NCBI RefSeq assembly: GCF_009649845.1
Contig: NZ_WJIE01000008.1
Span: forward strand, 248,001 to 312,000
DNA: 64,000 nt
Source: Polyangium spumosum
GTDB lineage: Bacteria > Myxococcota_A > Polyangia > Polyangiales > Polyangiaceae
Direction: 5' to 3'
Part shown: positions 1 to 64,000 of the stretch, piece after piece
How positions within the stretch are numbered: position 1 is the stretch's first letter
How the letters are laid out: every line of letters starts with the position of its first letter
The notes under the pieces: model-generated
The model's input: only the letters and a program-made list of their open reading frames with translations
Databases searched by the model: none
What the model was told of the DNA's origin: nothing
Position numbers and translations under genes: made by a program

Positions 1-912
1 GAACGCATTGCGATATTCTTCCATCGCCCGGACCTCGTCCACCTGGTGGACGAACCCCGTGGCCGCGCGGAACGCCTCGCTGTCGACCACGACGGGATAT
101 TTTATGTGCGCGAGCGCTCCGGGGGGGAGCCGGGGTAAACCAAAGCGGCCGAGCGCGGCGCGGAAGGCGATCTCGGGCAGCGGGATCGGCGACCTCGCGG
201 TCCCGCGGACCACGACGGAGAGCGGCACCGGCTGCGGCCCCGCGACGTTGTACACGCCCTGGACCCGCTTCTCGAGCGCGAGGCAGATCGCCGTCGTGAC
301 GTCGTCCTCGTGCATGAAATGGAAGAGCGGATCGAAGCCGAGGACCATCGGCACGTGCCGCCCGCGCAGGAACGTCGCGAGCGTGCCGTGCCCCGTGGGC
401 CCGAGGGTGTACACCATCCGCAGGACCGTCGTGACCAGGTTGGGGACGCGCCAGAGCGCCGTGCACGCATAAAGATCCGCCGCGACGAGGTCGGCGAGCT
501 CGGGGAAGGTGGTGACCGCCATCGGCGGATCCTCTTCCTTGTGATAGAGCGGTGAATCGGCGGCCGCGCCGTAATAGGTGTGTCGACCGACGAAGATCGC
601 GTGCTCGACGCCCCAGTCGCGGCAATGCTCGAACACGGCGCGCGTGCCGCCGAGGTTGATGCGGTAGCGCTCGGCGGTCTTCTCGACGAGGTGGGTCACG
701 GTGGCCATGTGAATGACCGCCTGGGGCCGCCGCTTGCGGAAGACGTCCTCGGCCGCGCGCTTGCGGATGTCGACGTTGTAGAGCTCGATCCCGGGCGGCG
801 CGTCGAGCCACGGCCGGCGATCGATACCGATGACCTCGTGCCCCTGCTCGAGCAGGCGGCGCGCGACGCGCTGACCGAGCACGCCCCCGATCCCGGGAAT
901 GAGAACCCTCAT
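1..912 (-). CDS. NAD-dependent epimerase/dehydratase (SDR family), 3' end outside window
   Basis: The frame opens with ATG at 912 and stays open to base 1, giving 304 residues with no stop, so the C-terminus lies outside the window. The N-terminus MRVLIPGIGGVLGQ carries the GxxGxxG dinucleotide-binding loop of extended short-chain dehydrogenases, followed by a Rossmann-like alternation (EVIGID, YNVDIR, AVIHMATV). Residues near 170 (GRHTYYGAAADSPLYHKEE) fit the substrate-side active-site region, with a YYG tyrosine. The start overlaps the stop of the upstream acyltransferase gene by four bases (ATGA), so the two are probably translationally coupled. This suggests a shared role in lipid or glycolipid modification. 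The substrate cannot be read from the sequence. Confidence 0.85.
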   Translation of the reverse strand, partial: MRVLIPGIGGVLGQRVARRLLEQGHEVIGIDRRPWLDAPPGIELYNVDIRKRAAEDVFRKRRPQAVIHMATVTHLVEKTAERYRINLGGTRAVFEHCRDWGVEHAIFVGRHTYYGAAADSPLYHKEEDPPMAVTTFPELADLVAADLYACTALWRVPNLVTTVLRMVYTLGPTGHGTLATFLRGRHVPMVLGFDPLFHFMHEDDVTTAICLALEKRVQGVYNVAGPQPVPLSVVVRGTARSPIPLPEIAFRAALGRFGLPRLPPGALAHIKYPVVVDSEAFRAATGFVHQVDEVRAMEEYRNAF

Positions 913-1790
913 CGCTGCTCCTCCTTTTTCGTCCCCACGTCCTCTCCCTCGCGCAGAGCTTCGTCCTCCGCGCCGCGCGACCACGCGAGCGCCTTGCGCC
1001 GCCTCTCCCGGCCGTGCTCGATGAGCCCGGCGATCCGCTGCTTCACCCGCTCCACGTTCGCCTCGATGACCTCGTCCTCCTCGGTGCCCGTCCCTTCGAA
1101 CCTCATGGGCTCGGAGTAGGTGAGCTCGAGCCGCACCGGCGCGGGGAGCGCGACGCCCCAGGGCGTGATCGGGACGTAGGGCGCGCCGAGGAGCTTGCCC
1201 AGGGCATACGAATTCGCGATCGTGGGGATGGCCTCCCCGCCGCCGACGAACCCGAACGGGACGATGGGCGTCCGTGTCTTCATGGCGAGGCGCATGAAGC
1301 CCGATCCGAAATGGACGAGCGTGTTGCGCTCGGGATAAAGCTTCGCCGTGCCGCGGGCGCCCTCGGGGAAAATCATGAGGAGGCGCTCGTCGTGCAGCAG
1401 GTGCTCGGCCGTCTCGACGAGGCCGGTGAGCTGCCCGCTGCGCGTGGCGAAGAGCCCCATGAAGGGTGTCTTCGCCATGAACTTCTCGGCCATGCCCTGG
1501 GCGAGCCGCGGGGGCTCGAGCTCGAAGAAGCAGGACGTGATGACCATGGCGCCGTCGAGCGCGATGCCGCCCGAGTGGTTGCCGACGAGCATGGCGCGGC
1601 CGCGCGCGGGGACGTGCTGCATGCCCTCGACGCCGACGGTGAAGTAATGGCGGTAGAAGAACCGGAAGGCCGTGAACAGGCGGGCGAGGTGCTCCTTCGA
1701 GGCGCCGTACGGATCGACGCCGTAGCGGTTGAAGGGGATCTCGAGGCGGTCGACGCGGGCAGCGATCTCCGGATCGATGAGCAGGGACAC
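909..1790 (-). CDS. PlsC-like lysophospholipid/glycerolipid acyltransferase
   Basis: A 293-residue protein with the acyltransferase motif NHSGGIALDG at residues 71-80, where His72 is the likely catalytic base and Asp79 its partner. The phosphate-binding block FPEGARG follows at 141-147. These are the two signature blocks of the LPLAT/AGPAT superfamily. The NHSGG variant, rather than NHxxxxD, is typical of a distinct actinobacterial/myxobacterial clade. There is no clear signal peptide or long hydrophobic segment, so it is probably a peripheral membrane enzyme that acylates a lysolipid or glycolipid at the inner membrane. It is first in a two-gene unit with the downstream SDR gene (4-bp overlap). 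The C-terminal 40 residues are charged and probably disordered. The family is secure; the acceptor is unknown. Confidence 0.88.
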   Translation of the reverse strand: MSLLIDPEIAARVDRLEIPFNRYGVDPYGASKEHLARLFTAFRFFYRHYFTVGVEGMQHVPARGRAMLVGNHSGGIALDGAMVITSCFFELEPPRLAQGMAEKFMAKTPFMGLFATRSGQLTGLVETAEHLLHDERLLMIFPEGARGTAKLYPERNTLVHFGSGFMRLAMKTRTPIVPFGFVGGGEAIPTIANSYALGKLLGAPYVPITPWGVALPAPVRLELTYSEPMRFEGTGTEEDEVIEANVERVKQRIAGLIEHGRERRRKALAWSRGAEDEALREGEDVGTKKEEQR

Positions 1791-1966
1791 AGGGTTTCTC
1801 CAGCCGGAGGGGGCGGGCGAGAATAGGCGGAAGGGCAGGCGCGAGGCAAGGGAAGATCACGCGCGCTCGCCCGGGGGCCGGGCCACCCGCGCGCCGTCCC
1901 TCGCGCTGCACTTCGAGGCTCGTGATACACTCGCCGGTTCGGAGTCCTTACCGTAGGAGGTTTACA

Positions 1967-3511
1967 ATGAAGGAGTACATGAAGCTCAAGGCGGAGCGGT
2001 GGGAGCGCATCCTCTCGCACCCGTTCTTCGATTGGCTGCATTCCGACGCGGTGCCGCTCGAAGAGAAGGTCCTGATCGCGCCCATCATGACCGTGTTCGT
2101 GATGAACTTCCGCGACGCGAGCCGATACTTCATTCGTTTCCCGAAGCCGCGCAATCGCTTCGAGGAGGCGCTGAACGGCGGCACGCGCGAGGACGAGACC
2201 CACTCCCGGCTCTTCCTCGAGGACTGGACCAAGATGGGCCTCGACGAGCGCCTCGGCTTCCGCGCGAGCGACACGCTCTTCTGGCTCTTCCTCTCGAAGG
2301 AGAACGAGCGATTCCGTTACTTCGTCCTGGAGTTCGGCCGGCTCGACGTCGAGGACGAGGGTGATCCGCTCGTCCGCTTCGCGCACTCGGAGGCCGGCGA
2401 GGCCGCCGGGAACGCGTTCTTCTTTCACATGGCGAAGATCGCGACCGCGATCGAAGAAAAGACGGGGGTGCGGTACATCTACTTCGGCAATCACCACCTC
2501 GACCGGGAGCCGGGCTTCGTCTGGGGATCCAAGGGCGTCTTCGACGACGAGGTGCTCGACGACGAGCAGCGGCCGCTCTCGTTCCGGCTGGCGAACCGGA
2601 TGTTCGACCTGTTCGAAGAGGTCCACGATTGCTTCCTCGAATACGGCCGCACGTACATGGAGCGAGGCGTGCTGCCCACGAGGCCCCGGGCCGAGCCGTC
2701 CGCGCGCCTCGCGCGCCCGGAGCCGACGGCGCGCCCCTCGTACGGGGTGGAGCTCGAGCGGCCCATGGCGCTTTATCACGACGACGTCCAGCGCGTCATC
2801 GAGGAGCGGAAGGCGCAGGCGGCCCGGCACCCCTTTTATGCATGGCTGCGCGACGAGGCGAGCGTCTCCCCCGAGGAGAAGCTCATGCGGTTCCTCCCGT
2901 ACTGGGTGCCCGACATCATGGGATACCGAGACCTCAATCGATACGCGGTCCGTTACCCCGCGCCGCGCACGCCGGAGGAGCGGCGCATCAACGAATGGTG
3001 CGACGACCTCTCGACCCACAGCGCGCTCTTCCTCGCCGACTGGGAGGCCCTCGGGATGGACGAGGCGCTCGGCTGGAAGGCGAAGGATACATTGAAGTTC
3101 CTCTTCCTCGATCCGCAGGTCGAGATCCACCGGAAAAACCTGGCGACGTTCGCCAAGCTCGCCATGCGCCACCGCGATCCCGCGATGATGTTCTGGTTCG
3201 TCGCGGCCCTGGAGGCGAGCGGGCACGCGTTCTTCGAGAACGTGCAGAGGCTCGCGGAGGTGGTCGAGAAGGAGCAAAAGATCCGGCTCGATTACCTCTG
3301 CCATCGGCACGAGCTGGCGCACGCGGCGCGCGGCGAGCCGCTCGAGCGGAGCGCCTTCATCACGAGCAAGCGCCTCACCATTGCAGCGCGTGACGTGGCG
3401 ATCGGGATGGTGGAGACCATCTTCGACGCGCTGGAGGAGCAGCTCACGAGCTCGCTCGAGGTCGCGCGTTCGAACAGGCTGAACATCCCGAGCAGGCGCG
3501 CCGCTCGCTGA
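1967..3511 (+). CDS. Tandem-duplicated helical protein resembling heme-oxygenase-like iron oxidases
   Basis: I start at ATG 1967 because TAGGAGG lies seven bases upstream; the open frame reaches 45 bases further. The 514 residues hold two copies of one domain, about 17-230 and 287-500, offset by about 271 residues. Paired landmarks are HPFFDWL (18) and HPFYAWL (288), RDASRYFIRFPKPR (49) and RDLNRYAVRYPAPR (321), THSRLFLEDW (78) and THSALFLADW (350), and a Glu/His-rich helix (EAAGNAFF, then NHHLD; EASGHAFF, then HRHELAH). Helical content with spaced Glu and His recalls the heme-oxygenase-like diiron oxidase (HDO) superfamily, but this is fold-level inference, and ligand spacing differs between copies. 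A linker of about 50 residues rich in Pro, Arg and Ala joins them. Transcribed divergently from the acyltransferase. Confidence 0.6.
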   Translation: MKEYMKLKAERWERILSHPFFDWLHSDAVPLEEKVLIAPIMTVFVMNFRDASRYFIRFPKPRNRFEEALNGGTREDETHSRLFLEDWTKMGLDERLGFRASDTLFWLFLSKENERFRYFVLEFGRLDVEDEGDPLVRFAHSEAGEAAGNAFFFHMAKIATAIEEKTGVRYIYFGNHHLDREPGFVWGSKGVFDDEVLDDEQRPLSFRLANRMFDLFEEVHDCFLEYGRTYMERGVLPTRPRAEPSARLARPEPTARPSYGVELERPMALYHDDVQRVIEERKAQAARHPFYAWLRDEASVSPEEKLMRFLPYWVPDIMGYRDLNRYAVRYPAPRTPEERRINEWCDDLSTHSALFLADWEALGMDEALGWKAKDTLKFLFLDPQVEIHRKNLATFAKLAMRHRDPAMMFWFVAALEASGHAFFENVQRLAEVVEKEQKIRLDYLCHRHELAHAARGEPLERSAFITSKRLTIAARDVAIGMVETIFDALEEQLTSSLEVARSNRLNIPSRRAAR

Positions 3512-3523
3512 GCCCTCGCTCGT

Positions 3524-4009
3524 TCAGCCCTTCGCCGCCTTTGCTTTCATGTCCTTGACGTCGGCGAGGATCACGAGCGCCTCTTCCTCGCTGAGGAACT
3601 TCGCCTTGCGCGCCACCCAGAGGATGCCCTCCTCCGGCGTCGCCGCGATGATCCACGGAAAGATCACGCGGGTGAGCGAGTGCAGCGTCTTCACGGTCGC
3701 CCGGATCGCCCCCGCCTTGAGCCCTTGCCCCTCGATGATGAACGCGTGCGCCAGGATGTGCTTCTCGAGCGCGCGCGCCTGTTGCCCCAGCGCGTTCGCC
3801 GCCGCGCGCTCGGGCGCGCCGTGATCGGCGCTCGTGAGCACGATGAAGATCGTGCCGCCCGGGTGCCCCTGCATGATCTTGGCGCCGCGCTCGTTCACCT
3901 GGAGGACCACCGGCAGCGTCGGTGACTGCTTCCACCACACGACGAGGACCGGGGGACGCCACCCCATGACGACGGCGGGTTGGTCGTAGACGATCTCCAC
4001 GTTCCGCAC
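3524..4009 (-). CDS. Conserved hypothetical protein, 161 aa, possible SpoIIAA/STAS-like fold
   Basis: A soluble 161-residue protein with no signal peptide or membrane segment. The N-terminus (VEIVYDQPAVVMGWRPPVLVVWW) is a run of short hydrophobic strands. The middle (GTIFIVLTSADHGAP, then a helix to residue 85) and the segment AFIIEGQGLKAGAIRATVKTLHSL resemble the strand-helix pattern of SpoIIAA-like proteins common in myxobacteria. A second protein of this general type is encoded at 60183-60614. The gene ends 13 bases from the convergent duplicated helical protein, so the 3' ends abut. I do not recognise a specific function. Confidence 0.6.
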   Translation of the reverse strand: MRNVEIVYDQPAVVMGWRPPVLVVWWKQSPTLPVVLQVNERGAKIMQGHPGGTIFIVLTSADHGAPERAAANALGQQARALEKHILAHAFIIEGQGLKAGAIRATVKTLHSLTRVIFPWIIAATPEEGILWVARKAKFLSEEEALVILADVKDMKAKAAKG

Positions 4010-4080
4010 GCTAGCAGGAGACGCGTCGCGGGAGAAGGGTCACGTAAACGCGCGTGGCCCGAGCTACCACCGGCCCCAAT

Positions 4081-5187
4081 TCACAAAACCTCGACGGGCG
4101 GCGCAGGCGGAGGGCCAAGCGCCACGTCGCCCCAGCGGACGATGGCCGAACCCGAGCTCGACGAGCTGCCCACGGTGTGGACGAGGACGAGATCGCCGCG
4201 GCGGATCGGCAGCTCGGCGGCGGCCGTGTACAGGTTCACGGGCATCAGCGCGGGGCCGCAGTTCGCATAACGCGAGAACGTGTCGATGGTGCGCGCCGGA
4301 TCGAAGCCGAGGACGCGTGCGCAGAACGGCGCATACCACGCGGTCGGGGTATTCACGACGAGCCAGTTGATGTCCGATATCCCGAGCCCCGCCTTCCGGA
4401 GGGCGAGGTCGGCGGTTTTTCGGAGATATGGCTCGGAGACCTGGCGCAGGATCTTGCTCGCGCTCTTCTCCGCGCGGAACCGGACCACCTGCTTGCCGCG
4501 CGCCCGATCGTCCGTCACGTCGATCACGAAGGCGTTACACGTCTCGGCGCTGTGCAGCATCGCCGAGGCGACGAGCCCTTCCCCCGCCGGCACATCCGAG
4601 ACGACGAATGCGCCGGCCCCGTCGCCGGAGAACCACGACATCGTGTCGTGCTCCTCGATGGTCCGCGAATAGGTGCACGACACGACGCCGAGCACGTTCC
4701 GGTATTGCCCCGCGCGCACCAGGGCGCAGGCCGTCTCGAAGACGGCGAAGGCGCCCGAGCACGCGGTCTCCAGGTTCCACGCGGCGGAATGGGTGAGCCC
4801 GAGCTCGCCGGCGAGGAACGTGGCGTGGCCGATCCCCATCACGTCGGGGAAGAGCGAGCAGGAGAGGATGAGGTCCACCTCCGCGCGCGCGACCTTCGCG
4901 GCCTCGAGGGCCATGGTCGCGACGCGCGTCTCGAGCAAGAGCGCATTCTCTTTCGGCAAGAGCACCCGCCGCTCCCGGGCCCCGCGGAAGGGGTCGTCGA
5001 GGAACTTCGCCATTTCGGCGCCGAACGCGTCCGGCTCGTCGCGCGGCGCCTCGGGGGCGGCCCACACGTTCCGCTTCTCCACCGCCCCGCCGAACATCTG
5101 CGGGTGATGGCGGCGCCAGTAATCGTTGGTCTTCAGGCCACCGGGGAACGTGATGGCGAGGGATCGCATCCCTGCGGAGGTACTCAT
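4081..5187 (-). CDS. Ketosynthase III (FabH)-like protein with Asn in place of the catalytic His
   Basis: Start at ATG 5187, inside a 4-bp overlap with the stop of the upstream ThDP enzyme; 368 residues, the usual KAS III length. The thiolase-fold nucleophile is Cys143 in ETACSGAF. Aligned without gaps from memory to E. coli FabH, WLVPHQANLRI becomes WLVVNTPTAWY, so the catalytic His is Asn279, while the triad Asn is kept (Asn309 in RYANCGPA). Cys-Asn-Asn argues against ordinary decarboxylative condensation. KAS III-like acyltransferases with altered triads (for example CerJ, or the XclB/XclC proteins of xenocyloin biosynthesis as I recall them) suggest O- or C-acyl transfer instead. It probably works with its partner on an acyloin-type product. 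The family is firm; the reaction is inferred. Confidence 0.85.
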   Translation of the reverse strand: MSTSAGMRSLAITFPGGLKTNDYWRRHHPQMFGGAVEKRNVWAAPEAPRDEPDAFGAEMAKFLDDPFRGARERRVLLPKENALLLETRVATMALEAAKVARAEVDLILSCSLFPDVMGIGHATFLAGELGLTHSAAWNLETACSGAFAVFETACALVRAGQYRNVLGVVSCTYSRTIEEHDTMSWFSGDGAGAFVVSDVPAGEGLVASAMLHSAETCNAFVIDVTDDRARGKQVVRFRAEKSASKILRQVSEPYLRKTADLALRKAGLGISDINWLVVNTPTAWYAPFCARVLGFDPARTIDTFSRYANCGPALMPVNLYTAAAELPIRRGDLVLVHTVGSSSSSGSAIVRWGDVALGPPPAPPVEVL

Positions 5188-6905
5188 GAGGAAACACTCT
5201 CCTTGGCGGCTTGCGCCTCCAGGCTTTGAACGCGGCTCGTGATGGGCGGTCGTTCCTCCGGATCCACCCGGACATCCAGCACGAAGGGCCCTCCCGCGGC
5301 GAGCGCCGCGCGGAGCGCCGCCTCGAGCTCCTCCTCCCGCTCGACCTTCTCGCCGAGCGCCCCGAGCCCCTGCGCGATACGCACGAAATCGGTGTCGGGC
5401 AGCGTGGTCTCCACCGGATCGTAGCCGGACGCGCGCATTCCATGCTCGACGATCCCGTATCGACGATCGTTCAACACCACCCAGACCGCCGGGATGCCAT
5501 ACCGCACCGCCGTGCTCACCTCGCCGAGCATGAGCATCGAGCCGTCGCCCACGACCGCCACCGCGGCCTTTCCGCGCGCGCGCGCCGCACCGACGACGCC
5601 CGTCGTCGCGTGACCCATCGATCCGAAATGCAACCCCGATCGATATCGCCCCGGCTCCTGGAACCGGAGCACGTTGTTCCCCCACACGAATGCGCTGCCG
5701 GCCTCCGTGAGCACGGCCGCGTCGGACGACTCGACCACGACGCGCTGGATCGCCTCGAAGAGGAACCGCGGCCGGACCGCGCCCTCCCCGAGGGGCTCGA
5801 GCGGCGCCGGCCTCGGCAGCGGAGGCAGGGCCGGCCTTTTGCCGTGCCATACCGGCAGCCGCGGGAGCAGGGCCGAGAGGAACGCGCCAATCTCGGCCTG
5901 CACGCCGACCGTCCGCGCCCCGGGATACGCCGCGCCGAAGACCGCGGGATTGACGTCCACGTGGACGAACCCGCCCGGAGGCACGAGATCCGGCCTCCAG
6001 AACGACGTGCATTCCCAGAGCCGCGAGCCGAGGACGAGCGTGCGCTCGATCCGCGCCGCCTTCAGGCTCGACGCGGCGCGCGCGTGCCCTCCGACGCCCG
6101 TGGTCCCCGCGAAGAGCGGGTGATCCTCGGGGAAAATGCCCTTCGCGCGCGGCGAGCACATCACGAGCATCGACCGCCGCTCGGCGAGCGCGCGGACCAG
6201 CGGGACGGCCGTCCTCGCGCCGAACCCCACCCAGATCGCGCACGTCTCCCCGGTGAGGATGTTCGCCACGGCCTCGATCGCCTCGGCCGACGGCGCCGGG
6301 CCCGGCAGCGTCACGCCCTCGGCGAACGCCTGCGCTTCGAACGTCGCCGACTGCACGCTGAGCGGCAAATGTATGTGCGCGACGAACCCCTCCGCCGCGC
6401 GCGCCCCGACGGTCAGGCGCCGCAGCACGACGGGGAGCTGCGAGGGGTGCTCCACCGTCGTCGCATAGTGGAAGAGCGGGCCATCCGAGAGGAGGCCCGC
6501 GGGGATCGTCTTCGCGGTCGTCTCCTGGGAGGCCCCGCGCTCTCGCTGGGAGGGAGAGGTGCCGCCGGAGACGAGGATCACCCTGGCGCCCTCGACGCGG
6601 GCCGCGGCGAGCCCCGTGATCGCATTCGTGATCCCCGGGCCGGCCGTCGTGAAGACGACCGTCGTCCGATCCTTGGCCAGGCTCTCCTCGAGCGCCGCGA
6701 ACGCCGCGCCCGACTCGTGGCGGCAATGCAGGACGCGCACCCGGCTCCGCGCGAGGGCGTGGCAGAACGGGACGATGGAGCCGCCGCCGAGCCCGTACGC
6801 GACCTCCACGCCGAGGCTCGCGAGGAACGCGGCCAGGGCCTCGGACACGGACGCGCGGGGCGATCCAGGTGCTCCCGGAGGGAGCGGCGGAGGTGCGTGG
6901 TTCAT
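5184..6905 (-). CDS. Thiamine-diphosphate-dependent enzyme, acetolactate-synthase/lyase family
   Basis: A 573-residue protein from ATG 6905; an upstream in-frame TTG at 6926 would add seven residues. N-terminal Pyr domain: Glu64 in HCRHESGAAF is the cofactor-activating glutamate. The central domain carries AGPGITNAITG-type ligand loops. C-terminal PP domain: the ThDP/Mg motif runs from GDGSM (453) to LND (478-480), with correct spacing. Length and domain order match acetolactate synthase, benzaldehyde lyase and related carboligases. No regulatory small subunit is nearby, which argues against a branched-chain biosynthetic role. Instead the gene is fused by ATGA overlap to a KAS III-like gene, so a dedicated pathway joining an acyloin-forming carboligase and an acyltransferase is plausible. 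Substrates are unknown. Confidence 0.88.
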   Translation of the reverse strand: MNHAPPPLPPGAPGSPRASVSEALAAFLASLGVEVAYGLGGGSIVPFCHALARSRVRVLHCRHESGAAFAALEESLAKDRTTVVFTTAGPGITNAITGLAAARVEGARVILVSGGTSPSQRERGASQETTAKTIPAGLLSDGPLFHYATTVEHPSQLPVVLRRLTVGARAAEGFVAHIHLPLSVQSATFEAQAFAEGVTLPGPAPSAEAIEAVANILTGETCAIWVGFGARTAVPLVRALAERRSMLVMCSPRAKGIFPEDHPLFAGTTGVGGHARAASSLKAARIERTLVLGSRLWECTSFWRPDLVPPGGFVHVDVNPAVFGAAYPGARTVGVQAEIGAFLSALLPRLPVWHGKRPALPPLPRPAPLEPLGEGAVRPRFLFEAIQRVVVESSDAAVLTEAGSAFVWGNNVLRFQEPGRYRSGLHFGSMGHATTGVVGAARARGKAAVAVVGDGSMLMLGEVSTAVRYGIPAVWVVLNDRRYGIVEHGMRASGYDPVETTLPDTDFVRIAQGLGALGEKVEREEELEAALRAALAAGGPFVLDVRVDPEERPPITSRVQSLEAQAAKESVSS

Positions 6906-7221
6906 GAGGGGATGCTCGAAGGGCAATCATACGCCGCGGCCCGGGGGCGCTCAAACTTGCTCGACGATCCCCGCCACTTCGCGGGCGAGCGTGAGCGGGG
7001 ATGCCCACCCGGGCGACCCCCGATCCGCCCGCGCCTCGGGGCGACGGCGCACCACCTTCGTTCTCCGGCGGGAGAATTCAGGATCGCTCCAAAAATTTTT
7101 CCTCGTGACCGATGAGTCTGTCGGGGCCGCGTGGTCCAAGCCTGTGTCGACGGCGCGGGGGACCGGGTCGCCGCCACGCACCCGCAGCCACGAGAAGGCC
7201 GAAGCCCGAGGAGAAACGAAG
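6906..7221. promoter_or_regulatory. Divergent intergenic region with hairpin and A5T5 palindrome
   Basis: 316 bases between the divergent ThDP-enzyme and DoxX-like genes; I see no credible gene in it. It contains a perfect 6-bp inverted repeat with a 4-base loop (TTCTCC-GGCG-GGAGAA, 7061-7076), and 14 bases further a run AAAAATTTTT at 7091-7100. That run is strikingly AT-rich for this genome. Such a pair could be an operator beside a promoter or curved element. Which gene it controls cannot be told. The DoxX-like start has its own ribosome site GAGGAG at 7208-7213. Confidence 0.4.
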
Positions 7222-7644
7222 ATGGTCACGACAGCCCTTTCCCACGAGCGCCCGATGGAGCCCGCGTCGACGAAGAAGCCCTGGGCCGGACGTATCCTCG
7301 GCGGCCTCGCCGTCGCGTTTTTGCTCTTCGACGCCGCGATCAAGCTGATGGCGCCGCCGGAGGTGCTCTCGGCGCACGAGACGCTCGGATACTCGCCGGG
7401 TTTGGCCCGTCCCCTCGGGACCTTGCTGCTCGTGTGCGTCGTGACCCACATCATCCCGCGCACCTCGTTCCTCGGCGCGGTCTTGTTGACGGGCTATCTC
7501 GGCGGCGCCGTGGCGACCCACGTGCGTGTCGACAATCCGCTGTTCAGCCACGTCCTCTTCCCGGTCTACGTCGCGGCATTCATCTGGGGAGGGCTCTACC
7601 TCCGGGACGCGCGCCTACGCGAGCTCCTCTCGCCGCGCAGGTAA
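7222..7644 (+). CDS. DoxX-like small integral membrane protein
   Basis: A 140-residue protein starting at ATG 7222, eight bases after GAGGAG. About four hydrophobic segments (ILGGLAVAFLLFDAAIKL, LGTLLLVCVVTHIIP, FLGAVLLTGYLGGAVATHV, and VYVAAFIWGGLYL) predict an inner-membrane four-helix protein. The block LLTGYLGGAVATHVRV and the C-terminal WGGLYLRD match the DoxX-like family found widely in soil bacteria. Function is generally unknown; links to membrane redox or oxidative stress are only suggestive. The last 30 bases overlap the 3' end of the convergent DUF418 gene. An earlier in-frame start would lengthen it but lacks a ribosome site. Confidence 0.85.
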   Translation: MVTTALSHERPMEPASTKKPWAGRILGGLAVAFLLFDAAIKLMAPPEVLSAHETLGYSPGLARPLGTLLLVCVVTHIIPRTSFLGAVLLTGYLGGAVATHVRVDNPLFSHVLFPVYVAAFIWGGLYLRDARLRELLSPRR

Positions 7645-8910
7645 GCGGAGCGGCTGCAAACGACCATACGTCATCGATCGCCACAACCACTCCATCGGTC
7701 CGAAGCGGAAACGCGACAGCCAGGCGTGCGCGAACAGGATCTGCAGCCCGAAGACGCAAAGCGTGATCGGCCATAACCACCACGCGTGCACGCGTCCCGC
7801 GAGACCGAGCCCCCAGCCATAAAAAAGGAAAGTGCACACGAGGCTCTGGCCGAGGTACGTCGAGAGGGCCATCCGGCCGACCGGCGCGAGGATCAGGAAG
7901 GCGCGGCGCCACGCGGGCCGCCGCATCAAGAGGACCACGGCCGCCGCGTATCCGGCCGTGAGCGACATGGTGCCGACCTCGGCAGGGGCGAGCAGCACGA
8001 CATAAAGCCATTCCGGCAACTTGACGCCCTGGCGCATGAGGATCTGCCGAACGGGGTGGATCGCGGAGCCGACGAGACCCACGGCGAGGCCCCACGCGAG
8101 GAGCTTGCGGAAGAAAGGCAGGCGCGCCTCGGCCTCGTGAACGATCCTCGTCGTGCCGGCCCAGGCGCCGAACAGATACCGCCCGAGGAGCCACGGGAAA
8201 TACCACGGCGCAAGATTGCCCACGAAGTACAGGGCGTGCTTCGCGTGCATCACGGCGAGCGCGAGGCGGTCGTCTCCGGTGATCGCCGCGTAGACCGCCG
8301 CGCGGAACGCAGCGTGATCGGGCGGCGCGGGCGTGAGCGGCCGAAGGGCCGCGGAGACGACGGGAATCGCCGTGACGCACATCGGCACGAGCGCGAGAAA
8401 GAGGCCCCAGGCGACGAGCCTCCACCCACGCACACGGCGGAAGAACAGGAGGCCGAGGCCCGCGATCGCATATCCCCAGAGTATGTCGCCCCACCAGAGC
8501 AAGAGCACGTGACAGACGCCGATCAGCGCGAGCGAGGCGAGCCTGCGAACGTGCATGGGCACGACGCTGCGCCCCGTCGCCTCGGCGCGCTGGAGCTGCA
8601 GGGAGAAGCCCAGGCCGAACAGGAAGGTCAGGAGCGCCATGGCCTTTCCGTTGACGAAGAGGCCGACCAGGAAAAGGAAGATCTTGTCGGCCGTATCGGT
8701 CTGCGCGAGGAGGACGTCGCGCGGCATGAACGCGCGGGCGCTGTACCACGGCACGCTGTTGGCGAGGAGCACGCCGTAGAGCGCGAAGCCACGTAACACG
8801 TCGAGCGAAACGACGCGCTCCGATGCGCCCGTGGGCGAGAACTCCGTCGTATCCGCGTTCGTCGGGTCGGGGGCGGCCTCGGCGCTCTCCGTCATCGGTG
8901 CAGGATACAT
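7615..8910 (-). CDS. DUF418 (YeiB-type) multipass membrane protein
   Basis: A 431-residue protein. I choose ATG 8910 because GGAG sits six bases upstream; ATG 8895 is an alternative, and the open frame extends further. About ten hydrophobic segments are visible. The N-terminal SLDVLRGFALYGVLLAN and the C-terminal PVGRMALSTYLGQSLVCTFLFYGWGLGLAG are the signature ends of the DUF418/YeiB family. That family is distantly related to membrane acyltransferases and exporters of modified substrates. It probably sits in the inner membrane and acts on a lipid, peptidoglycan or small-molecule substrate, but no substrate is established. The gene converges on the DoxX-like gene with a 30-bp coding overlap. 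Confidence 0.87.
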   Translation of the reverse strand: MYPAPMTESAEAAPDPTNADTTEFSPTGASERVVSLDVLRGFALYGVLLANSVPWYSARAFMPRDVLLAQTDTADKIFLFLVGLFVNGKAMALLTFLFGLGFSLQLQRAEATGRSVVPMHVRRLASLALIGVCHVLLLWWGDILWGYAIAGLGLLFFRRVRGWRLVAWGLFLALVPMCVTAIPVVSAALRPLTPAPPDHAAFRAAVYAAITGDDRLALAVMHAKHALYFVGNLAPWYFPWLLGRYLFGAWAGTTRIVHEAEARLPFFRKLLAWGLAVGLVGSAIHPVRQILMRQGVKLPEWLYVVLLAPAEVGTMSLTAGYAAAVVLLMRRPAWRRAFLILAPVGRMALSTYLGQSLVCTFLFYGWGLGLAGRVHAWWLWPITLCVFGLQILFAHAWLSRFRFGPMEWLWRSMTYGRLQPLRLPARREELA

Positions 8911-8975
8911 GTTCGTCTCCGCGACGCACAAGCCGCCCGGCACCATTCAAGCGGAGGGCGCATTAGGTAGCCCTC

Positions 8976-11678
8976 ATGCCCCTCCACCACCTCCTCGGCG
9001 CGGCCCTCGCAATCGCCCCGAACGTCGTCTCCTGGCCCATCTCCCCGGTCCTCTCCGAGCTCCTCACCTTTCATCCGGGGTGGATCACGAGGAGCGTGAC
9101 CACGCACGATCCAGCGGGTGGAAATGCGGATGGATTCCGCCCGGGGGTCGGGACCCTCGGGCAACATCGTGTCCTTTTTCATGCGCGCGGGGAGGGGAGG
9201 ATCACGCGGATCTGGATGACGGCGCCGAGGCAGGAGCTCGAAAAGGCGGGCCAGGAGCTCTGGATCGTGCTCGACGGTCAGACGGCGTATCGCGGAGAGC
9301 CCCGCGATTTCTTCGAGGGACGGGGGCCCTGGAAATCGCCCCTCGTCCTCGGGGTCGACGCGAGCTCCGGCGCATTCACGAGTCATGTGCCGTTCGCGTA
9401 TTCCCACGAGGCCAGGGTGCTCTACCGGGGCGTCCCTCTTTATCATCAGATCACCTACCGCGAGGGGCCCGGATCCGCCGCCGGCCCGAGCGCCGCGGCG
9501 CTCTCCCGGTTCATGAGCGAAGACTGGACCCAGAACCCGCCTGCATGGAGCGCCGGGATTGCGGCGGGCAAAGGGCCCTCCCTGACCGTCGCCACCGGCC
9601 CGTCCACGGTCTCCCGGCTCTTCGTGGAGCTGCCGGCCGCGCGGCTCGGGGATCTCCGGGTGCGAATCGGGGATCAGCCCCCCGTCCCGGCGTCCTTCTT
9701 TTTTGGGCTCGCCAGCGATGGTGACGCGGTCGACGGCGGGTGGACCTCGTTCCGGAGCGCGCTCCACGCCGCGTGGGAGAACGGCGCCGCTTCCCGGCTC
9801 GCGACGCGGCTGCCCATTCCGCTCGCGGAGGGCGAGGCGCTCCGTATCGAAGCTCCGTCCGCGCGCGTGATCCGGGAAATCCGGGCCGCCGTGGATCTCG
9901 CGGAGGCCCGAGCCGGGGTGCGGCTCGCCGCGCAATACCGCGATCAAAAGGGCCCCGGGCGCCACACCACGATGCCGATGTTCGAAAGCGACGCCCCCCT
10001 GAAATTCGTGGCGCTTTTTTCGCACCTCGAAGACGGACCTCTCGGCGCCCGGCAATACCTCGAGGGCGACGAGATGATCCGGACCGACGGGATGTGCTCC
10101 CCGGTGCAACATGGCACGGGCACCGAGGACTACTTCAATGGCGGCTGGTACTTCCACGGGGCCCACGCGAACGCGCTGAGCGGCCAGCACCGCTTCCTCC
10201 GCACCGATCCCGAGGAGCGGCGCTCGCGCTTCGAGCATTCCCTCTATCGCCTGCACGTGCCCGATCCCATCGTGAGCCGCTCGGGGATGCGGTTCGGCTT
10301 CGAGGCGGGGCCCACGGGCGCGTTCACGCCGCTGCGTGTTCGTTCGCTCGGCCTCGCGTACGAGTTCTCCGGCGTCCGCGTGATCGACGAGCAGAGGGTC
10401 CTCGTCCCCACCTTCCGTATCCAGTTCTCGGCCGTCGACGCCGAGCGAGAATCACGCAAGCGCGTCTTCCCGGTCCGGGAGCGCCGCGGCGTCACCCGGA
10501 TCGACGTGCGTTGCCCGTCCGCGGACGCCCGCGCGGTCTTGCTCGTGCGCACGTATTCCCGGGCGCGCGCGCCGCAGGAGGCGCGGGTGCGGCTCGACGG
10601 CCGTGAGGTCGGGCGATTCTTCGAATCGGAGCACAATACGCTCCGCGCGCTCGCCGAGGACGCGCTCTGGATCGATCTCCCGCCCGGGACCTGCGCGCCC
10701 GGCGCGCGGCCCGCGCTCGAGATCGACGCGACCGCATCTCCCGCGCCCTTCAGCGAGAGCGGCTACCTCTTGCGGTATTTCACGGGCCCCGGCGCGCCCG
10801 AGCTCGCGCAGCGACCCCGCGTGAAGATCCTGGATACGAGCGCCTTGCCCGAAGGCCCGCATTACGTCAACGATCACTCCTTGATCGAGCTCGGAGGTGG
10901 CCGATGGCTCCTCACGGGCATCTTCCACAGCGAACCCCAGGGCCCCGACGAGCGCGCGTTCGTCCACGCCCTCGCGCTCGGCCCTGGGCCCGCGCGCTGG
11001 CACGAGGCCTCCTCGCCGAGCTTCACGATTTCACCCCAGCGCCTGGCCCTGCACGCGGAGGACGACGAGCCCCGGATCTGGGCCCCCCACGTCGTCCGCG
11101 ATCACGACGGCAGCCTCGTCATGATGTACCACGTGAGCGCGCGCGGCAGCCAGCGTGGCGGCTTCCGCATCGCGCGCTCCACGGACGGGACGACCTTCAT
11201 TCGCGCCGGGGGCATTCTCTTCGAGGACGTCTGCCTCGCCCGTGATCCCATGCTCGTGCGATTCGCGGATACCTGGGTCGTTTATTACACGCGTTGCCTC
11301 TCGGACGACCACCGCGTGAGCGGCGTCGGATATCGCACGTCGCTCGATCTCGTATCCTGGACCGAGCCGTCGATGGCCTTGACGCTCGGCCGGGACACGA
11401 TCCGGCACGACAGCGGGTTTACCGAGTCCCCGTTCGTGTTCGAGCGGGGCGGGTGGTTTTACCTGACGGTGACGAGTTATCCCACGTCCTGGGACGCGAC
11501 GAACGTGTATCGATCACGCTCGCCGTTCTCGTTCCCGAGCGAGCCCGTCGCGCGGCTCTCCGCGCACGCGGCCGAGTGGATCGCCGAGGGGGGTGATTTC
11601 AACACGGGGCGGCTCTTCTTCACCCACGTCGGGGGAGGGCAGGGGGGCGTCTGGCTGCAAGAGCTCCTCGGGCTTTGA
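8976..11678 (+). CDS. GH172-like (DUF2961) glycosidase fused to a five-bladed-propeller domain
   Basis: A 900-residue protein. Residues ~30-460 are a DUF2961/GH172 module: the hallmark GTGTEDYFNGGWYF begins at 380 (candidate catalytic Glu384), preceded by YLEGDE at 361-366. GH172 enzymes act on furanosides such as difructose anhydrides and D-arabinan. After a beta-sandwich-like segment (~460-600), residues ~613-900 look like a GH43/GH32/GH62-type propeller: paired WAPHVVRDHDGSLVMMYH, LARDPMLVRFADTWVVYYT and SPFVFERGGWFYLTVTSY, with Asp and Glu in acidic positions. A fusion of two furanosidase-type folds suggests debranching of an arabinan or fructan. The N-terminus is hydrophobic but not a textbook signal peptide. 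It ends six bases from the convergent pirin gene. Confidence 0.8.
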   Translation: MPLHHLLGAALAIAPNVVSWPISPVLSELLTFHPGWITRSVTTHDPAGGNADGFRPGVGTLGQHRVLFHARGEGRITRIWMTAPRQELEKAGQELWIVLDGQTAYRGEPRDFFEGRGPWKSPLVLGVDASSGAFTSHVPFAYSHEARVLYRGVPLYHQITYREGPGSAAGPSAAALSRFMSEDWTQNPPAWSAGIAAGKGPSLTVATGPSTVSRLFVELPAARLGDLRVRIGDQPPVPASFFFGLASDGDAVDGGWTSFRSALHAAWENGAASRLATRLPIPLAEGEALRIEAPSARVIREIRAAVDLAEARAGVRLAAQYRDQKGPGRHTTMPMFESDAPLKFVALFSHLEDGPLGARQYLEGDEMIRTDGMCSPVQHGTGTEDYFNGGWYFHGAHANALSGQHRFLRTDPEERRSRFEHSLYRLHVPDPIVSRSGMRFGFEAGPTGAFTPLRVRSLGLAYEFSGVRVIDEQRVLVPTFRIQFSAVDAERESRKRVFPVRERRGVTRIDVRCPSADARAVLLVRTYSRARAPQEARVRLDGREVGRFFESEHNTLRALAEDALWIDLPPGTCAPGARPALEIDATASPAPFSESGYLLRYFTGPGAPELAQRPRVKILDTSALPEGPHYVNDHSLIELGGGRWLLTGIFHSEPQGPDERAFVHALALGPGPARWHEASSPSFTISPQRLALHAEDDEPRIWAPHVVRDHDGSLVMMYHVSARGSQRGGFRIARSTDGTTFIRAGGILFEDVCLARDPMLVRFADTWVVYYTRCLSDDHRVSGVGYRTSLDLVSWTEPSMALTLGRDTIRHDSGFTESPFVFERGGWFYLTVTSYPTSWDATNVYRSRSPFSFPSEPVARLSAHAAEWIAEGGDFNTGRLFFTHVGGGQGGVWLQELLGL

Positions 11679-11684
11679 CGGCCC

Positions 11685-12596
11685 TCACTCCGGCAGCGGG
11701 ATGAACTCCACCTCGTCGCCCGGCACCTTCGCGAAGCGCCCCTCCCGCCAGTCCGCCTTCGCTCGTTCGATCCGCTCCTTCGAGCTCGAAATGAAGTTCC
11801 AGAAGATGTGCCGCTCTCCCTCGAGCCGCGCGCCGCCGACGAGCATCACGTTCGCCCGCTCGGTCGCGCGGATCTCCACGGGCGCGCCCGGACGCAGCAC
11901 GATCATCGAGCCCTCCGCGAACGCTTTGCCGCTGCATTCGATGCGCCCGTCGATCACGTACACGGCCCGCTCCTCGTGCTCCTCGTCCACGGGCAAACAC
12001 GCGCCCGCCTCGAGCCGCGCGTGCGCGTAGAGCGTCGGGGAGAGGATACCCGTCGGGGCCTTCGCGCCGTACGCCGTCCCTGCGATGACGTGGATCTCGG
12101 CGCCGGGGCGCGTCACGACCGGGATCGTGCTCCGCGGGTGGTGCTCGAAGCGCGGCTCGATCTCCTCGTCCTCCTGCGGCAGCGCGACCCACGTCTGGAT
12201 CCCGTGCATCCGCCCGCCTCGGGCGCGCACCTCGGGCGACGTGCGCTCCGAGTGCACCACGCCGCGACCCGCGACCATCCAGTTCACGTCCCCCGGCCGG
12301 ATCGGCTGCTCCGAGCCGAGGCTGTCGCGATGCACGAACTCGCCCTCGAGCAGGTACGTGATCGTCGCGAGCGCGATGTGCGGGTGCGGCCGCACCCCGA
12401 GCCCCTCACCCGACGAGAAATCGACCGGGCCCATGTGGTCGAAGAAGATGAACGGCCCCACGAGCCGCCGCATCGGCGACGGCAAGAGGCGCCGCACCGT
12501 GAACCCCCCGAGATCCCGCGGGCGCGCTTCGATCACGAGATCGAGCCCGCCGTCTCCACCCTTGCACTCCGGATCCTTGTCGAGATAGCGGCTCAT
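11685..12596 (-). CDS. Pirin family protein
   Basis: 303 residues from ATG 12596, with GAGGAG six bases upstream. The N-terminal cupin carries all four pirin metal ligands with family spacing: His71 and His73 in RPHPHIAL, and His115 and Glu117 in VVHSER. Human pirin has these at 56, 58, 101 and 103. Pirins are Fe(II) bicupins; some are quercetin dioxygenases and others redox-sensing regulators. The C-terminal cupin (GACLPVDEEHEERAVYVIDG) lacks a matching ligand set, as is usual. The start codon overlaps the stop of the upstream histidine kinase by four bases, so the two are co-translated. That makes a signalling or redox-sensing role attractive, though this is inference from position. Confidence 0.92.
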   Translation of the reverse strand: MSRYLDKDPECKGGDGGLDLVIEARPRDLGGFTVRRLLPSPMRRLVGPFIFFDHMGPVDFSSGEGLGVRPHPHIALATITYLLEGEFVHRDSLGSEQPIRPGDVNWMVAGRGVVHSERTSPEVRARGGRMHGIQTWVALPQEDEEIEPRFEHHPRSTIPVVTRPGAEIHVIAGTAYGAKAPTGILSPTLYAHARLEAGACLPVDEEHEERAVYVIDGRIECSGKAFAEGSMIVLRPGAPVEIRATERANVMLVGGARLEGERHIFWNFISSSKERIERAKADWREGRFAKVPGDEVEFIPLPE

Positions 12597-13990
12597 CCGT
12601 TTCTCCTCGGCGCCTGCTCCATCGCGGCAGCATACCGCGACGGACCCTCGCCGCGATAGTCGCTCGTCTTCCCGTCGCCGTCGCAGCAGCCGCTCCGCGC
12701 ATCGGCGGGCAGGGGCAAGGTGACCGTGAACGTCGAGCCGTGATCGGCCCCCGCGCTCTCCGCCTTCACGGTGCCGCCGTGCATCTCCACGAGGTGACGC
12801 ACGATCGCGAGGCCCAGGCCGAGCCCGCCTTGCGACCTCGAAGCAGAGCTGTCCGCCTGCCGGAATCGATCGAACACGTAAGGCATGAACGTGGGGCTGA
12901 TCCCTCGGCCCGTGTCCCGCACGATCATGTGGACGACCCCTTCTTCGCGCGTGATCTCCACCCCGACCCGGCCGCCGCGTGGCGTGAATTTGATGGCGTT
13001 GGCGACCAGGTTCCACAGGATCTGCCGCAGCCTGTCGGGATCACCGCAGACCCGCACGGACGGGCGCTCGGGCGTGACGTCGAGCTCGATGCCCTTCGCC
13101 TCCGCCGCGGGGCGGACCACGTCGAGCACCGACCTCAAGACGTCGCCGAGATCCGTCAGCCGCCGCGCGAGCCCGAGCTTGCCCGTGATGATCCGAGAGA
13201 CGTCGAGCAGATCGTCGATGATCCGGATCTGCGCCCGGACGTTCCGATGGATGGCGGCGAGCGCCCGGGCGCGCGTCTCCGCGTCACACTCGCGCGTCGA
13301 GAGGACCTGGGTCCAGCCCAGGATCGCCGTGAGGGGCGTGCGCAGCTCGTGCGAGACCAGGCTCAGGAACTCGTCCTTCAATCGGTTCGCCGCCTCGGCC
13401 TGCCGGTGCGCCTCTTCGGCTTGCCGGCGCGCGGCCTCGGACGCCTTGTAGAGCCTGGCGTTGTCGATCGCGACGGCGGCGAAGCTCGCGACGCCGCCGA
13501 CGACCCGCTCGTCACGCTCGGTGAATACGCCCGGCTCGGCGTGCCCGAAGAACAGGGCCCCGAGGACCTTCCCGCAGCGCGACACCACGGGGACCGCGAG
13601 GTAACTCCGGACCGGCAGATGTCCCTCGGGCATCCCGTGGTACGGCGGGTTTTTTCCGTAGCGGGGATCCTCGAGCACGTCGTCGATACGCAACACCTGC
13701 TCGCCCCGCATCGTGGGGCTGAACAGCGGCGTGAGCCGGGGGTGCGGCAAGCGCTCGGTGAGCTCGCGCGGAACGCCGGAGAGGGTGTAACGCGACAGGG
13801 GCTCGCCCGACCCGCCCTCGACCGTGAAAAAGAAGGCCCCGAACTGCGCTCGGGTCAGCGCGGTCGCCTCGTCCGTCAGCCGTTGCACGAGCCGGTCGAG
13901 GTCGAGCTCGGCCGCGAGCACGGCGCCGATACGCAGGAGCGTCTCGTTGATACGAATCTCCTCGCGTAGCTCGTCCTCGACGTGCCCCAT
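12593..13990 (-). CDS. GAF-domain hybrid-free sensor histidine kinase
   Basis: 465 residues from ATG 13990. A GAF sensor spans about 17-180 (LAVPVVSRCGKVLGALFFGH, then FAAVAIDNARLYKAS). An Ala/Glu-rich coiled coil (185-205) leads to HisKA with the H-box SLVSHELRTPLTAILGW and phospho-acceptor His214. The HATPase domain shows the N-box LWNLVANAIKF, G1 DTGRGIS, F-box YVFDRFRQ and G2 GLGLGLAIV. No transmembrane segment or receiver domain is present, so it is a cytoplasmic kinase sensing a small molecule or redox state through GAF. No response regulator is adjacent. The partner encoded by overlapping translation is a pirin. The C-terminal 35 residues are low in conservation and probably disordered. 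Confidence 0.92.
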   Translation of the reverse strand: MGHVEDELREEIRINETLLRIGAVLAAELDLDRLVQRLTDEATALTRAQFGAFFFTVEGGSGEPLSRYTLSGVPRELTERLPHPRLTPLFSPTMRGEQVLRIDDVLEDPRYGKNPPYHGMPEGHLPVRSYLAVPVVSRCGKVLGALFFGHAEPGVFTERDERVVGGVASFAAVAIDNARLYKASEAARRQAEEAHRQAEAANRLKDEFLSLVSHELRTPLTAILGWTQVLSTRECDAETRARALAAIHRNVRAQIRIIDDLLDVSRIITGKLGLARRLTDLGDVLRSVLDVVRPAAEAKGIELDVTPERPSVRVCGDPDRLRQILWNLVANAIKFTPRGGRVGVEITREEGVVHMIVRDTGRGISPTFMPYVFDRFRQADSSASRSQGGLGLGLAIVRHLVEMHGGTVKAESAGADHGSTFTVTLPLPADARSGCCDGDGKTSDYRGEGPSRYAAAMEQAPRRNG

Positions 13991-14133
13991 GGACGTCAAA
14001 CTCCCCCCCGGTTCCCCGGCCGCTCGGTCATTCCCCCTCGGGATCGTCGATCGAACGTAAAGCCGGTCCCGGCGAACGCACACCGCGGCCCGCCCCGCGT
14101 CCGGCGAACACGGACGGGGGAAGCGAGCTGGAT

Positions 14134-16059
14134 TCACGGCGGGCTCTCGCCGCGAGCACCCTCCGCCGCCGCGGCGAGCGAGACGAGCAGGCGATCTCCC
14201 GTGGTCGTGATGGCCGCGGCGAGGTGCTGCGCGCGGACCTCGGCGCGCTCGAGGTGCCGCTCGAGGACCTCGCGCCGCTCGGGGTGCTTCGTGGCTTGAT
14301 CGAGCAGCAGCTCGCCGATCGCCTCGTCCGCGAGCAGGCGCGTGAGCCGCTCGGCGTGCAGCATCGCGTAGGAGAAGTCGCGCTTCGGATCCCAGCTCCC
14401 GAAGAGGTTCGTCCGCCACGTGCGGGCGGGCGAGCGGATCGCGCCGCCGAGCTTGTCCCCCGCCGTCCGCACGACGAGGTGCCGCTGCGCCGCGTGCGAG
14501 AGCACCTGGATACGCGCGAGCTTTCGCTCCAGCGGATCCCGCGCGGAGGCGCTCCGCAGCCGCGCCTCCGCGCCCCGGCGCAGGAAGGCGGCCGGGCGCT
14601 TCAGGATGCCGGCGAGCGCGTCCTTCATGGCCATGAGCGACTGGATCTGGCTCGTGCCCTCGTAAATGGGCATCACCGTCGCGTCGCGCAGGATCTTCTC
14701 CGCGCCGTAGTCCTTCGTGTAGCCGGCGCCGCCGTGGATCTGGATCGCGCGCCGCGCCATCTCGACCGCCTTCTCCGCGCCGAGGTATTTTACCAGGGGC
14801 GTCACGCGCCGCGCCTCGCGCTTGTGCCGCGCGATTTCCCGTTCCATCCGGGCGCGGTCGTCGTCGGCGACGCGCCCGAACTGCAGGCGCATCGATTTCT
14901 TCTGCGACAGCTCCTCGTGGACGGCGCCGTGCATCGCGAGCGCGCGGATGCCCTGGATGTCCGTCTGCATCTCGTCGAGGTAGTCGGCGATCATCTCGTG
15001 CCGATCGATGCTCTTGCCCATGGAGCGCCGCTCGGCTGCGTAGCCGCGCGCGAGCGCGAGCGCCGCCTCGCAGAGCCCCAGGGTCTCGAAGCCCACGCCG
15101 ATGCGGGCGTTGTTCATCATCGTGAGCATGTACGGAAACCCCTCGCCGCGTTTTCCCACAAGGTGCGCCGGGGCGCGGTCGAACGAGAGGGCGGCGGTCA
15201 CGGACGCGTGATGGCCGAGTTTTTCCTCGACACGATCGATCGTCACGATCCGCCTCCGCGTGCCGTCCGGCAGATCCTCGTACGTCGGGACGAGGAACAT
15301 CGAGAGGCCGCCGAGGCCGGCGAACGGGTCGGATTCGTCCTTCGGCTCCTCCGTCCGCGCGATCACGAAATGGTACTTTCCGTGCCCCGACGTGATGAAG
15401 ATCTTCTGCCCCGTGACGAACCAGTTTCCTTCGGCGTCCTGCTCGGCGCGTGTCCGGAGCCGCGCCATGTCGCTGCCGGCGTCGGGCTCGGTGATATCCA
15501 TGCAGCCCCAGGCCGCGCCGCGGGTGATCTCGTCGATGTAGGCGCGGAAGCGTGTCCTCGTGACGCGGCCCGTCTCCGGATCGACCTCGGTCGTGCCCTC
15601 GCGCATCGAGAACATCAACATCGCGAGCGCGGTGCCGCCGTGAAAGCCGTGGTGCGCCATCACGGAGACGTCGGCGCGCCCGAACAGCTCGGTGCCGATG
15701 AAATACAGGAGCGCCGGCGCGTTCGTCCCGCCGAGCTCGCGCGGCAAGCAGAGGCCGTGGAGCTCCATGCTCTGGATCTTCTCGAAGATCGACACGAGCC
15801 GCGGCGGGAACGAGGCCTCGCCGTCCCGGAAGATCACGCCCTCCCGATCGATCTGCGCGGCGTGTGGCGCGATCTCCTCGGCGGCGAAGGTGCCGAGCAT
15901 GTCGAGGATCTCGCGGTAGAGGTCGCGGGCCTCGTCGAGGCTCTTCGGCCCGCCCTCGCTCCGGAAGTCGTGCTCCGTGATCCGCGCGATGGGCTCCCAG
16001 TCGATGAAGCGCTCGACGTAGAAGCGGAGGTCCTCGTTGTCGCTGAAGAAGTTCGCCAT
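14134..16059 (-). CDS. Acyl-CoA dehydrogenase, long form
   Basis: 641 residues from ATG 16059 (GAGG eight to eleven bases upstream); the open frame runs 60 bases further without a ribosome site. Domain order is N-terminal helical, middle beta (WGCMDITEPDAGSDM, then GQKIFITSG, flavin and substrate contacts) and C-terminal helical. The catalytic base is the Glu in IYEGTSQIQ, near residue 466. The C-terminal extension of about 130 residues beyond the core resembles that of long bacterial acyl-CoA dehydrogenases. FAD-dependent alpha,beta-desaturation of an acyl-CoA in fatty-acid or branched-chain catabolism is expected; chain-length preference is unknown. It stands alone, 143 bases from the divergent kinase start. 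A second enzyme of this superfamily lies at 57218-59023. Confidence 0.92.
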   Translation of the reverse strand: MANFFSDNEDLRFYVERFIDWEPIARITEHDFRSEGGPKSLDEARDLYREILDMLGTFAAEEIAPHAAQIDREGVIFRDGEASFPPRLVSIFEKIQSMELHGLCLPRELGGTNAPALLYFIGTELFGRADVSVMAHHGFHGGTALAMLMFSMREGTTEVDPETGRVTRTRFRAYIDEITRGAAWGCMDITEPDAGSDMARLRTRAEQDAEGNWFVTGQKIFITSGHGKYHFVIARTEEPKDESDPFAGLGGLSMFLVPTYEDLPDGTRRRIVTIDRVEEKLGHHASVTAALSFDRAPAHLVGKRGEGFPYMLTMMNNARIGVGFETLGLCEAALALARGYAAERRSMGKSIDRHEMIADYLDEMQTDIQGIRALAMHGAVHEELSQKKSMRLQFGRVADDDRARMEREIARHKREARRVTPLVKYLGAEKAVEMARRAIQIHGGAGYTKDYGAEKILRDATVMPIYEGTSQIQSLMAMKDALAGILKRPAAFLRRGAEARLRSASARDPLERKLARIQVLSHAAQRHLVVRTAGDKLGGAIRSPARTWRTNLFGSWDPKRDFSYAMLHAERLTRLLADEAIGELLLDQATKHPERREVLERHLERAEVRAQHLAAAITTTGDRLLVSLAAAAEGARGESPP

Positions 16060-16188
16060 CACCCTCGCACCTCGCGCCGGGCGCCTCGCCCGCGGCGGCG
16101 GATGATACACCCGGCGCATGCCTCGCGCGTGGCTCTTTACGTTCGGGCCTCCTCCGGTGTCTCATGGGGCTCGAGAACGGAGCACCTC

Positions 16189-17520
16189 ATGATGAACACA
16201 CGATTGCGAGCGGGCGTGGTCCTCATTCCGATCCTGCTGTGGGCCTGCGGCGGGGGCGGCGCCGCGACGTCCGGCGGCGGCGGCGACGGCGCGGGCGGGG
16301 GCGGCGCGAGCGGCGGCATGGGCGGCGGGGCGGACTTGCCTTGCGACGTGGCCGAGATCGTCGCCGAGAATTGCCAGCTCTGCCATTCCTCGCCGCCCAA
16401 GTACGGGGCGCCGATGGCCCTCGTGACGGCGGCCGATTTCCAGGCGGGGGCGCAGAGTGATCCTTCGAAGAAGGTCTACGAGCTCGTCGGCGCGCGTATC
16501 CACGACGCGGAGAGGCCGATGCCGCCGAAGGGCCTGATCGACGCGTCCTCGCAGGGCGTGCTCGACGGGTGGATCGCGGCCGGCGCGCCCGGAGCGTCGG
16601 GGGATTCGTGCTCGGGCACGGGCGGGGGCGGCGGGATGGGCGGCGGGACGCCCCTCTCGTGCACGCCCGACGTCCTGCTCCGGCCGACGACGGCGTGGGC
16701 AATGCCGAAGCTCACGGAGGACGCGTACGTGTGCTTCGGCGCCGAGGTCGAGGTGGGATCGAAGCGGCACATCACGGCGATCGCGCCGGCCGTCGATAAC
16801 GACATCATCGTGCATCACATGCTGCTCTATGAACTCCCGGCGGCGTATGGCTCGACGACGCCCAAGGCGTGCGGCGCGGGCGCCTCGGGCGGCGGGCGGC
16901 TCGTGAGCGTGTGGACGCCGGGCCAGGGCCCGCTCGTGCTCCCGGAGGCGGCCGGCCTGCCGATCGAGGGCACGGGCCATTACATGATCCAGATGCACTA
17001 CTCGAACCTGACGCAGCTCGACGGCCAGAAGGATCAGAGCGGGTTCGACCTGTGCACGACGACGAATTTGCGCGCGAACGACGCGGACATCATGGCGTTT
17101 GGCACGACGAAGATCAACATCCCGGCGCACGGCGCGCTCGACGTCACGTGTGATCTCACGGTCCCGGCGTCGTTCCCGAAGGTGAACACGTTCTCCATCG
17201 GGCCGCACATGCACAAGCTCGGGACGATCATCTCGGCCGAGCACAAGCCGGTGAGCGGCGCGCCCGTCCCGCTGACGAACCGTGATCCGTGGAGCTTCGA
17301 CGATCAATACTGGGACGACGTGGTGACCACGATCGGCCCGGGCGACACGATCACGACGCGTTGCGCCTGGCAAAACCCGAGCAATTCGAACGTGACGTTC
17401 GGCGAGGACACGTCGAGCGAGATGTGCTTCGTCTTCGCCGCGTATTACCCGCGGGTCGAGCTCGCGAACTGGCACTGGGGGATGCCGGCGCTCGGCTCGG
17501 AATGCCAGCCGACGCCGTGA
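16189..17520 (+). CDS. Lipoprotein with heme c motif fused to PHM/DBM-type copper monooxygenase
   Basis: 443 residues; a signal peptide ends in lipobox LLWAC (Cys20), followed by a Gly-rich linker. CQLCH at 62-66 is a heme c attachment site in a short cytochrome-like domain. The rest matches ascorbate-dependent type II copper monooxygenases with the full ligand set: His209 and His210 (VHHM) and His270 (IQMHY) for one copper; His340 and His342 (PHMHKLG) and Met412 (SSEMCF) for the other. Order and spacing resemble peptidylglycine hydroxylating monooxygenase. The heme domain could supply electrons in place of ascorbate. Expected site: periplasmic face of the inner membrane or the outer membrane. 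ATG 16189 is followed by a second ATG; GGAG lies seven bases upstream. Its stop abuts the convergent phosphatase stop. Confidence 0.88.
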   Translation: MMNTRLRAGVVLIPILLWACGGGGAATSGGGGDGAGGGGASGGMGGGADLPCDVAEIVAENCQLCHSSPPKYGAPMALVTAADFQAGAQSDPSKKVYELVGARIHDAERPMPPKGLIDASSQGVLDGWIAAGAPGASGDSCSGTGGGGGMGGGTPLSCTPDVLLRPTTAWAMPKLTEDAYVCFGAEVEVGSKRHITAIAPAVDNDIIVHHMLLYELPAAYGSTTPKACGAGASGGGRLVSVWTPGQGPLVLPEAAGLPIEGTGHYMIQMHYSNLTQLDGQKDQSGFDLCTTTNLRANDADIMAFGTTKINIPAHGALDVTCDLTVPASFPKVNTFSIGPHMHKLGTIISAEHKPVSGAPVPLTNRDPWSFDDQYWDDVVTTIGPGDTITTRCAWQNPSNSNVTFGEDTSSEMCFVFAAYYPRVELANWHWGMPALGSECQPTP

Positions 17521-18270
17521 TCAGCGCGACTCGTACACCTGCCCCGACGGCAGCTCCACGCACGTCAGATAACCGCCCTTCCCGCAGCGCGTATCGATCC
17601 CGATGACGCAGGGGCCGACCCACGCGTCCTCCTTGTCCTCGGGCGTGTACTCCGAGAGCTCGGGCGGGAGGTATTTCGTGGCCGTGTGCCCGAAGATGAC
17701 GAGCTTGCCCCGGTAGTCGCGGACGAAGTCGTGATCGCGGCACCAGAGCATCGCGAGCCGCCTCTGCGTGGTGGAGGGGTGCTCGTAGCCCTCGGGGCCC
17801 TTCGGGAGGGCCGCGTGCACGTAAATCGCGTAATCGTCCTCGTACCAGAACGGGAGCTCGCGCATCCAGGCGACGACGTCCGGCGGGAAAAACGTGCCTT
17901 TGAAGAGGGGCTCGACCTCGTCGTCGGCCATGCCCTCGCCCTCGACCGGCGGGGGCCTGCCGAGGAAGGAGCGGAGCGTGGCGAGGCAACCATTCGGCGC
18001 GGGGATGACGAATTCGGGCCAGCCGCGATCGACGACGCGCAACCAGCCATCCTCGTGGTTGCCGCGGAGGAGGACGACCTTCGCCGGCGTCCGCGAGGGG
18101 AGGGCGCGGAGGAAGGCGACGACGTCGGCGGAGCGAGGGCCCCGATCGAGGTAATCACCGACGAAGACGAGGGTGTCGCCGGCATCGAGCGGAGGGAGGG
18201 CGGCGAGGAGGCGGTGGAGGGCGTCGAGGTCGCCGTGGATGTCGCCGATGGCGAAGGTGCGGGAGGGCAT
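17521..18270 (-). CDS. Metallophosphoesterase of the PPP Ser/Thr-phosphatase type
   Basis: 249 residues starting at ATG 18270; the upstream extension is non-conserved low-complexity sequence. The PPP signature series is complete: GDIHGD (residues 8-13), GDYLDRG (42-48), GNHED and, near the C-terminus, FGHT. These bind the dinuclear metal centre and catalyse phosphate-ester hydrolysis. Bacterial relatives include diadenosine-tetraphosphatase-like and PrpA/PrpB protein phosphatases. With several Ser/Thr kinases in this window a protein phosphatase role is reasonable but not shown. No signal peptide, so cytoplasmic. It is the last gene before the toxin/immunity region and abuts the PHM-type monooxygenase tail to tail. 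Confidence 0.9.
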   Translation of the reverse strand: MPSRTFAIGDIHGDLDALHRLLAALPPLDAGDTLVFVGDYLDRGPRSADVVAFLRALPSRTPAKVVLLRGNHEDGWLRVVDRGWPEFVIPAPNGCLATLRSFLGRPPPVEGEGMADDEVEPLFKGTFFPPDVVAWMRELPFWYEDDYAIYVHAALPKGPEGYEHPSTTQRRLAMLWCRDHDFVRDYRGKLVIFGHTATKYLPPELSEYTPEDKEDAWVGPCVIGIDTRCGKGGYLTCVELPSGQVYESR

Positions 18271-18326
18271 GGGAGGGGAGAGCAGCAGGGTTCGGGGCGG
18301 GAAGCAAGGGGGGAGGTCACGAAGCT

Positions 18327-19472
18327 TCAGCGGGGCGCCGCGCCGGCCTTTGGCTGTGCGTCGAGCTTGTCGCGGAGCTCGCGGAGGGATTCGAGCCAAG
18401 TTCGGTAGAAGCTCGGGGGCGGCTCCTCCTCGTGCATGGGTGGTCTCCGTTTCGCGCGAACTTTGAGCCATCGCTTTCGCGTGAGCTCCTTCGCCTTGAG
18501 CCCTTGCTCGAGGTCCACGAGCAGAGGCTCGAGCACGGCGAGCCCCTCCTCGGGCTTCTGGTTGAAGCCGCAGGACTCCGCATACATGCGTGTCATCCTG
18601 CACTGCGCCTCGAAGTCCGAGAAGCCCCGTCGGACGGCCTCGTTCCAGGCGTCGCGGCAGACCTCGAAGGGTTGTTCGGAGCCACAGGCCGCACGGAGGC
18701 CATCTTGGACGATATATCGGCGCACTTTGGGCACCAGAGGCTTGTAGCCATCACATGCGCGTGCCCGCGCCACGACGTCCGCCTCGACCTGCCGGTAATC
18801 GTCTGCGATCTCGGCGAAGCACCGACCCCGCGATCGTGCAAAGGCCCTGTAAACGGCGCGGCGTGTTTCCCAGATCGCCTCGGAGACCTGGTTGATTTCT
18901 TCCCCCTCAGGGCCAAAATCGTACCCTTCGACCATGGCTCGGGTGACTCGTTTCGGGCTCCTCTCGCCCCTTCGCCGGGCTTCGAGCTCGTCCTGGAGAC
19001 GCCTCGAAGTCTCGAGCTGGTCTTCGTAAAACATGGTGGGCCGTTGCGCCGCCCTGGATCGTTCGATCCATCCCTCGAGCTCCGCGCGTAGCGGCTCGAG
19101 CACGGCGAGCCCTTCCTCGGGCTGCTCGTCGAACGCGCAGAAGTCCGCATACATCAAGGAATACATGCACTTCGTGAGGGAACCCGTGAAGCCGATGCGA
19201 ACGAGATCGTTCCAGGCCTCTCGGCAGACCTCGAAGGTGGGTCCGCTGCGACGCGCCAGCGAAAAAATCGACTCGGCGACGTGTCGCCTCGTTTCGAGCG
19301 CGCCCGGCTCGTCGTCCCCCATGCGCGCCACGAACTCAGCTTCGATCGCGCGGTATTCGTCAACGATCTCGACATAGGTCTTGTTGCGATCGAATGAGCG
19401 CAACAGGACGGCATTGCTCGCCTTCACGAACTCCGAGAAGAGCCGCCGGGCTCTTTTTTCTTCCGCAGTCAT
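18327..19472 (-). CDS. Two-repeat protein, candidate immunity protein B
   Basis: 381 residues from ATG 19472 with GGAG five bases upstream. Two homologous halves are visible, offset by 189 residues: FEVCREAWNDLVRIGF (80) against FEVCRDAWNEAVRRGF (269), then MYADFCAF against MYAESCGF, and an identical PEEGLAVLEPL (118 and 307). No signal peptide, so cytoplasmic and helical. It begins 19 bases after the stop of the frameshifted second toxin-like copy, the position an immunity gene takes in toxin-immunity cassettes. That placement, not homology, is the basis for the immunity proposal. I do not recognise the family. If the associated toxin is dead, this gene may be an orphan immunity gene maintained for protection. 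Confidence 0.6.
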   Translation of the reverse strand: MTAEEKRARRLFSEFVKASNAVLLRSFDRNKTYVEIVDEYRAIEAEFVARMGDDEPGALETRRHVAESIFSLARRSGPTFEVCREAWNDLVRIGFTGSLTKCMYSLMYADFCAFDEQPEEGLAVLEPLRAELEGWIERSRAAQRPTMFYEDQLETSRRLQDELEARRRGERSPKRVTRAMVEGYDFGPEGEEINQVSEAIWETRRAVYRAFARSRGRCFAEIADDYRQVEADVVARARACDGYKPLVPKVRRYIVQDGLRAACGSEQPFEVCRDAWNEAVRRGFSDFEAQCRMTRMYAESCGFNQKPEEGLAVLEPLLVDLEQGLKAKELTRKRWLKVRAKRRPPMHEEEPPPSFYRTWLESLRELRDKLDAQPKAGAAPR

Positions 19473-19491
19473 TGACGCTCCGCCGCTGTCG

Positions 19492-19970
19492 CTAGTTGGG
19501 CCAATACTTGCGGGACACGAATACGCCCTTGTCGATTTCGATCTCATCGGGCCACTTTTTCCGGGCTCGACACGCGTTGTGGCACATGTTGCATCTCTTC
19601 GACTTCCAATGGTCCCCCCATTCGCTTTGCAACGGCGAACCGAGGCAGGCCGTCCGTCGCGCATCGCATTCATTTTCCCACCTTGCCCTCTTTCGCGCCT
19701 CCGCGATCTCCCCCGTGACCTCCACCGCCGCAGCAATCGCGACGGCGACGGGGGCCGCATCGATGACGAGCTCGGCGAGGGCGACAACCACGAGCACGAA
19801 CGCCGCGGCGTTCCCGACGAGCGCACGCTCGGCCACCGTTTGCCCGTTCGCAGCCGCGGGCGACGCGGAGACGCGCAGCTTGCACAGCCGACGAGCCCGA
19901 AGGAGAGGAGAGCTCGCACCCGCGGAGGGAGAGCGCGCATGCCCGAGCGGACCACGCTGCTCGGCTGCAT
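19492..19970 (-). pseudogene. Frameshifted second copy of the lipoprotein toxin gene with a different Cys-rich tail
   Basis: The copy begins at 19970, with the same first ten residues and the same upstream bases as the intact gene at 21076. About 284 bp (20707-20990 of the intact copy) are missing at a CTCGGC-like microhomology. The loss is not a multiple of three, so the signal peptide and the rest are in different frames. The downstream frame is still open: from GTG 19836 it encodes 114 residues, beginning AERALVGNAAA with the shared hydrophobic stretch. It then has a unique 68-residue tail with CDARRTACLG and RCNMCHNAC and a KYWPN end. About 185 bp (19698-19882) are nearly identical to 20522-20706. 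It reads as a displaced toxin tip, probably not exported as it stands. Confidence 0.7.
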
Positions 19971-19982
19971 GTCAACGTGGCC

Positions 19983-20321
19983 TCACGGAAGACCCAGCTG
20001 GGTCTTCAGCGTCCGCACGGCCGCATTTCTGGCCTTGGCCATCGAGGGGTACGACAGAAGATCGACCCCGAGGCCGTCATCCACGACCCAGGAGCGGTAG
20101 TCAGCCTCTTCCCATTTCCTGCCGCGTCCCCCGCTTTTGCTGCTGGGGACTCGGAACCTGAAGCTCTCGAGCCGGTAGAGCCGGCAGCGGTAGCGGCGAG
20201 CTTTTCCGGTCCCGTGCGCCAATACCTCCAATCTGAACAGCAACTCTTCCCCGTCGGCAGCAGGCACCAAAAACTCGAGAACTTCGACGACCTTCGAGGG
20301 TTGCATCCTTGGCTCCGTCAT
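19983..20321 (-). CDS. Candidate immunity protein A (small soluble protein overlapping the toxin stop)
   Basis: 112 residues from ATG 20321, whose first bases overlap the toxin stop (ATGA), giving obligatory coupling. A longer open frame upstream covers toxin sequence and is not credible as a start. The protein is soluble, with alternating strands (VVEVLEFLVPA, ELLFRLEVLA, YRCRLYRLESFRFRV) and a C-terminal helix. I recall no named family. Overlapping position immediately 3' of a variable-tail lipoprotein is the classic placement of an immunity gene, hence the call. The gene ends exactly where the second toxin copy's shared upstream sequence begins, so the duplication joint lies at its stop codon. 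Confidence 0.6.
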   Translation of the reverse strand: MTEPRMQPSKVVEVLEFLVPAADGEELLFRLEVLAHGTGKARRYRCRLYRLESFRFRVPSSKSGGRGRKWEEADYRSWVVDDGLGVDLLSYPSMAKARNAAVRTLKTQLGLP

Positions 20322-21076
20322 CTCTTGATACAACGACACTGACAGTGCCGCGGGTAACAGCCAGCCGGGGTCGACTGCGTAGCACGGCGCTTCGCTTCGG
20401 CACACGCGGCAGGCTCGTTGGGTCCGTATGCCGTTCCTGTCACTCGGTCAGGACAAGAGACACTCGAGTTGACCTGCTGCACGTTGCAAGATGCTGTGCA
20501 TGACCACTTTCCCTTGACTGTCTCCGCAATCTCCCCCGTGACCTCCACCGCCGCAGCAATCGCGACGGCGACGGGGGCCGCATCGATGACGAGCTCGGCG
20601 AGGGCGACAACCACGAGCACGAGCGCCGCGGCGTTCCCGACGAGCCCCCGCTCGGCCGCCGTTTGCCCGTTCGCAGCCGCGGGCGACGTGGAGACGCGCA
20701 GCTTGCCGAGCAGATCCTCCGGCACCGTCATGCCTCGCAGCGCGATCCGCATGCATATCGCGAGCTCGGGATGCGGCACGCCTGTGCTCTTGACATCCAC
20801 GACGCGGCCCTCCTCGTCGACCTTCACCGTCGCCTCGAACGTGTAGTAGCCGCCTGCGAGCTCGCCACCGAGCTCGCCGACACATGCGCGCAGGCGCTCC
20901 GCGGTGGCGGCGGGGAGGCGCGGGCGATCGTCCGGGAGGTGGCGGATCGTCGCCGAGGAGCAGCCAAGCGGGACGAGCGCCAACGCCGCGCAGCCGAGGA
21001 GCCCGGAGGAGAGGAGAGCTCGCACCCGCGGCGAGAGCGCGCGCATACCCGAACGGACCACGCTGCTCGGCTGCAT
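20318..21076 (-). CDS. Lipoprotein with variable Cys-rich C-terminus, candidate polymorphic toxin
   Basis: 252 residues. A signal peptide with lipobox LVPLGC places the lipidated residue at Cys39. Residues 55-120 (ERLRACVGELGGELAGGYYT, then KVDEEGRVVDVKSTG) look like a small TonB-C/AgmX-like beta domain. A hydrophobic Ala/Val stretch (147-185) follows. The 63-residue tail has eight Cys (193, 197, 208, 225, 240, 245, 247, 249) ending in HCQCRC. A nearby copy shares residues up to about 186 and then has another Cys-rich tail, the pattern of polymorphic toxins. In Myxococcus, SitA lipoprotein toxins with variable tails are delivered by TraAB-mediated outer-membrane exchange; this protein is analogous in architecture, not shown homologous. 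Start at 21076; ATG 21046 is also possible. Confidence 0.65.
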   Translation of the reverse strand: MQPSSVVRSGMRALSPRVRALLSSGLLGCAALALVPLGCSSATIRHLPDDRPRLPAATAERLRACVGELGGELAGGYYTFEATVKVDEEGRVVDVKSTGVPHPELAICMRIALRGMTVPEDLLGKLRVSTSPAAANGQTAAERGLVGNAAALVLVVVALAELVIDAAPVAVAIAAAVEVTGEIAETVKGKWSCTASCNVQQVNSSVSCPDRVTGTAYGPNEPAACAEAKRRATQSTPAGCYPRHCQCRCIKR

Positions 21077-21118
21077 GTCAACGTGGCCGGCGCGTGGCGG
21101 GGCGCCGATCGAGCGACA

Positions 21119-21419
21119 TCACCCGCCGACGACCCGCGATCGTACGTACGAACCACCCCGCTCACCGGCCCCCGCCTTCGCTCCGTCCACCCGATCGAGC
21201 CTCGTCGGCAGCCGGCGCACGCCACCCGCGCGCACGAACGAACCCCCTCGGCCGCCGATGCCCCTCGTCCGCGCCTACGTGACACCCCGCTCGGCCGCCG
21301 CCGACACCTGTTGGCGTGTCGCCTCTCCCTGCGACGGCCGCCGACGCCACCTGTCCACACGCCCGATCCACCCCCGTCGGCCGCCGCCGCCCCCCGATCC
21401 CGCTCGCGACCTCTCCACG
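21119..21419. repeat. Degenerate tandem array, seven units of 43 bp, C-rich
   Basis: Seven consecutive 43-base units begin at 21119, 21162, 21205, 21248, 21291, 21334 and 21377. Units four to seven all open with TCGGCCGCCG (ACGGCCGCCG in unit six); units one to three open with TCACCCGCCG, TCACCGGCCC and TCGGCAGCCG. Positions 11-20 average MCGCCACCYG, and positions 31-40 resemble CGATCCACCC. The period is not a multiple of three and no gene lies here, so it is not coding. 43 bp is about four helical turns, so the boxes would lie on one face of DNA. The array fills most of the 442-base gap (21077-21518) between the toxin gene and the divergent coiled-coil gene. Nothing else is recognisable in that gap. 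Confidence 0.75.
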
Positions 21420-21518
21420 CCCGGGACGATTCCCCTTGATCGTGGTCCCGATCGCCGAGTACCGTCACCCTCGACCCTTGTTTCGGACATCCCCGACGGA
21501 AAGGAAGGCCCGCAGACG

Positions 21519-22415
21519 ATGCCCGCACCCCGCACATACACCTCGCGCACGGCACTTGCCCTGATCGGGAGCGATCTGAGTTACACGGCGAGCCGCTTCC
21601 TCGCGCATGAGGAGTGCACGGAGCTCGCCCCCACGTTCGTCGCGCTTCGTGAAAAATGTCGAATGATCCAGGCGCACGAGCAACAGCTCCGTGATGCCAT
21701 CGTCGACGCCCAGGCCCTCGTCGATCATGCGAACGATGGGCTCGATGATTTCGTCAAGGATTTCGCCTCGACCCTCGACAAGCTGGTCGGCGACGATCGC
21801 AATCACCCGCTCTTCAAGCATTACTTCGGCGGAAAGACGCCCTCGGACTTCGCGAAGCCCGTGCTCGGCAAGCAGCTCGAGGCCATGGCCGCGTGGGTCT
21901 CGTCGCTGCAAAAGAGCGAACACGCGGCGCTGAACACGCTCGCGCCCGAGCTCGCGGCCCTGATCGAGAAGGGCGAGACGGCGAAGAAGGCGAAGGAGAA
22001 CGCCGAGCTCGCGCGGGACCAGTTCCGCGACGTGGGAGAGCGTCACGCATTCGTCGAGGAAGTGAATGCCCGACGAAAAGAGTCGTTCGGCGTGCTCGCG
22101 AAGATGCCACACGAGAAGCCGGGATTGCCGGCGAACTTCGCGGATCGATTCTTCCGGCGCGAGGCGCGGCCCGTGAAGGACGAGGACGACGCGCCGGCCA
22201 CGATCGAGGCCGTGGACGAGGCCATCACGGCGCTCGAAGCGGAGATCGAGGCGCTGCGCGAGAAACGCGCGGAGCTCGTGGCCGCAGCCGAGAAGGCGGC
22301 GAAGCTGCAGGTGAAGGCCGCGGAGGAGGAGCTCGCCGCGCTGGCGAAGAAGAAGGCGGCCGTGGAGGCCGAAGAGGCGGCCGTCAGGGCGAAGATCGAT
22401 GCGCTGAAGGGATGA
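21519..22415 (+). CDS. Coiled-coil hypothetical protein, 298 aa
   Basis: Start at ATG 21519 (AAGGAAGG ten bases upstream). No signal peptide. The first 150 residues are helical with spaced Leu and Lys/Glu (ECTELAPTFVALREK, DDFVKDFASTLDKLVGDD). A charged stretch follows, and residues ~225-298 form a long Ala/Glu/Lys coiled coil (EAVDEAITALEAEIEALREK, then KKKAAVEAEEAAVRAKIDAL). I do not recognise the family; similar cytoplasmic coiled-coil proteins are common in myxobacteria. It is transcribed divergently from the toxin gene across the 43-bp repeat array, so both may share regulation. No catalytic motif is visible. Confidence 0.75.
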   Translation: MPAPRTYTSRTALALIGSDLSYTASRFLAHEECTELAPTFVALREKCRMIQAHEQQLRDAIVDAQALVDHANDGLDDFVKDFASTLDKLVGDDRNHPLFKHYFGGKTPSDFAKPVLGKQLEAMAAWVSSLQKSEHAALNTLAPELAALIEKGETAKKAKENAELARDQFRDVGERHAFVEEVNARRKESFGVLAKMPHEKPGLPANFADRFFRREARPVKDEDDAPATIEAVDEAITALEAEIEALREKRAELVAAAEKAAKLQVKAAEEELAALAKKKAAVEAEEAAVRAKIDALKG

Positions 22416-22420
22416 ACGGC

Positions 22421-23830
22421 CTACTCGAGCCGAAGTACGAACGGATCCCCTGGCCCCGTGCTCGCGATGGTCGACCCACCCGCGTGGAGCGTGCCCTCGA
22501 ATTGGCCAATGACCATCCGTCTCCCGCTTCCATCGTAGGCGATGCCGGTTGCGTGCTGGGCCTCCTCATCGCCGAAGCTTCCCACGCTCACGGCTCTCCC
22601 GGAGGCATCGAGCTCGAGCACGAGCAAGTCCGCCTTGCCCTTGCTATTCAAGGTCTGGTCCCCGACCGCGACGCGTCCCGTGAAATCGCCGACCACCGCG
22701 ACGCTTCCACCGGTACCAACGGCGATCCCTCGAGCCACCGTCCTCTGCGTTTCGCCGAACGCGCGTGCCCAAACGACGTTTCCGGTCGAATCGAGCTTCA
22801 GGACGAACAAGCTCGCTTCGGCCTCCGTCGTGAGCGTCACGTCGCCCAGCATCAGGCTGCCCGAGAAGCTACCCGCCACGAGGCTGTTTCCCTCGTCGTC
22901 GATGGCCACGCCCGCGGCCTCCGTGCGCCCGGTGCCGCTATACACGAAGGCCCAGGGCACGTTCCCCTCGGCCTCGAAGCGCGCGACGAACACGCTGCGC
23001 AGTCCATCGCCGACGAGTTGCGTGTACCCCGATACGTTCAGCGGGCCTTCGAAATCGCCCACCACGCAGGAGCTTCCATCCGCAGCAGCGGCCATCGCCG
23101 CGGTCTGCTGCTCCGAGCTCCCACCAAACACGGCGGACCAGCGAGCCTTCCCTGTCGAATCGAGGGCCGCGAGAAACACGTCGTAACCGCCCGCGCTCTC
23201 GTGCAGCTCCTTGTCGAGCGCGATTTCACCCGAGTAAATCCCGGCAACGAGGAGCTCTCCGGGCTTTCCGGGGCTGATGCTCGTGACGGCCTGATAACCG
23301 ATGCCTCCGAATCGTCGCGCGTCGATCGTCTCGCCGCTCGCTGAGCTTTTCACCAGGAAGGCATCACGCCCGTTTTCGCTCGTCAGGATGTGCTCCTCGA
23401 CGGGGAGCACGCCGGACATCTCTCCCGCGATGAGCATCGTCCCGTCCTCCGCGACGGCCACGGCCAGCGCCGCCTGCGGATCTGGCGCCCCCACGTGCCA
23501 TGCGAGCGTGAGCGCACCCTCGTCGGGGTCGAGCCGCAGCACGAAGGGATCGTGCGCGCCCATCGATGGGATGGTCGTCTCTCCGAGCGTGATCGAGCCA
23601 TCGAAGTACCCCGCCAGAAGAGCTCCACCCTCTGGATCCGGAGCGATCGACGTGAACGACCGAGAGCCCGTGCCCGCCACCGTCGCAAGCACCCCCTCCG
23701 TGGTCGAGGCGACGCGACCATCCAATGCCTGAATGATGGGCGGATCGAAGAGCTCGGGAGCGCAGGCGGCCATCGATAGGGACAGCACGAGCGACAGGAC
23801 CGAATGGGCGCTTCGTTTCGTCGACTTCAA
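22421..23830 (-). CDS. Beta-propeller repeat lipoprotein
   Basis: 469 residues from TTG 23830. The unusual start is supported by GAGGAG eight bases upstream and by an immediate signal peptide with lipobox SMAAC. The mature protein is about eight repeats of 45-50 residues with the pattern GxxxxxLGxxxxxxxGxxDxFVLRLDxxGxxxWARxFGG...A.A.AxDxxGxxxVAGxFxG, typical of SBBP-like propeller proteins. Such proteins are presumed to be outer-membrane or surface scaffolds or sensors. It is the last gene of a tight same-strand set: surface repeat protein, kinase, PEGA/TPR protein and this lipoprotein (14 bases from the previous stop). The kinase partner suggests a surface-signalling unit. Confidence 0.85.
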   Translation of the reverse strand: MKSTKRSAHSVLSLVLSLSMAACAPELFDPPIIQALDGRVASTTEGVLATVAGTGSRSFTSIAPDPEGGALLAGYFDGSITLGETTIPSMGAHDPFVLRLDPDEGALTLAWHVGAPDPQAALAVAVAEDGTMLIAGEMSGVLPVEEHILTSENGRDAFLVKSSASGETIDARRFGGIGYQAVTSISPGKPGELLVAGIYSGEIALDKELHESAGGYDVFLAALDSTGKARWSAVFGGSSEQQTAAMAAAADGSSCVVGDFEGPLNVSGYTQLVGDGLRSVFVARFEAEGNVPWAFVYSGTGRTEAAGVAIDDEGNSLVAGSFSGSLMLGDVTLTTEAEASLFVLKLDSTGNVVWARAFGETQRTVARGIAVGTGGSVAVVGDFTGRVAVGDQTLNSKGKADLLVLELDASGRAVSVGSFGDEEAQHATGIAYDGSGRRMVIGQFEGTLHAGGSTIASTGPGDPFVLRLE

Positions 23831-23844
23831 CGGAATCTCCTCGT

Positions 23845-24948
23845 TCAGAACGATCCGTGGACGAGCATCCCCCCCTCACCGGGGCCAGCCCAGGGGGCGA
23901 CGCGGATGGCCGTGGCGGCACGGGGGGCATCCTGTCGTGTACCCATGATTCCGGCGAGGAACACACCGATTCCGACGACACCGACGCTTCCGAAGCCGGC
24001 CATCAGGGCGACGTTCCGGTTCCATCGGTTTGTGTAGTCGCTCGCGAGACCAGGCCGCGCGCAGCTTTGGTCCGGGCAATCGGCGGCTGCCGCTTCACGT
24101 GTATCCGCGTACTGGTAGGCGAACGCAGCACCTACCACCAGCGCCCCCGCGCCCAGGCCACCTGCGACCCACGCCCAGGTCGGCGTACCGTGGCTCGGCG
24201 TTGCCATCTCGGGTCTCTGCGGTCGAGAGGGTGCGTGGGGGGGCGACGTCACGGGAGATGGTTTCGTCTCCACGGGCGGCGTCGCCTTCTCCGGGGCTGG
24301 AATCACCGGGGGCGCCTCCACCGCGGGTTTCTTCGGAACGAGCTCGATCGCGACCGAATGCGCGCCGCGGGCCTGCACCTCGACCTCGCGGGCGTCCGTC
24401 ACGAATCCCGTCGCCGACCCCTCGATCCTGTGTTTTCCAGGCAGGATCCATCGGGGCTTGCCGATCTGCTCTCGCGGCACGGGCGCGCCATCGAGGCGCA
24501 GAACAAAAGCGGGCAACACGAGCTGCGACGAGGGCACCTCGAGCGTCAGCCTTCCGACCTTCAACTCCAGCGCCGACAGGTTCTTCTGCGCCATCTGGGC
24601 GCGGTCCTTCACGTTGTCTTTGTCTTTGGGCGTCGTGGCCTTTGCTTCGAGCTCGGGCGCGTCGGCGACGATTGCCTCGTACACCTCGATCGCCTGTACG
24701 ACGTCTCCCCGATCGCGGTAACAATGCCCCAGCGCGACGCGCGCGCCGAGCCCCGGCTTGATCCGGACGACTTGCTCGAACTTGGGGCATGCGGTCGCGT
24801 AATTCCCTGCGTCGTAGGCCTCGAGGGCCTCCATGAACAAAACGTCGACCGAAACAGCCTGGGCATGCGTGTTGCTCGACTGCGCCGCGTACGCGAAGAA
24901 CAGAGCCACGGAAGCGAGTGATGAAGCGTGAAGGCGGATGGATGACAT
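23845..24948 (-). CDS. Secreted TPR/PEGA-type protein with two C-terminal membrane segments
   Basis: 367 residues from ATG 24948 (GAGG eight bases upstream); an ATG at 24984 overlaps the kinase gene and would bury the signal peptide. A signal peptide ends near THAQA (residue 31). TPR-like helices span 35-125 (FMEALEAYDAGNYATACPKF, then ARVALGHCYRDRGDVVQAIE). A PEGA-like beta domain (130-205, WILPGKHRIEGSATGF) is followed by a Pro-rich linker. Two membrane helices at about 255-278 and 312-335 flank a Cys pair (DCPDQSC). This architecture is common downstream of myxobacterial kinase genes. It probably anchors in the inner membrane with a periplasmic TPR region. Ten bases separate it from the kinase stop. 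Confidence 0.82.
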   Translation of the reverse strand: MSSIRLHASSLASVALFFAYAAQSSNTHAQAVSVDVLFMEALEAYDAGNYATACPKFEQVVRIKPGLGARVALGHCYRDRGDVVQAIEVYEAIVADAPELEAKATTPKDKDNVKDRAQMAQKNLSALELKVGRLTLEVPSSQLVLPAFVLRLDGAPVPREQIGKPRWILPGKHRIEGSATGFVTDAREVEVQARGAHSVAIELVPKKPAVEAPPVIPAPEKATPPVETKPSPVTSPPHAPSRPQRPEMATPSHGTPTWAWVAGGLGAGALVVGAAFAYQYADTREAAAADCPDQSCARPGLASDYTNRWNRNVALMAGFGSVGVVGIGVFLAGIMGTRQDAPRAATAIRVAPWAGPGEGGMLVHGSF

Positions 24949-24958
24949 CGAAGTACCC

Positions 24959-26518
24959 TCAATCAATCGAGCGAGGCACGTCACTCTTCTTGCTCAATGG
25001 GGCCGTCGGCGATGGCGCAGCCGCAGGCGCGGCAGGGACGCCTCGGGACGGCGCCTTCATGCTGGCAGGTCGAGCCTCCTTTGCCGGGCCGGAGGGCGGC
25101 GCGGTTGTCTTGGGCGTCGGGGATGACGGTGCGGAGGCTTGTTTCACGATCGTGGGCGCCGGAGCCGGCGGGGCCGCCGTGGGTTGCGCAGTGCTGGACA
25201 CGGCCTCCGCGGGCGGATCGTGGGCCTCTTGGGGCTGCATTGGAACCGGAGGCGCCGCTTCTTCCACAGCCGCCGCGGCCGAGGTCGACGGGTGCGCCTG
25301 CGGTGGTGGTTTGTCCGCTCGCAACAGCCACGACCCCGCCGCCCCGGCGAGGGTGAGCAGCGTAATGCCACCGATAGCGAACACGCGTCTAGAGGAACCC
25401 TGGAGCTTGTGAGACGTGACCGAAAAGGAAATACTCCCGGGTAGCACGGTGGAAGGCTCGGCCGGCGGCTCCGGGGCGTTCACCACCATGGCCGCCGCGA
25501 CAGCCTTGGACGTCGTGGCGGACATGGGCAATGTCCTTGTCATGTCGCTGTCGGGGCCCGTCGACGCGGGCTCGGCAGCCATAGGTCTTGCGACAACCGT
25601 CGCCTCCACGCTGGGCTTTGGCTTTCCGGGGGCCAGCGCCGTGCCAAGCGCAGCAACGGCCGCAGTTGCCCGCTCGAAGCGCTCCGATGGCGCGTTGGCC
25701 GTCGCCTGCCGGAACCAATCGTCGAATGCTGGCGGGAGCTCCACGGCATTGCGACGTGCAGCGCGCTTGCTCGGGATCTCCTCGATCCCTTCGATCACGC
25801 GCTGCATGAAGGGAAAGATCTCGAGCACGCGAGATTCCTCGGCCCAGTAAGGCTCGCCGACGAGCAGCGCATAGGCGATGTGGCCAAGCGCGTAAATATC
25901 GGTCGCCGGCCCGACCGATGCTTTGCCGAGGATCTGCTCGGGGGCCATGTACATCGGCGTGCCCATGGGCTTGGTCACCTGGGACTGCGTCGTCCCGGCG
26001 ACGACCTTGGCGATACCGAAGTCGAGGATCTTCACACACGGCGAACCGTCGTCGCGCTGCGCGACAAACAGGTTTCCGGGCTTGAGGTCGCGATGGACGA
26101 TGCCCGCTGCGTGCGTCTTGTCGAGGGCGAGCGCCGTCTGCCGGAGGTAGAGGATTGCCTCTTCGGCTGGGAGCGTGCGTCGTTGCTTCAGGAGTCGCCC
26201 GAGCTCTTCGCCGTGGAGAAGTTCCATGACGAGGAAGGGCATTCCCGTGGGGGGGTCGAAGCCAGCGTCGAGGACCCGCACGAGGTGATCACTCACGATA
26301 TCGCCGGTGATACGCGCTTCCTGGGCGAACCGGGCTCGCAGGTCGTCGTTCTCGACGACGCCGGGAAGCATGACCTTGAGCGCACAACGGCTGTTCGTTT
26401 TTACGTCGCGAACCTCGTGCACGGCGCCCATCGCGCCCGCCCCCAGCCCGCGGAGCACGAGGTAACGCCCGTGGAAGAGGGTGTCGATGGGGAGGAGTGC
26501 GAGGTTATGCAGTTGCAT
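24959..26518 (-). CDS. Transmembrane Ser/Thr protein kinase
   Basis: 519 residues from ATG 26518; GGAGG lies eight bases upstream, ruling out the longer frame. The kinase domain (16-290) is complete: Gly-rich loop GLGAGAMGAV (24-33), ATP-binding Lys48, HRDLKPGN with catalytic Asp144, DFG at 166-168, and MAPEQI at 191. A Pro/Ala linker leads to one membrane helix (~380-398) and an extracytoplasmic Pro/Ala-rich tail of about 120 residues with no folded domain visible. This is the classic PknB-like layout with a wall- or periplasm-facing tail. The gene lies five bases after the surface-protein stop and ten before the TPR/PEGA gene. The kinase may therefore respond to, or phosphorylate, components of this surface module. 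Confidence 0.94.
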   Translation of the reverse strand: MQLHNLALLPIDTLFHGRYLVLRGLGAGAMGAVHEVRDVKTNSRCALKVMLPGVVENDDLRARFAQEARITGDIVSDHLVRVLDAGFDPPTGMPFLVMELLHGEELGRLLKQRRTLPAEEAILYLRQTALALDKTHAAGIVHRDLKPGNLFVAQRDDGSPCVKILDFGIAKVVAGTTQSQVTKPMGTPMYMAPEQILGKASVGPATDIYALGHIAYALLVGEPYWAEESRVLEIFPFMQRVIEGIEEIPSKRAARRNAVELPPAFDDWFRQATANAPSERFERATAAVAALGTALAPGKPKPSVEATVVARPMAAEPASTGPDSDMTRTLPMSATTSKAVAAAMVVNAPEPPAEPSTVLPGSISFSVTSHKLQGSSRRVFAIGGITLLTLAGAAGSWLLRADKPPPQAHPSTSAAAAVEEAAPPVPMQPQEAHDPPAEAVSSTAQPTAAPPAPAPTIVKQASAPSSPTPKTTAPPSGPAKEARPASMKAPSRGVPAAPAAAPSPTAPLSKKSDVPRSID

Positions 26519-26523
26519 CGACG

Positions 26524-29388
<2,865 letters not shown>

Positions 29389-29532
29389 ACACCCTCGACC
29401 GGTAGCCGATGAGGCCACGCACACAGCGACAGCCACGGGACTCGTACCAACGCACCCCTGCACGCCGGGCGTAGACCCAATGGGAGACTACGCTCGCCCG
29501 TTCGCCAGGGTCAAGAACACTGCGGCTTTTTG

Positions 29533-30660
29533 CTATGGACGCTTCGGCAGCCGCGGCGTCGGCACCTCATCCAATCCATCGGACGCTTCCCACACGCCGG
29601 GCGTCATGAACATCGTCGGCAACTCGGATACGTCGGGCGGCGGCGCGCCGATCCCAGCGGGGGAGAGCGCACCTCCCGGAGGCGCTCCACCTTCCGGCAT
29701 CGAGCCGCGCTGCACGAGCGTCGTCATCTCGAGTGTCACGGCATGGCTGTCGTCCGTTTGCACAGCGAGCGTCCCTGGGCCGCCCTGGGCGAACATGCTC
29801 ACGGAACTGGCAAGCTCTGCGACTGTCCCGAACCTTCGTTCACGGTCCTTCTCCAGGCATTTGCAGATCACCTCGTCGAAGGGCGGAGGCAGCGAGCGGT
29901 TGTGCGTCGAGGGCTTCCGGACCGGTTCCGGCGAGAGGATCTTGATGGCCAGCTGGTTGACGTTCGGCGCATCGAAGGGCAAGACCCCGGTCGTCAATTT
30001 GTAAAGAATGACGCCAAGCGACCAGATGTCGACGCGCGCGTCGGATTGCCTCGATGAACGTATCTGCTCCGGCGCCATGAAAGCGGGGGTGCCGAGCGCC
30101 ATCTTGGTCTGCGTGAGCTCGTGCCGGCCGGTGCTGTCGTCGGGGGCCAGCTTCGCGATCCCGAAGTCGAGGACCTTGATCCGCGGTTCGCCGCGGAGCC
30201 CTTGCGTGACGAACAGGTTGGCCGTCTTGAGATCGCGGTGCACGATCCCCGCGCCATGCGCCTCCGCGATGGCTTCGCACGCCTGAAGCACGTAGGAGCA
30301 AGCCTCTTGCAAACGCAGGGCGCCCCGGGCCTTCGCGACGGCGCGGAGGTCTCGCCCTTCCAGGTGCTCCATGACCATGTACATTTCGCCCGTCGCGAGG
30401 CGATCGATATCGTACACGCGCACCACGTGCTCGCTCTTCAGGCGGGACGCGGCTTGCGCCTCGCGCCGAAATCGCTCCGCGGCGGTGGCATCGGCAGAGG
30501 CGGCAGGCAGCATGAACTTGATCGCGCGCAGCTCGTTCAGCCCGAGATGGCGTGCCGCGACCACCATTCCCATGCCACCCTGGCCGAGGACCTTCTCGAC
30601 CACGTACTTATCGGCGATGACGCTACCAACGCGGATACGGGGCTCCAGAGGTACAGTCAT
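29533..30660 (-). CDS. Soluble Ser/Thr protein kinase
   Basis: 375 residues from ATG 30660; no clear ribosome site, and the open frame extends far upstream without conserved sequence. The kinase domain (~13-280) is intact: GQGGMGMVV loop (26-34), Lys48, HRDLKTAN with Asp143, DFG at 165-167 and FMAPEQI. After the C-lobe there is only a Gly/Pro-rich low-complexity tail of about 80 residues and no membrane helix, so it should be cytoplasmic. It follows the four-gene surface operon in the same direction, separated by 144 bases, so it may belong to the same signalling neighbourhood but is probably a separate unit. Substrates are unknown. Confidence 0.92.
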   Translation of the reverse strand: MTVPLEPRIRVGSVIADKYVVEKVLGQGGMGMVVAARHLGLNELRAIKFMLPAASADATAAERFRREAQAASRLKSEHVVRVYDIDRLATGEMYMVMEHLEGRDLRAVAKARGALRLQEACSYVLQACEAIAEAHGAGIVHRDLKTANLFVTQGLRGEPRIKVLDFGIAKLAPDDSTGRHELTQTKMALGTPAFMAPEQIRSSRQSDARVDIWSLGVILYKLTTGVLPFDAPNVNQLAIKILSPEPVRKPSTHNRSLPPPFDEVICKCLEKDRERRFGTVAELASSVSMFAQGGPGTLAVQTDDSHAVTLEMTTLVQRGSMPEGGAPPGGALSPAGIGAPPPDVSELPTMFMTPGVWEASDGLDEVPTPRLPKRP

Positions 30661-30910
30661 GATGGCATGCCTTGATCGGACCAAGGGTCGAGCAACCGCC
30701 TCCTGAACGTGTACCTCATCACGGGATGCACGCCAAGACCAACAAACCAACGGGCTTTCGCCCTCATGGCCTCGAGGCTCCGTACAACCGGCCGTACCCC
30801 CACGCCCCCTCGAATGATTCCCCATCATGCGAGGGCGCGAGCCCATACGACCATGGCATAAACGAATCAGGACGGGTGGTCGTAGGGAAGGCGATCGCCC
30901 CCTCTCGCCG

Positions 30911-33103
30911 CTACTTCGCCACGTGCCCGAACGCAAACGCCAGCATATCGGCGCCTTGCTCCACCCGGCTCTTCACCATATCGGCGCCCCCGTGCCCCGC
31001 GTGTTTCTCCACCCGCATCAGGATCGGCCGATCCCCCGCCTGCGCCGCCTGCAAGGCCGCCGTCGTCTTCCACGCGTGCAGCGGGTGCACCCGGTCGTCC
31101 GCGTCCGCCGAGAGCATCAAGAGCGCCGGGTACTTCGTCCCCGCCTTCACGTTGTGATACGGCGAATACGAGAACAGCGCCTTGAACAGCGCCTCCTCCT
31201 TGGGTGATCCATACTCGGCCACCCACGTCTTGCCGTCCCCGAACAGCGGATACCGGATCATGTCCAGCACCGGCACCGCGCAGAGCACCGCGCTCCAGAG
31301 GTCCGGCCGCTGGTTCACCGCCGCGCCCACCAGCAATCCGCCATTCGATCCGCCATACGCGACCAGCCGATCCGGCGTCGTGTGTTTCTCCTTCACCAGC
31401 CACTCGGCCGCGGCGATGAAATCGTCGAAGACATTCTGCTTCTTCGTCAACATCCCCGCGCGGTGCCACTCCTCGCCGTACTCCGCGCCGCCCCGCAGGT
31501 TCGGCATCGCGAAGCCGCCGCCATTCTCCAGCCACGTGTAGATCATCGCCGAGAACGCGGGCGTCTTGCTGATGTTGAAGCCGCCATACCCCGTGAGCAG
31601 GTAGGGCACCGAGCCGTCCTTCGGGGCGTCCTTCCGGCGGACGACGAACATCGAGACCTGCGTGCCGTCCTTCGACGGGTAAAACACCTGCTCCACCGAA
31701 TACGGAGCGGGGTCGACCGGGGCCTGCAGCGAATACCAGAGCTTGCTCTCGCCGCTCTCGACGCTCGCCTCGAAGATCGAGCCGGGATACGTGAACGAGG
31801 TGAAGTAGTAATAAGCCCGATCCTCGTCCGGCTCGCCGAAGAGGCCACCCGTCGTGCCGAGGCCGGGCAGCTCGATCGCGTGGACCTTCTTGCCCGCCGT
31901 CGTCCACACCTCGATCGCGCTCGTCGCCTTGCGCAGGTACGTGAGCGCGAGCCGGCCGCCGACGATCGACACGTCCTCGAGCACCGCGTCCTTCGACTCG
32001 GGCACGATCTCCTTCCACTGATCACGCCCGGGTCTGGCAGGGTCCACGGCGAAGACCCGGCCGCGCGGCGAGCCCTCCGTGGTGCGGAGGTAAATCACGC
32101 CCTTGTACGCGAAGGCGCTCTGCGAGCCCTCGTAACCCTTCACGAGATCCACCCACGCCGCGCCCTTCTTGCGCAGGTCGAGGAACTTGATGCCATTCAC
32201 GTTGCCGCCGTGAAGGACGTTCACCACCAAAAAATGGCCGTCACGCGAGAGGCGCGCGTCGAGCTCGGTCTCGGGATCACCGTTCTTCGCCAGCACGAGC
32301 TCGTCCGTGTCGGCCTTCTTGCCGAGCTTGTGGAAGCGCACCTCGGAGTGGCCGGGCAGCTCCGAGGCGGGGATCTTCGGGTCGACCGGGACACGGACAT
32401 AATAAAAACCGTCACTCTTCGGGGTCCAGAGCGGGATGGCGTACTCCGCGCCCGGGATCGTGTCGATCGTGCTGTCCTTGCCCGTCGCGACCTCGCGCAA
32501 GCGCAGCTCGCCCGCGTCCGCGTTGTTCGGGTGCACGATGTACGCGACCCACTTGCCGTCGTACGACGGGATCCACGCGCCGAGCGAGGTCGATCCATCG
32601 GCGCTGAGCGAGGCGATGTCGATGAGGACCTTCTTCTCGCCCTTCTCTCCTTCGCGCCAGTACGTCGTGCGTTTCTCCTTGTCCGCGGGCTTCTCCGACC
32701 AGAACGAGCGCTTCCCGCGGCGCAGCGGCGGGCTCATGGACTCGAGGTACGAGAGCGCGGCGAGCTTCTTGGCGAACTCCTCGCGCTTCGGCAGCTTCGC
32801 GAGCTCGTTTCGCGCGAGCTCGTCCTGGGCCTTCACCCACGCTTGCACCTCGGGGGAACGTTCGTCCTCGAGCCAGCGGTAAGGATCGGCGACCTTCGTC
32901 CCGAAGAACGTCTCCATCACGTCGACGGTCTTCGTCGCGGGGTAGGGGAGCGCGGCCTTCTTCGCGGGCTCCGCTGGTTTTGTCTGCGTGGGCGCGCCGT
33001 TCACGGCGCCTTCGCCGCCTTCGGGCGGAGGTGTAGGGGCCGAGGCGCAAGCGGCGAGGAGCACGGGCAGGACGGCCAGGGTCGAGGTGCGCGAGGGCTT
33101 CAT
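30911..33103 (-). CDS. Prolyl oligopeptidase family lipoprotein (S9A)
   Basis: 730 residues. Signal peptide with lipobox LLAAC, then a Pro/Gly/Lys linker. The N-terminal FGTKVADPYRWLED is the S9A entry motif, followed by a seven-bladed propeller. The C-terminal alpha/beta-hydrolase has the catalytic Ser in YGGSNGG (about residue 586), Asp in SADADDRV (about 669) and His in KHAGHGG (about 704). Length fits bacterial prolyl endopeptidases. It cleaves short peptides after Pro, here anchored outside the cytoplasm. The large Lys-Glu content and lipidation are typical of myxobacterial peptide-scavenging enzymes. It is divergent from the small lipoprotein at 33199. Confidence 0.95.
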   Translation of the reverse strand: MKPSRTSTLAVLPVLLAACASAPTPPPEGGEGAVNGAPTQTKPAEPAKKAALPYPATKTVDVMETFFGTKVADPYRWLEDERSPEVQAWVKAQDELARNELAKLPKREEFAKKLAALSYLESMSPPLRRGKRSFWSEKPADKEKRTTYWREGEKGEKKVLIDIASLSADGSTSLGAWIPSYDGKWVAYIVHPNNADAGELRLREVATGKDSTIDTIPGAEYAIPLWTPKSDGFYYVRVPVDPKIPASELPGHSEVRFHKLGKKADTDELVLAKNGDPETELDARLSRDGHFLVVNVLHGGNVNGIKFLDLRKKGAAWVDLVKGYEGSQSAFAYKGVIYLRTTEGSPRGRVFAVDPARPGRDQWKEIVPESKDAVLEDVSIVGGRLALTYLRKATSAIEVWTTAGKKVHAIELPGLGTTGGLFGEPDEDRAYYYFTSFTYPGSIFEASVESGESKLWYSLQAPVDPAPYSVEQVFYPSKDGTQVSMFVVRRKDAPKDGSVPYLLTGYGGFNISKTPAFSAMIYTWLENGGGFAMPNLRGGAEYGEEWHRAGMLTKKQNVFDDFIAAAEWLVKEKHTTPDRLVAYGGSNGGLLVGAAVNQRPDLWSAVLCAVPVLDMIRYPLFGDGKTWVAEYGSPKEEALFKALFSYSPYHNVKAGTKYPALLMLSADADDRVHPLHAWKTTAALQAAQAGDRPILMRVEKHAGHGGADMVKSRVEQGADMLAFAFGHVAK

Positions 33104-33198
33104 CGACGCGCATCATGCCCACGCGTCACGAGGGTTTTCAAGGGGCCGGTCTCGTGCCACAATCGCTGGCCGATGGTTCTTCGGTGAGGGAGGTGCTC

Positions 33199-33783
33199 GT
33201 GCGAACGTGGCTGCTTTCGCTCTTCGCGCTCGTCGTTCCGCTGGGGTGTGCGGTTCCGCCGAACTTCCCTTCGCAGGCGGAGCTCTACGACGAACCCCGG
33301 GACTACAACCGCTTCGCGGTCTTCAGTCATGGCCGCGAGGTGATCGGCGGTCGGGTCGACGCGGGCGGCGTGCTCGGGCTCGACGTGAACCTCGGCCGCT
33401 ACACCGATCCGGACGATCACGCGTTGCGCGGGCACGTCTACGGGCGGCTCGTCGACGCGCGTGTCGAGGGCAACCGCGTCCACGGGCTCGCCTCGTCGTT
33501 GCCGTTCGACCTCGCGATCGCCCGCGAAGATCACGCCGTCACGGCGCGTGGGCTCGTCTACGGCAGGGACGTCGAGGTCGCGTTGAGCGACGACCGCGCG
33601 CGCGTGGTGCTCGGCCGCTGCGAGCTCCACCTCGGCCGCCGCGGCGAGGTCTACGTGGGGAGGAGGCGTTGTTTCGGGCGCTGGTACCCCGAGCAGGTCG
33701 AACTGCAGGTCGGCCGCGGCTTCGCCTCGTGGAGCGACGCAGAGCGGCTCTCCGCGCTCTCCTTGATGCTGTTCCTCGACTGA
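33199..33783 (+). CDS. Small lipoprotein of unknown function
   Basis: 194 residues from GTG 33199, five bases after GGAGG. Earlier in-frame starts (33115, GTG 33184, GTG 33193) lack this spacing or would add residues before the signal peptide. The signal peptide ends in lipobox VVPLGC (Cys15). The mature protein alternates short beta strands rich in Arg and Gly (GHVYGRLVDARVEGNRVHGL, LGRCELHLGRRGEVYVG), suggesting a small beta barrel or sandwich. Two Cys near the C-terminus may form a disulphide. I do not recognise the family. It lies head to head with the prolyl oligopeptidase and 63 bases before the peptidase S51-like gene. Confidence 0.7.
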   Translation: MRTWLLSLFALVVPLGCAVPPNFPSQAELYDEPRDYNRFAVFSHGREVIGGRVDAGGVLGLDVNLGRYTDPDDHALRGHVYGRLVDARVEGNRVHGLASSLPFDLAIAREDHAVTARGLVYGRDVEVALSDDRARVVLGRCELHLGRRGEVYVGRRRCFGRWYPEQVELQVGRGFASWSDAERLSALSLMLFLD

Positions 33784-33846
33784 ACCCGTTCTCTGACGTC
33801 CGCCCTTGACGAACGGCGCCTTCCGGGACTCTACTCAGCCCCGACC

Positions 33847-34788
33847 ATGAAAGGCACCGCCCTCGTCTACAGCTCGCACGACCGATCCGAACTGATCCAC
33901 GATCACTACATCGTGCAGCGCGCGCTGCGCGGTGAGAGCAACAAGCGGATCCTGTTCCTCCCGATGTCCGAGACCCCGCAGAACGGGAGCGAGTACGAAC
34001 GTCAGGAGTTCGCCTGGGGCAACTTCCGTTATTTCTTCGGCTTCTACGATCGGTTTGGCCTCGAGTACCTGCCGTTCTACTGGAACAGCGGGCTGCGCGG
34101 CGAGGACGTGGAGACGTTCTGGCATTCCCTGTGGTCGTCGGAGGTGGTGATCCTCGGCGGCGGTCACAGCGTGACGGGCCTGCACCGATACAAGGAGCTC
34201 GGCGCGCGCTTCAACGGGGAGCCCGGCAAGTTCGGGCGGATCCTGCACGAGCGCAAGGAGCGTGGCCTGCTCACGGTGGGCTTCTCGGCGGGCGCCGATC
34301 AGCTCTGCGAGCACATCTTCCGGCGCACGTACGACGACTACACGGACACGAAGGGCTTTGGCCTGGTGCGCAAGTCGATGATCACGCTGCACCACGACGC
34401 GAGCCGCAACGTGGATCTCTGGGGCGCGGCGCAGCGCTTCGGCGACTACCGGGTCTTCGGCGTGCCGAACGACGCAGGCCTGAACGTGGACTGGGGCGTC
34501 TTGCCCTCGGGCAACATCTGGCAGATCTACGAGTTCGTCGTGGACCGGACGTGGGCCATCCCGTCGGACCAGTTCCACATCCGCACGCGCCAGGGCGCGC
34601 GTATCGAGCACTTCGACCCGCAAGGCCGGCACTGGGCCTTCGACAACGGCGATCACCTCGTGCGCATCCAGTCGCCCGACGGCCGCTTCGACGAGTCGTG
34701 GATGACCGCCGGCGGCGCGCTGCTGCACTACGGCAGCCGGCAGCCGAGCCGGTATTCGAGCCTCACGGAGATCCTCGCCTCGCATTGA
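33847..34788 (+). CDS. Peptidase S51/cyanophycinase-like protein
   Basis: 313 residues from ATG 33847. The nucleophile elbow GFSAGAD (Ser147) and the preceding VILGGGH (102-107) are the signature of the S51 family (dipeptidase E, cyanophycinase) within the class I glutamine-amidotransferase-like fold. The N-terminus MKGTALVYSSHDRSELIHDHYI and block RILFLPMSETPQ fit the first strands. Catalytic partners (His, Asp/Glu) cannot be assigned with confidence from sequence alone. No signal peptide, so cytoplasmic. The C-terminal about 90 residues (HIRTRQGARIEHFDP) form an additional beta domain. Expected role is hydrolysis of small Asp-containing peptides. Confidence 0.82.
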   Translation: MKGTALVYSSHDRSELIHDHYIVQRALRGESNKRILFLPMSETPQNGSEYERQEFAWGNFRYFFGFYDRFGLEYLPFYWNSGLRGEDVETFWHSLWSSEVVILGGGHSVTGLHRYKELGARFNGEPGKFGRILHERKERGLLTVGFSAGADQLCEHIFRRTYDDYTDTKGFGLVRKSMITLHHDASRNVDLWGAAQRFGDYRVFGVPNDAGLNVDWGVLPSGNIWQIYEFVVDRTWAIPSDQFHIRTRQGARIEHFDPQGRHWAFDNGDHLVRIQSPDGRFDESWMTAGGALLHYGSRQPSRYSSLTEILASH

Positions 34789-34806
34789 GGGAGGGCGTCG
34801 GGGGGG

Positions 34807-35763
34807 TTACTGGCAGCCGTTGTCGAGCCCGCACGAGGCGTCGCCGTTCAGCACGGCGGGCTTGATGCTGCCCTCGCACGTCGCCGCGCAGGCGTTTGCT
34901 CCACAGGTGAAATCGACGTTCGTGCAGGCGCCGTTCGTGTTTCCGCACGTGAGCGCGCAAGGGCCATCCCCGCTGCACGTGATGTTCGCGTCGCTGCAGC
35001 TATTTTGCCCGCTGCAGATCACGCTGCAATCGTGCCCCGCGGGGCACTGGATGTTCGTGCCGTCGCGGCAGGCGTTCAACCCGCTGCACTGCACGACGCA
35101 ATGAAAGCCCTCCGGGCAAACGAGGGTCATGTTCTTGCACTCGTTGCCGTCACACGTGCGGACACACGTGCCGGGGTTGGCCCCGGGCTGCCACGGATCC
35201 GGGCAGGTGTCTCCGGTCGGCAGCTTGGCGACGCCACACGCGCACGAGCCTTCGGCATTGCAGAGCTCTCCGGGCGTCGCGCATTCATCCCGGCCGGCCG
35301 CGCGCGGCTCGCACGATCCGAGGTCGCCCGGCTGATCGCACGAATGGCACGGCTGATCGCAGGCCTCGGCGCAGCAGACGCCGTCGGTGCAGTGACCACT
35401 CGTGCATTCGGTGCCCATCATGCACGGCGCGCCGTTGGTCTTTCCTAGCATTCCGCCCGTCGACGAAGAACTCGCGCTGCTCCCGTGGCCCGCGCCTCCC
35501 GCGCCCGCGCCGCCGACCCCACCCGCGCCTCCGGCGCCGCCCGCGCCGCCCGCGCCACCACTCGCGCCTGCGCCGCCCATGCCCGCCGCGCCGCCGGACC
35601 CGCTCGCGCCTGCGCCACCCATGCCCGCCGCGCCGCCCGGACCGCCGGGGCCCGAGGGCGTGAGGCTGCCTGTCTGATCGAACGAGCACGCCGAGATCAG
35701 CGCGCCGGACGAGGCGAGGGAGACGACGAATGCGGAGAGGACGGAGAATCGAGGGCGAAGCAT
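34807..35763 (-). CDS. Gly/Ala-rich, Cys-rich surface lipoprotein
   Basis: 318 residues. Signal peptide with lipobox ALISAC, then residues ~30-105 are Gly-Ala-Ser repeats (GGAAGMGGAGASG), a spacer typical of myxobacterial outer-membrane lipoproteins. A Cys-rich region follows (GAPCMMGTECTSGHCTDGVC, CDQPCHSCDQPGDLGSC) of the kind seen in many myxobacterial surface proteins. The last 110 residues repeat CxxGxxCxVxCxGxxxC motifs with even spacing (CPEGFHCVVQCSGLNAC, CPAGHDCSVICSGQNSC, CSGDGPCALTCGNTNGAC), suggesting a disulphide-stacked solenoid. No enzyme motif. Likely a surface structural or adhesive protein. It converges on the S51-like gene with 18 bases between stops. Confidence 0.82.
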   Translation of the reverse strand: MLRPRFSVLSAFVVSLASSGALISACSFDQTGSLTPSGPGGPGGAAGMGGAGASGSGGAAGMGGAGASGGAGGAGGAGGAGGVGGAGAGGAGHGSSASSSSTGGMLGKTNGAPCMMGTECTSGHCTDGVCCAEACDQPCHSCDQPGDLGSCEPRAAGRDECATPGELCNAEGSCACGVAKLPTGDTCPDPWQPGANPGTCVRTCDGNECKNMTLVCPEGFHCVVQCSGLNACRDGTNIQCPAGHDCSVICSGQNSCSDANITCSGDGPCALTCGNTNGACTNVDFTCGANACAATCEGSIKPAVLNGDASCGLDNGCQ

Positions 35764-35803
35764 GCGGCGATGCTAAGCCGTTTCGAGGCTCGATGGCAAT
35801 GGG

Positions 35804-37513
35804 TCAGGGCTCGTACGCGCCGAGCGCGCACTGCGCCTGGTTCCGCGGCTCTCCCCGTTGATCGGTGGCCGGGCAATCCGCGCCCGCCCCGATCGCGGGG
35901 CTTCCGGCCTGGGGCGCGATCGTGCGGGTCGGCCCGCCATGGTCCGCGAGGTCGCCGAGGAGCGGGTCCGCGCGCGTGATGCCGGGCGTGCAATCCATGT
36001 CGTCCTTCTTGCCGTTCGGCCACTGGAGGTTGTTTTGCCCCGCGCCCGGCGGCTGGGCGTAGGAGCTGCCCGTGCAATTGAGGGGCGTGTACTCGTTGTC
36101 CGCGTCGTTGCTGATGATGGAGTTGCGGACCTCGATGTTCGAGACCCGCGCGATGCCCGAGGCGAACTGCGCCGCATTGCCGGCGATCGTGCAGTTGACG
36201 ACCGTGCCCGTCGTGTTGTCGCCGACGATGAGGCCGCCGCCGATACCACGCGTGGTGAAATCGGCGCGGGGATAGGTGGCATTGCCCGTGATGGTGACGT
36301 TCGTGAGCTCGGCGATGGCGGGCGTCGCGCCGTGGCCGAGGATCCAGAGGCCAGCGAAGGCCTCGGATCGGTTGTTCGAGACGGTCGACGCGGTCATGGT
36401 GACATGCGTGCCCTGGATGTAGAGGCCGCCGGCGCTGCTCGGCTCGTCGGCGTCGCCGTGATCCTCGATGGAGTTGCCGTCGAAGGTCGAACGATCGATA
36501 CGCGTGGGCTCCGTCTCGTACCCCGTGCGGAAGAGCCCGCCGCCGAAGGCGCGGCCCTGGTTGTTCCGGACGACCGTGCCGCAGATCGAGAGCGTCCGGC
36601 CCTGGCCATCCATGCTGATCGCGCCGCCATTGCCGCCGCGGCCGGCCTGCTGGCCATTCTCGTCGATGTAATTGGCGCCGTAGCCGGTGGCATGGTTGTC
36701 TTCGATCGTGCTGTTGGCGAGGACGATCCCCGCGCCGAGCGCGCCGATGGCGCCGCCGTTGGCGGCGCGGTTGCCCGAGAAGTGGCTGCCGCTCACGGTG
36801 AGCGTGCCCAGGCCGATGCTGTAAATGGCGCCGCCCGCGACGTCCGGGCCCTCGAGCGCGGCCTCGTTGTCCAGAAAGACGCAATCGACGACGCTGACGT
36901 TGCCGCCGCGGTGATAGATGGCGCCGCCGCCGCCGTCGATGTCGGTGCCGAGCGGAATGGCCGTGCCCGAGGCCTTGCCGTCGCGGAGCGTGAGGCGCTG
37001 GACGGTGAGGGTCGGGCTCGTGGCCTCGAAGTTTTTCGTATCCATCTCGAAGATGCGGGTCTTCTTGTCGCCGCTCAAGGTGACGAGGCCGCCGCCGTCG
37101 ACGACGGTGTCGGCCGTGATCTCCTTGGCCGTGCTCAGGAGGATGGTGACGGGCGCAGGGCCACAATCGAAGACGATGACGCCACCACCCGCGATCGCCG
37201 CGTCGAGCGCCGCCTCGGTGCAGCTCTCGGGCGTGCCGGCGCCGACGGTCGTGGTGGGATTGGTGGTGTCGACGAGCTCGTTCGGCGGGTCGCAGGTGAA
37301 CGAGGCGCCGCCGCCGCCGCCGCCGCTTCCGCCGCCGCCACCGCTGCCACCGCTGCCGCCGCTGCCGCTTCCGGCGCCGCTGCCGCCGCTTCCGCCGCTT
37401 CCGCTTCCGGCGCCGCTTCCGCTTCCGTTTTCACCACCATTGCCTCCGCAGGCGGCGAGGAGCGTGGTGCAGGTCAGCGTGACGAGGGCGAGGGACGAAA
37501 AGAAAGATCGCAT
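35804..37513 (-). CDS. Beta-helix lipoprotein (choice-of-anchor Q type)
   Basis: 569 residues from ATG 37513; GGAGG lies six bases upstream. Signal peptide with lipobox TLLAAC and a Gly/Ser spacer (about residues 25-70) precede a right-handed parallel beta-helix built from repeats such as VSVVDCVFLDNEA, LTVSGSHFSGNRAANGG and VVNCTIAGNAA. The C-terminal segment (GGPTRTIAPQAGSPAIGAG, then QRGEPR and a Cys, ending LGAYEP) is the choice-of-anchor Q signature shared with chlamydial-type polymorphic outer-membrane repeats. It is a surface-exposed fibre or polysaccharide-binding protein; no catalytic residues are evident. It is divergent from the gamma-glutamyltransferase gene across 108 bases. Confidence 0.87.
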   Translation of the reverse strand: MRSFFSSLALVTLTCTTLLAACGGNGGENGSGSGAGSGSGGSGGSGAGSGSGGSGGSGGGGGSGGGGGGASFTCDPPNELVDTTNPTTTVGAGTPESCTEAALDAAIAGGGVIVFDCGPAPVTILLSTAKEITADTVVDGGGLVTLSGDKKTRIFEMDTKNFEATSPTLTVQRLTLRDGKASGTAIPLGTDIDGGGGAIYHRGGNVSVVDCVFLDNEAALEGPDVAGGAIYSIGLGTLTVSGSHFSGNRAANGGAIGALGAGIVLANSTIEDNHATGYGANYIDENGQQAGRGGNGGAISMDGQGRTLSICGTVVRNNQGRAFGGGLFRTGYETEPTRIDRSTFDGNSIEDHGDADEPSSAGGLYIQGTHVTMTASTVSNNRSEAFAGLWILGHGATPAIAELTNVTITGNATYPRADFTTRGIGGGLIVGDNTTGTVVNCTIAGNAAQFASGIARVSNIEVRNSIISNDADNEYTPLNCTGSSYAQPPGAGQNNLQWPNGKKDDMDCTPGITRADPLLGDLADHGGPTRTIAPQAGSPAIGAGADCPATDQRGEPRNQAQCALGAYEP

Positions 37514-37621
37514 GGAGGACCTCCGCAGTTGCTGTCCATCCTTACGCGAGTCGCGCGGGGATATGAAGACGATCGCACGATCCTGCGAAGACGGCCGAGC
37601 GCACATGGTATGTAGCCGCCC

Positions 37622-39412
37622 GTGAACGAAAACGTCGCCGCGCGCCGGCTCCTCGTCCGCGCCACCTTCGTCGTCTCCACGATCCTCGTGGCCTCCTGCG
37701 GCGAGCCCCCGAAGCCCCCGGTGGCGCCGGCGGCCTCGTCCGTCGCGGCGGCGGCGCCCGCGCTCTCACGCGTGCCCGCGCAGTGGCGCTTCGATCTGCG
37801 CGCCGAGCCCGCGTCGGGGCGGGACGGCATGGTCACGAGCGACGCGGCGGACGCGACACGCGTGGGCGTCGAGATCCTCCGCAAGGGCGGCGGCGCCGTG
37901 GACGCGGCGATCGGCGTGGCGTTCGCGCTCGCCGTGGTGTTCCCGCAGGCCGGGAACATCGGCGGCGGAGGGTTCATGGTCGTCCGCGCGGAGAAAGGCG
38001 AGGTGCGCGCGCTCGATTTCCGCGAGACCGCGCCGGCGAAGGCGACGCGGGAGATGTTCTTCGGGAAAAACGACGCCTCCCTCGTGGGACACCTCGCCGC
38101 GGGCGTGCCGGGCGCGGTGGCCGGGCTCTGGGAGGCGCACCGCGTGTACGGGAAGCTGCCGTGGAAGGAGCTCGTGGCGCCCGCGATCCGGCTCGCGGAG
38201 GAGGGGTTCTCCGTGGACGAGGGGCTCGCCGAGATCCTCCGGCATCGCGCGGCCGATCTTGCTCGTTTTCCATCCTCGGCCGCGATGTTTTTGCCCGGAG
38301 GCGAGCCGCTCGCCGTCGGGGCGGTCCTGAAAAACCCTGAGCTCGCGCGGGCGCTCGAGCGCATCGCGGAGCGCGGGGCGCCGGGGTTTTACGAGGGGGA
38401 GACGGCGAGGCTCATTGCCTCGGAAATGAAGGCGGGCGGGGGGATCGTCACGGCCGAGGATCTCGCGGCGTACAGGCCGGTCTGGCGGACGCCGGTCGAG
38501 ATGAAATACCGCGGGCACGAGGTCTTCGCGATGCCGCCGCCCTCCTCGGGCGGGCTCGTGCTCGCTTTCATGCTCGGCGTGCTCGAGGGCCATGACCTCG
38601 GGAAGATGGGGTTCCTCTCGCCCGAGGCCCTGCACGTCACGGTGGAGACGTCGCGCCGCGCGTTCGCCCTGCGAAACCATTACCTCGGCGATCCGGCCTT
38701 CGTGCCGATCCCGACGAACGGGTTCGTCTCGGCCGAGGCCCTTCGAGAGGCGCGCGCCTCGATCGATCCAGCCCGCGCCACGCCCTCGTCCGAGGTCGGG
38801 CCCGGGCGCGGGGGCGCGAACGAGAAAAAACACACGACCCATTTCTCGATCGTGGACCGCGAAGGCGCGGCCGTGGCGCTCACCACGACGATCAACACGT
38901 CCCTCGGCTCGGCCGTGGTCGTGCGGGGCGGCGGGTTTCTCCTGAACAACGAGATGGACGACTTCGCCACGGAGCCCGGGAGACCCAACGTCTTCGGGCT
39001 CGTGCAAGGGGAGGCCAATGCGGTGGCGCCCGGAAAGCGGATGCTCTCGTCGATGACGCCGACGATCGTGGTCGGGCCGGACGGGGCCGTGCGAATCGTG
39101 ACGGGCGCGGCGGGAGGGCCGACGATCATCTCGGCGACGCTCGCGGTGATCACGAACGTGCTCGATCACGGGATGGACGCGACGGCGGCGGTGGGCGCGC
39201 CGCGGGTGCATCACCAGCACCTGCCGGATCAGATTTTCCACGAGGAAGGCGGGCTGCCGGAGGACGTGAAGAAGGCGCTCGGCGCGCTCGGGCATCGATT
39301 CGAGGCGTGGGACGCGATCGCGGACGCGCCGTCGATTGTGCGAGGACCGGGCGGCGTGTGGATGGGGGCGGCCGAGCCGCGCAACAAGAGCGGGCTCGCG
39401 CTCGGGCTTTGA
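37622..39412 (+). CDS. ggt: Gamma-glutamyltransferase lipoprotein
   Basis: 596 residues from GTG 37622; no ATG in frame nearby and no strong ribosome site. Signal peptide with lipobox LVASC. The Ntn-hydrolase precursor is full length: N-terminal MVTSDAADATRVGVEILRKG, NIGGGGFMVV, and the autoprocessing site KKHTTHFSIVD, where Thr405 becomes the N-terminal nucleophile of the small subunit. Downstream substrate-loop residues (NTSLGSAVVV, FLLNNEMDDF, and RMLSSMTPTIVV) are present. It cleaves gamma-glutamyl bonds, for example of glutathione, outside the cytoplasm. It is followed by 134 non-coding bases before the RCC1 lipoprotein, so probably its own unit. Confidence 0.94.
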   Translation: MNENVAARRLLVRATFVVSTILVASCGEPPKPPVAPAASSVAAAAPALSRVPAQWRFDLRAEPASGRDGMVTSDAADATRVGVEILRKGGGAVDAAIGVAFALAVVFPQAGNIGGGGFMVVRAEKGEVRALDFRETAPAKATREMFFGKNDASLVGHLAAGVPGAVAGLWEAHRVYGKLPWKELVAPAIRLAEEGFSVDEGLAEILRHRAADLARFPSSAAMFLPGGEPLAVGAVLKNPELARALERIAERGAPGFYEGETARLIASEMKAGGGIVTAEDLAAYRPVWRTPVEMKYRGHEVFAMPPPSSGGLVLAFMLGVLEGHDLGKMGFLSPEALHVTVETSRRAFALRNHYLGDPAFVPIPTNGFVSAEALREARASIDPARATPSSEVGPGRGGANEKKHTTHFSIVDREGAAVALTTTINTSLGSAVVVRGGGFLLNNEMDDFATEPGRPNVFGLVQGEANAVAPGKRMLSSMTPTIVVGPDGAVRIVTGAAGGPTIISATLAVITNVLDHGMDATAAVGAPRVHHQHLPDQIFHEEGGLPEDVKKALGALGHRFEAWDAIADAPSIVRGPGGVWMGAAEPRNKSGLALGL

Positions 39413-39546
39413 AGGTTCCTTCGACGAGCTCCTCGTTCGTGAGCTCCACGCGCGGCGGATGGAAAGGCCATCTGGAAGCGGATACATGGACGTGGTACGC
39501 GGCGAGGTCCAGAGTGAGGAGTCGAGCTGTGGACCAAATTCGAACC

Positions 39547-40998
39547 ATGACGAGCTGTAAAGCGCTGGCCACGTTGCTGAGCGGGGCGCTCCTCGCGGGC
39601 GTGCTCGGAGCATCGGGGGGCGGCTGCGCGCGGGCCGCCGGGGCGATTGGCGAGGGGGGCTCCGGAGGGGAGGGCGACCAGGAATGTGGCGACAGGATCG
39701 TCGGCGGCGGAGAGGACTGCGACGACGGCAATACGGCGGACGGTGACGGTTGCTCGGCCACATGCTCCACGGAGCAGGGCTTCACGTGCAGCGGCGAGCC
39801 CACGAAATGCGAGGACATCGACGAGTGCGCGGAGGGCCCGTGTAGCGCCAACGCCACCTGCACGAACACGGAAGGCTCTTTCGTATGCGTTTGCGCCCCC
39901 GGATATACGGGTCCGACCTGCGAAAAGGGGCCTTGCCTCGTCGACGTGGCCGGCGGTCGCGGACATAGCTTGGCCGTGCGGGGCGAAGGCACGGTCATGT
40001 CCTGGGGGAGCAACGCCTCGGGCCAGCTCGGCGAAGGGAGCACGGACAATCAACCCACGCCGGTGCCGGTCAAGGGGCTCACGGGAGCCTTGCGTATCGC
40101 CGCGGGTCGTGTCCACGTGGTGTCGGCGAGGAGCGACGGCACCGTCCGGGCCTGGGGCTCGAACCTTTATGGCCAGCTCGGCGACGGCTCCACCACGCAA
40201 CGGAATACGCCGGTGCTGGTGCAGAACCTCGCCGACATCATCTCCGTCGCCGCGGGCTCTTACCATTCGCTGGCGCTCACCAAGGCCGGCGCGGTGTGGG
40301 CCTGGGGGCAGAACACGAACGGTCAGCTCGGCGATGGGAGCGTCAACAATCGCACGGCGCCCATCCAGGTGCAGAACCTCTCCAACGTGGCCATCGTCGC
40401 GTCGGGACAGCTCCACAACCTGGCGCTCAGGGCGGATGGCTCGGCTTGGGCCTGGGGCTCGAACCTCTATGGCCAGCTCGGCGACGGCACCACCATGCAG
40501 CGAAATACGCCCGTCGAGGTGCAGGGCATCACGGGGGGCGTGGCCGTGGCAGCCGGGCAGGGGCATAGCCTGGTGCTGAGGTCCGACAAGACCGTGTGGG
40601 CCTGGGGCCAGAATACGAGCGGTCAGCTCGGCGACGGCACCACCACGCAGCGAAATACGCCCGTAGAGGTGCAGGGGCTGTCCGACGTGGTGGCCATCGC
40701 TGCAGGCGATCTGCACAGCATGGCGCTCCGGAGCGACGGGACCTTGTGGACCTGGGGCGATAACCAGAACGGGCAGCTCGGCGATGGCAGCACCTCGCCA
40801 CGAGCGACGCCGGCGCAGGTCGCCGGCCTGCCCGCGATCAAGATCATCGCGGCGGGCCCCGACGCGCAGCACAGCTTCGCGCTCACGGCCGACGGCCTGA
40901 TCTACGCCTGGGGGCGCAACGACGCCGGGCAGATCGGCGACGGCACGGCTGTCCTCTTGAAAGCGACGCCGGTGCAGCCGCAGCTCACCTGCAATTGA
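39547..40998 (+). CDS. RCC1-repeat protein with EGF-like domain
   Basis: 483 residues from ATG 39547; the frame is open far upstream but without a signal peptide. A signal sequence ends near SGGGC (weak lipobox, Cys27). A Cys-rich part (ECGDRIVGGGEDCDDGN) and an EGF-like module with a calcium-binding DIDEC motif (about 95-130) lead to at least seven RCC1 propeller repeats (AWGSNLYGQLGDGSTTQRNTP and relatives) through to the end. RCC1-like proteins are surface or secreted binding scaffolds in myxobacteria; none of the residues needed for GTP-exchange activity can be judged. Two repeats are almost identical, indicating recent duplication. A bidirectional hairpin follows 28 bases after the stop. 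Confidence 0.88.
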   Translation: MTSCKALATLLSGALLAGVLGASGGGCARAAGAIGEGGSGGEGDQECGDRIVGGGEDCDDGNTADGDGCSATCSTEQGFTCSGEPTKCEDIDECAEGPCSANATCTNTEGSFVCVCAPGYTGPTCEKGPCLVDVAGGRGHSLAVRGEGTVMSWGSNASGQLGEGSTDNQPTPVPVKGLTGALRIAAGRVHVVSARSDGTVRAWGSNLYGQLGDGSTTQRNTPVLVQNLADIISVAAGSYHSLALTKAGAVWAWGQNTNGQLGDGSVNNRTAPIQVQNLSNVAIVASGQLHNLALRADGSAWAWGSNLYGQLGDGTTMQRNTPVEVQGITGGVAVAAGQGHSLVLRSDKTVWAWGQNTSGQLGDGTTTQRNTPVEVQGLSDVVAIAAGDLHSMALRSDGTLWTWGDNQNGQLGDGSTSPRATPAQVAGLPAIKIIAAGPDAQHSFALTADGLIYAWGRNDAGQIGDGTAVLLKATPVQPQLTCN

Positions 40999-41025
40999 CG
41001 GGATCCGCGAGGGTCTCAGGGGGAG

Positions 41026-41056
41026 CGCGGCCAGGACGGAAACCGTCCCGGCCGCG
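41026..41056. terminator. Bidirectional hairpin between convergent genes
   Basis: A 14-bp stem with one mismatch and an AAA loop: CGCGGCCAGGACGG pairs with CCGTCCCGGCCGCG. It lies between the converging stops of the RCC1 gene (40998) and the AgmC-like gene (41077). No T-run follows on either strand, so intrinsic termination is not certain, as is usual at this GC content. Confidence 0.6.
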
Positions 41057-41076
41057 GAGGGGTGGGTCTTTGCGGG

Positions 41077-44013
41077 TCAGGGCTGGAGCGCGAAGTTGAC
41101 GGTCGCGGTTTGTCCTGTCGTGACCGTGACCGTCTTGACGGCGTCCTGATATCCCGCCCTGCTCACGCGCACCTCGTATTGCTGGGCGAAGACCGTGTTC
41201 GCGAAGGCGAAGCCGCCGCTCGCGTTGGTCGTCCCGTCGTGCATGCCGCGGTTCAGGGTGACCGACGCGCCCGAGATGAACTGCCCCGTCATCCCGTCCG
41301 TGACCGTGCCCGACACGCTGCCCTTGCCCGGATCGGTGCCGATCTGGACGCGGTAGTGCGTGGCGTTTTTCGTCAGGTTCCCCATCGTGTCTTCGGCGAT
41401 CAGGTGGAAGAACCAGATGCCGTTGGTCTTGCCGGGCAGGAGGATCTGCTTCGAGTTCTGCGGGCTCGTCAGATCCATGGGGATCGTGTTCGAGTCGTGA
41501 TCCGGCATGGTCGTCGCGTAGGGATCGAACTCCCAGTAGAAGTTCTTCGTGTTCTCGTCCGCCTTCGGCAGCGTCCACGAGAAGTACGGCGAGTTGTTCG
41601 TGTACCAGGTCGACTGGTTCGCGTGGCTCGACGAGGACACCGAGGGCGTGGCCGCGTTGATGTTGACCACGAAGCGTTCCTCGACGGTGCCGAAGTTGGC
41701 GAACGGCCCGAGGGTGCTGATGTGGAAGTAGTTCGTCCCGACGCCGAGATCCGTCGGCGTGTAGAGGACGGACTCCTCCGGCTTGTAGCTCGCGTTCGAC
41801 GAGTTCGGCACGAAGCCGTAGGTCGTGTTGAGCTTGTAGTAGTAGCCGGCCGACGCGGTGAACGGCTTGCTCCACGCGAGCTCGAAGGACGGGAAGCCAT
41901 CGTTGTACCAGAGCTTCGAGTTCGGGTGCGTCGACGACGACACGTCGAACGGCGCCATGTACGACTCGAACTTCGCGGCCACGACCGAGCCGGTGATCGT
42001 CTTCGAGTTGCCGTAGAGCAGCTTGACCGCGCCGTTGCCGCCGTTGCCGCCGCCGCTCGCGCCGCCGTTGCCGCCTGCGGTCGAGATGGAGCCGCTGAAC
42101 TTGAGGTCGTTCGTCGCGCGCAGCACGACGCCGCCGCCGGAGCCGCCACCCGCGCAGCCGGAGGCGCTCTGGCCGTTGGCCGTGATCTGACCGGCGATCG
42201 TGATGTTCTCGGCGTAGATCACGAGCATGCCGCCGCCCAGACCCGCGGTGCCGCTCGAGCAGGTGCCGCCGCTCGAGCCCATCGCCGGCTCTTGATCGGC
42301 GATCGCGTAGGCGGGACCGCCCGCGGACGACACGCTGCAGTAACGCGTGCCGCTGTAGTAGCAGCTGAACGTCGCGCTGCCGCTGCTGCCCGCGACGCCG
42401 TAGCCGCCGCCGCTGCCGGGCTTCGTCCCGGAGGCGGTGCAATACCCCTGCGCGTTGCAGGAGCTCGCGCCGCCGTTCGCCCCCTTGCCGCGCGGATCGT
42501 TGCCCGTCGGGGTCACGACGATCTGCGAGCTCGCGTCGAGCACGAAGTTCTTCGCGCGGATCACGAGTTTGCCCGAGGGCACCGTGAGCACGCTGGAGTT
42601 GATGATGGTCACGTCGCCCGCGAAGACCTGCTCGCCGTCGAGCGTGGCGTTGGCGTTGGCGTCGATGACCAGGCTCGGTTGCGCGCAGTCGCCGTTGAAG
42701 CAATACGTCCCGCAGGTTTGCCCCTGCGTCCAGGCCGTGCCCGTGGCGTTGCAGGTCTCGGGCGTGTTCCCGTTGCAGCGCTTCTCGCCCGACTCGCACG
42801 CGCCGGCGCAGAGGCCGTTCGAGCCGTCGCAGGCGATGGCGCACGTCTCGACCGTGAGCCACGCGGTGCCGGTGGAGTTGCAGACCTGCGTCTGCAGGCC
42901 GTTGCAGCGCCGCGAGCCGGCCACGCAGGTGGTCGTGCCGGTGCAGGCCTGCATCGCCGGGTCGCACGCCTGCGCGCAGACCTGCTGCGTTTGCCACTGG
43001 TTGCTGCCGTTGCAGACCTCGAGCAGGTTGCCGTTGCAGCGCAGCTCGTTCTGCACGCACGTCGACGACGCGCACGCGTTGCCCTGGCAGATCTGCGGCG
43101 AGGGGCAGGCCGTCGCCGCGCCCCAGTCGTAGCAGCCGGTCGCTTGCAGCACGCAGGACTGCACCTGCGTGCCAGAGCACTGCGTTTGTCCCTGCGTGCA
43201 CGTGTCCTCGCACTGCGAGGCGCACGCGCCGGCCTCGCAAGCTTGGCCCGCGGGGCAGCTCGCGCCGGGGTTCCAGTCATAACAGCCGTTCGCCTGGAGC
43301 CCGCACGTCTGGACCTGCGGACCCGAGCATTGCGTCGCGCCGCCCATGCATTGATCGGTGCACGAGCTGACGCACTGGCCACCATTGCAGGTCTGGAACG
43401 TCGGGCAGTTCTGCGCGGCGTTCCAATCATAGCAGCCATTGGCCTGCAGGCCGCAGGTCTGGATCTGCCCGTTCGCGCACTGCGTGGCGCCATTCGTGCA
43501 CGTGTCCGTGCACGCGAGCACGCACTGCCCGCCAGAGCAGGTCTGGAACGTGGGACACCCCTGCGCCGGGTTCCAGTCGTAGCAGCCGTTCGCCTGGAGC
43601 GCGCAGGACTGAACATTCGCCCCAGAACACTGCGTCTCACCCGCGGCGCACTGATCGGTGCACGAGCTGACGCACTGCCCGCCGGAGCACGTCTGGAAGG
43701 TGGGGCAGCTCTGCGGTGTGGCCCAATCGTAGCAGCCATTGGCCTGGAGCGCGCACGTCTGAAGCTGCGTGTTCGAGCACTGCGTCTGCCCCTCGCTACA
43801 TTGATCCGCGCACCCGCCGCCACCCCCGCCGCCCTGTCCCATTCCGCCGGTCCCGGCAGGGTTGTTTCCGCCGTCACCGCCACTCCCGGCGTCGCCGCCC
43901 TCGCCGCTCCCGGCGCCGCTGCCGTCGCCGCCTTGCGGGCCGCATCCCACGACGCCGATGAGCGTGGCGCAGACGAGCGTCCATCCGAATTTCAACAAAA
44001 GAGGTCTATGCAC
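41077..44013 (-). CDS. AgmC-like giant Cys-rich surface lipoprotein
   Basis: 978 residues from GTG 44013, supported by GGAGG seven bases upstream. Lipobox GVVGC (Cys24) and a Gly-rich spacer precede five tandem ~43-residue repeats with the core LQANGCYDWNPAQGCPTFQT and six Cys each (~65-280), then three shorter Cys repeats of the C..GxxxCNG type. A Gly-rich beta domain with a tandem of SxxHPNxxxWY-like units (HPNSKLWYNDGFPSFELAW, HANQSTWYTNNSPYFSWT) follows; I recall such units in the myxobacterial adventurous-gliding protein AgmC. The C-terminus is a carboxypeptidase-regulatory-like domain (GSVSGTVTDGMTGQFISGAS). Likely a surface or gliding-associated adhesin; assignment to AgmC is from architecture only. 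Confidence 0.8.
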   Translation of the reverse strand: MHRPLLLKFGWTLVCATLIGVVGCGPQGGDGSGAGSGEGGDAGSGGDGGNNPAGTGGMGQGGGGGGGCADQCSEGQTQCSNTQLQTCALQANGCYDWATPQSCPTFQTCSGGQCVSSCTDQCAAGETQCSGANVQSCALQANGCYDWNPAQGCPTFQTCSGGQCVLACTDTCTNGATQCANGQIQTCGLQANGCYDWNAAQNCPTFQTCNGGQCVSSCTDQCMGGATQCSGPQVQTCGLQANGCYDWNPGASCPAGQACEAGACASQCEDTCTQGQTQCSGTQVQSCVLQATGCYDWGAATACPSPQICQGNACASSTCVQNELRCNGNLLEVCNGSNQWQTQQVCAQACDPAMQACTGTTTCVAGSRRCNGLQTQVCNSTGTAWLTVETCAIACDGSNGLCAGACESGEKRCNGNTPETCNATGTAWTQGQTCGTYCFNGDCAQPSLVIDANANATLDGEQVFAGDVTIINSSVLTVPSGKLVIRAKNFVLDASSQIVVTPTGNDPRGKGANGGASSCNAQGYCTASGTKPGSGGGYGVAGSSGSATFSCYYSGTRYCSVSSAGGPAYAIADQEPAMGSSGGTCSSGTAGLGGGMLVIYAENITIAGQITANGQSASGCAGGGSGGGVVLRATNDLKFSGSISTAGGNGGASGGGNGGNGAVKLLYGNSKTITGSVVAAKFESYMAPFDVSSSTHPNSKLWYNDGFPSFELAWSKPFTASAGYYYKLNTTYGFVPNSSNASYKPEESVLYTPTDLGVGTNYFHISTLGPFANFGTVEERFVVNINAATPSVSSSSHANQSTWYTNNSPYFSWTLPKADENTKNFYWEFDPYATTMPDHDSNTIPMDLTSPQNSKQILLPGKTNGIWFFHLIAEDTMGNLTKNATHYRVQIGTDPGKGSVSGTVTDGMTGQFISGASVTLNRGMHDGTTNASGGFAFANTVFAQQYEVRVSRAGYQDAVKTVTVTTGQTATVNFALQP

Positions 44014-44108
44014 GAAATTCCTCCGCGCCTGATCTCATCGGGAACTTCCCGAATGTCAAGAGATGATGTGGAGCGCGTGGGATCACGCCAACACTCCCAT
44101 CGTGCAGG

Positions 44109-44425
44109 CGCTTCGCTGGGGCTTTGCCCCAGGCCCCACGGGGGCTGTCCGCCCCTCGACCCGGACCAGCGCAAGCGCTGGACCTTTTGTCGATGAACTG
44201 CGCGGAGCGCAGCTCATCGAACAGGCCGAGTCAAGACCGGCAACGCCTCTGCCCATCCAGCCGGCCGTCGACAGCTCGAGAAGACCTCCACGGCCTTGCC
44301 ACCGGCCTGCTGGAAGAACTGCGCATCGCGCAGTTCTTCCACCACGAGTCCAGCGCTTGCGCTGGTCCGGGGTGAAGGGGGCGGACAGCCCCCTTCTGGG
44401 GTGCGGGGCAACGCCCCGCGCGCGC
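44109..44425. repeat. Large nested inverted repeat with two inner hairpins
   Basis: Arms of about 75 bp, 44109-44182 and 44349-44425, are imperfect reverse complements; their inner ends are GACCAGCGCAAGCGCTGGA and TCCAGCGCTTGCGCTGGTC. Inside sit two further hairpins: 44190-44220 (14-bp stem, one mismatch, GGA loop) and 44312-44340 (13-bp perfect stem, ATC loop). The two inner stems share GAACTGCGC, so they are related. Whole element about 317 bp inside the 427-base gap between the LIC_10091-like gene and the AgmC-like gene; the rest of the gap has no gene. It resembles a palindromic intergenic element or miniature mobile element; no transposase is present. Confidence 0.75.
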
Positions 44426-44440
44426 ACGCCCGTGCCCGTT

Positions 44441-45649
44441 TCAGTCGACGAGCCCCTCGCTCGCGATCTTGAACCACGATCGCGTGGGCTTCTTCTGCTC
44501 GCGCGAAACGAAATCGGCCATGCCGGCGAGCACGGTGGCCGTGCGGTGGCCCTCCATCTGCTTCGGGTGCTTCTGGCCCTGGTCGAGGTAACACCGCAAA
44601 AGCCGCGCGTCGTCCGTCTTCGGCAGGGCGGCGACGTTGCGGATCCATTTCGACCACACCTTCGGGTCGAGCAGGTATTGCTCGACGTTCGACACGTAAA
44701 ACGTGCTCACGCGGAGGTCGTTTTTCTGGAGGAACGCGGCGATGGCGGGCAGGGCGCCGTCGCCCGCGAAGTCGCCGACGACGGGGACGACGCGGCCCTC
44801 GCGCTCCATGCGCTGGACGAAGCGGAAGGACGCGTCGGTCGCGAGGAAGCCGCGCCTCTTGCCCGCGGGATCGGCGGCGACGAGCAGCTCGCGCAGCGAG
44901 GGGTATTTGCGGCCCGAGCTCTCCTTGAGCTCGAACCGGAGGTCGATCTGTTTGTCGAAAAATACCTGCGTCATCCGCGCGAGCGCGCGCTTGTCCTTGT
45001 CCCCGAGCGTGACGCCGTAGGCCTCCTGCATGCGCTTCATGGCGCGATCGACGGTCGTCGCGAAGAGCTCCGGGTCGGGCGCCTTCGCCTCGGCGTGTTT
45101 CAGGACGGCGTAGATGTCGGCGTCCTCGGGCGGGGCCGTGGCCGCGTCGTAGGGCCTGCCGACGAGCAGGGCGAGGAAATGGGAGCGGCTCTCGGCCTCC
45201 TCGAAGAGGAACCGGTAATAGAGGTGCTGGAGGAGGTTGTCGCGCCGGATGTCGACGATGAAGGCGAGCCGCGGGCGGGTGAGGGCGAGGTACGTGAAAT
45301 TCTGCTCGGGCCCGACCCCGATGTAGACGCCCCCCTCGGGCCGCGCCGCGAGCGCGTCGGCCGTCTGGAGGTACGAGGTCTCGTTCGAGATGAGGTTGTC
45401 CGAGATGAAATCGCCCCCCGGCTCGGACAAGGTGCGGACCAGCTCACCAAAGGGGCCGTACGCCGGGGCTACGGGGGCAGAGGCGGGGACGACCGCGGAG
45501 GCGGAGGCGGGAGCGGCGGCGGCTGTGGAAGCTGCGGAGGCGGCTGCGGAGGGCGCGGGCTCCTTCCTGGGCGGGTCGCACGCGGTGGCGACGAGCAGGG
45601 CGAGGGCCGGGGCGAGGCAGGGGAGCAGGCGCGGGGTCTTGGGGGCCAT
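44441..45649 (-). CDS. LIC_10091-type family lipoprotein
   Basis: 402 residues from ATG 45649. Lipobox LVATAC (Cys24) and an Ala/Ser/Pro spacer lead into a conserved alpha/beta domain: FISDNLISNETSYLQTADAL, VYIGVGPEQNFTYLALTRPR, AFIVDIRRDNLLQHLYYRF and the C-terminal STFYVSNVEQYLL. This pattern matches a family I recall as LIC_10091 after a Leptospira protein; it has a methyltransferase-like nucleotide-binding shape, but function is unproven. Lipidated extracytoplasmic placement makes a SAM-dependent reaction unlikely, so a ligand-binding role may be more plausible. Divergent from pssA across 130 bases; followed by the nested inverted repeat. Confidence 0.75.
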   Translation of the reverse strand: MAPKTPRLLPCLAPALALLVATACDPPRKEPAPSAAASAASTAAAAPASASAVVPASAPVAPAYGPFGELVRTLSEPGGDFISDNLISNETSYLQTADALAARPEGGVYIGVGPEQNFTYLALTRPRLAFIVDIRRDNLLQHLYYRFLFEEAESRSHFLALLVGRPYDAATAPPEDADIYAVLKHAEAKAPDPELFATTVDRAMKRMQEAYGVTLGDKDKRALARMTQVFFDKQIDLRFELKESSGRKYPSLRELLVAADPAGKRRGFLATDASFRFVQRMEREGRVVPVVGDFAGDGALPAIAAFLQKNDLRVSTFYVSNVEQYLLDPKVWSKWIRNVAALPKTDDARLLRCYLDQGQKHPKQMEGHRTATVLAGMADFVSREQKKPTRSWFKIASEGLVD

Positions 45650-45779
45650 GGCGGACCGGGAACGTCTCGGCGGGCGAGCGTCGTCCAGGGCGTCGAGGGT
45701 CCGATGGAACCACGCGGGATGTCAAGGCGTGGCGAGGGGCGCGCGTGGGGGGATCTTGGCCGCGTGCCCACGTTGTGCC

Positions 45780-46424
45780 ATGAAAGCCAGCGCTGCCATG
45801 AAGAAGCCTCGCCGCCGCCGCTTCTCGATGATCCGTGACTTCCAGGTCGCGGATTTCTTGACACTTGGTAATGGGTTCGCGGGGACCGGGTCGATGCTGG
45901 CGACGATGAAGTACGTGGCTTCGGGCGACGTGACCTTCCTCCGCCTCGCGTTCGCGCTTTTCCCGGTCGCGCTGCTCTGCGATTTCCTCGACGGCCGCGT
46001 GGCGCGGGCCCGGCGCGAGGTCTCGATGCTCGGTCAGGAGCTCGACTCGCTCGCGGATCTCGTCTCGTTCGGCGTGGCCCCGGCCGCGCTCGCGTTCGGG
46101 CTCGGGATGCGCGGGGGCTGGGACGCGATCGCGCTCGTGTATTTCGTGGCCTGCGGGATCTCGCGGCTCGCGCGGTACAACGCGACGGCGGCCTCGCTCG
46201 CGGACGAAGGCGGGAAGGTCAAGTATTACGAAGGGACGCCGATCCCGACGAGCCTCGCGCTCGTGGCGCTGTTCGGCGCGCTCGCGTCGGCCGATCGTAT
46301 CGGCGCGGCGCTGCCGGGCGGGGCCGTCATGCTCGGGCCGTGGGAGCTGCACCCGCTCGTCCTGCTCTTCGTGTTGAGCGGCAGCGCGATGATATCGAAG
46401 ACGCTGCGCATCCCGAAGCCCTGA
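45780..46424 (+). CDS. pssA: CDP-diacylglycerol-serine O-phosphatidyltransferase
   Basis: 214 residues. Start is uncertain (ATG 45780, 45798 or 45828); none has a clear ribosome site, and I use the first. The CDP-alcohol phosphotransferase motif D-x2-DG-x2-AR-x8-G-x3-D-x3-D is exact: Asp68, Asp71, Gly72, Ala75, Arg76, Gly85, Asp89, Asp93. Six or more hydrophobic segments fit the PssA type II (Bacillus-like) membrane fold. It makes phosphatidylserine, precursor of phosphatidylethanolamine, at the inner membrane. No phosphatidylserine decarboxylase gene is adjacent. It is transcribed divergently from the LIC_10091-like gene and is followed by a short AT-rich gap with direct repeats. Confidence 0.9.
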   Translation: MKASAAMKKPRRRRFSMIRDFQVADFLTLGNGFAGTGSMLATMKYVASGDVTFLRLAFALFPVALLCDFLDGRVARARREVSMLGQELDSLADLVSFGVAPAALAFGLGMRGGWDAIALVYFVACGISRLARYNATAASLADEGGKVKYYEGTPIPTSLALVALFGALASADRIGAALPGGAVMLGPWELHPLVLLFVLSGSAMISKTLRIPKP

Positions 46425-46456
46425 GCCGCTGATCCCCTGATCCCCGTCCTTTTGTT

Positions 46457-46499
46457 CAGGGACAAGTTTTCAGTGACGAAAACAGGGACAAGTTTTCAG
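46457..46499. repeat. Two 17-bp direct repeats in an AT-rich gap before the methylase
   Basis: CAGGGACAAGTTTTCAG occurs at 46457-46473 and again at 46483-46499 (period 26), separated by TGACGAAAA. The 154-base gap from pssA to the methylase start is markedly less GC-rich than its surroundings. Such repeats resemble remains of an insertion-element end or operators; no transposase lies in the window. Confidence 0.6.
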
Positions 46500-46578
46500 C
46501 GGTAGAATCTGTCCCGAACTTCTTCGATCGAAAGTTTTGCCGGGCGCGATCCCCCATTGTAGTTGCTGGGGTATCCAC

Positions 46579-47496
46579 ATGCTCGAGCGCGCGATTCGAC
46601 CGCTCCACACCCCGTCCGCAGTTCCCCTCCCGTCCGTCCGCCCCGGGCCCCTCAAGGCCCGTGGAAAGCCGCGTCCGGACATTCGCGAGATCGAGCCGGG
46701 GACGGCGAAACCCTTCATCAAGTGGGTCGGCGGCAAGAGGCAGCTCCTCCACGAGCTCGATCCGCGTATTCCGTCGCGCTTCAATACGTATCACGAGCCC
46801 TTCGTCGGGGGCGGCGCGCTGTTCTTCCACCTCCTGCCCGAGCGCGCCGAGCTCAGCGATACGAACGAGCGGCTCGTCCGCACGTACATCGGCGTGCGCG
46901 ACGCCGTCGAGGACGTCATCGGCCTGCTCGCGTCCTACCCGCACGACCGCGATTTCTTCATGAAATTGCGCGCGAGCGACATCGACACGAAGACGGACGT
47001 GGAGGTGGCCGCCTGGTTCATTTACCTGAACCGCACCGGGTTCAACGGGCTCTACCGGGTGAACCGGCAAAACCAGTACAACGTGCCGTTCGGCGATTAC
47101 CAGAACCCCACGATCTGCGACGCGGAGAACCTCCGCGCCTGCGCGCGGGCCCTGAAGCACGCCACGATCCGGCACGCGTCCTTCGAGGACGTCGCGTCGC
47201 GGGCGCGGGCAGGGGATTTCGTGTATTTCGATCCGCCGTACGTGCCGCTCTCGGCCTCGTCGAGCTTCACGTCGTACACGAGCGGCGGGTTCGGGATGCG
47301 CGAGCAGCAGAGGCTCCGGGACGTGGCGCGCGAGCTGAAGGAGCGCGGCGTGCGGGTGCTCCTGTCGAACTCGTCGGCGCCCGAGGTGTATTCGCTCTAC
47401 GGGGACGGCTTCGAGCTCGCCGCCGTGGGCGCGTCGCGGGCCATCAACTGCAAGGCCGCCGGGCGCGGACGGATTCAAGAGCTCATCATCCGGTAA
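46579..47496 (+). CDS. Dam-type N6-adenine DNA methyltransferase (D12 class)
   Basis: 305 residues from ATG 46579; a TTG 42 bases upstream is in frame but its extension is not conserved. The motifs of the Dam/D12 family are intact: FIKWVGGKRQLL (47-58, SAM-binding motif), EPFVGGGALFF (73-83) and the catalytic DPPY (218-221). The target-recognition region (about 100-200, RVNRQNQYNVPFGDY) is of the Dam/DpnM type. No restriction endonuclease is adjacent, so it is probably a solitary methyltransferase with a regulatory or phage-defence role; recognition sequence (GATC-like) is not certain. AT-rich repeats just upstream hint at acquisition by transfer. Confidence 0.88.
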   Translation: MLERAIRPLHTPSAVPLPSVRPGPLKARGKPRPDIREIEPGTAKPFIKWVGGKRQLLHELDPRIPSRFNTYHEPFVGGGALFFHLLPERAELSDTNERLVRTYIGVRDAVEDVIGLLASYPHDRDFFMKLRASDIDTKTDVEVAAWFIYLNRTGFNGLYRVNRQNQYNVPFGDYQNPTICDAENLRACARALKHATIRHASFEDVASRARAGDFVYFDPPYVPLSASSSFTSYTSGGFGMREQQRLRDVARELKERGVRVLLSNSSAPEVYSLYGDGFELAAVGASRAINCKAAGRGRIQELIIR

Positions 47497-47568
47497 ATTC
47501 GGAAAAGCTGCCCCGTGCGTCCCGACCCAGGGCTCCCGGTCCCGGACTCCGAGCCCGATGAGAGGCGT

Positions 47569-48267
47569 ATGCGCGCCGTTCTCCCGCACCACCGTCCAGG
47601 CACCCTCGTGCTCTCCGCGTCCGCGTGGGAGACGATCGAGGCGCTCGTCGCCGGCGAAGGCGTGACCGACGAGGCGTTCGACGCGCTTTATCCCGACGAC
47701 GTCCGGGAGCACTCGTCACGCTTCTGGACGCCCGTCTCCGTCGCGGCGCGGGCGGCCAAGCTCTGCGCGCCGGAGGGGCGGGTGCGCGTGCTCGACGTGG
47801 GCGCGGGGGTGGGGAAGTTTTGCCTCGTCGGCGCGCTCGTCACGGAGAGCATCTTCGTGGGCGTCGAGCACAGGCAAAAGCTCGTCGACGTGGGCCGCGA
47901 GGTGATCGCCGCCGTGGGGGCGAGGGGCGCGAGGCTCGTGCACGGGACGTTCGAAGACATCGATTTTTCGTACTTCGACGCGCTTTATTTCTACAACCCG
48001 TTCGAGGAGAACCTGGTCGCGCCGTCGTTCCAGATGGACCGCGAGGTCGCGCTCTCGCTGGAGCGGTTCCAGGAGGACGTGACGCGGATCGAGGCGGCGC
48101 TCTCCGCGGCGCCGCCCGGGATGCGGGTGGTGACGTACCAGGGGTTCGGCGGGAAGATGCCGCCCGATTACGAGATCGTGGAGGAGGACGTCGAAGGGAC
48201 GGCGCTCCTCCAGCTCTGGGTGAAGCAGGAGCACCGGCCGCACCGGATCCCGCCGTCGCGGCGCTAG
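47569..48267 (+). CDS. SAM-dependent methyltransferase, class I
   Basis: 232 residues from ATG 47569 (a GTG at 47515 would add 18 Pro/Glu-rich residues). Motif I, VRVLDVGAGVGKFCLVG (72-88), binds SAM, and VGVEHRQKLVDVGREV supplies the acidic end of strand 2. ALYFYNPFEEN resembles the NPxx catalytic loop of the DOT1/PrmA-like group. Soluble. The substrate is unknown. Its 3' end overlaps that of the PLP decarboxylase by four bases at CTAG, where both strands use TAG stops. It follows the adenine methylase closely but is not part of its reading unit. Confidence 0.82.
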   Translation: MRAVLPHHRPGTLVLSASAWETIEALVAGEGVTDEAFDALYPDDVREHSSRFWTPVSVAARAAKLCAPEGRVRVLDVGAGVGKFCLVGALVTESIFVGVEHRQKLVDVGREVIAAVGARGARLVHGTFEDIDFSYFDALYFYNPFEENLVAPSFQMDREVALSLERFQEDVTRIEAALSAAPPGMRVVTYQGFGGKMPPDYEIVEEDVEGTALLQLWVKQEHRPHRIPPSRR

Positions 48268-49544
48268 CGGGATTTGCTCCAGAACGCGACGACGTCGTCG
48301 GGCGTCTCGTGTTCTTTCAGCACGGAGAGCTCGTCGCCGTCATGACCGAGCACGAGCGGCAGGCCGCGGCTGCAATGGCGCGACCACATGCCGAGCGTGT
48401 AGGCGCCGACGTCGTGGAGGAGGACGAAATCACCCGGATCGATCCGCGGCAGGACCGTGTTGTGAGCGATGACGTCGCCCGAGAAGCAGAGCGGGCCGAC
48501 GAGGGTGACGCGCTCGGTCGGCCCGCCCTTGGGGCGGCCCTCGGCGTCGAGGACCGCGATCTCGTGGTGCCATTCGTCCGGTCGATAGGCGCGGCGGACG
48601 AGGAGATCGGCGCCGAGGTGGATGACGGCGAGCCGCTCGTCCCCGGCCTGCTTGACGTATTCGACGCGGCTCGCCGCCCACCCGGCCGTCGCGTGGATGG
48701 CCCTGCCAAACTCGGTCACGAGCCCGAGATCCCCCGCGAAGAGCCCGGGGATCCGGCCCTTCAGCGCGTCGACGTAGGCCGAGAGCGGGATCGCCTCGTC
48801 CTCGGGCCGGTAAGCGACGGGCAAGCCGCCGCCGAGATCGAAGGCGCGGACGCGGCCTCTGCCGGCGCGGCGCTCGATGTCGTCGCGCAAGGAAAAGACG
48901 CGGGCGACGCCCTCGACGAGGCGATCGAGCGGCATGCCTTGCGAGCCCACGTGGACGTGTAATGCGCGCAGGAAGGGGTGCGCCTCGAACGCGGCGAGGA
49001 TCTCGGCCCGCCGCTCGATCGGGACGCCGAACTTCGAGGAGCGGGTCGCGACGCTCGTGAGCGCGATGGAGCCGCCGCCGACCTGCGGATTGACGCGGAG
49101 GCCGACGAGCGGCGGCTCGGACGCGCCGATCGAGGACGCGATTCGATCGAGCTCGTCCATGTTGTCGATGTTGATCCGGACGCCGAGCGCGAGGGCCTGG
49201 GCGAGCTCGTCCCGGGTCTTCGCGGGCGAGTCGAAGACGATACGCGAGGCCGGGCAGCCGGCCGCGAGCGCGAGGCGGACCTCCTCGAACGAGGCGGCCT
49301 CGAGGCCCGCGCCCGCCTGCACGAGCGCGCGGAGGAGCTCGACGACGGGGTTCGCCTTGATCGCGACGGCGTGCAGCGTGCCCTCGGGGAACCGCTCGGC
49401 GAGCTCGGCGAGCCGCGCGCGGACGCGGCCGAGGTCGTGGAAGAGGGCGGCAGTCGTGTCCTTCGAGAAGAGGCCCTCGGCGATGGCGCGGCGGAGCACG
49501 GCGGAGGCGTCTTCGACGCGGGTACGCTCGATCCAGCGGCTCAT
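48264..49544 (-). CDS. PLP-dependent fold-III amino-acid decarboxylase (LysA-like)
   Basis: 426 residues from ATG 49544. The PLP lysine is Lys63 in AIKANP; phosphate-binding HVGSQ is at 198-202 and DLGGG at 236-240. The dimer-side residues TEFGRAI (277-283, EPGR in most LysA) and CFSGDVI (353-359) are present. This is the DAPDC/ODC beta/alpha-barrel family. Pro replaced by Phe in the EPGR block argues for a non-canonical substrate rather than certain meso-diaminopimelate; it could be a carboxynorspermidine or natural-product decarboxylase. It stands opposite the methyltransferase and head to head with the flavoprotein gene, 85 bases away. Confidence 0.85.
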   Translation of the reverse strand: MSRWIERTRVEDASAVLRRAIAEGLFSKDTTAALFHDLGRVRARLAELAERFPEGTLHAVAIKANPVVELLRALVQAGAGLEAASFEEVRLALAAGCPASRIVFDSPAKTRDELAQALALGVRINIDNMDELDRIASSIGASEPPLVGLRVNPQVGGGSIALTSVATRSSKFGVPIERRAEILAAFEAHPFLRALHVHVGSQGMPLDRLVEGVARVFSLRDDIERRAGRGRVRAFDLGGGLPVAYRPEDEAIPLSAYVDALKGRIPGLFAGDLGLVTEFGRAIHATAGWAASRVEYVKQAGDERLAVIHLGADLLVRRAYRPDEWHHEIAVLDAEGRPKGGPTERVTLVGPLCFSGDVIAHNTVLPRIDPGDFVLLHDVGAYTLGMWSRHCSRGLPLVLGHDGDELSVLKEHETPDDVVAFWSKSR

Positions 49545-49629
49545 CGGGCTCGTGGTAGCCGGGCGTCGGTGCACGTCAAGCGGCGCTTGCCGGTTGCAGG
49601 GAGGACGAGGGCACGATATCGAGCCGACC

Positions 49630-51021
49630 ATGACCGCTCTGCCCGAGGCGCTCCTCGCCGCCGTCGCCCGCGATTTCCCGGCCGATTTCCTCTCGGTGGA
49701 TCCTTCCGACCTGGCCACGTTCGGCCGCGACTGGACGAAGGTGCACGAGCCGCGCCCGACCGCCGTGGCCTTGCCGCGCACGACGGACGAGGTGTCGCGC
49801 CTCCTGCGGCTCTGCACGGCGTTTCAGGTGCCCGTCGTGCCCTCGGGGGGGCGGACGGGGCTCGCGGCGGGCGCGGTGGCGGCGCAGGGCGAGGTCGTGG
49901 TGTCGCTGTCGCGGATGCGGCGGATGAACCCGGTGGACGTGCTCGGCGGGACGGTGCGCGTGCAGGCCGGCGCGGTGACGGAGGAGGTGCACCGGCACGT
50001 GGCCGAGCACGGCTTGACCTGGCCCGTGGATTTCGCCTCGAAGGGATCGAGCCAGGTGGGCGGGAACATCGCCACGAATGCGGGCGGCGTGAAGGTGATC
50101 CGCTACGGGCTGACGCGGCAGTGGGTGCTCGGGCTCGAGGTGGTGCTCGCGAGCGGAGAGGTGCTCGAGCTCGGCGGCGCGCTCGAGAAAAACAACACGG
50201 GGATCGATCTGCGGCAGCTCTTCATCGGGAGCGAGGGGACGCTCGGGATCATCACGGAGGCGACGCTGAAGCTGACGCGGCTGCCGGGCAAGCTCGACGT
50301 GCTCCTGTTCGCCGTGCCAAACCTCGCGGGCGTGCTATCGCTCTTCAGGGAGGCGCGCACGGGGCCGTTCGTGATCACGGCGTACGAGTTCTTCACGGAG
50401 AAATGCATGGCCCGCGTGCGGCGGCACCGGAGCGTGCGGGAGCCGCTCTCCTCGCCGAGCGAGTATTACGTGCTGCTCGAGGTGGAGCGGGCCGAGCCGG
50501 AGGCGCTCGAAGGGTGGATCACTTCGCTCTTCGAGCGGGGCGTGGTGACGGACGGGACGCTCGCGCAACACGCGGGCGAGGCGGCGGCGATCTGGGCCTT
50601 GCGCGAGGGGATCAGCGAGAGCCTGAGCGCGACGGGGATGCCCCACAAGAACGACATCGCGCTGCCGATCCAGGAGCTCGAAGGCTTCTGCGCGGAGCTC
50701 GAGAGCGTCTTCGAAGCACGTTATCCGGGCTGGGAGATCGCGCTCTTCGGGCACATCGGCGACGGCAACCTGCACGTGAACGTGATGAAGCCCGACGCGA
50801 TGGAGAAAGCGGCGTTCCTCGCGCGCACGCACGAGGCCGATCACACGATGTTCGATCTCGTCCGCAAATACCGCGGCTCCATCTCGGCGGAGCACGGGAT
50901 CGGGCTCCTCAAGAAGGATTACCTCGCGTATTCGCGATCGGGGACGGAGATCGAGATCATGCGCGCGATCAAGCGGGCGCTCGATCCGCTCGGGATCATG
51001 AACCCGGGGAAGGTGTTCTGA
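49630..51021 (+). CDS. FAD-linked oxidoreductase, D-2-hydroxyglutarate/D-lactate dehydrogenase type
   Basis: 463 residues from ATG 49630. The FAD-binding part has PSGGRTGLAAGAV (near 72) and the second block GSSQVGGNIATNAGG, and the C-terminal half ends with the family signature FGHIGDGNLHVNV, SAEHGIGLLKK and MNPGKVF. Length and layout match GlcD/DLD/D2HGDH enzymes oxidising D-2-hydroxyacids. It faces serA tail to tail, one base apart. In Pseudomonas, D2HGDH recycles the D-2-hydroxyglutarate that SerA makes from 2-ketoglutarate, so this neighbour supports D2HGDH, but substrate is not readable from sequence. Confidence 0.87.
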   Translation: MTALPEALLAAVARDFPADFLSVDPSDLATFGRDWTKVHEPRPTAVALPRTTDEVSRLLRLCTAFQVPVVPSGGRTGLAAGAVAAQGEVVVSLSRMRRMNPVDVLGGTVRVQAGAVTEEVHRHVAEHGLTWPVDFASKGSSQVGGNIATNAGGVKVIRYGLTRQWVLGLEVVLASGEVLELGGALEKNNTGIDLRQLFIGSEGTLGIITEATLKLTRLPGKLDVLLFAVPNLAGVLSLFREARTGPFVITAYEFFTEKCMARVRRHRSVREPLSSPSEYYVLLEVERAEPEALEGWITSLFERGVVTDGTLAQHAGEAAAIWALREGISESLSATGMPHKNDIALPIQELEGFCAELESVFEARYPGWEIALFGHIGDGNLHVNVMKPDAMEKAAFLARTHEADHTMFDLVRKYRGSISAEHGIGLLKKDYLAYSRSGTEIEIMRAIKRALDPLGIMNPGKVF

Positions 51022-51022
51022 T

Positions 51023-52270
51023 TCAGTAGACGACGCGCGTGCGAATGTTCGAGGGCAAGGCCTGGATCCGGCGGCTCACCTCGGCGGAGACGTCCTGCTC
51101 GAGGTCCATGATGAGGTAACCAATCGCGCCCTCGGTCGCGAGGAACTGCGTGTCGATGTTGGCGTTGAGGTCGGCGACGACGCGGTTCACGTCGCGGAGC
51201 ACGCCGGGCTCGTTGCGGTGCACGTTCAGGATGCGGTGCGTTCCCTTCACCGGCGGGAGCTCGACCTGCGGGAAATTCACCGAGCCCGTCGTCGCGCCCA
51301 TCGCCGCGAACTTGCTGAGCACGGCCGCGACCTCGCGCCCGATCGCCTCCTGCGCCTCCTCCGTCGAGCCGCCGATGTGCGGCGTGAGCAGGACGTTCGG
51401 CAGGTTCTGGAGCTCGGTCTTGAACTTGTCCGTGTTCGACTCGGGCTCCTCGGGGTAGACGTCGATCGCCGCCCCCGCGAGATGACCGTCCTTCAGCGCC
51501 GCGACGAGCGCCGGGATGTCGACGACCGTGCCGCGGCTCGCGTTGAGCAGGTAGGCGCCCTTGCGCATCTTCGCGAGCTCGGCCGCGCCGATCATCTTGC
51601 GCGTCTCCGGCGTTTCGGGCACGTGCAGCGAGACGAAGTCGCTCTCGGCGAGCAGGGTCGCGAGCGAGGGGACAGAGCGGTTGTTGCCCATCGGCAGTCG
51701 CGCGGCGATGTCGTGGTAGAACACGCGCATGCCGACGGCCTCCGCGAGCACGCCGAGCTGACGGCCGATGTGCCCGTAACCGACGATGCCGAGGACCTTG
51801 CCCCGGACCTCGTAACATTGCGCCGCGACCTTCTTCCACACGCCGTCGTGCACCTCGCGCGACCGATCGCCGAGCTGGCGGGCGAGCGCGATGATCTCCG
51901 AGATCATGAGCTCGGCGACGCTGCGCGTGTTGCTGAACGGCGCGTTGAAGACCGGTACGCCTCGGGCGTTCGCCGCCACGAGGTCGACCTGGTTCGTGCC
52001 GATGCAGAAGCAGCCGACGGAGAGCAGGTCGTGAGCGTTTTCGAGCACACGGGCCGTGACCCGGGTCTTGCTGCGGATGCCGAGGAGCTGGACGCCCGGG
52101 AGGGCCGCGATGAGCTCGTCCTCCTTGAGCGCGCCGCTCTTCCGCGTGATGGCGTAGGTGCGGCCCTCGCCGAAGGCGTTGAACGTCTCGGTGGCGCTCG
52201 GGTGGATGTTCTCGAGCAGCAGGATCTGGATGGTGTCGCGGGTCTGGGCCGCCGGGGCAGGCATGGTCAT
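51023..52270 (-). CDS. serA: D-3-phosphoglycerate dehydrogenase
   Basis: 415 residues from ATG 52270, the E. coli-type short SerA with one C-terminal ACT domain. Substrate domain: GIRSKTRVTARVL and VGCFCIGTNQVDL. NAD domain: GYGHIGRQLG (GxGxxG) and the acidic YHD. Catalytic block: NASRGTVVD and TPHIGGS, with His in LTPHIGG. The ACT domain (RILNVHRNEPGVLRDV to the end) gives Ser feedback. It starts serine biosynthesis by oxidising 3-phosphoglycerate. The other serine genes are not nearby. It converges with the D2HGDH-like gene (1-bp gap), consistent with coupled recycling of D-2-hydroxyglutarate. Confidence 0.95.
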   Translation of the reverse strand: MTMPAPAAQTRDTIQILLLENIHPSATETFNAFGEGRTYAITRKSGALKEDELIAALPGVQLLGIRSKTRVTARVLENAHDLLSVGCFCIGTNQVDLVAANARGVPVFNAPFSNTRSVAELMISEIIALARQLGDRSREVHDGVWKKVAAQCYEVRGKVLGIVGYGHIGRQLGVLAEAVGMRVFYHDIAARLPMGNNRSVPSLATLLAESDFVSLHVPETPETRKMIGAAELAKMRKGAYLLNASRGTVVDIPALVAALKDGHLAGAAIDVYPEEPESNTDKFKTELQNLPNVLLTPHIGGSTEEAQEAIGREVAAVLSKFAAMGATTGSVNFPQVELPPVKGTHRILNVHRNEPGVLRDVNRVVADLNANIDTQFLATEGAIGYLIMDLEQDVSAEVSRRIQALPSNIRTRVVY

Positions 52271-52412
52271 GGCGCGTCCTCGTTCGGGGGCGCATGTCTA
52301 CCGCATGGGCGGGCGCAGGCCAGCCTGAAAACCACCCACCCCCGGCTCGCTTCCTTTCGTTCGATTCCTTCGACGCGACGTTTGCACGAGGTACCCCTGA
52401 ACTGGTAAGAAA

Positions 52413-53015
52413 ATGGCCATGCAACGTGTCGTTCTCTTGTCGGCCGCGACGGCCGCGCTTTTCATCGCCTGCGCAGCGCCGCCTCGCTTTCAGGACATGC
52501 GCACGCCGTCCGGCGAGTTCTGCACGGATATGCCCATCTTCGCGGGCAAGACCCAGCCCGATCGCGAGTTCCATCGCCTCGAGCCGGTCCAGAGCGAGCC
52601 TTCGGCCAAGACCGAGCCGGAGCGCCTGCGATCGCTCCGCAAGGCCGCCTGCTTCGCGGGCGGCGACGCGGTGATCGAGGCGGTCGAGGACGAGATTCGC
52701 CTGCCCGACGCCTCCTACGGCAAGGTCGCCGCGGGGACGGCGATCGTGTGGACGCGACGGGAAGGCGCCGCGGCCAAGCCGCTCGATCTCGGCGCCAAGA
52801 CCGAGGAGGACAAGCCCGCGGGTGAGCCGACGCCGCCGCCCGAGGCCACGGCGCCGAAGGAGCCGAAGCCGGTGGACACGTCGGTCGAGGTGAAGTCGCC
52901 CCCGCCGACGCCGACGCCGACGCCGACGGCGACCGCGGCGCCCGCGCCCACGACGACGTCGACGGGCACGACGACGAAGACGAAGACCACGACGAAGACC
53001 ACGACGAAGAAGTAG
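52413..53015 (+). CDS. Lipoprotein with Thr/Pro/Lys-rich tail
   Basis: 200 residues from ATG 52413 (ATG 52419 is also possible). Lipobox LFIAC (Cys20) marks an outer- or inner-membrane lipoprotein. The small folded part (~25-115) has two Cys (FCTDM, ACFAGG) likely disulphide-bonded. The tail from about 125 is low complexity, Pro, Glu and Lys then Thr-Lys repeats, probably spanning the periplasm. I do not recognise the family. It is convergent with traB, and a strong hairpin lies between their stops. Confidence 0.72.
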   Translation: MAMQRVVLLSAATAALFIACAAPPRFQDMRTPSGEFCTDMPIFAGKTQPDREFHRLEPVQSEPSAKTEPERLRSLRKAACFAGGDAVIEAVEDEIRLPDASYGKVAAGTAIVWTRREGAAAKPLDLGAKTEEDKPAGEPTPPPEATAPKEPKPVDTSVEVKSPPPTPTPTPTATAAPAPTTTSTGTTTKTKTTTKTTTKK

Positions 53016-53105
53016 CCGCCCGCCCAGGCGTCACGGACGAGGTCGCGCGCGAGTCCTCCGCGAGGGAGGGCCGCACGTGGCCTCGTTTCATTTGAGGACC
53101 AAGGT

Positions 53106-53139
53106 TCCTCCCCACGCCTGCGTCGAGGCGTGGGGAGGA
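53106..53139. terminator. Bidirectional hairpin downstream of traB
   Basis: Perfect 14-bp stem TCCTCCCCACGCCT / AGGCGTGGGGAGGA with a six-base loop GCGTCG, seven bases from the traB stop and 90 bases from the lipoprotein stop. Likely a terminator for both convergent genes; no T-run is visible. Confidence 0.7.
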
Positions 53140-53146
53140 GCGCGGC

Positions 53147-55042
53147 TCAGCGTGGAGCCGTGGGCTGGCGCGGGGTGCCGGGCTTCGGCGACGAGGGCGC
53201 GGCCTCCGGCGCCTTCGCGCCGGGTTTGTCCTTCCCATCAACCGGTTTGTCCGTCCCCTCGGCGGGTTTGTCCGTCCCGTCGGGCGCCTCGGGCGTGGGT
53301 TGCGCGCCGGAGCGATCGAGCGTGCTGCCCGGCAGCGTCCCCTTGCGCGGCTCGAGCACGCCGCTCGACTTCGGCAAGGTGCCGGCGCTCGGGAGCGTGC
53401 TCGCGCCGTTCAGCACGCCGTTGTTGTCGAGCACGCTGCCGTTGTCCAGCGCGGAGTCGCGCGGGGAGAGCACCGTGTCGCCGCCGCCGACGGCCCTGCC
53501 GGGCGCGCTGCCATGGCCCTTGATGCGGAAGACGACGCGGCGGTTCGTCGCGGTCATGAACTTGCAGTCTTCCGAGAGCTCCTCGTCCTTCCCGAGGCAA
53601 CCGGAGTCGTCGTAGACGGGTTTGGAGTGACCGTACCCCTTCGCCGTGATCCGCGAGGGATCGATACCCTTCTGGATCAAGTACGCCCGGACGCTGTCCA
53701 CGCGGCGCTGGGACAGGTTGATGTTGTACACGTCGCTCGCGCGCACGTCCGTGTGGCCCTCGATCTCGACCGAGCGGATCTCGGGGTTGTTGATGAGGAC
53801 CGTGACGACCGCGTCGAGCACGGACTTCGAGTCGTCGAGGATGATGTCCTTGTCGGTCGCGAAGTGGACCGGATCGAGGATCTTGATCTCGTCTCCCTTG
53901 ATGAACGCGCCCGGGCAGCCGCCGCGGCCGCCCGCGGTCATCGGGCACTTGTCTTCACGATCCGGCACGCCGTCGGCGTCGGAGTCGGAGTCGGGGCAGC
54001 CCATGTTCTGCGGCACGCCGGGCAGCTCGGGGCAACGATCGGCCTCGCCGATGAGGCCGTCATGATCGGGATCTTCGCTGTCGATCTGCTTCAGGCGATC
54101 GATCTCCTGCTGCTCGCGCGACTTCGACGGCTGCCACGTGAGGCCCGCGAACGCGCGGAAGACGGGCGCGCCGAACCCGCAGTTCGCGCCGAACGTGCCG
54201 CCGACCGTGAGCGAGAAGCCGCTCGCCCACTGCCAGCGCATCGCCATGAGCGCCTCGGCCGGGACCTGCGACGGGCTGTCGGGGAACTTCACGAGCGAGA
54301 CGGAGCCGTACACGCCGCCGAGCACGGACCAACCCCAGCGCTGCACGACGTACATCTCCGCGCCGATGCCGAAGTTCGCCATGTCGCCGACCTTCGTCCC
54401 GGCAAACTGCCGATCGGGCCGGAACCAGATGCCGCCGTTCGCCGTGACGAGCAGGCCGAAGTTGAAGCGGTAATCCGCGACGAGGCCCATGCCGCCGGAG
54501 ACGGCGCCGTCGCCGGCGAAGGCGTTCTGGTCGCCCGTGGGCAGGTTCAAGTTGCCCGTGAGCGCCATGCCGAAGCCCTCTTTGATCTGGGCCTTCCGGT
54601 TCAGGTACGGGATCGCGATCTTGGTGTTGAAACGAAGATCGCCGAGCGCGTTCGGCGCGATCTCGCCTTCGGTGCCGAGCGGCCTCAGGTTGTCGGACAT
54701 CTGCCAGGCGACGAACGGCATCGCCATCGTGACGTCGAAGATGTCGAAGAAGCCGATACCCGCGAGGCCCGTGACCTGCAGGCGCGCGCCGACGGCGCGG
54801 ATCTCCTGGCCCGTCGTGATCGCCGCGACCGCGAGCGGATCGAGGCCGATGTCCGTGTAGATGCCGAAGGTCGGCGAGAGGTGGCCGATGACCTCGGACT
54901 TCTGGATCATCACGAGATCACGCGGCGCCGCGGAGGGACGGAAGGTCTGCGCGTCGAAGCGCCCTTCCTCGGCGGCCTCCGCGGCCAGAGGCGCCGCGGC
55001 GAGCGTCGCGAGCGAGAGCAGGACAGAGATGGATCGCTTCAC
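53147..55042 (-). CDS. traB: TraB-like outer-membrane protein with OmpA domain
   Basis: 631 residues from GTG 55042, which overlaps the traA stop by four bases (GTGA). A signal peptide (about 1-23) leads to a beta-barrel-like region (~40-310, alternating aromatic/Gly strands). A thrombospondin-3-like Asp-rich linker ([19 protein letters not shown]) and an OmpA peptidoglycan-binding domain follow ([27 protein letters not shown]). The last ~100 residues are unusual low complexity ([16 protein letters not shown], then [20 protein letters not shown]). Barrel plus OmpA next to a Cys-rich MYXO-CTERM receptor is the TraB layout of Myxococcus outer-membrane exchange. Expected site is the outer membrane, partnering TraA. 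Confidence 0.8.
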
Positions 55043-57063
55043 GGCTCACCTCGAAGGCGGCGCCCCAGCAGGGCAAGAATGGCGAGAGCGAGGAACGCGG
55101 CCCCGGGCGCGCCGCCACCATGTCGGCCGGGCCTCGCAGAGCATATCGTGGCGAGCGTTCCACCGCAATCGACGCCGTCGGGCATGGGGCCGAGGGCGCA
55201 CTCCTTCGCCGTCTCGCTTTCATTCCAGCGGCAGTGCTCGTTGCCGAGGCAGTCGACGTTGGCCTTGCAGGAGGGCGTGCAGGTGTTGGTGGAGAGGTTG
55301 CACGTGCCGCCGCAGGGGCAGTGCGAGTCGGCATAACAAGCGACACATTCGTCGCCGTCGCAGTGCGGCTTGTCGGGCGCGCAGCTCAAGAGGCAGCCCG
55401 CGCTCATCGTGCAGGTGTGGGTCACGGGGTCGCAGGTGGTGCCGTCGCCACATTGCGAGTCGTCGGTGCAGCGCACGCACGCGGCGACGGACGCGTTCTG
55501 GCCGAAGCAGAAGGGCGTGTCGCCGCCGCAGCTATCGCAGCGCAGGCCGCAACGTTTGTCGCGGGTGCAGGGCGTGCAGGTGCCGCTCAGGCAGAAGGCG
55601 CCCTCGGCGCAATCCATGTCGTGGCGGCACTCGGCGCACGCGGTGCCGATGGGCCCGGGCAGGCAGAAGGGGTACCGAGGCTGGGTCGTGCCGTTGATGA
55701 CGATGGTCTCGAGCGCGGTGCAGTTGACGCAGCCGTCGCCGCAGCACGTCGGCGTGTTGTTCTCGGGCAGCGTGCCCTGGCAGCGGCCGACGGAGAGGTT
55801 GCAGATGCCGCCGCCGCACTCGGCGTCCGTGGTGCACTCGACGCAGCTCGGATCGCCGTTCGTGTCGAGCGGGGCGCACTTCATCTGCTGGCCGTTCGCG
55901 CCGTTCGGGCAGCAGTTGCAGGAGGCGCCGGCGCACTCGGCGCTCGTCGAGCAAGGCTCACACTTGTTCTCGACGCACGCCTCGCCCTTGGGGCAGTCGG
56001 TGTTGTCGTTGCACTCGTCGCAGGTCTTCGTGTCGGGGTTGCAGGTGAAGCCGCCCGCGCAGTCCGCGTCGGTGCGGCAGCCGGCGCACTGGAGGTTGCC
56101 GTTCAGGTTCACGCAGAACGGCGTGGCCTCGTCGCAGGGCGAGCAGGTCGGGCCGCAGAGCGTGTTGGTGTCACAGGGGGCGCAGAGCGCGGCCGAGTTG
56201 CAGTAGTACCCGTTGTCGCAGCCGCTGTTCCCCCCCTGATCGGCGAACTCGCGCCTGCACTGCTTGCAGACGCCGAGATCATCGTACGAGGGGTTGCCGC
56301 TCAGGGTCTGGAAAAACGCGGTCGAGGGGAAGGCCGTGAAGCTCAGATCGTTCAGCTTGGTGATCGGCGGCACGTTCGCTTCTCGCTCGAAGTCCACGAA
56401 GTCCCCGATGAAGTAGGACATCTCGAGCGCTGCGTGCTCGGTGAGCTGGACGTAGAGGATCTCGATCGGGTAGAGGCCGGCATTCTGGAAGGTGACCTGG
56501 TTCGTCAAGCGCCACGTGGCCGCGCCGAGTACGGGCGCGCGCGTGACGACGTTGTAGATCCCCTTTTGCTTGTCGTAGATGGTGAGGCTGACGGCGTCGT
56601 CCGAGTAAAACCCGAAGTGAATGGGCTGGTTGACCCAATTCGCGGGGACGTTGAGGTAGCCACGCAGGCGGCTGCCGAACCTCGTCGACGTGTCGTTCAC
56701 GAAGAAATCGCAGCCGCCCGTCTTGCAGCCCTGATCGAGAGCTACGTCGATGAAGTCGCCGTAGCTCACCTTGTCGATGCTGGCGTTGTTGTTGGACAGA
56801 TCGAGCAACGTGCGGATGACGTGCTCGGTGCGATCGACGGCGTGGGCCTCGATGAAGGCATTGACCGCGCCCGTGTAGTTGTCGACCACGTCGCCGAACT
56901 CGTTCACGCTCGCCGCGATCGCCGACGCCGCGCAGAGGCCCGTTCCCAGGCCGTCCAGCGGGTCCGACACGCCTTCGGGGATCGTGACCGGCGCAGCGCT
57001 CGCGACGCGAGGAGCCATCGCGGCGAGGGCGACTGAAGCAAGCAGGATTCGTCTGAGGTCCAT
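55039..57063 (-). CDS. traA: TraA-like outer-membrane exchange receptor
   Basis: 674 residues, close to Myxococcus TraA in length. Signal peptide (~1-23, ASA before AP). Residues ~80-245 form a PA14-like distal domain ([51 protein letters not shown]). About 40 Cys follow in tandem repeats (~265-625: [39 protein letters not shown]). A Cys, hydrophobic helix and Arg cluster at the end ([16 protein letters not shown]) fit a MYXO-CTERM sorting signal. This is the TraA architecture: a polymorphic cell-surface adhesin that recognises kin and triggers outer-membrane fusion. It is the first gene of a two-gene operon with traB. The specificity residue cannot be mapped without alignment. Confidence 0.83.
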
Positions 57064-57217
57064 GGCACCGTCGGCCTTCGCGCCGCACTGCGCGGCACAG
57101 CCGCGACCCTACCATGAACCCTGTGATCCAGACAAGATCCGGGCCTCACCCGCGCGCCGGGGAGAAGACCGCGCGCGGGCAGGAAATCTCACATCGTGAT
57201 CGCCACGTGTGTTCGCG

Positions 57218-59023
<1,806 letters not shown>

Positions 59024-59058
59024 CGCGCGGCGCACGTGACCCGAGCCGCGAGGTGGCG

Positions 59059-60162
59059 TCAAGGGTGGGGCGCGAAGGCCGAGGCGACGGGCGCGGCGGC
59101 GCGCGGCGCGAGCGACGTGGGCACGATGAACGAGGGATCGATCGGCGTGCCATTGACGAGCATCTTGAAGGCCGCGTAACGCGGGGCGCGCGACTCCCAG
59201 AGCGTGAAGCCGAGCGAGGCGTGGCGCAGGTCCTGCACCCAGGCCGCGAGGGGGCCGTCCCAGGCCGCGCCGAAGCTCGGGAGCGAGCGGGCGAGGCGGT
59301 CGTACTCGGCGATCGCCTCGTCGTGCTCGTGGATGATGCGGCGCACGGCTTCCATCATGGAGAGCCCGTGCTCTTCGCGGAGCGCGAGGATCACGTTGAC
59401 GTAACCCGAGGCCCAGTCCTTGCCGAGGCTCCAGATGTCATTGCCGAGGCCGACGATCTTGCCGGAGAGCTCTTTCAAGGCATGCACCACCTCGTGCGCG
59501 TGAACGTCGCGCGGGAGCTCGACGCCGCGGGCGTATTCGAGCAGGTGACCCGTGGCGGCCATTCCAATCGTGTCGACCCGCGAGCGGAGCGCCTCTTCGT
59601 AGGTGACGCGGGCGAGGCCGGCGCGGCGCTGCTTCGAGGTGCGCGCTTCCTTCAGCGCGGCGTCGCTCCAGGCGTCCATGGCCTCGCAGAGGGTCTCCAT
59701 CCAGGCGGGGCTCATGGTCGCGGCGAGCTCGCGCAGCAGGGCCGACCAGGTGGCGCCGAAGAGGGTGGTGACGCCCGATGCGCTCGGCTCGAGCACGGAA
59801 GGGCCACGAAAGGGGAACGTCCGCTCGCGGCCCTCGACGTCGACGTCGTCCCAGAGCAACCAGAGCGAGAGGTACTTCGCGAGCAGCAAGAGCTCGCGCG
59901 GCCCGGCGTGCGGGAACGGCATGCCCGCGTAATCGGCCGGCGCGAACGTGCGGACGATCCAGATCGAGCGCTCGCCGAAGCCGAGCTCCCGGAACCACGC
60001 GAGCGTCTCCTCCTCGATCCGCGCCGCGTGCACGTTCACCAATGGATCCGGCCACCAGTGGCGCGGGATCCCGAGCGCGAGGTCCGGCGCGCGTGGCGCC
60101 GTGATCTCCCTGGCAGGACAAACGGTGATGGCCTCGTCGAGCCTTTCGCTTGCTGCATGCAT
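59059..60162 (-). CDS. Class I terpene synthase
   Basis: 367 residues from ATG 60162. First metal motif DDVDVE at 105-110 (Asp-rich DDxxx(D/E) type) and NSE-type motif NDIWSLGKD at 241-249. The pyrophosphate sensor Arg195 lies 46 residues before the NSE motif, and the RY pair (328-329) about 80 after it, matching the effector geometry of bacterial terpene cyclases. Single-domain, so not a geosmin synthase; a mono- or sesquiterpene is likely, product unknown. Upstream (20 bases) is a STAS/SpoIIAA-like gene and downstream an acyl-CoA dehydrogenase. No prenyltransferase or P450 is nearby. Confidence 0.92.
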   Translation of the reverse strand: MHAASERLDEAITVCPAREITAPRAPDLALGIPRHWWPDPLVNVHAARIEEETLAWFRELGFGERSIWIVRTFAPADYAGMPFPHAGPRELLLLAKYLSLWLLWDDVDVEGRERTFPFRGPSVLEPSASGVTTLFGATWSALLRELAATMSPAWMETLCEAMDAWSDAALKEARTSKQRRAGLARVTYEEALRSRVDTIGMAATGHLLEYARGVELPRDVHAHEVVHALKELSGKIVGLGNDIWSLGKDWASGYVNVILALREEHGLSMMEAVRRIIHEHDEAIAEYDRLARSLPSFGAAWDGPLAAWVQDLRHASLGFTLWESRAPRYAAFKMLVNGTPIDPSFIVPTSLAPRAAAPVASAFAPHP

Positions 60163-60182
60163 GTGCCGCCCCCCAAAATCGC

Positions 60183-60614
60183 TCAAGCGCTGCGCTGCAT
60201 CGAATCTCGTCGCTCGACCTCGGCGAGCCAGGCGCGCGCCTCGGCTTCGCCCTCGAAAAACTTGATCTGCCCACGCAGATCGACGTGGAGCAATCGAATG
60301 GCTTTCGTTATCATGGAGACGACCACGCGGAGGTGAAAATCGGCGCCGAACACGGCGGTGGCGCGCGGGTTCAGGACCAGCATGCCGCCAACCGCGTGAC
60401 GCCGCACGAGCTCCGATACCTGTCCCGTGCGAGACAGATCCACGAGCAAGTCGATGTGCCTTTGGCTCCGCGCGGTCGCCTCGAGCACCGCGTTCATCCC
60501 CGCGACGACGCGGGCGTCGAGATCCCCCACATACGTCACGAAGCAGGTGCCCGGCGGCTCGAAGCGCATCCAGCTCCGGCCAAAGTCGTATTGTATTTCT
60601 TGATCTTGAAGCAC
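60183..60614 (-). CDS. SpoIIAA/STAS-like small protein
   Basis: 143 residues from GTG 60614, with AAAGG seven bases upstream; an upstream in-frame TTG lacks one. Strand-helix order fits SpoIIAA-like proteins: CFVTYVGDLDARVVAGMNAV, HIDLLVDLSRTGQVS, ATAVFGADFHLRVVVSMITK and the C-terminal IKFFEGEAEARAWLAEVER. Such proteins occur widely in myxobacteria with unclear function; some bind membranes or regulate. It is the first gene of a same-strand set with the terpene synthase. Confidence 0.7.
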   Translation of the reverse strand: MLQDQEIQYDFGRSWMRFEPPGTCFVTYVGDLDARVVAGMNAVLEATARSQRHIDLLVDLSRTGQVSELVRRHAVGGMLVLNPRATAVFGADFHLRVVVSMITKAIRLLHVDLRGQIKFFEGEAEARAWLAEVERRDSMQRSA

Positions 60615-60756
60615 GTGAGAGCCTTTCGAGTTCCAGGCGATCGTCTGGGTCGCCCACGCTCGCAAGGTGCACGCGTCGTGCCGGGGCCGCTCGGCGGATC
60701 AGGACACCCGGGAATCGGTCGACGGACGGGAAATTCGAGTACGACAATCGAAGGCG

Positions 60757-60773
60757 TGCATGCGTTGCATGCG
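60757..60773. repeat. Two TGCATGCG boxes, possible operator
   Basis: TGCATGCG at 60757-60764 and 60766-60773 (period nine), each containing the palindrome GCATGC, lie in the 277-base gap upstream of the STAS-like/terpene unit, about 140 bases before its start. The rest of the gap shows no gene. A short tandem palindrome is a plausible regulator site; chance is not excluded. Confidence 0.35.
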
Positions 60774-60891
60774 CGCAGCTTTTTGTCGTCGCCCGTGGGT
60801 ACGGCCTGCACACCAGGTCCGGCCGCGACGTCCCGCGATCCGAAGGGATTTCGAGGGTTTCGGGGCGAGGCCCAAAGAGGCGTTCAGAACG

Positions 60892-63800
60892 TCATTCCAC
60901 CACGACGCGCCACGCTCGCCACAGATCGAGGATCCGCGTGTGCATCGGGACGGCCTCGACGAAGCTCCGGGCATAGGCGGGATCCGCGATACGAGCGGCG
61001 CGCGCGAGCAGGTCTCTGCGGGCCTCGTCGATCGCGGCGCGGGCCTCCTCGGCCCTCCCGGCCGCCCGGAGCGCCTCGGCGCGCGTGAGCACGATACGCG
61101 CGTGCGCGCTCGTGTGCCGCATGCCGACCTCGGCCGTCTGCGCGAGCGCGAGGTTCGAGAGCGAAACCGCGCTCTCCGGGCGGCCCTCCGCGAGCTCGAG
61201 GACCGCGCGCCCCGCGAGCGCCCAGATGCGCCCGAGGGGCAGGAGCTCGACGAGGGGCGCGACCGCGGCGAGCAGGCGAGCTGCCGCGTCGAGATCCCCA
61301 CGACGCAGGTGCGCTTCGAGCACGAAGTACTGCACGCTCACGCTGATCACGCCATCGCTGTCCGCCGCGGCTTGCTCGGCGATCGACGTGCCGAGCGTGA
61401 TGGCCTCCTCGAGCGCGCCTCGCTCGACGAGCAGCGCGGCGCGGAAGCACCCCGCGAGCAACGCGGCGACGCTGCCCTCCGTCGCGACCGCGAGGGCGAG
61501 ATCGAACTCGCGTTCGGCCTCCTCGTACGCGCCGAGCAGCACGAGGTCGAGGCCCACGTGGGCGCGGAGCAGCGGCAAGAAGCGTCGATCCCCCGAGACC
61601 GTGAAGTTCGCGATGGCCTCGCGCTCGACGCCGAGGGCCGCGAACGGGTCCCCCTCGGCGTAGCGGTGCCAGTAGCCGCGGGCGTAACCGAAGCGGCCGG
61701 CGACGGACGGATCGCGGGCGAGGAAGGGGCCGACGACCTGCTCCATGCGGGCGAGGAAGCGCTCGGCCATGGCGCGCTCGCCCATGACGAGCTGCGAGAT
61801 CACGGCCGAGCTGTAGGCGAAGGAGAGCGCGGGGATGGCGTCCTCGACGGGCTCGATGCGGTAGAGCTCGGCCATGAGCGAGGCGAGGGCCTCACGCTTG
61901 CGCAGCAGGAGCGCGCTGCCGACGGCGGCGCCGAGCGCGCGGCCGTGCTCCTTGCTGCCGGGGCGCGCGCACGCGAGCGCCTCCATCGCCGCCTCGTAGG
62001 CGCGCGCCGACGAGCTCGTCCAGTTCCACGCTTCGGCCCGGATCGCGCGGAGCTGGGCCACGACGTCCTCGCGCCCGCTCGCGTCGATGCCGCGATCGGT
62101 GAAGCTCACGGCGGCCGAGAAATCACCGGCCGAGAGCGCGAGCTCGGCCGCGGCCGCGAAGAACTCGGCCGAGCGCTCCTTGTCGCCGGAGCTCTCGAAA
62201 TGGTCGGCCAGGATCGTCGGATCCGTCTCGCCCGAGGCGAGCAACCACTCGGCCGCGAGCGTGTGCCCGCGGCGGCGATCACGCTCGGTGAGCATCGCGT
62301 ACGAGCCCTCGCGCACGAGCGCGTGACGGAACGCGTACTCCTCCTCGCCGAGGAAGCGGCTCTCGCGGCGCCGCACGATGAACTCGCGCTCGCAGAGGCG
62401 ATCGAGCAGGCCGACGCGGCCGTTCGGCAGGGACGCCTCGCCGATGAGCGCGGCCACGCCGCCCCACCAGAACGACTGCCCGAAGACGCTCGCCGCGCGT
62501 AACACGCGCCGCGCCTCGGGCTCGAGCGAGAGCAGGCGCGCCTCGACCATGCCGAGCACGGTCTCCGGCAGATCGCTCCCGCGCCCCTCGGCCACCGCGC
62601 GGATGAGCTCCTCGAGGTAAAACGCGTTGCCGGCGGCGCGATCGACGAGCCGCTGGATCTCCTCCTCGCTCGTGATCTCGCCCAGGAAATGCCGCACGAG
62701 CCGCTCGGCCGCGCGGCGCCCGAGCTCGCCGAGGCGCACCTCGAGCATCTCCCGCTCGGCCCAGATCTTCGGGAAGAGATCGTGCAGCTCGGGACGCGCG
62801 AGCGCGAGCACGGCGAAGCGACGATCCCCCTGCAGCGCGAGCGCCGCGTCGACGAGCTTGATCGAGGCGCGATCACCCCAGTGCAGATCCTCGAGCGCGA
62901 CGACGAGGGGCCGCACGACGACGAGCGCCTCCACGAAGTCGAGCCACGCCTCGCGGATCCGATCGGCCATCAGCGCGGCGTTCTGGCGCGCGGCGCGTAG
63001 ATCGGGCCGCTCGCCCTCCGCGGGCGCGCCGATCATCTCGCCGAGGAACGTGGTGACGCGCGCGTGATCGTCGCCCGTGACGTACGTCGCGACGAGGGCC
63101 TCGAGCTTGTGACGGCGCGAGGCCAGGGGCTCGCCGATGCCGATCTGGGCCATCGTGCGCAGGGCGGAGCCGAGGATCGAGAAGGCCGAGCCTGCGCCGA
63201 TCGGATCGCCGCGTCCGATGGCGACCGCGGGCTCCACGGCGCCGCGGCGGAGCTGCTCGACGAGCTCGTGCCGCAGGCGCGACTTGCCCATGCCGGGCAT
63301 GCCGAGCACGACGGCGACACGTGGCTTGCCCTCGTCGAGGCCCTCTTCGAGGAAGTCGCGCACGCTGCGCAGCTCGCGCTCGCGGCCGAGGTAGGGGCTC
63401 GGCTTGCCGAGCAGCGTGCGCGTCCCGGAGCCGATCTCGCGCTCGCCGCGCAGGAAGATCCCGTCCGCGCCCGCGCTCACGTCGAAGCGCACGTCGAGCA
63501 GCGCCTGCGTCGAGGCGTCGATCCGCACGGCGCCTGCCTCCTCGCCGAGGTCGAGCAGGGCGGCGGCGCGTTTCGAGATCGAGCCGAGCGCGAAGCCTTG
63601 GGACGTCTCCTCGCGCCCCGTGACGAGCACGATACGCGCCTCGGGGGCGAGGGCGCGTAGCCGGAGCGCAGCGCGCGCCGCGCGTGCAGCCTGATCGGTC
63701 GGGTTGCCGCGGCCGACGAGGCCGATGAGCAACGCGCCGCCCTCGATCTCCTCGACGCGCGCGCCGAGCGGCGCGATCTCCTGCTCGATCGCGGCGATAC

Positions 63801-64000
63801 GCTCGCGCGAGAGGAACCTCGTGGGCAACTCTTCGCCGTCGGGCCGCGAGGGCGGGAGCGCGGCGACGATCGAGAGGAGCTGCCGTTCGCTGTCGGTGAT
63901 GACCTCCGCGGACGTCGGTTGTGCTTCCGTCGCGTTGCCCTCGACGGGGCCGAGCGCGGCGAGAGCGCGCGCCACGGCGCCTGCGTCGGCGGGCCGGCCG
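60892..64000 (-). CDS. C-terminal part of a kinase/AAA-ATPase hybrid (N-terminus outside window)
   Basis: The frame is open from 60892 to the window end, over 1030 residues. The upstream in-frame codons read GRPADAGAVARAL, which fits the end of a Ser/Thr kinase C-lobe (conserved Arg-Pro), so the kinase domain should lie beyond 64000; the GTG at 63975 is not a convincing start. Then a degenerate cyclase-like region (~25-190 of the visible part), an AAA_16 ATPase with Walker A LGMPGMGKSR and Walker B-like VVALEDLHW, and a long TPR-type helical tail. Such kinase-ATPase hybrids are abundant in myxobacteria. ATP-driven regulation of an unknown target is expected. It reads toward the terpene unit with 277 bases between. 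Confidence 0.87.
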   Translation of the reverse strand, partial: GRPADAGAVARALAALGPVEGNATEAQPTSAEVITDSERQLLSIVAALPPSRPDGEELPTRFLSRERIAAIEQEIAPLGARVEEIEGGALLIGLVGRGNPTDQAARAARAALRLRALAPEARIVLVTGREETSQGFALGSISKRAAALLDLGEEAGAVRIDASTQALLDVRFDVSAGADGIFLRGEREIGSGTRTLLGKPSPYLGRERELRSVRDFLEEGLDEGKPRVAVVLGMPGMGKSRLRHELVEQLRRGAVEPAVAIGRGDPIGAGSAFSILGSALRTMAQIGIGEPLASRRHKLEALVATYVTGDDHARVTTFLGEMIGAPAEGERPDLRAARQNAALMADRIREAWLDFVEALVVVRPLVVALEDLHWGDRASIKLVDAALALQGDRRFAVLALARPELHDLFPKIWAEREMLEVRLGELGRRAAERLVRHFLGEITSEEEIQRLVDRAAGNAFYLEELIRAVAEGRGSDLPETVLGMVEARLLSLEPEARRVLRAASVFGQSFWWGGVAALIGEASLPNGRVGLLDRLCEREFIVRRRESRFLGEEEYAFRHALVREGSYAMLTERDRRRGHTLAAEWLLASGETDPTILADHFESSGDKERSAEFFAAAAELALSAGDFSAAVSFTDRGIDASGREDVVAQLRAIRAEAWNWTSSSARAYEAAMEALACARPGSKEHGRALGAAVGSALLLRKREALASLMAELYRIEPVEDAIPALSFAYSSAVISQLVMGERAMAERFLARMEQVVGPFLARDPSVAGRFGYARGYWHRYAEGDPFAALGVEREAIANFTVSGDRRFLPLLRAHVGLDLVLLGAYEEAEREFDLALAVATEGSVAALLAGCFRAALLVERGALEEAITLGTSIAEQAAADSDGVISVSVQYFVLEAHLRRGDLDAAARLLAAVAPLVELLPLGRIWALAGRAVLELAEGRPESAVSLSNLALAQTAEVGMRHTSAHARIVLTRAEALRAAGRAEEARAAIDEARRDLLARAARIADPAYARSFVEAVPMHTRILDLWRAWRVVVE

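Follow-up and report, generated by a model that had tools for sequence, protein, structure and literature searches.

Introduction

What do two overlapping genes of Polyangium spumosum, one for a ThDP-dependent carboligase and the other for a KAS III-like protein with Asn at the position of the FabH His, make together, and to which known system do they belong? The genes lie in the stretch of 64,000 nucleotides analysed here (the window), from a genome of 10.8 Mb. In the present study, the pair was found to belong to a known kind, that of CybE and CybF, and the furanolide synthase pair is now extended to Polyangium. CybE joins two 2-oxo acids to an acyloin-type acid, and CybF carries out O-acylation with coumaroyl-CoA and then closes the furanolide, a small lactone, including a C-C bond (PMC12395478, PMC13288894); this chemistry has been demonstrated in vitro (PMC12395478). 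Co-localised cybE/cybF homologs have been reported in Plesiocystis pacifica and Enhygromyxa salina, and the P. pacifica pair occurs without the full cyb cluster (PMC8777810). We consider it probable that the Polyangium pair forms a minimal furanolide synthase module of the CybE/CybF type, and as a two-gene pair it is a short target for product discovery.

Results

The ThDP-dependent carboligase, related to CybE and ScyA by ORF and family searches, has 573 aa and is encoded on the minus strand (5184..6905, ATG at 6905). It directly adjoins the gene of the 368-aa KAS III-like protein (4081..5187, minus strand), which was assigned by Pfam, tree, residue alignment and model to the CybF (furanolide synthase) clade, with the triad C143/N279/N309. 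The two genes share an ATGA start/stop overlap at 5184..5187 on the minus strand; a sequence-only reading had described it, and it was found as described, running from 5187 to 5184. Just 5' of the ThDP ATG lies a putative sigma-70-like promoter, TTGAGC-17-TATGAT (6926..6954, minus strand), which comes from a consensus scan only, with 1 match against 0.1 expected. An ORF for a 161-aa protein on the same strand (3524..4009, minus), 71 bp downstream of the KAS-like gene, is possibly the third gene of the operon; it has an equivalent position in 4/5 other Polyangium loci, and the protein gave no Pfam or NCBIfam match. A small-protein family common to the pairs of the window (3524-4009), L022 and L023 was considered and rejected, as there was no profile similarity. 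On the plus strand, a 529-aa protein (1922-3511) reads as two similar halves, has no match in Pfam or NCBIfam and is encoded close to the pair in every Polyangium locus read. Among the genes neighbouring the Polyangium pair, including those beside it in the window, there is no gene for a CoA ligase, an ammonia-lyase or a tailoring enzyme.

In the ThDP protein, the TPP_enzyme N, M and C domains are all present by Pfam, the activating Glu64 stands within RHESGAAF and a GDG...ND motif begins at residue 453, in agreement with the intact ThDP motifs claimed earlier. Its top NCBIfam model is a ScyA-related TPP enzyme, at 673 bits and under the cut-off of 1000, and its closest solved relatives among the PDB matches are BbmA and CsmA. 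The enzyme shares 49% identity with a cyb-type ThDP enzyme from a cyanobacterium, 45% with its P. pacifica counterpart and 43-51% with the CybF-clade partner ThDP enzymes compared.

For the KAS-like protein, Pfam found both ACP_syn_III and ACP_syn_III_C. Its AlphaFold2 model (mean pLDDT 91.5) has the full KAS III fold and aligns with KAS III-type structures over almost all of its length (highest Z 41); the FabH rows of this comparison have Z of about 37-41 and rmsd of 1.9-3.1 over 305-331 residues. CerJ was absent among the PDB matches listed, which carries no weight alone. Cys112, His244 and Asn274 of E. coli FabH align with Cys143, Asn279 and Asn309 of the window protein, an assignment repeated when profiles were aligned to solved structures of FabH, so that the triad of the sequence-only reading was confirmed. 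The protein is thus like canonical FabH in its fold and in the Cys and Asn of the triad, but has Cys-Asn-Asn instead of Cys-His-Asn and differs further by Trp for Arg249 and by Thr-Pro (T280-P281) for Gln245-Ala246. The Trp, residue 284 of the window protein, is present in 75/75 clade members.

With columns 279 and 309 left out of the alignment, the tree groups the window KAS with CybF homologs and not with FabH; its clade comprises 47 rows, has SH-aLRT 100 and leaves FabH outside. Within this clade are the P. pacifica and E. salina homologs of CybF, together with cyanobacterial KAS proteins encoded beside cyb-type genes; the window KAS stands alone near its base, and the placement inside the clade is weakly resolved. 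Identity of the window KAS to CybF-clade proteins is 39-49%, and for both window proteins against the CybE/CybF pairs that make furanolides (cyanobacterin, enhygrolide) it is 39-52%. The myxobacterial ThDP-KAS pairs of P. pacifica and E. salina (deoxyenhygrolides, enhygrolides) resemble that of the window, with identities of 39-42% for KAS and 43-45% for the ThDP enzyme; the two E. salina KAS proteins are 74.5% identical as computed here, which agrees with the published 74.1% (PMC8777810). In E. salina SWB007 (L069, 3627-8101), the ThDP and KAS genes are separated by an ORF whose beginning resembles a flavin-dependent tryptophan halogenase.

The cyanobacterin system of Tolypothrix sp. PCC 9009 has ThDP and KAS III-like proteins of the same families, a likeness drawn through related cyb-type loci and not through the Tolypothrix sequences; the cyanobacterial cyb-type loci read have Cys-Asn-Asn like the window. 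The cyb cluster also contains a lyase, a CoA ligase, a halogenase and other genes (PMC8777810), whereas the Polyangium pair stands alone. In eight cyanobacterial loci (L045, L047, L049, L053, L063, L099, L102 and L051, the last with a spacer ORF), genes for an aromatic amino acid lyase and for an AMP-dependent acyl-CoA ligase stand 5' of the ThDP-KAS pair, as they do in cyb, and several of these loci also have DAHP synthase or P450; their apparent gene content fits the cyanobacterin gene set (PMC8777810).

The His-to-Asn change had been put forward as a distinctive feature of the pair. It is real in the window, but taken alone it is no mark of a new function, since Asn is the norm of the family and E. 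salina keeps His. Residue 279 is Asn in 66/75, His in 6/75 and Thr in 3/75 clade members, counts that include near-identical copies of some loci, and its triad partners Asn309 and Cys143 occur in 75/75 and 74/75. The first scan, of named genomes, relied on two peptide patterns. One of them includes the Asn and favours Asn-bearing matches; a recount on members matching the other pattern, which is free of the Asn, gave 22 Asn, 4 His and 1 Thr (n=27). Profile searches, in which residue 279 was not preselected, served as a second recount: the cyanobacterial family of L045 has Asn in all loci read, and the Myxococcota clade members read have Asn, His (L147, L149) or Thr (L153, L154). Counts free of the pattern bias thus still favour Asn. 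Asn at 279 is the norm in this clade of KAS III-like proteins, but no requirement. The E. salina CybF homologs are C-H-N, with His at the position taken by Asn in the window protein and its P. pacifica counterpart, and because of the E. salina proteins Asn at 279 alone is indecisive for mechanism or new function. The pair therefore poses a mutational question, namely the role of residue 279 in an enzyme said to perform a Morita-Baylis-Hillman-type ring closure.

The closest named loci are those of Polyangium. The pair is kept in 5/5 other same-genus genomes searched, at about 85% identity and with a shared gene neighbourhood, and pair and neighbours are thus conserved in all six Polyangium species searched. 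A search of related genomes, suggested by the sequence-only reading, found the pair beyond this genus as well, with homologous ThDP-KAS pairs in cyanobacteria, Acidobacteria and other myxobacteria. Because of this retention and of the homologous pairs in other groups, the pairing is not due to chance. In the scan of named genomes, the KAS family was found in Polyangium, Nannocystis, Minicystis, Enhygromyxa, Plesiocystis, Acidobacteria, many cyanobacteria and Xenorhabdus/Photorhabdus, with the ThDP gene directly upstream in most loci. In the profile search, a ThDP gene is nearby in 60/75 clade members. Four of the remaining 15 (L052, L055, L071, L103) have a divergently placed neighbour of one family, which in L052 is a ThDP enzyme of another subfamily, and some others sit at contig ends. 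ThDP and KAS partners show correlated divergence (Spearman 0.81 across all pairs from 44 loci, shared ancestry uncorrected), and this, together with adjacency in most CybF-clade loci, upholds the coupling of the two enzymes proposed before. The CybF-clade KAS genes of L021, L023, L092 and L096 have as partner a ThDP enzyme from a different subfamily (about 29-32% identity to that of the window), which points to partner exchange.

Xenocyloin biosynthesis, the parallel drawn by the sequence-only reading, was also compared. Like the window, XclA/XclB/XclC of Xenorhabdus combine a ThDP enzyme with KAS-like acyl-transfer proteins. A ThDP gene with about 34% identity to that of the window is present in four Xenorhabdus genomes, and the loci read have KAS-like genes after it, two of them in L187 and L188, against one in the window. 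The XclA-C candidates were assigned by gene order only and not by name; on that assignment, XclB and XclC have the triads T-Y-S and C-S-Y and share about 17-18% identity with the window KAS. With such identity and differing triads, xenocyloin was rejected as the nearest relative, and CybE/CybF is the close match. In L187, L188 and L190, the first KAS-like protein is without the catalytic Cys (Thr-Tyr-Ser); the second, which in L190 is broken up over two ORFs, has Cys-Ser-Tyr wherever it is intact.

Discussion

Gene coupling, family membership, active-site residues and fold were observed for the pair itself, and we infer both enzyme reactions by analogy. The ThDP enzyme would decarboxylate one 2-oxo acid, probably an arylpyruvate as in the analogous systems, and add the resulting unit to the keto group of a second 2-oxo acid, giving an alpha-hydroxy-beta-keto acid or an acyloin derived from it. 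An acyloin-type intermediate, as proposed from the sequence alone, is likely. In the KAS III-like enzyme, Cys143 would be loaded with an acyl group from an acyl thioester, followed by O-acylation of the hydroxyl of the intermediate. If the enzyme is CybF-like, it would then close the ester to a gamma-butyrolactone or butenolide through an intramolecular C-C bond, and by this analogy it probably closes a butenolide. Most likely, then, the KAS-like protein transfers an acyl group and is not a canonical KAS III. The acyl-transfer role given to it earlier holds to this extent, and it is too narrow in that the CybF relatives also make a C-C bond and a lactone. Since identity is only 39-52% and the window KAS stands alone near the clade base, the substrates may differ from those of the reference pairs.

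Other explanations of the pair have to be weighed against the furanolide synthase module. In FabH, the His is needed for malonyl decarboxylation and Arg249 belongs to the ACP-docking surface. Judged by these generally known roles, a canonical KAS III that condenses malonyl-ACP decarboxylatively onto an acyl-CoA starter is scarcely credible here: the fold, the Cys and the C-terminal Asn are all present, but the His is Asn and the Arg is Trp, and NCBIfam FabH models score the protein at 111-117 bits, far under their cut-offs of 249-292. The invariant Trp284 in place of Arg249 would fit a CoA-type donor and no malonyl-ACP. That the two genes are neighbours only, with the KAS-like enzyme acylating a substrate unrelated to the ThDP product, is very improbable. 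Three loci of the same KAS clade in Xenorhabdus and Photorhabdus (L087, L091, L100) do have no ThDP gene nearby, but one lies near the KAS gene in most clade members, four of the other 15 have an other-subfamily ThDP gene alongside, and the correlated divergence and the ATGA overlap also speak against it.

Transfer of the acyl group only, giving an O-acylated acyloin with no lactone as proposed for xenocyloin, we regard as unlikely. KAS-like enzymes with acyl-transfer activity are known from xenocyloin and cervimycin (PMC4425429, PMC4578411), and the genome has no obvious source of the alpha,beta-unsaturated aryl acyl-CoA that is used in CybF ring closure. Against this stands the distance of the Xcl-candidate KAS proteins, with their other triads, compared with the CybF clade.

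The acyl donor of the furanolide reading bears on the product. One aromatic ammonia-lyase was found in the window genome, on another contig; it bears a Ser-His motif, which we take to be that of histidine ammonia-lyase (HutH). As the sole genomic lyase is HutH-like, the genome offers no obvious supply of the acyl donor that cyanobacterial furanolides use. Tentatively, and with some doubt, a stand-alone, genus-wide furanolide-type module in Polyangium could work without a Phe/Tyr ammonia-lyase, and so use another acyl donor and make a new class of small lactones or acylated acyloins. A second Polyangium ThDP-KAS pair (L022, 5529-7205) lies downstream of a urocanate hydratase gene; as urocanate is a cinnamate analogue, it is a possible acyl source.

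Because the Xenorhabdus and Photorhabdus members occur with no ThDP gene nearby, the CybF clade is functionally non-uniform. In these loci, the KAS gene lies beside an AMP (prolyl-type) ligase and a dehydrogenase, which by a family search on L087 is a PigA/RedW-like prolyl carrier-protein dehydrogenase; the KAS is perhaps a pyrrole-carboxyl acyltransferase.

Myxobacteria also have a distinct group of ThDP-linked KAS III-like proteins (L025, L026, L142, L028, L035, L036, L157, L160, L161, L167, L171, L173, L175, L176). Where measured, its identity to the window KAS is 28-33%, and its triads vary (CNN, CVH, CFH, CIH, CHN and CHT). Its genes adjoin those of sensor histidine kinases, several being directly downstream or overlapping, and a kinase lies within 4.5 kb in 17/33 of this group against 1/30 in the myxobacterial CybF clade. 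This group is possibly a signal synthase with its own sensor.
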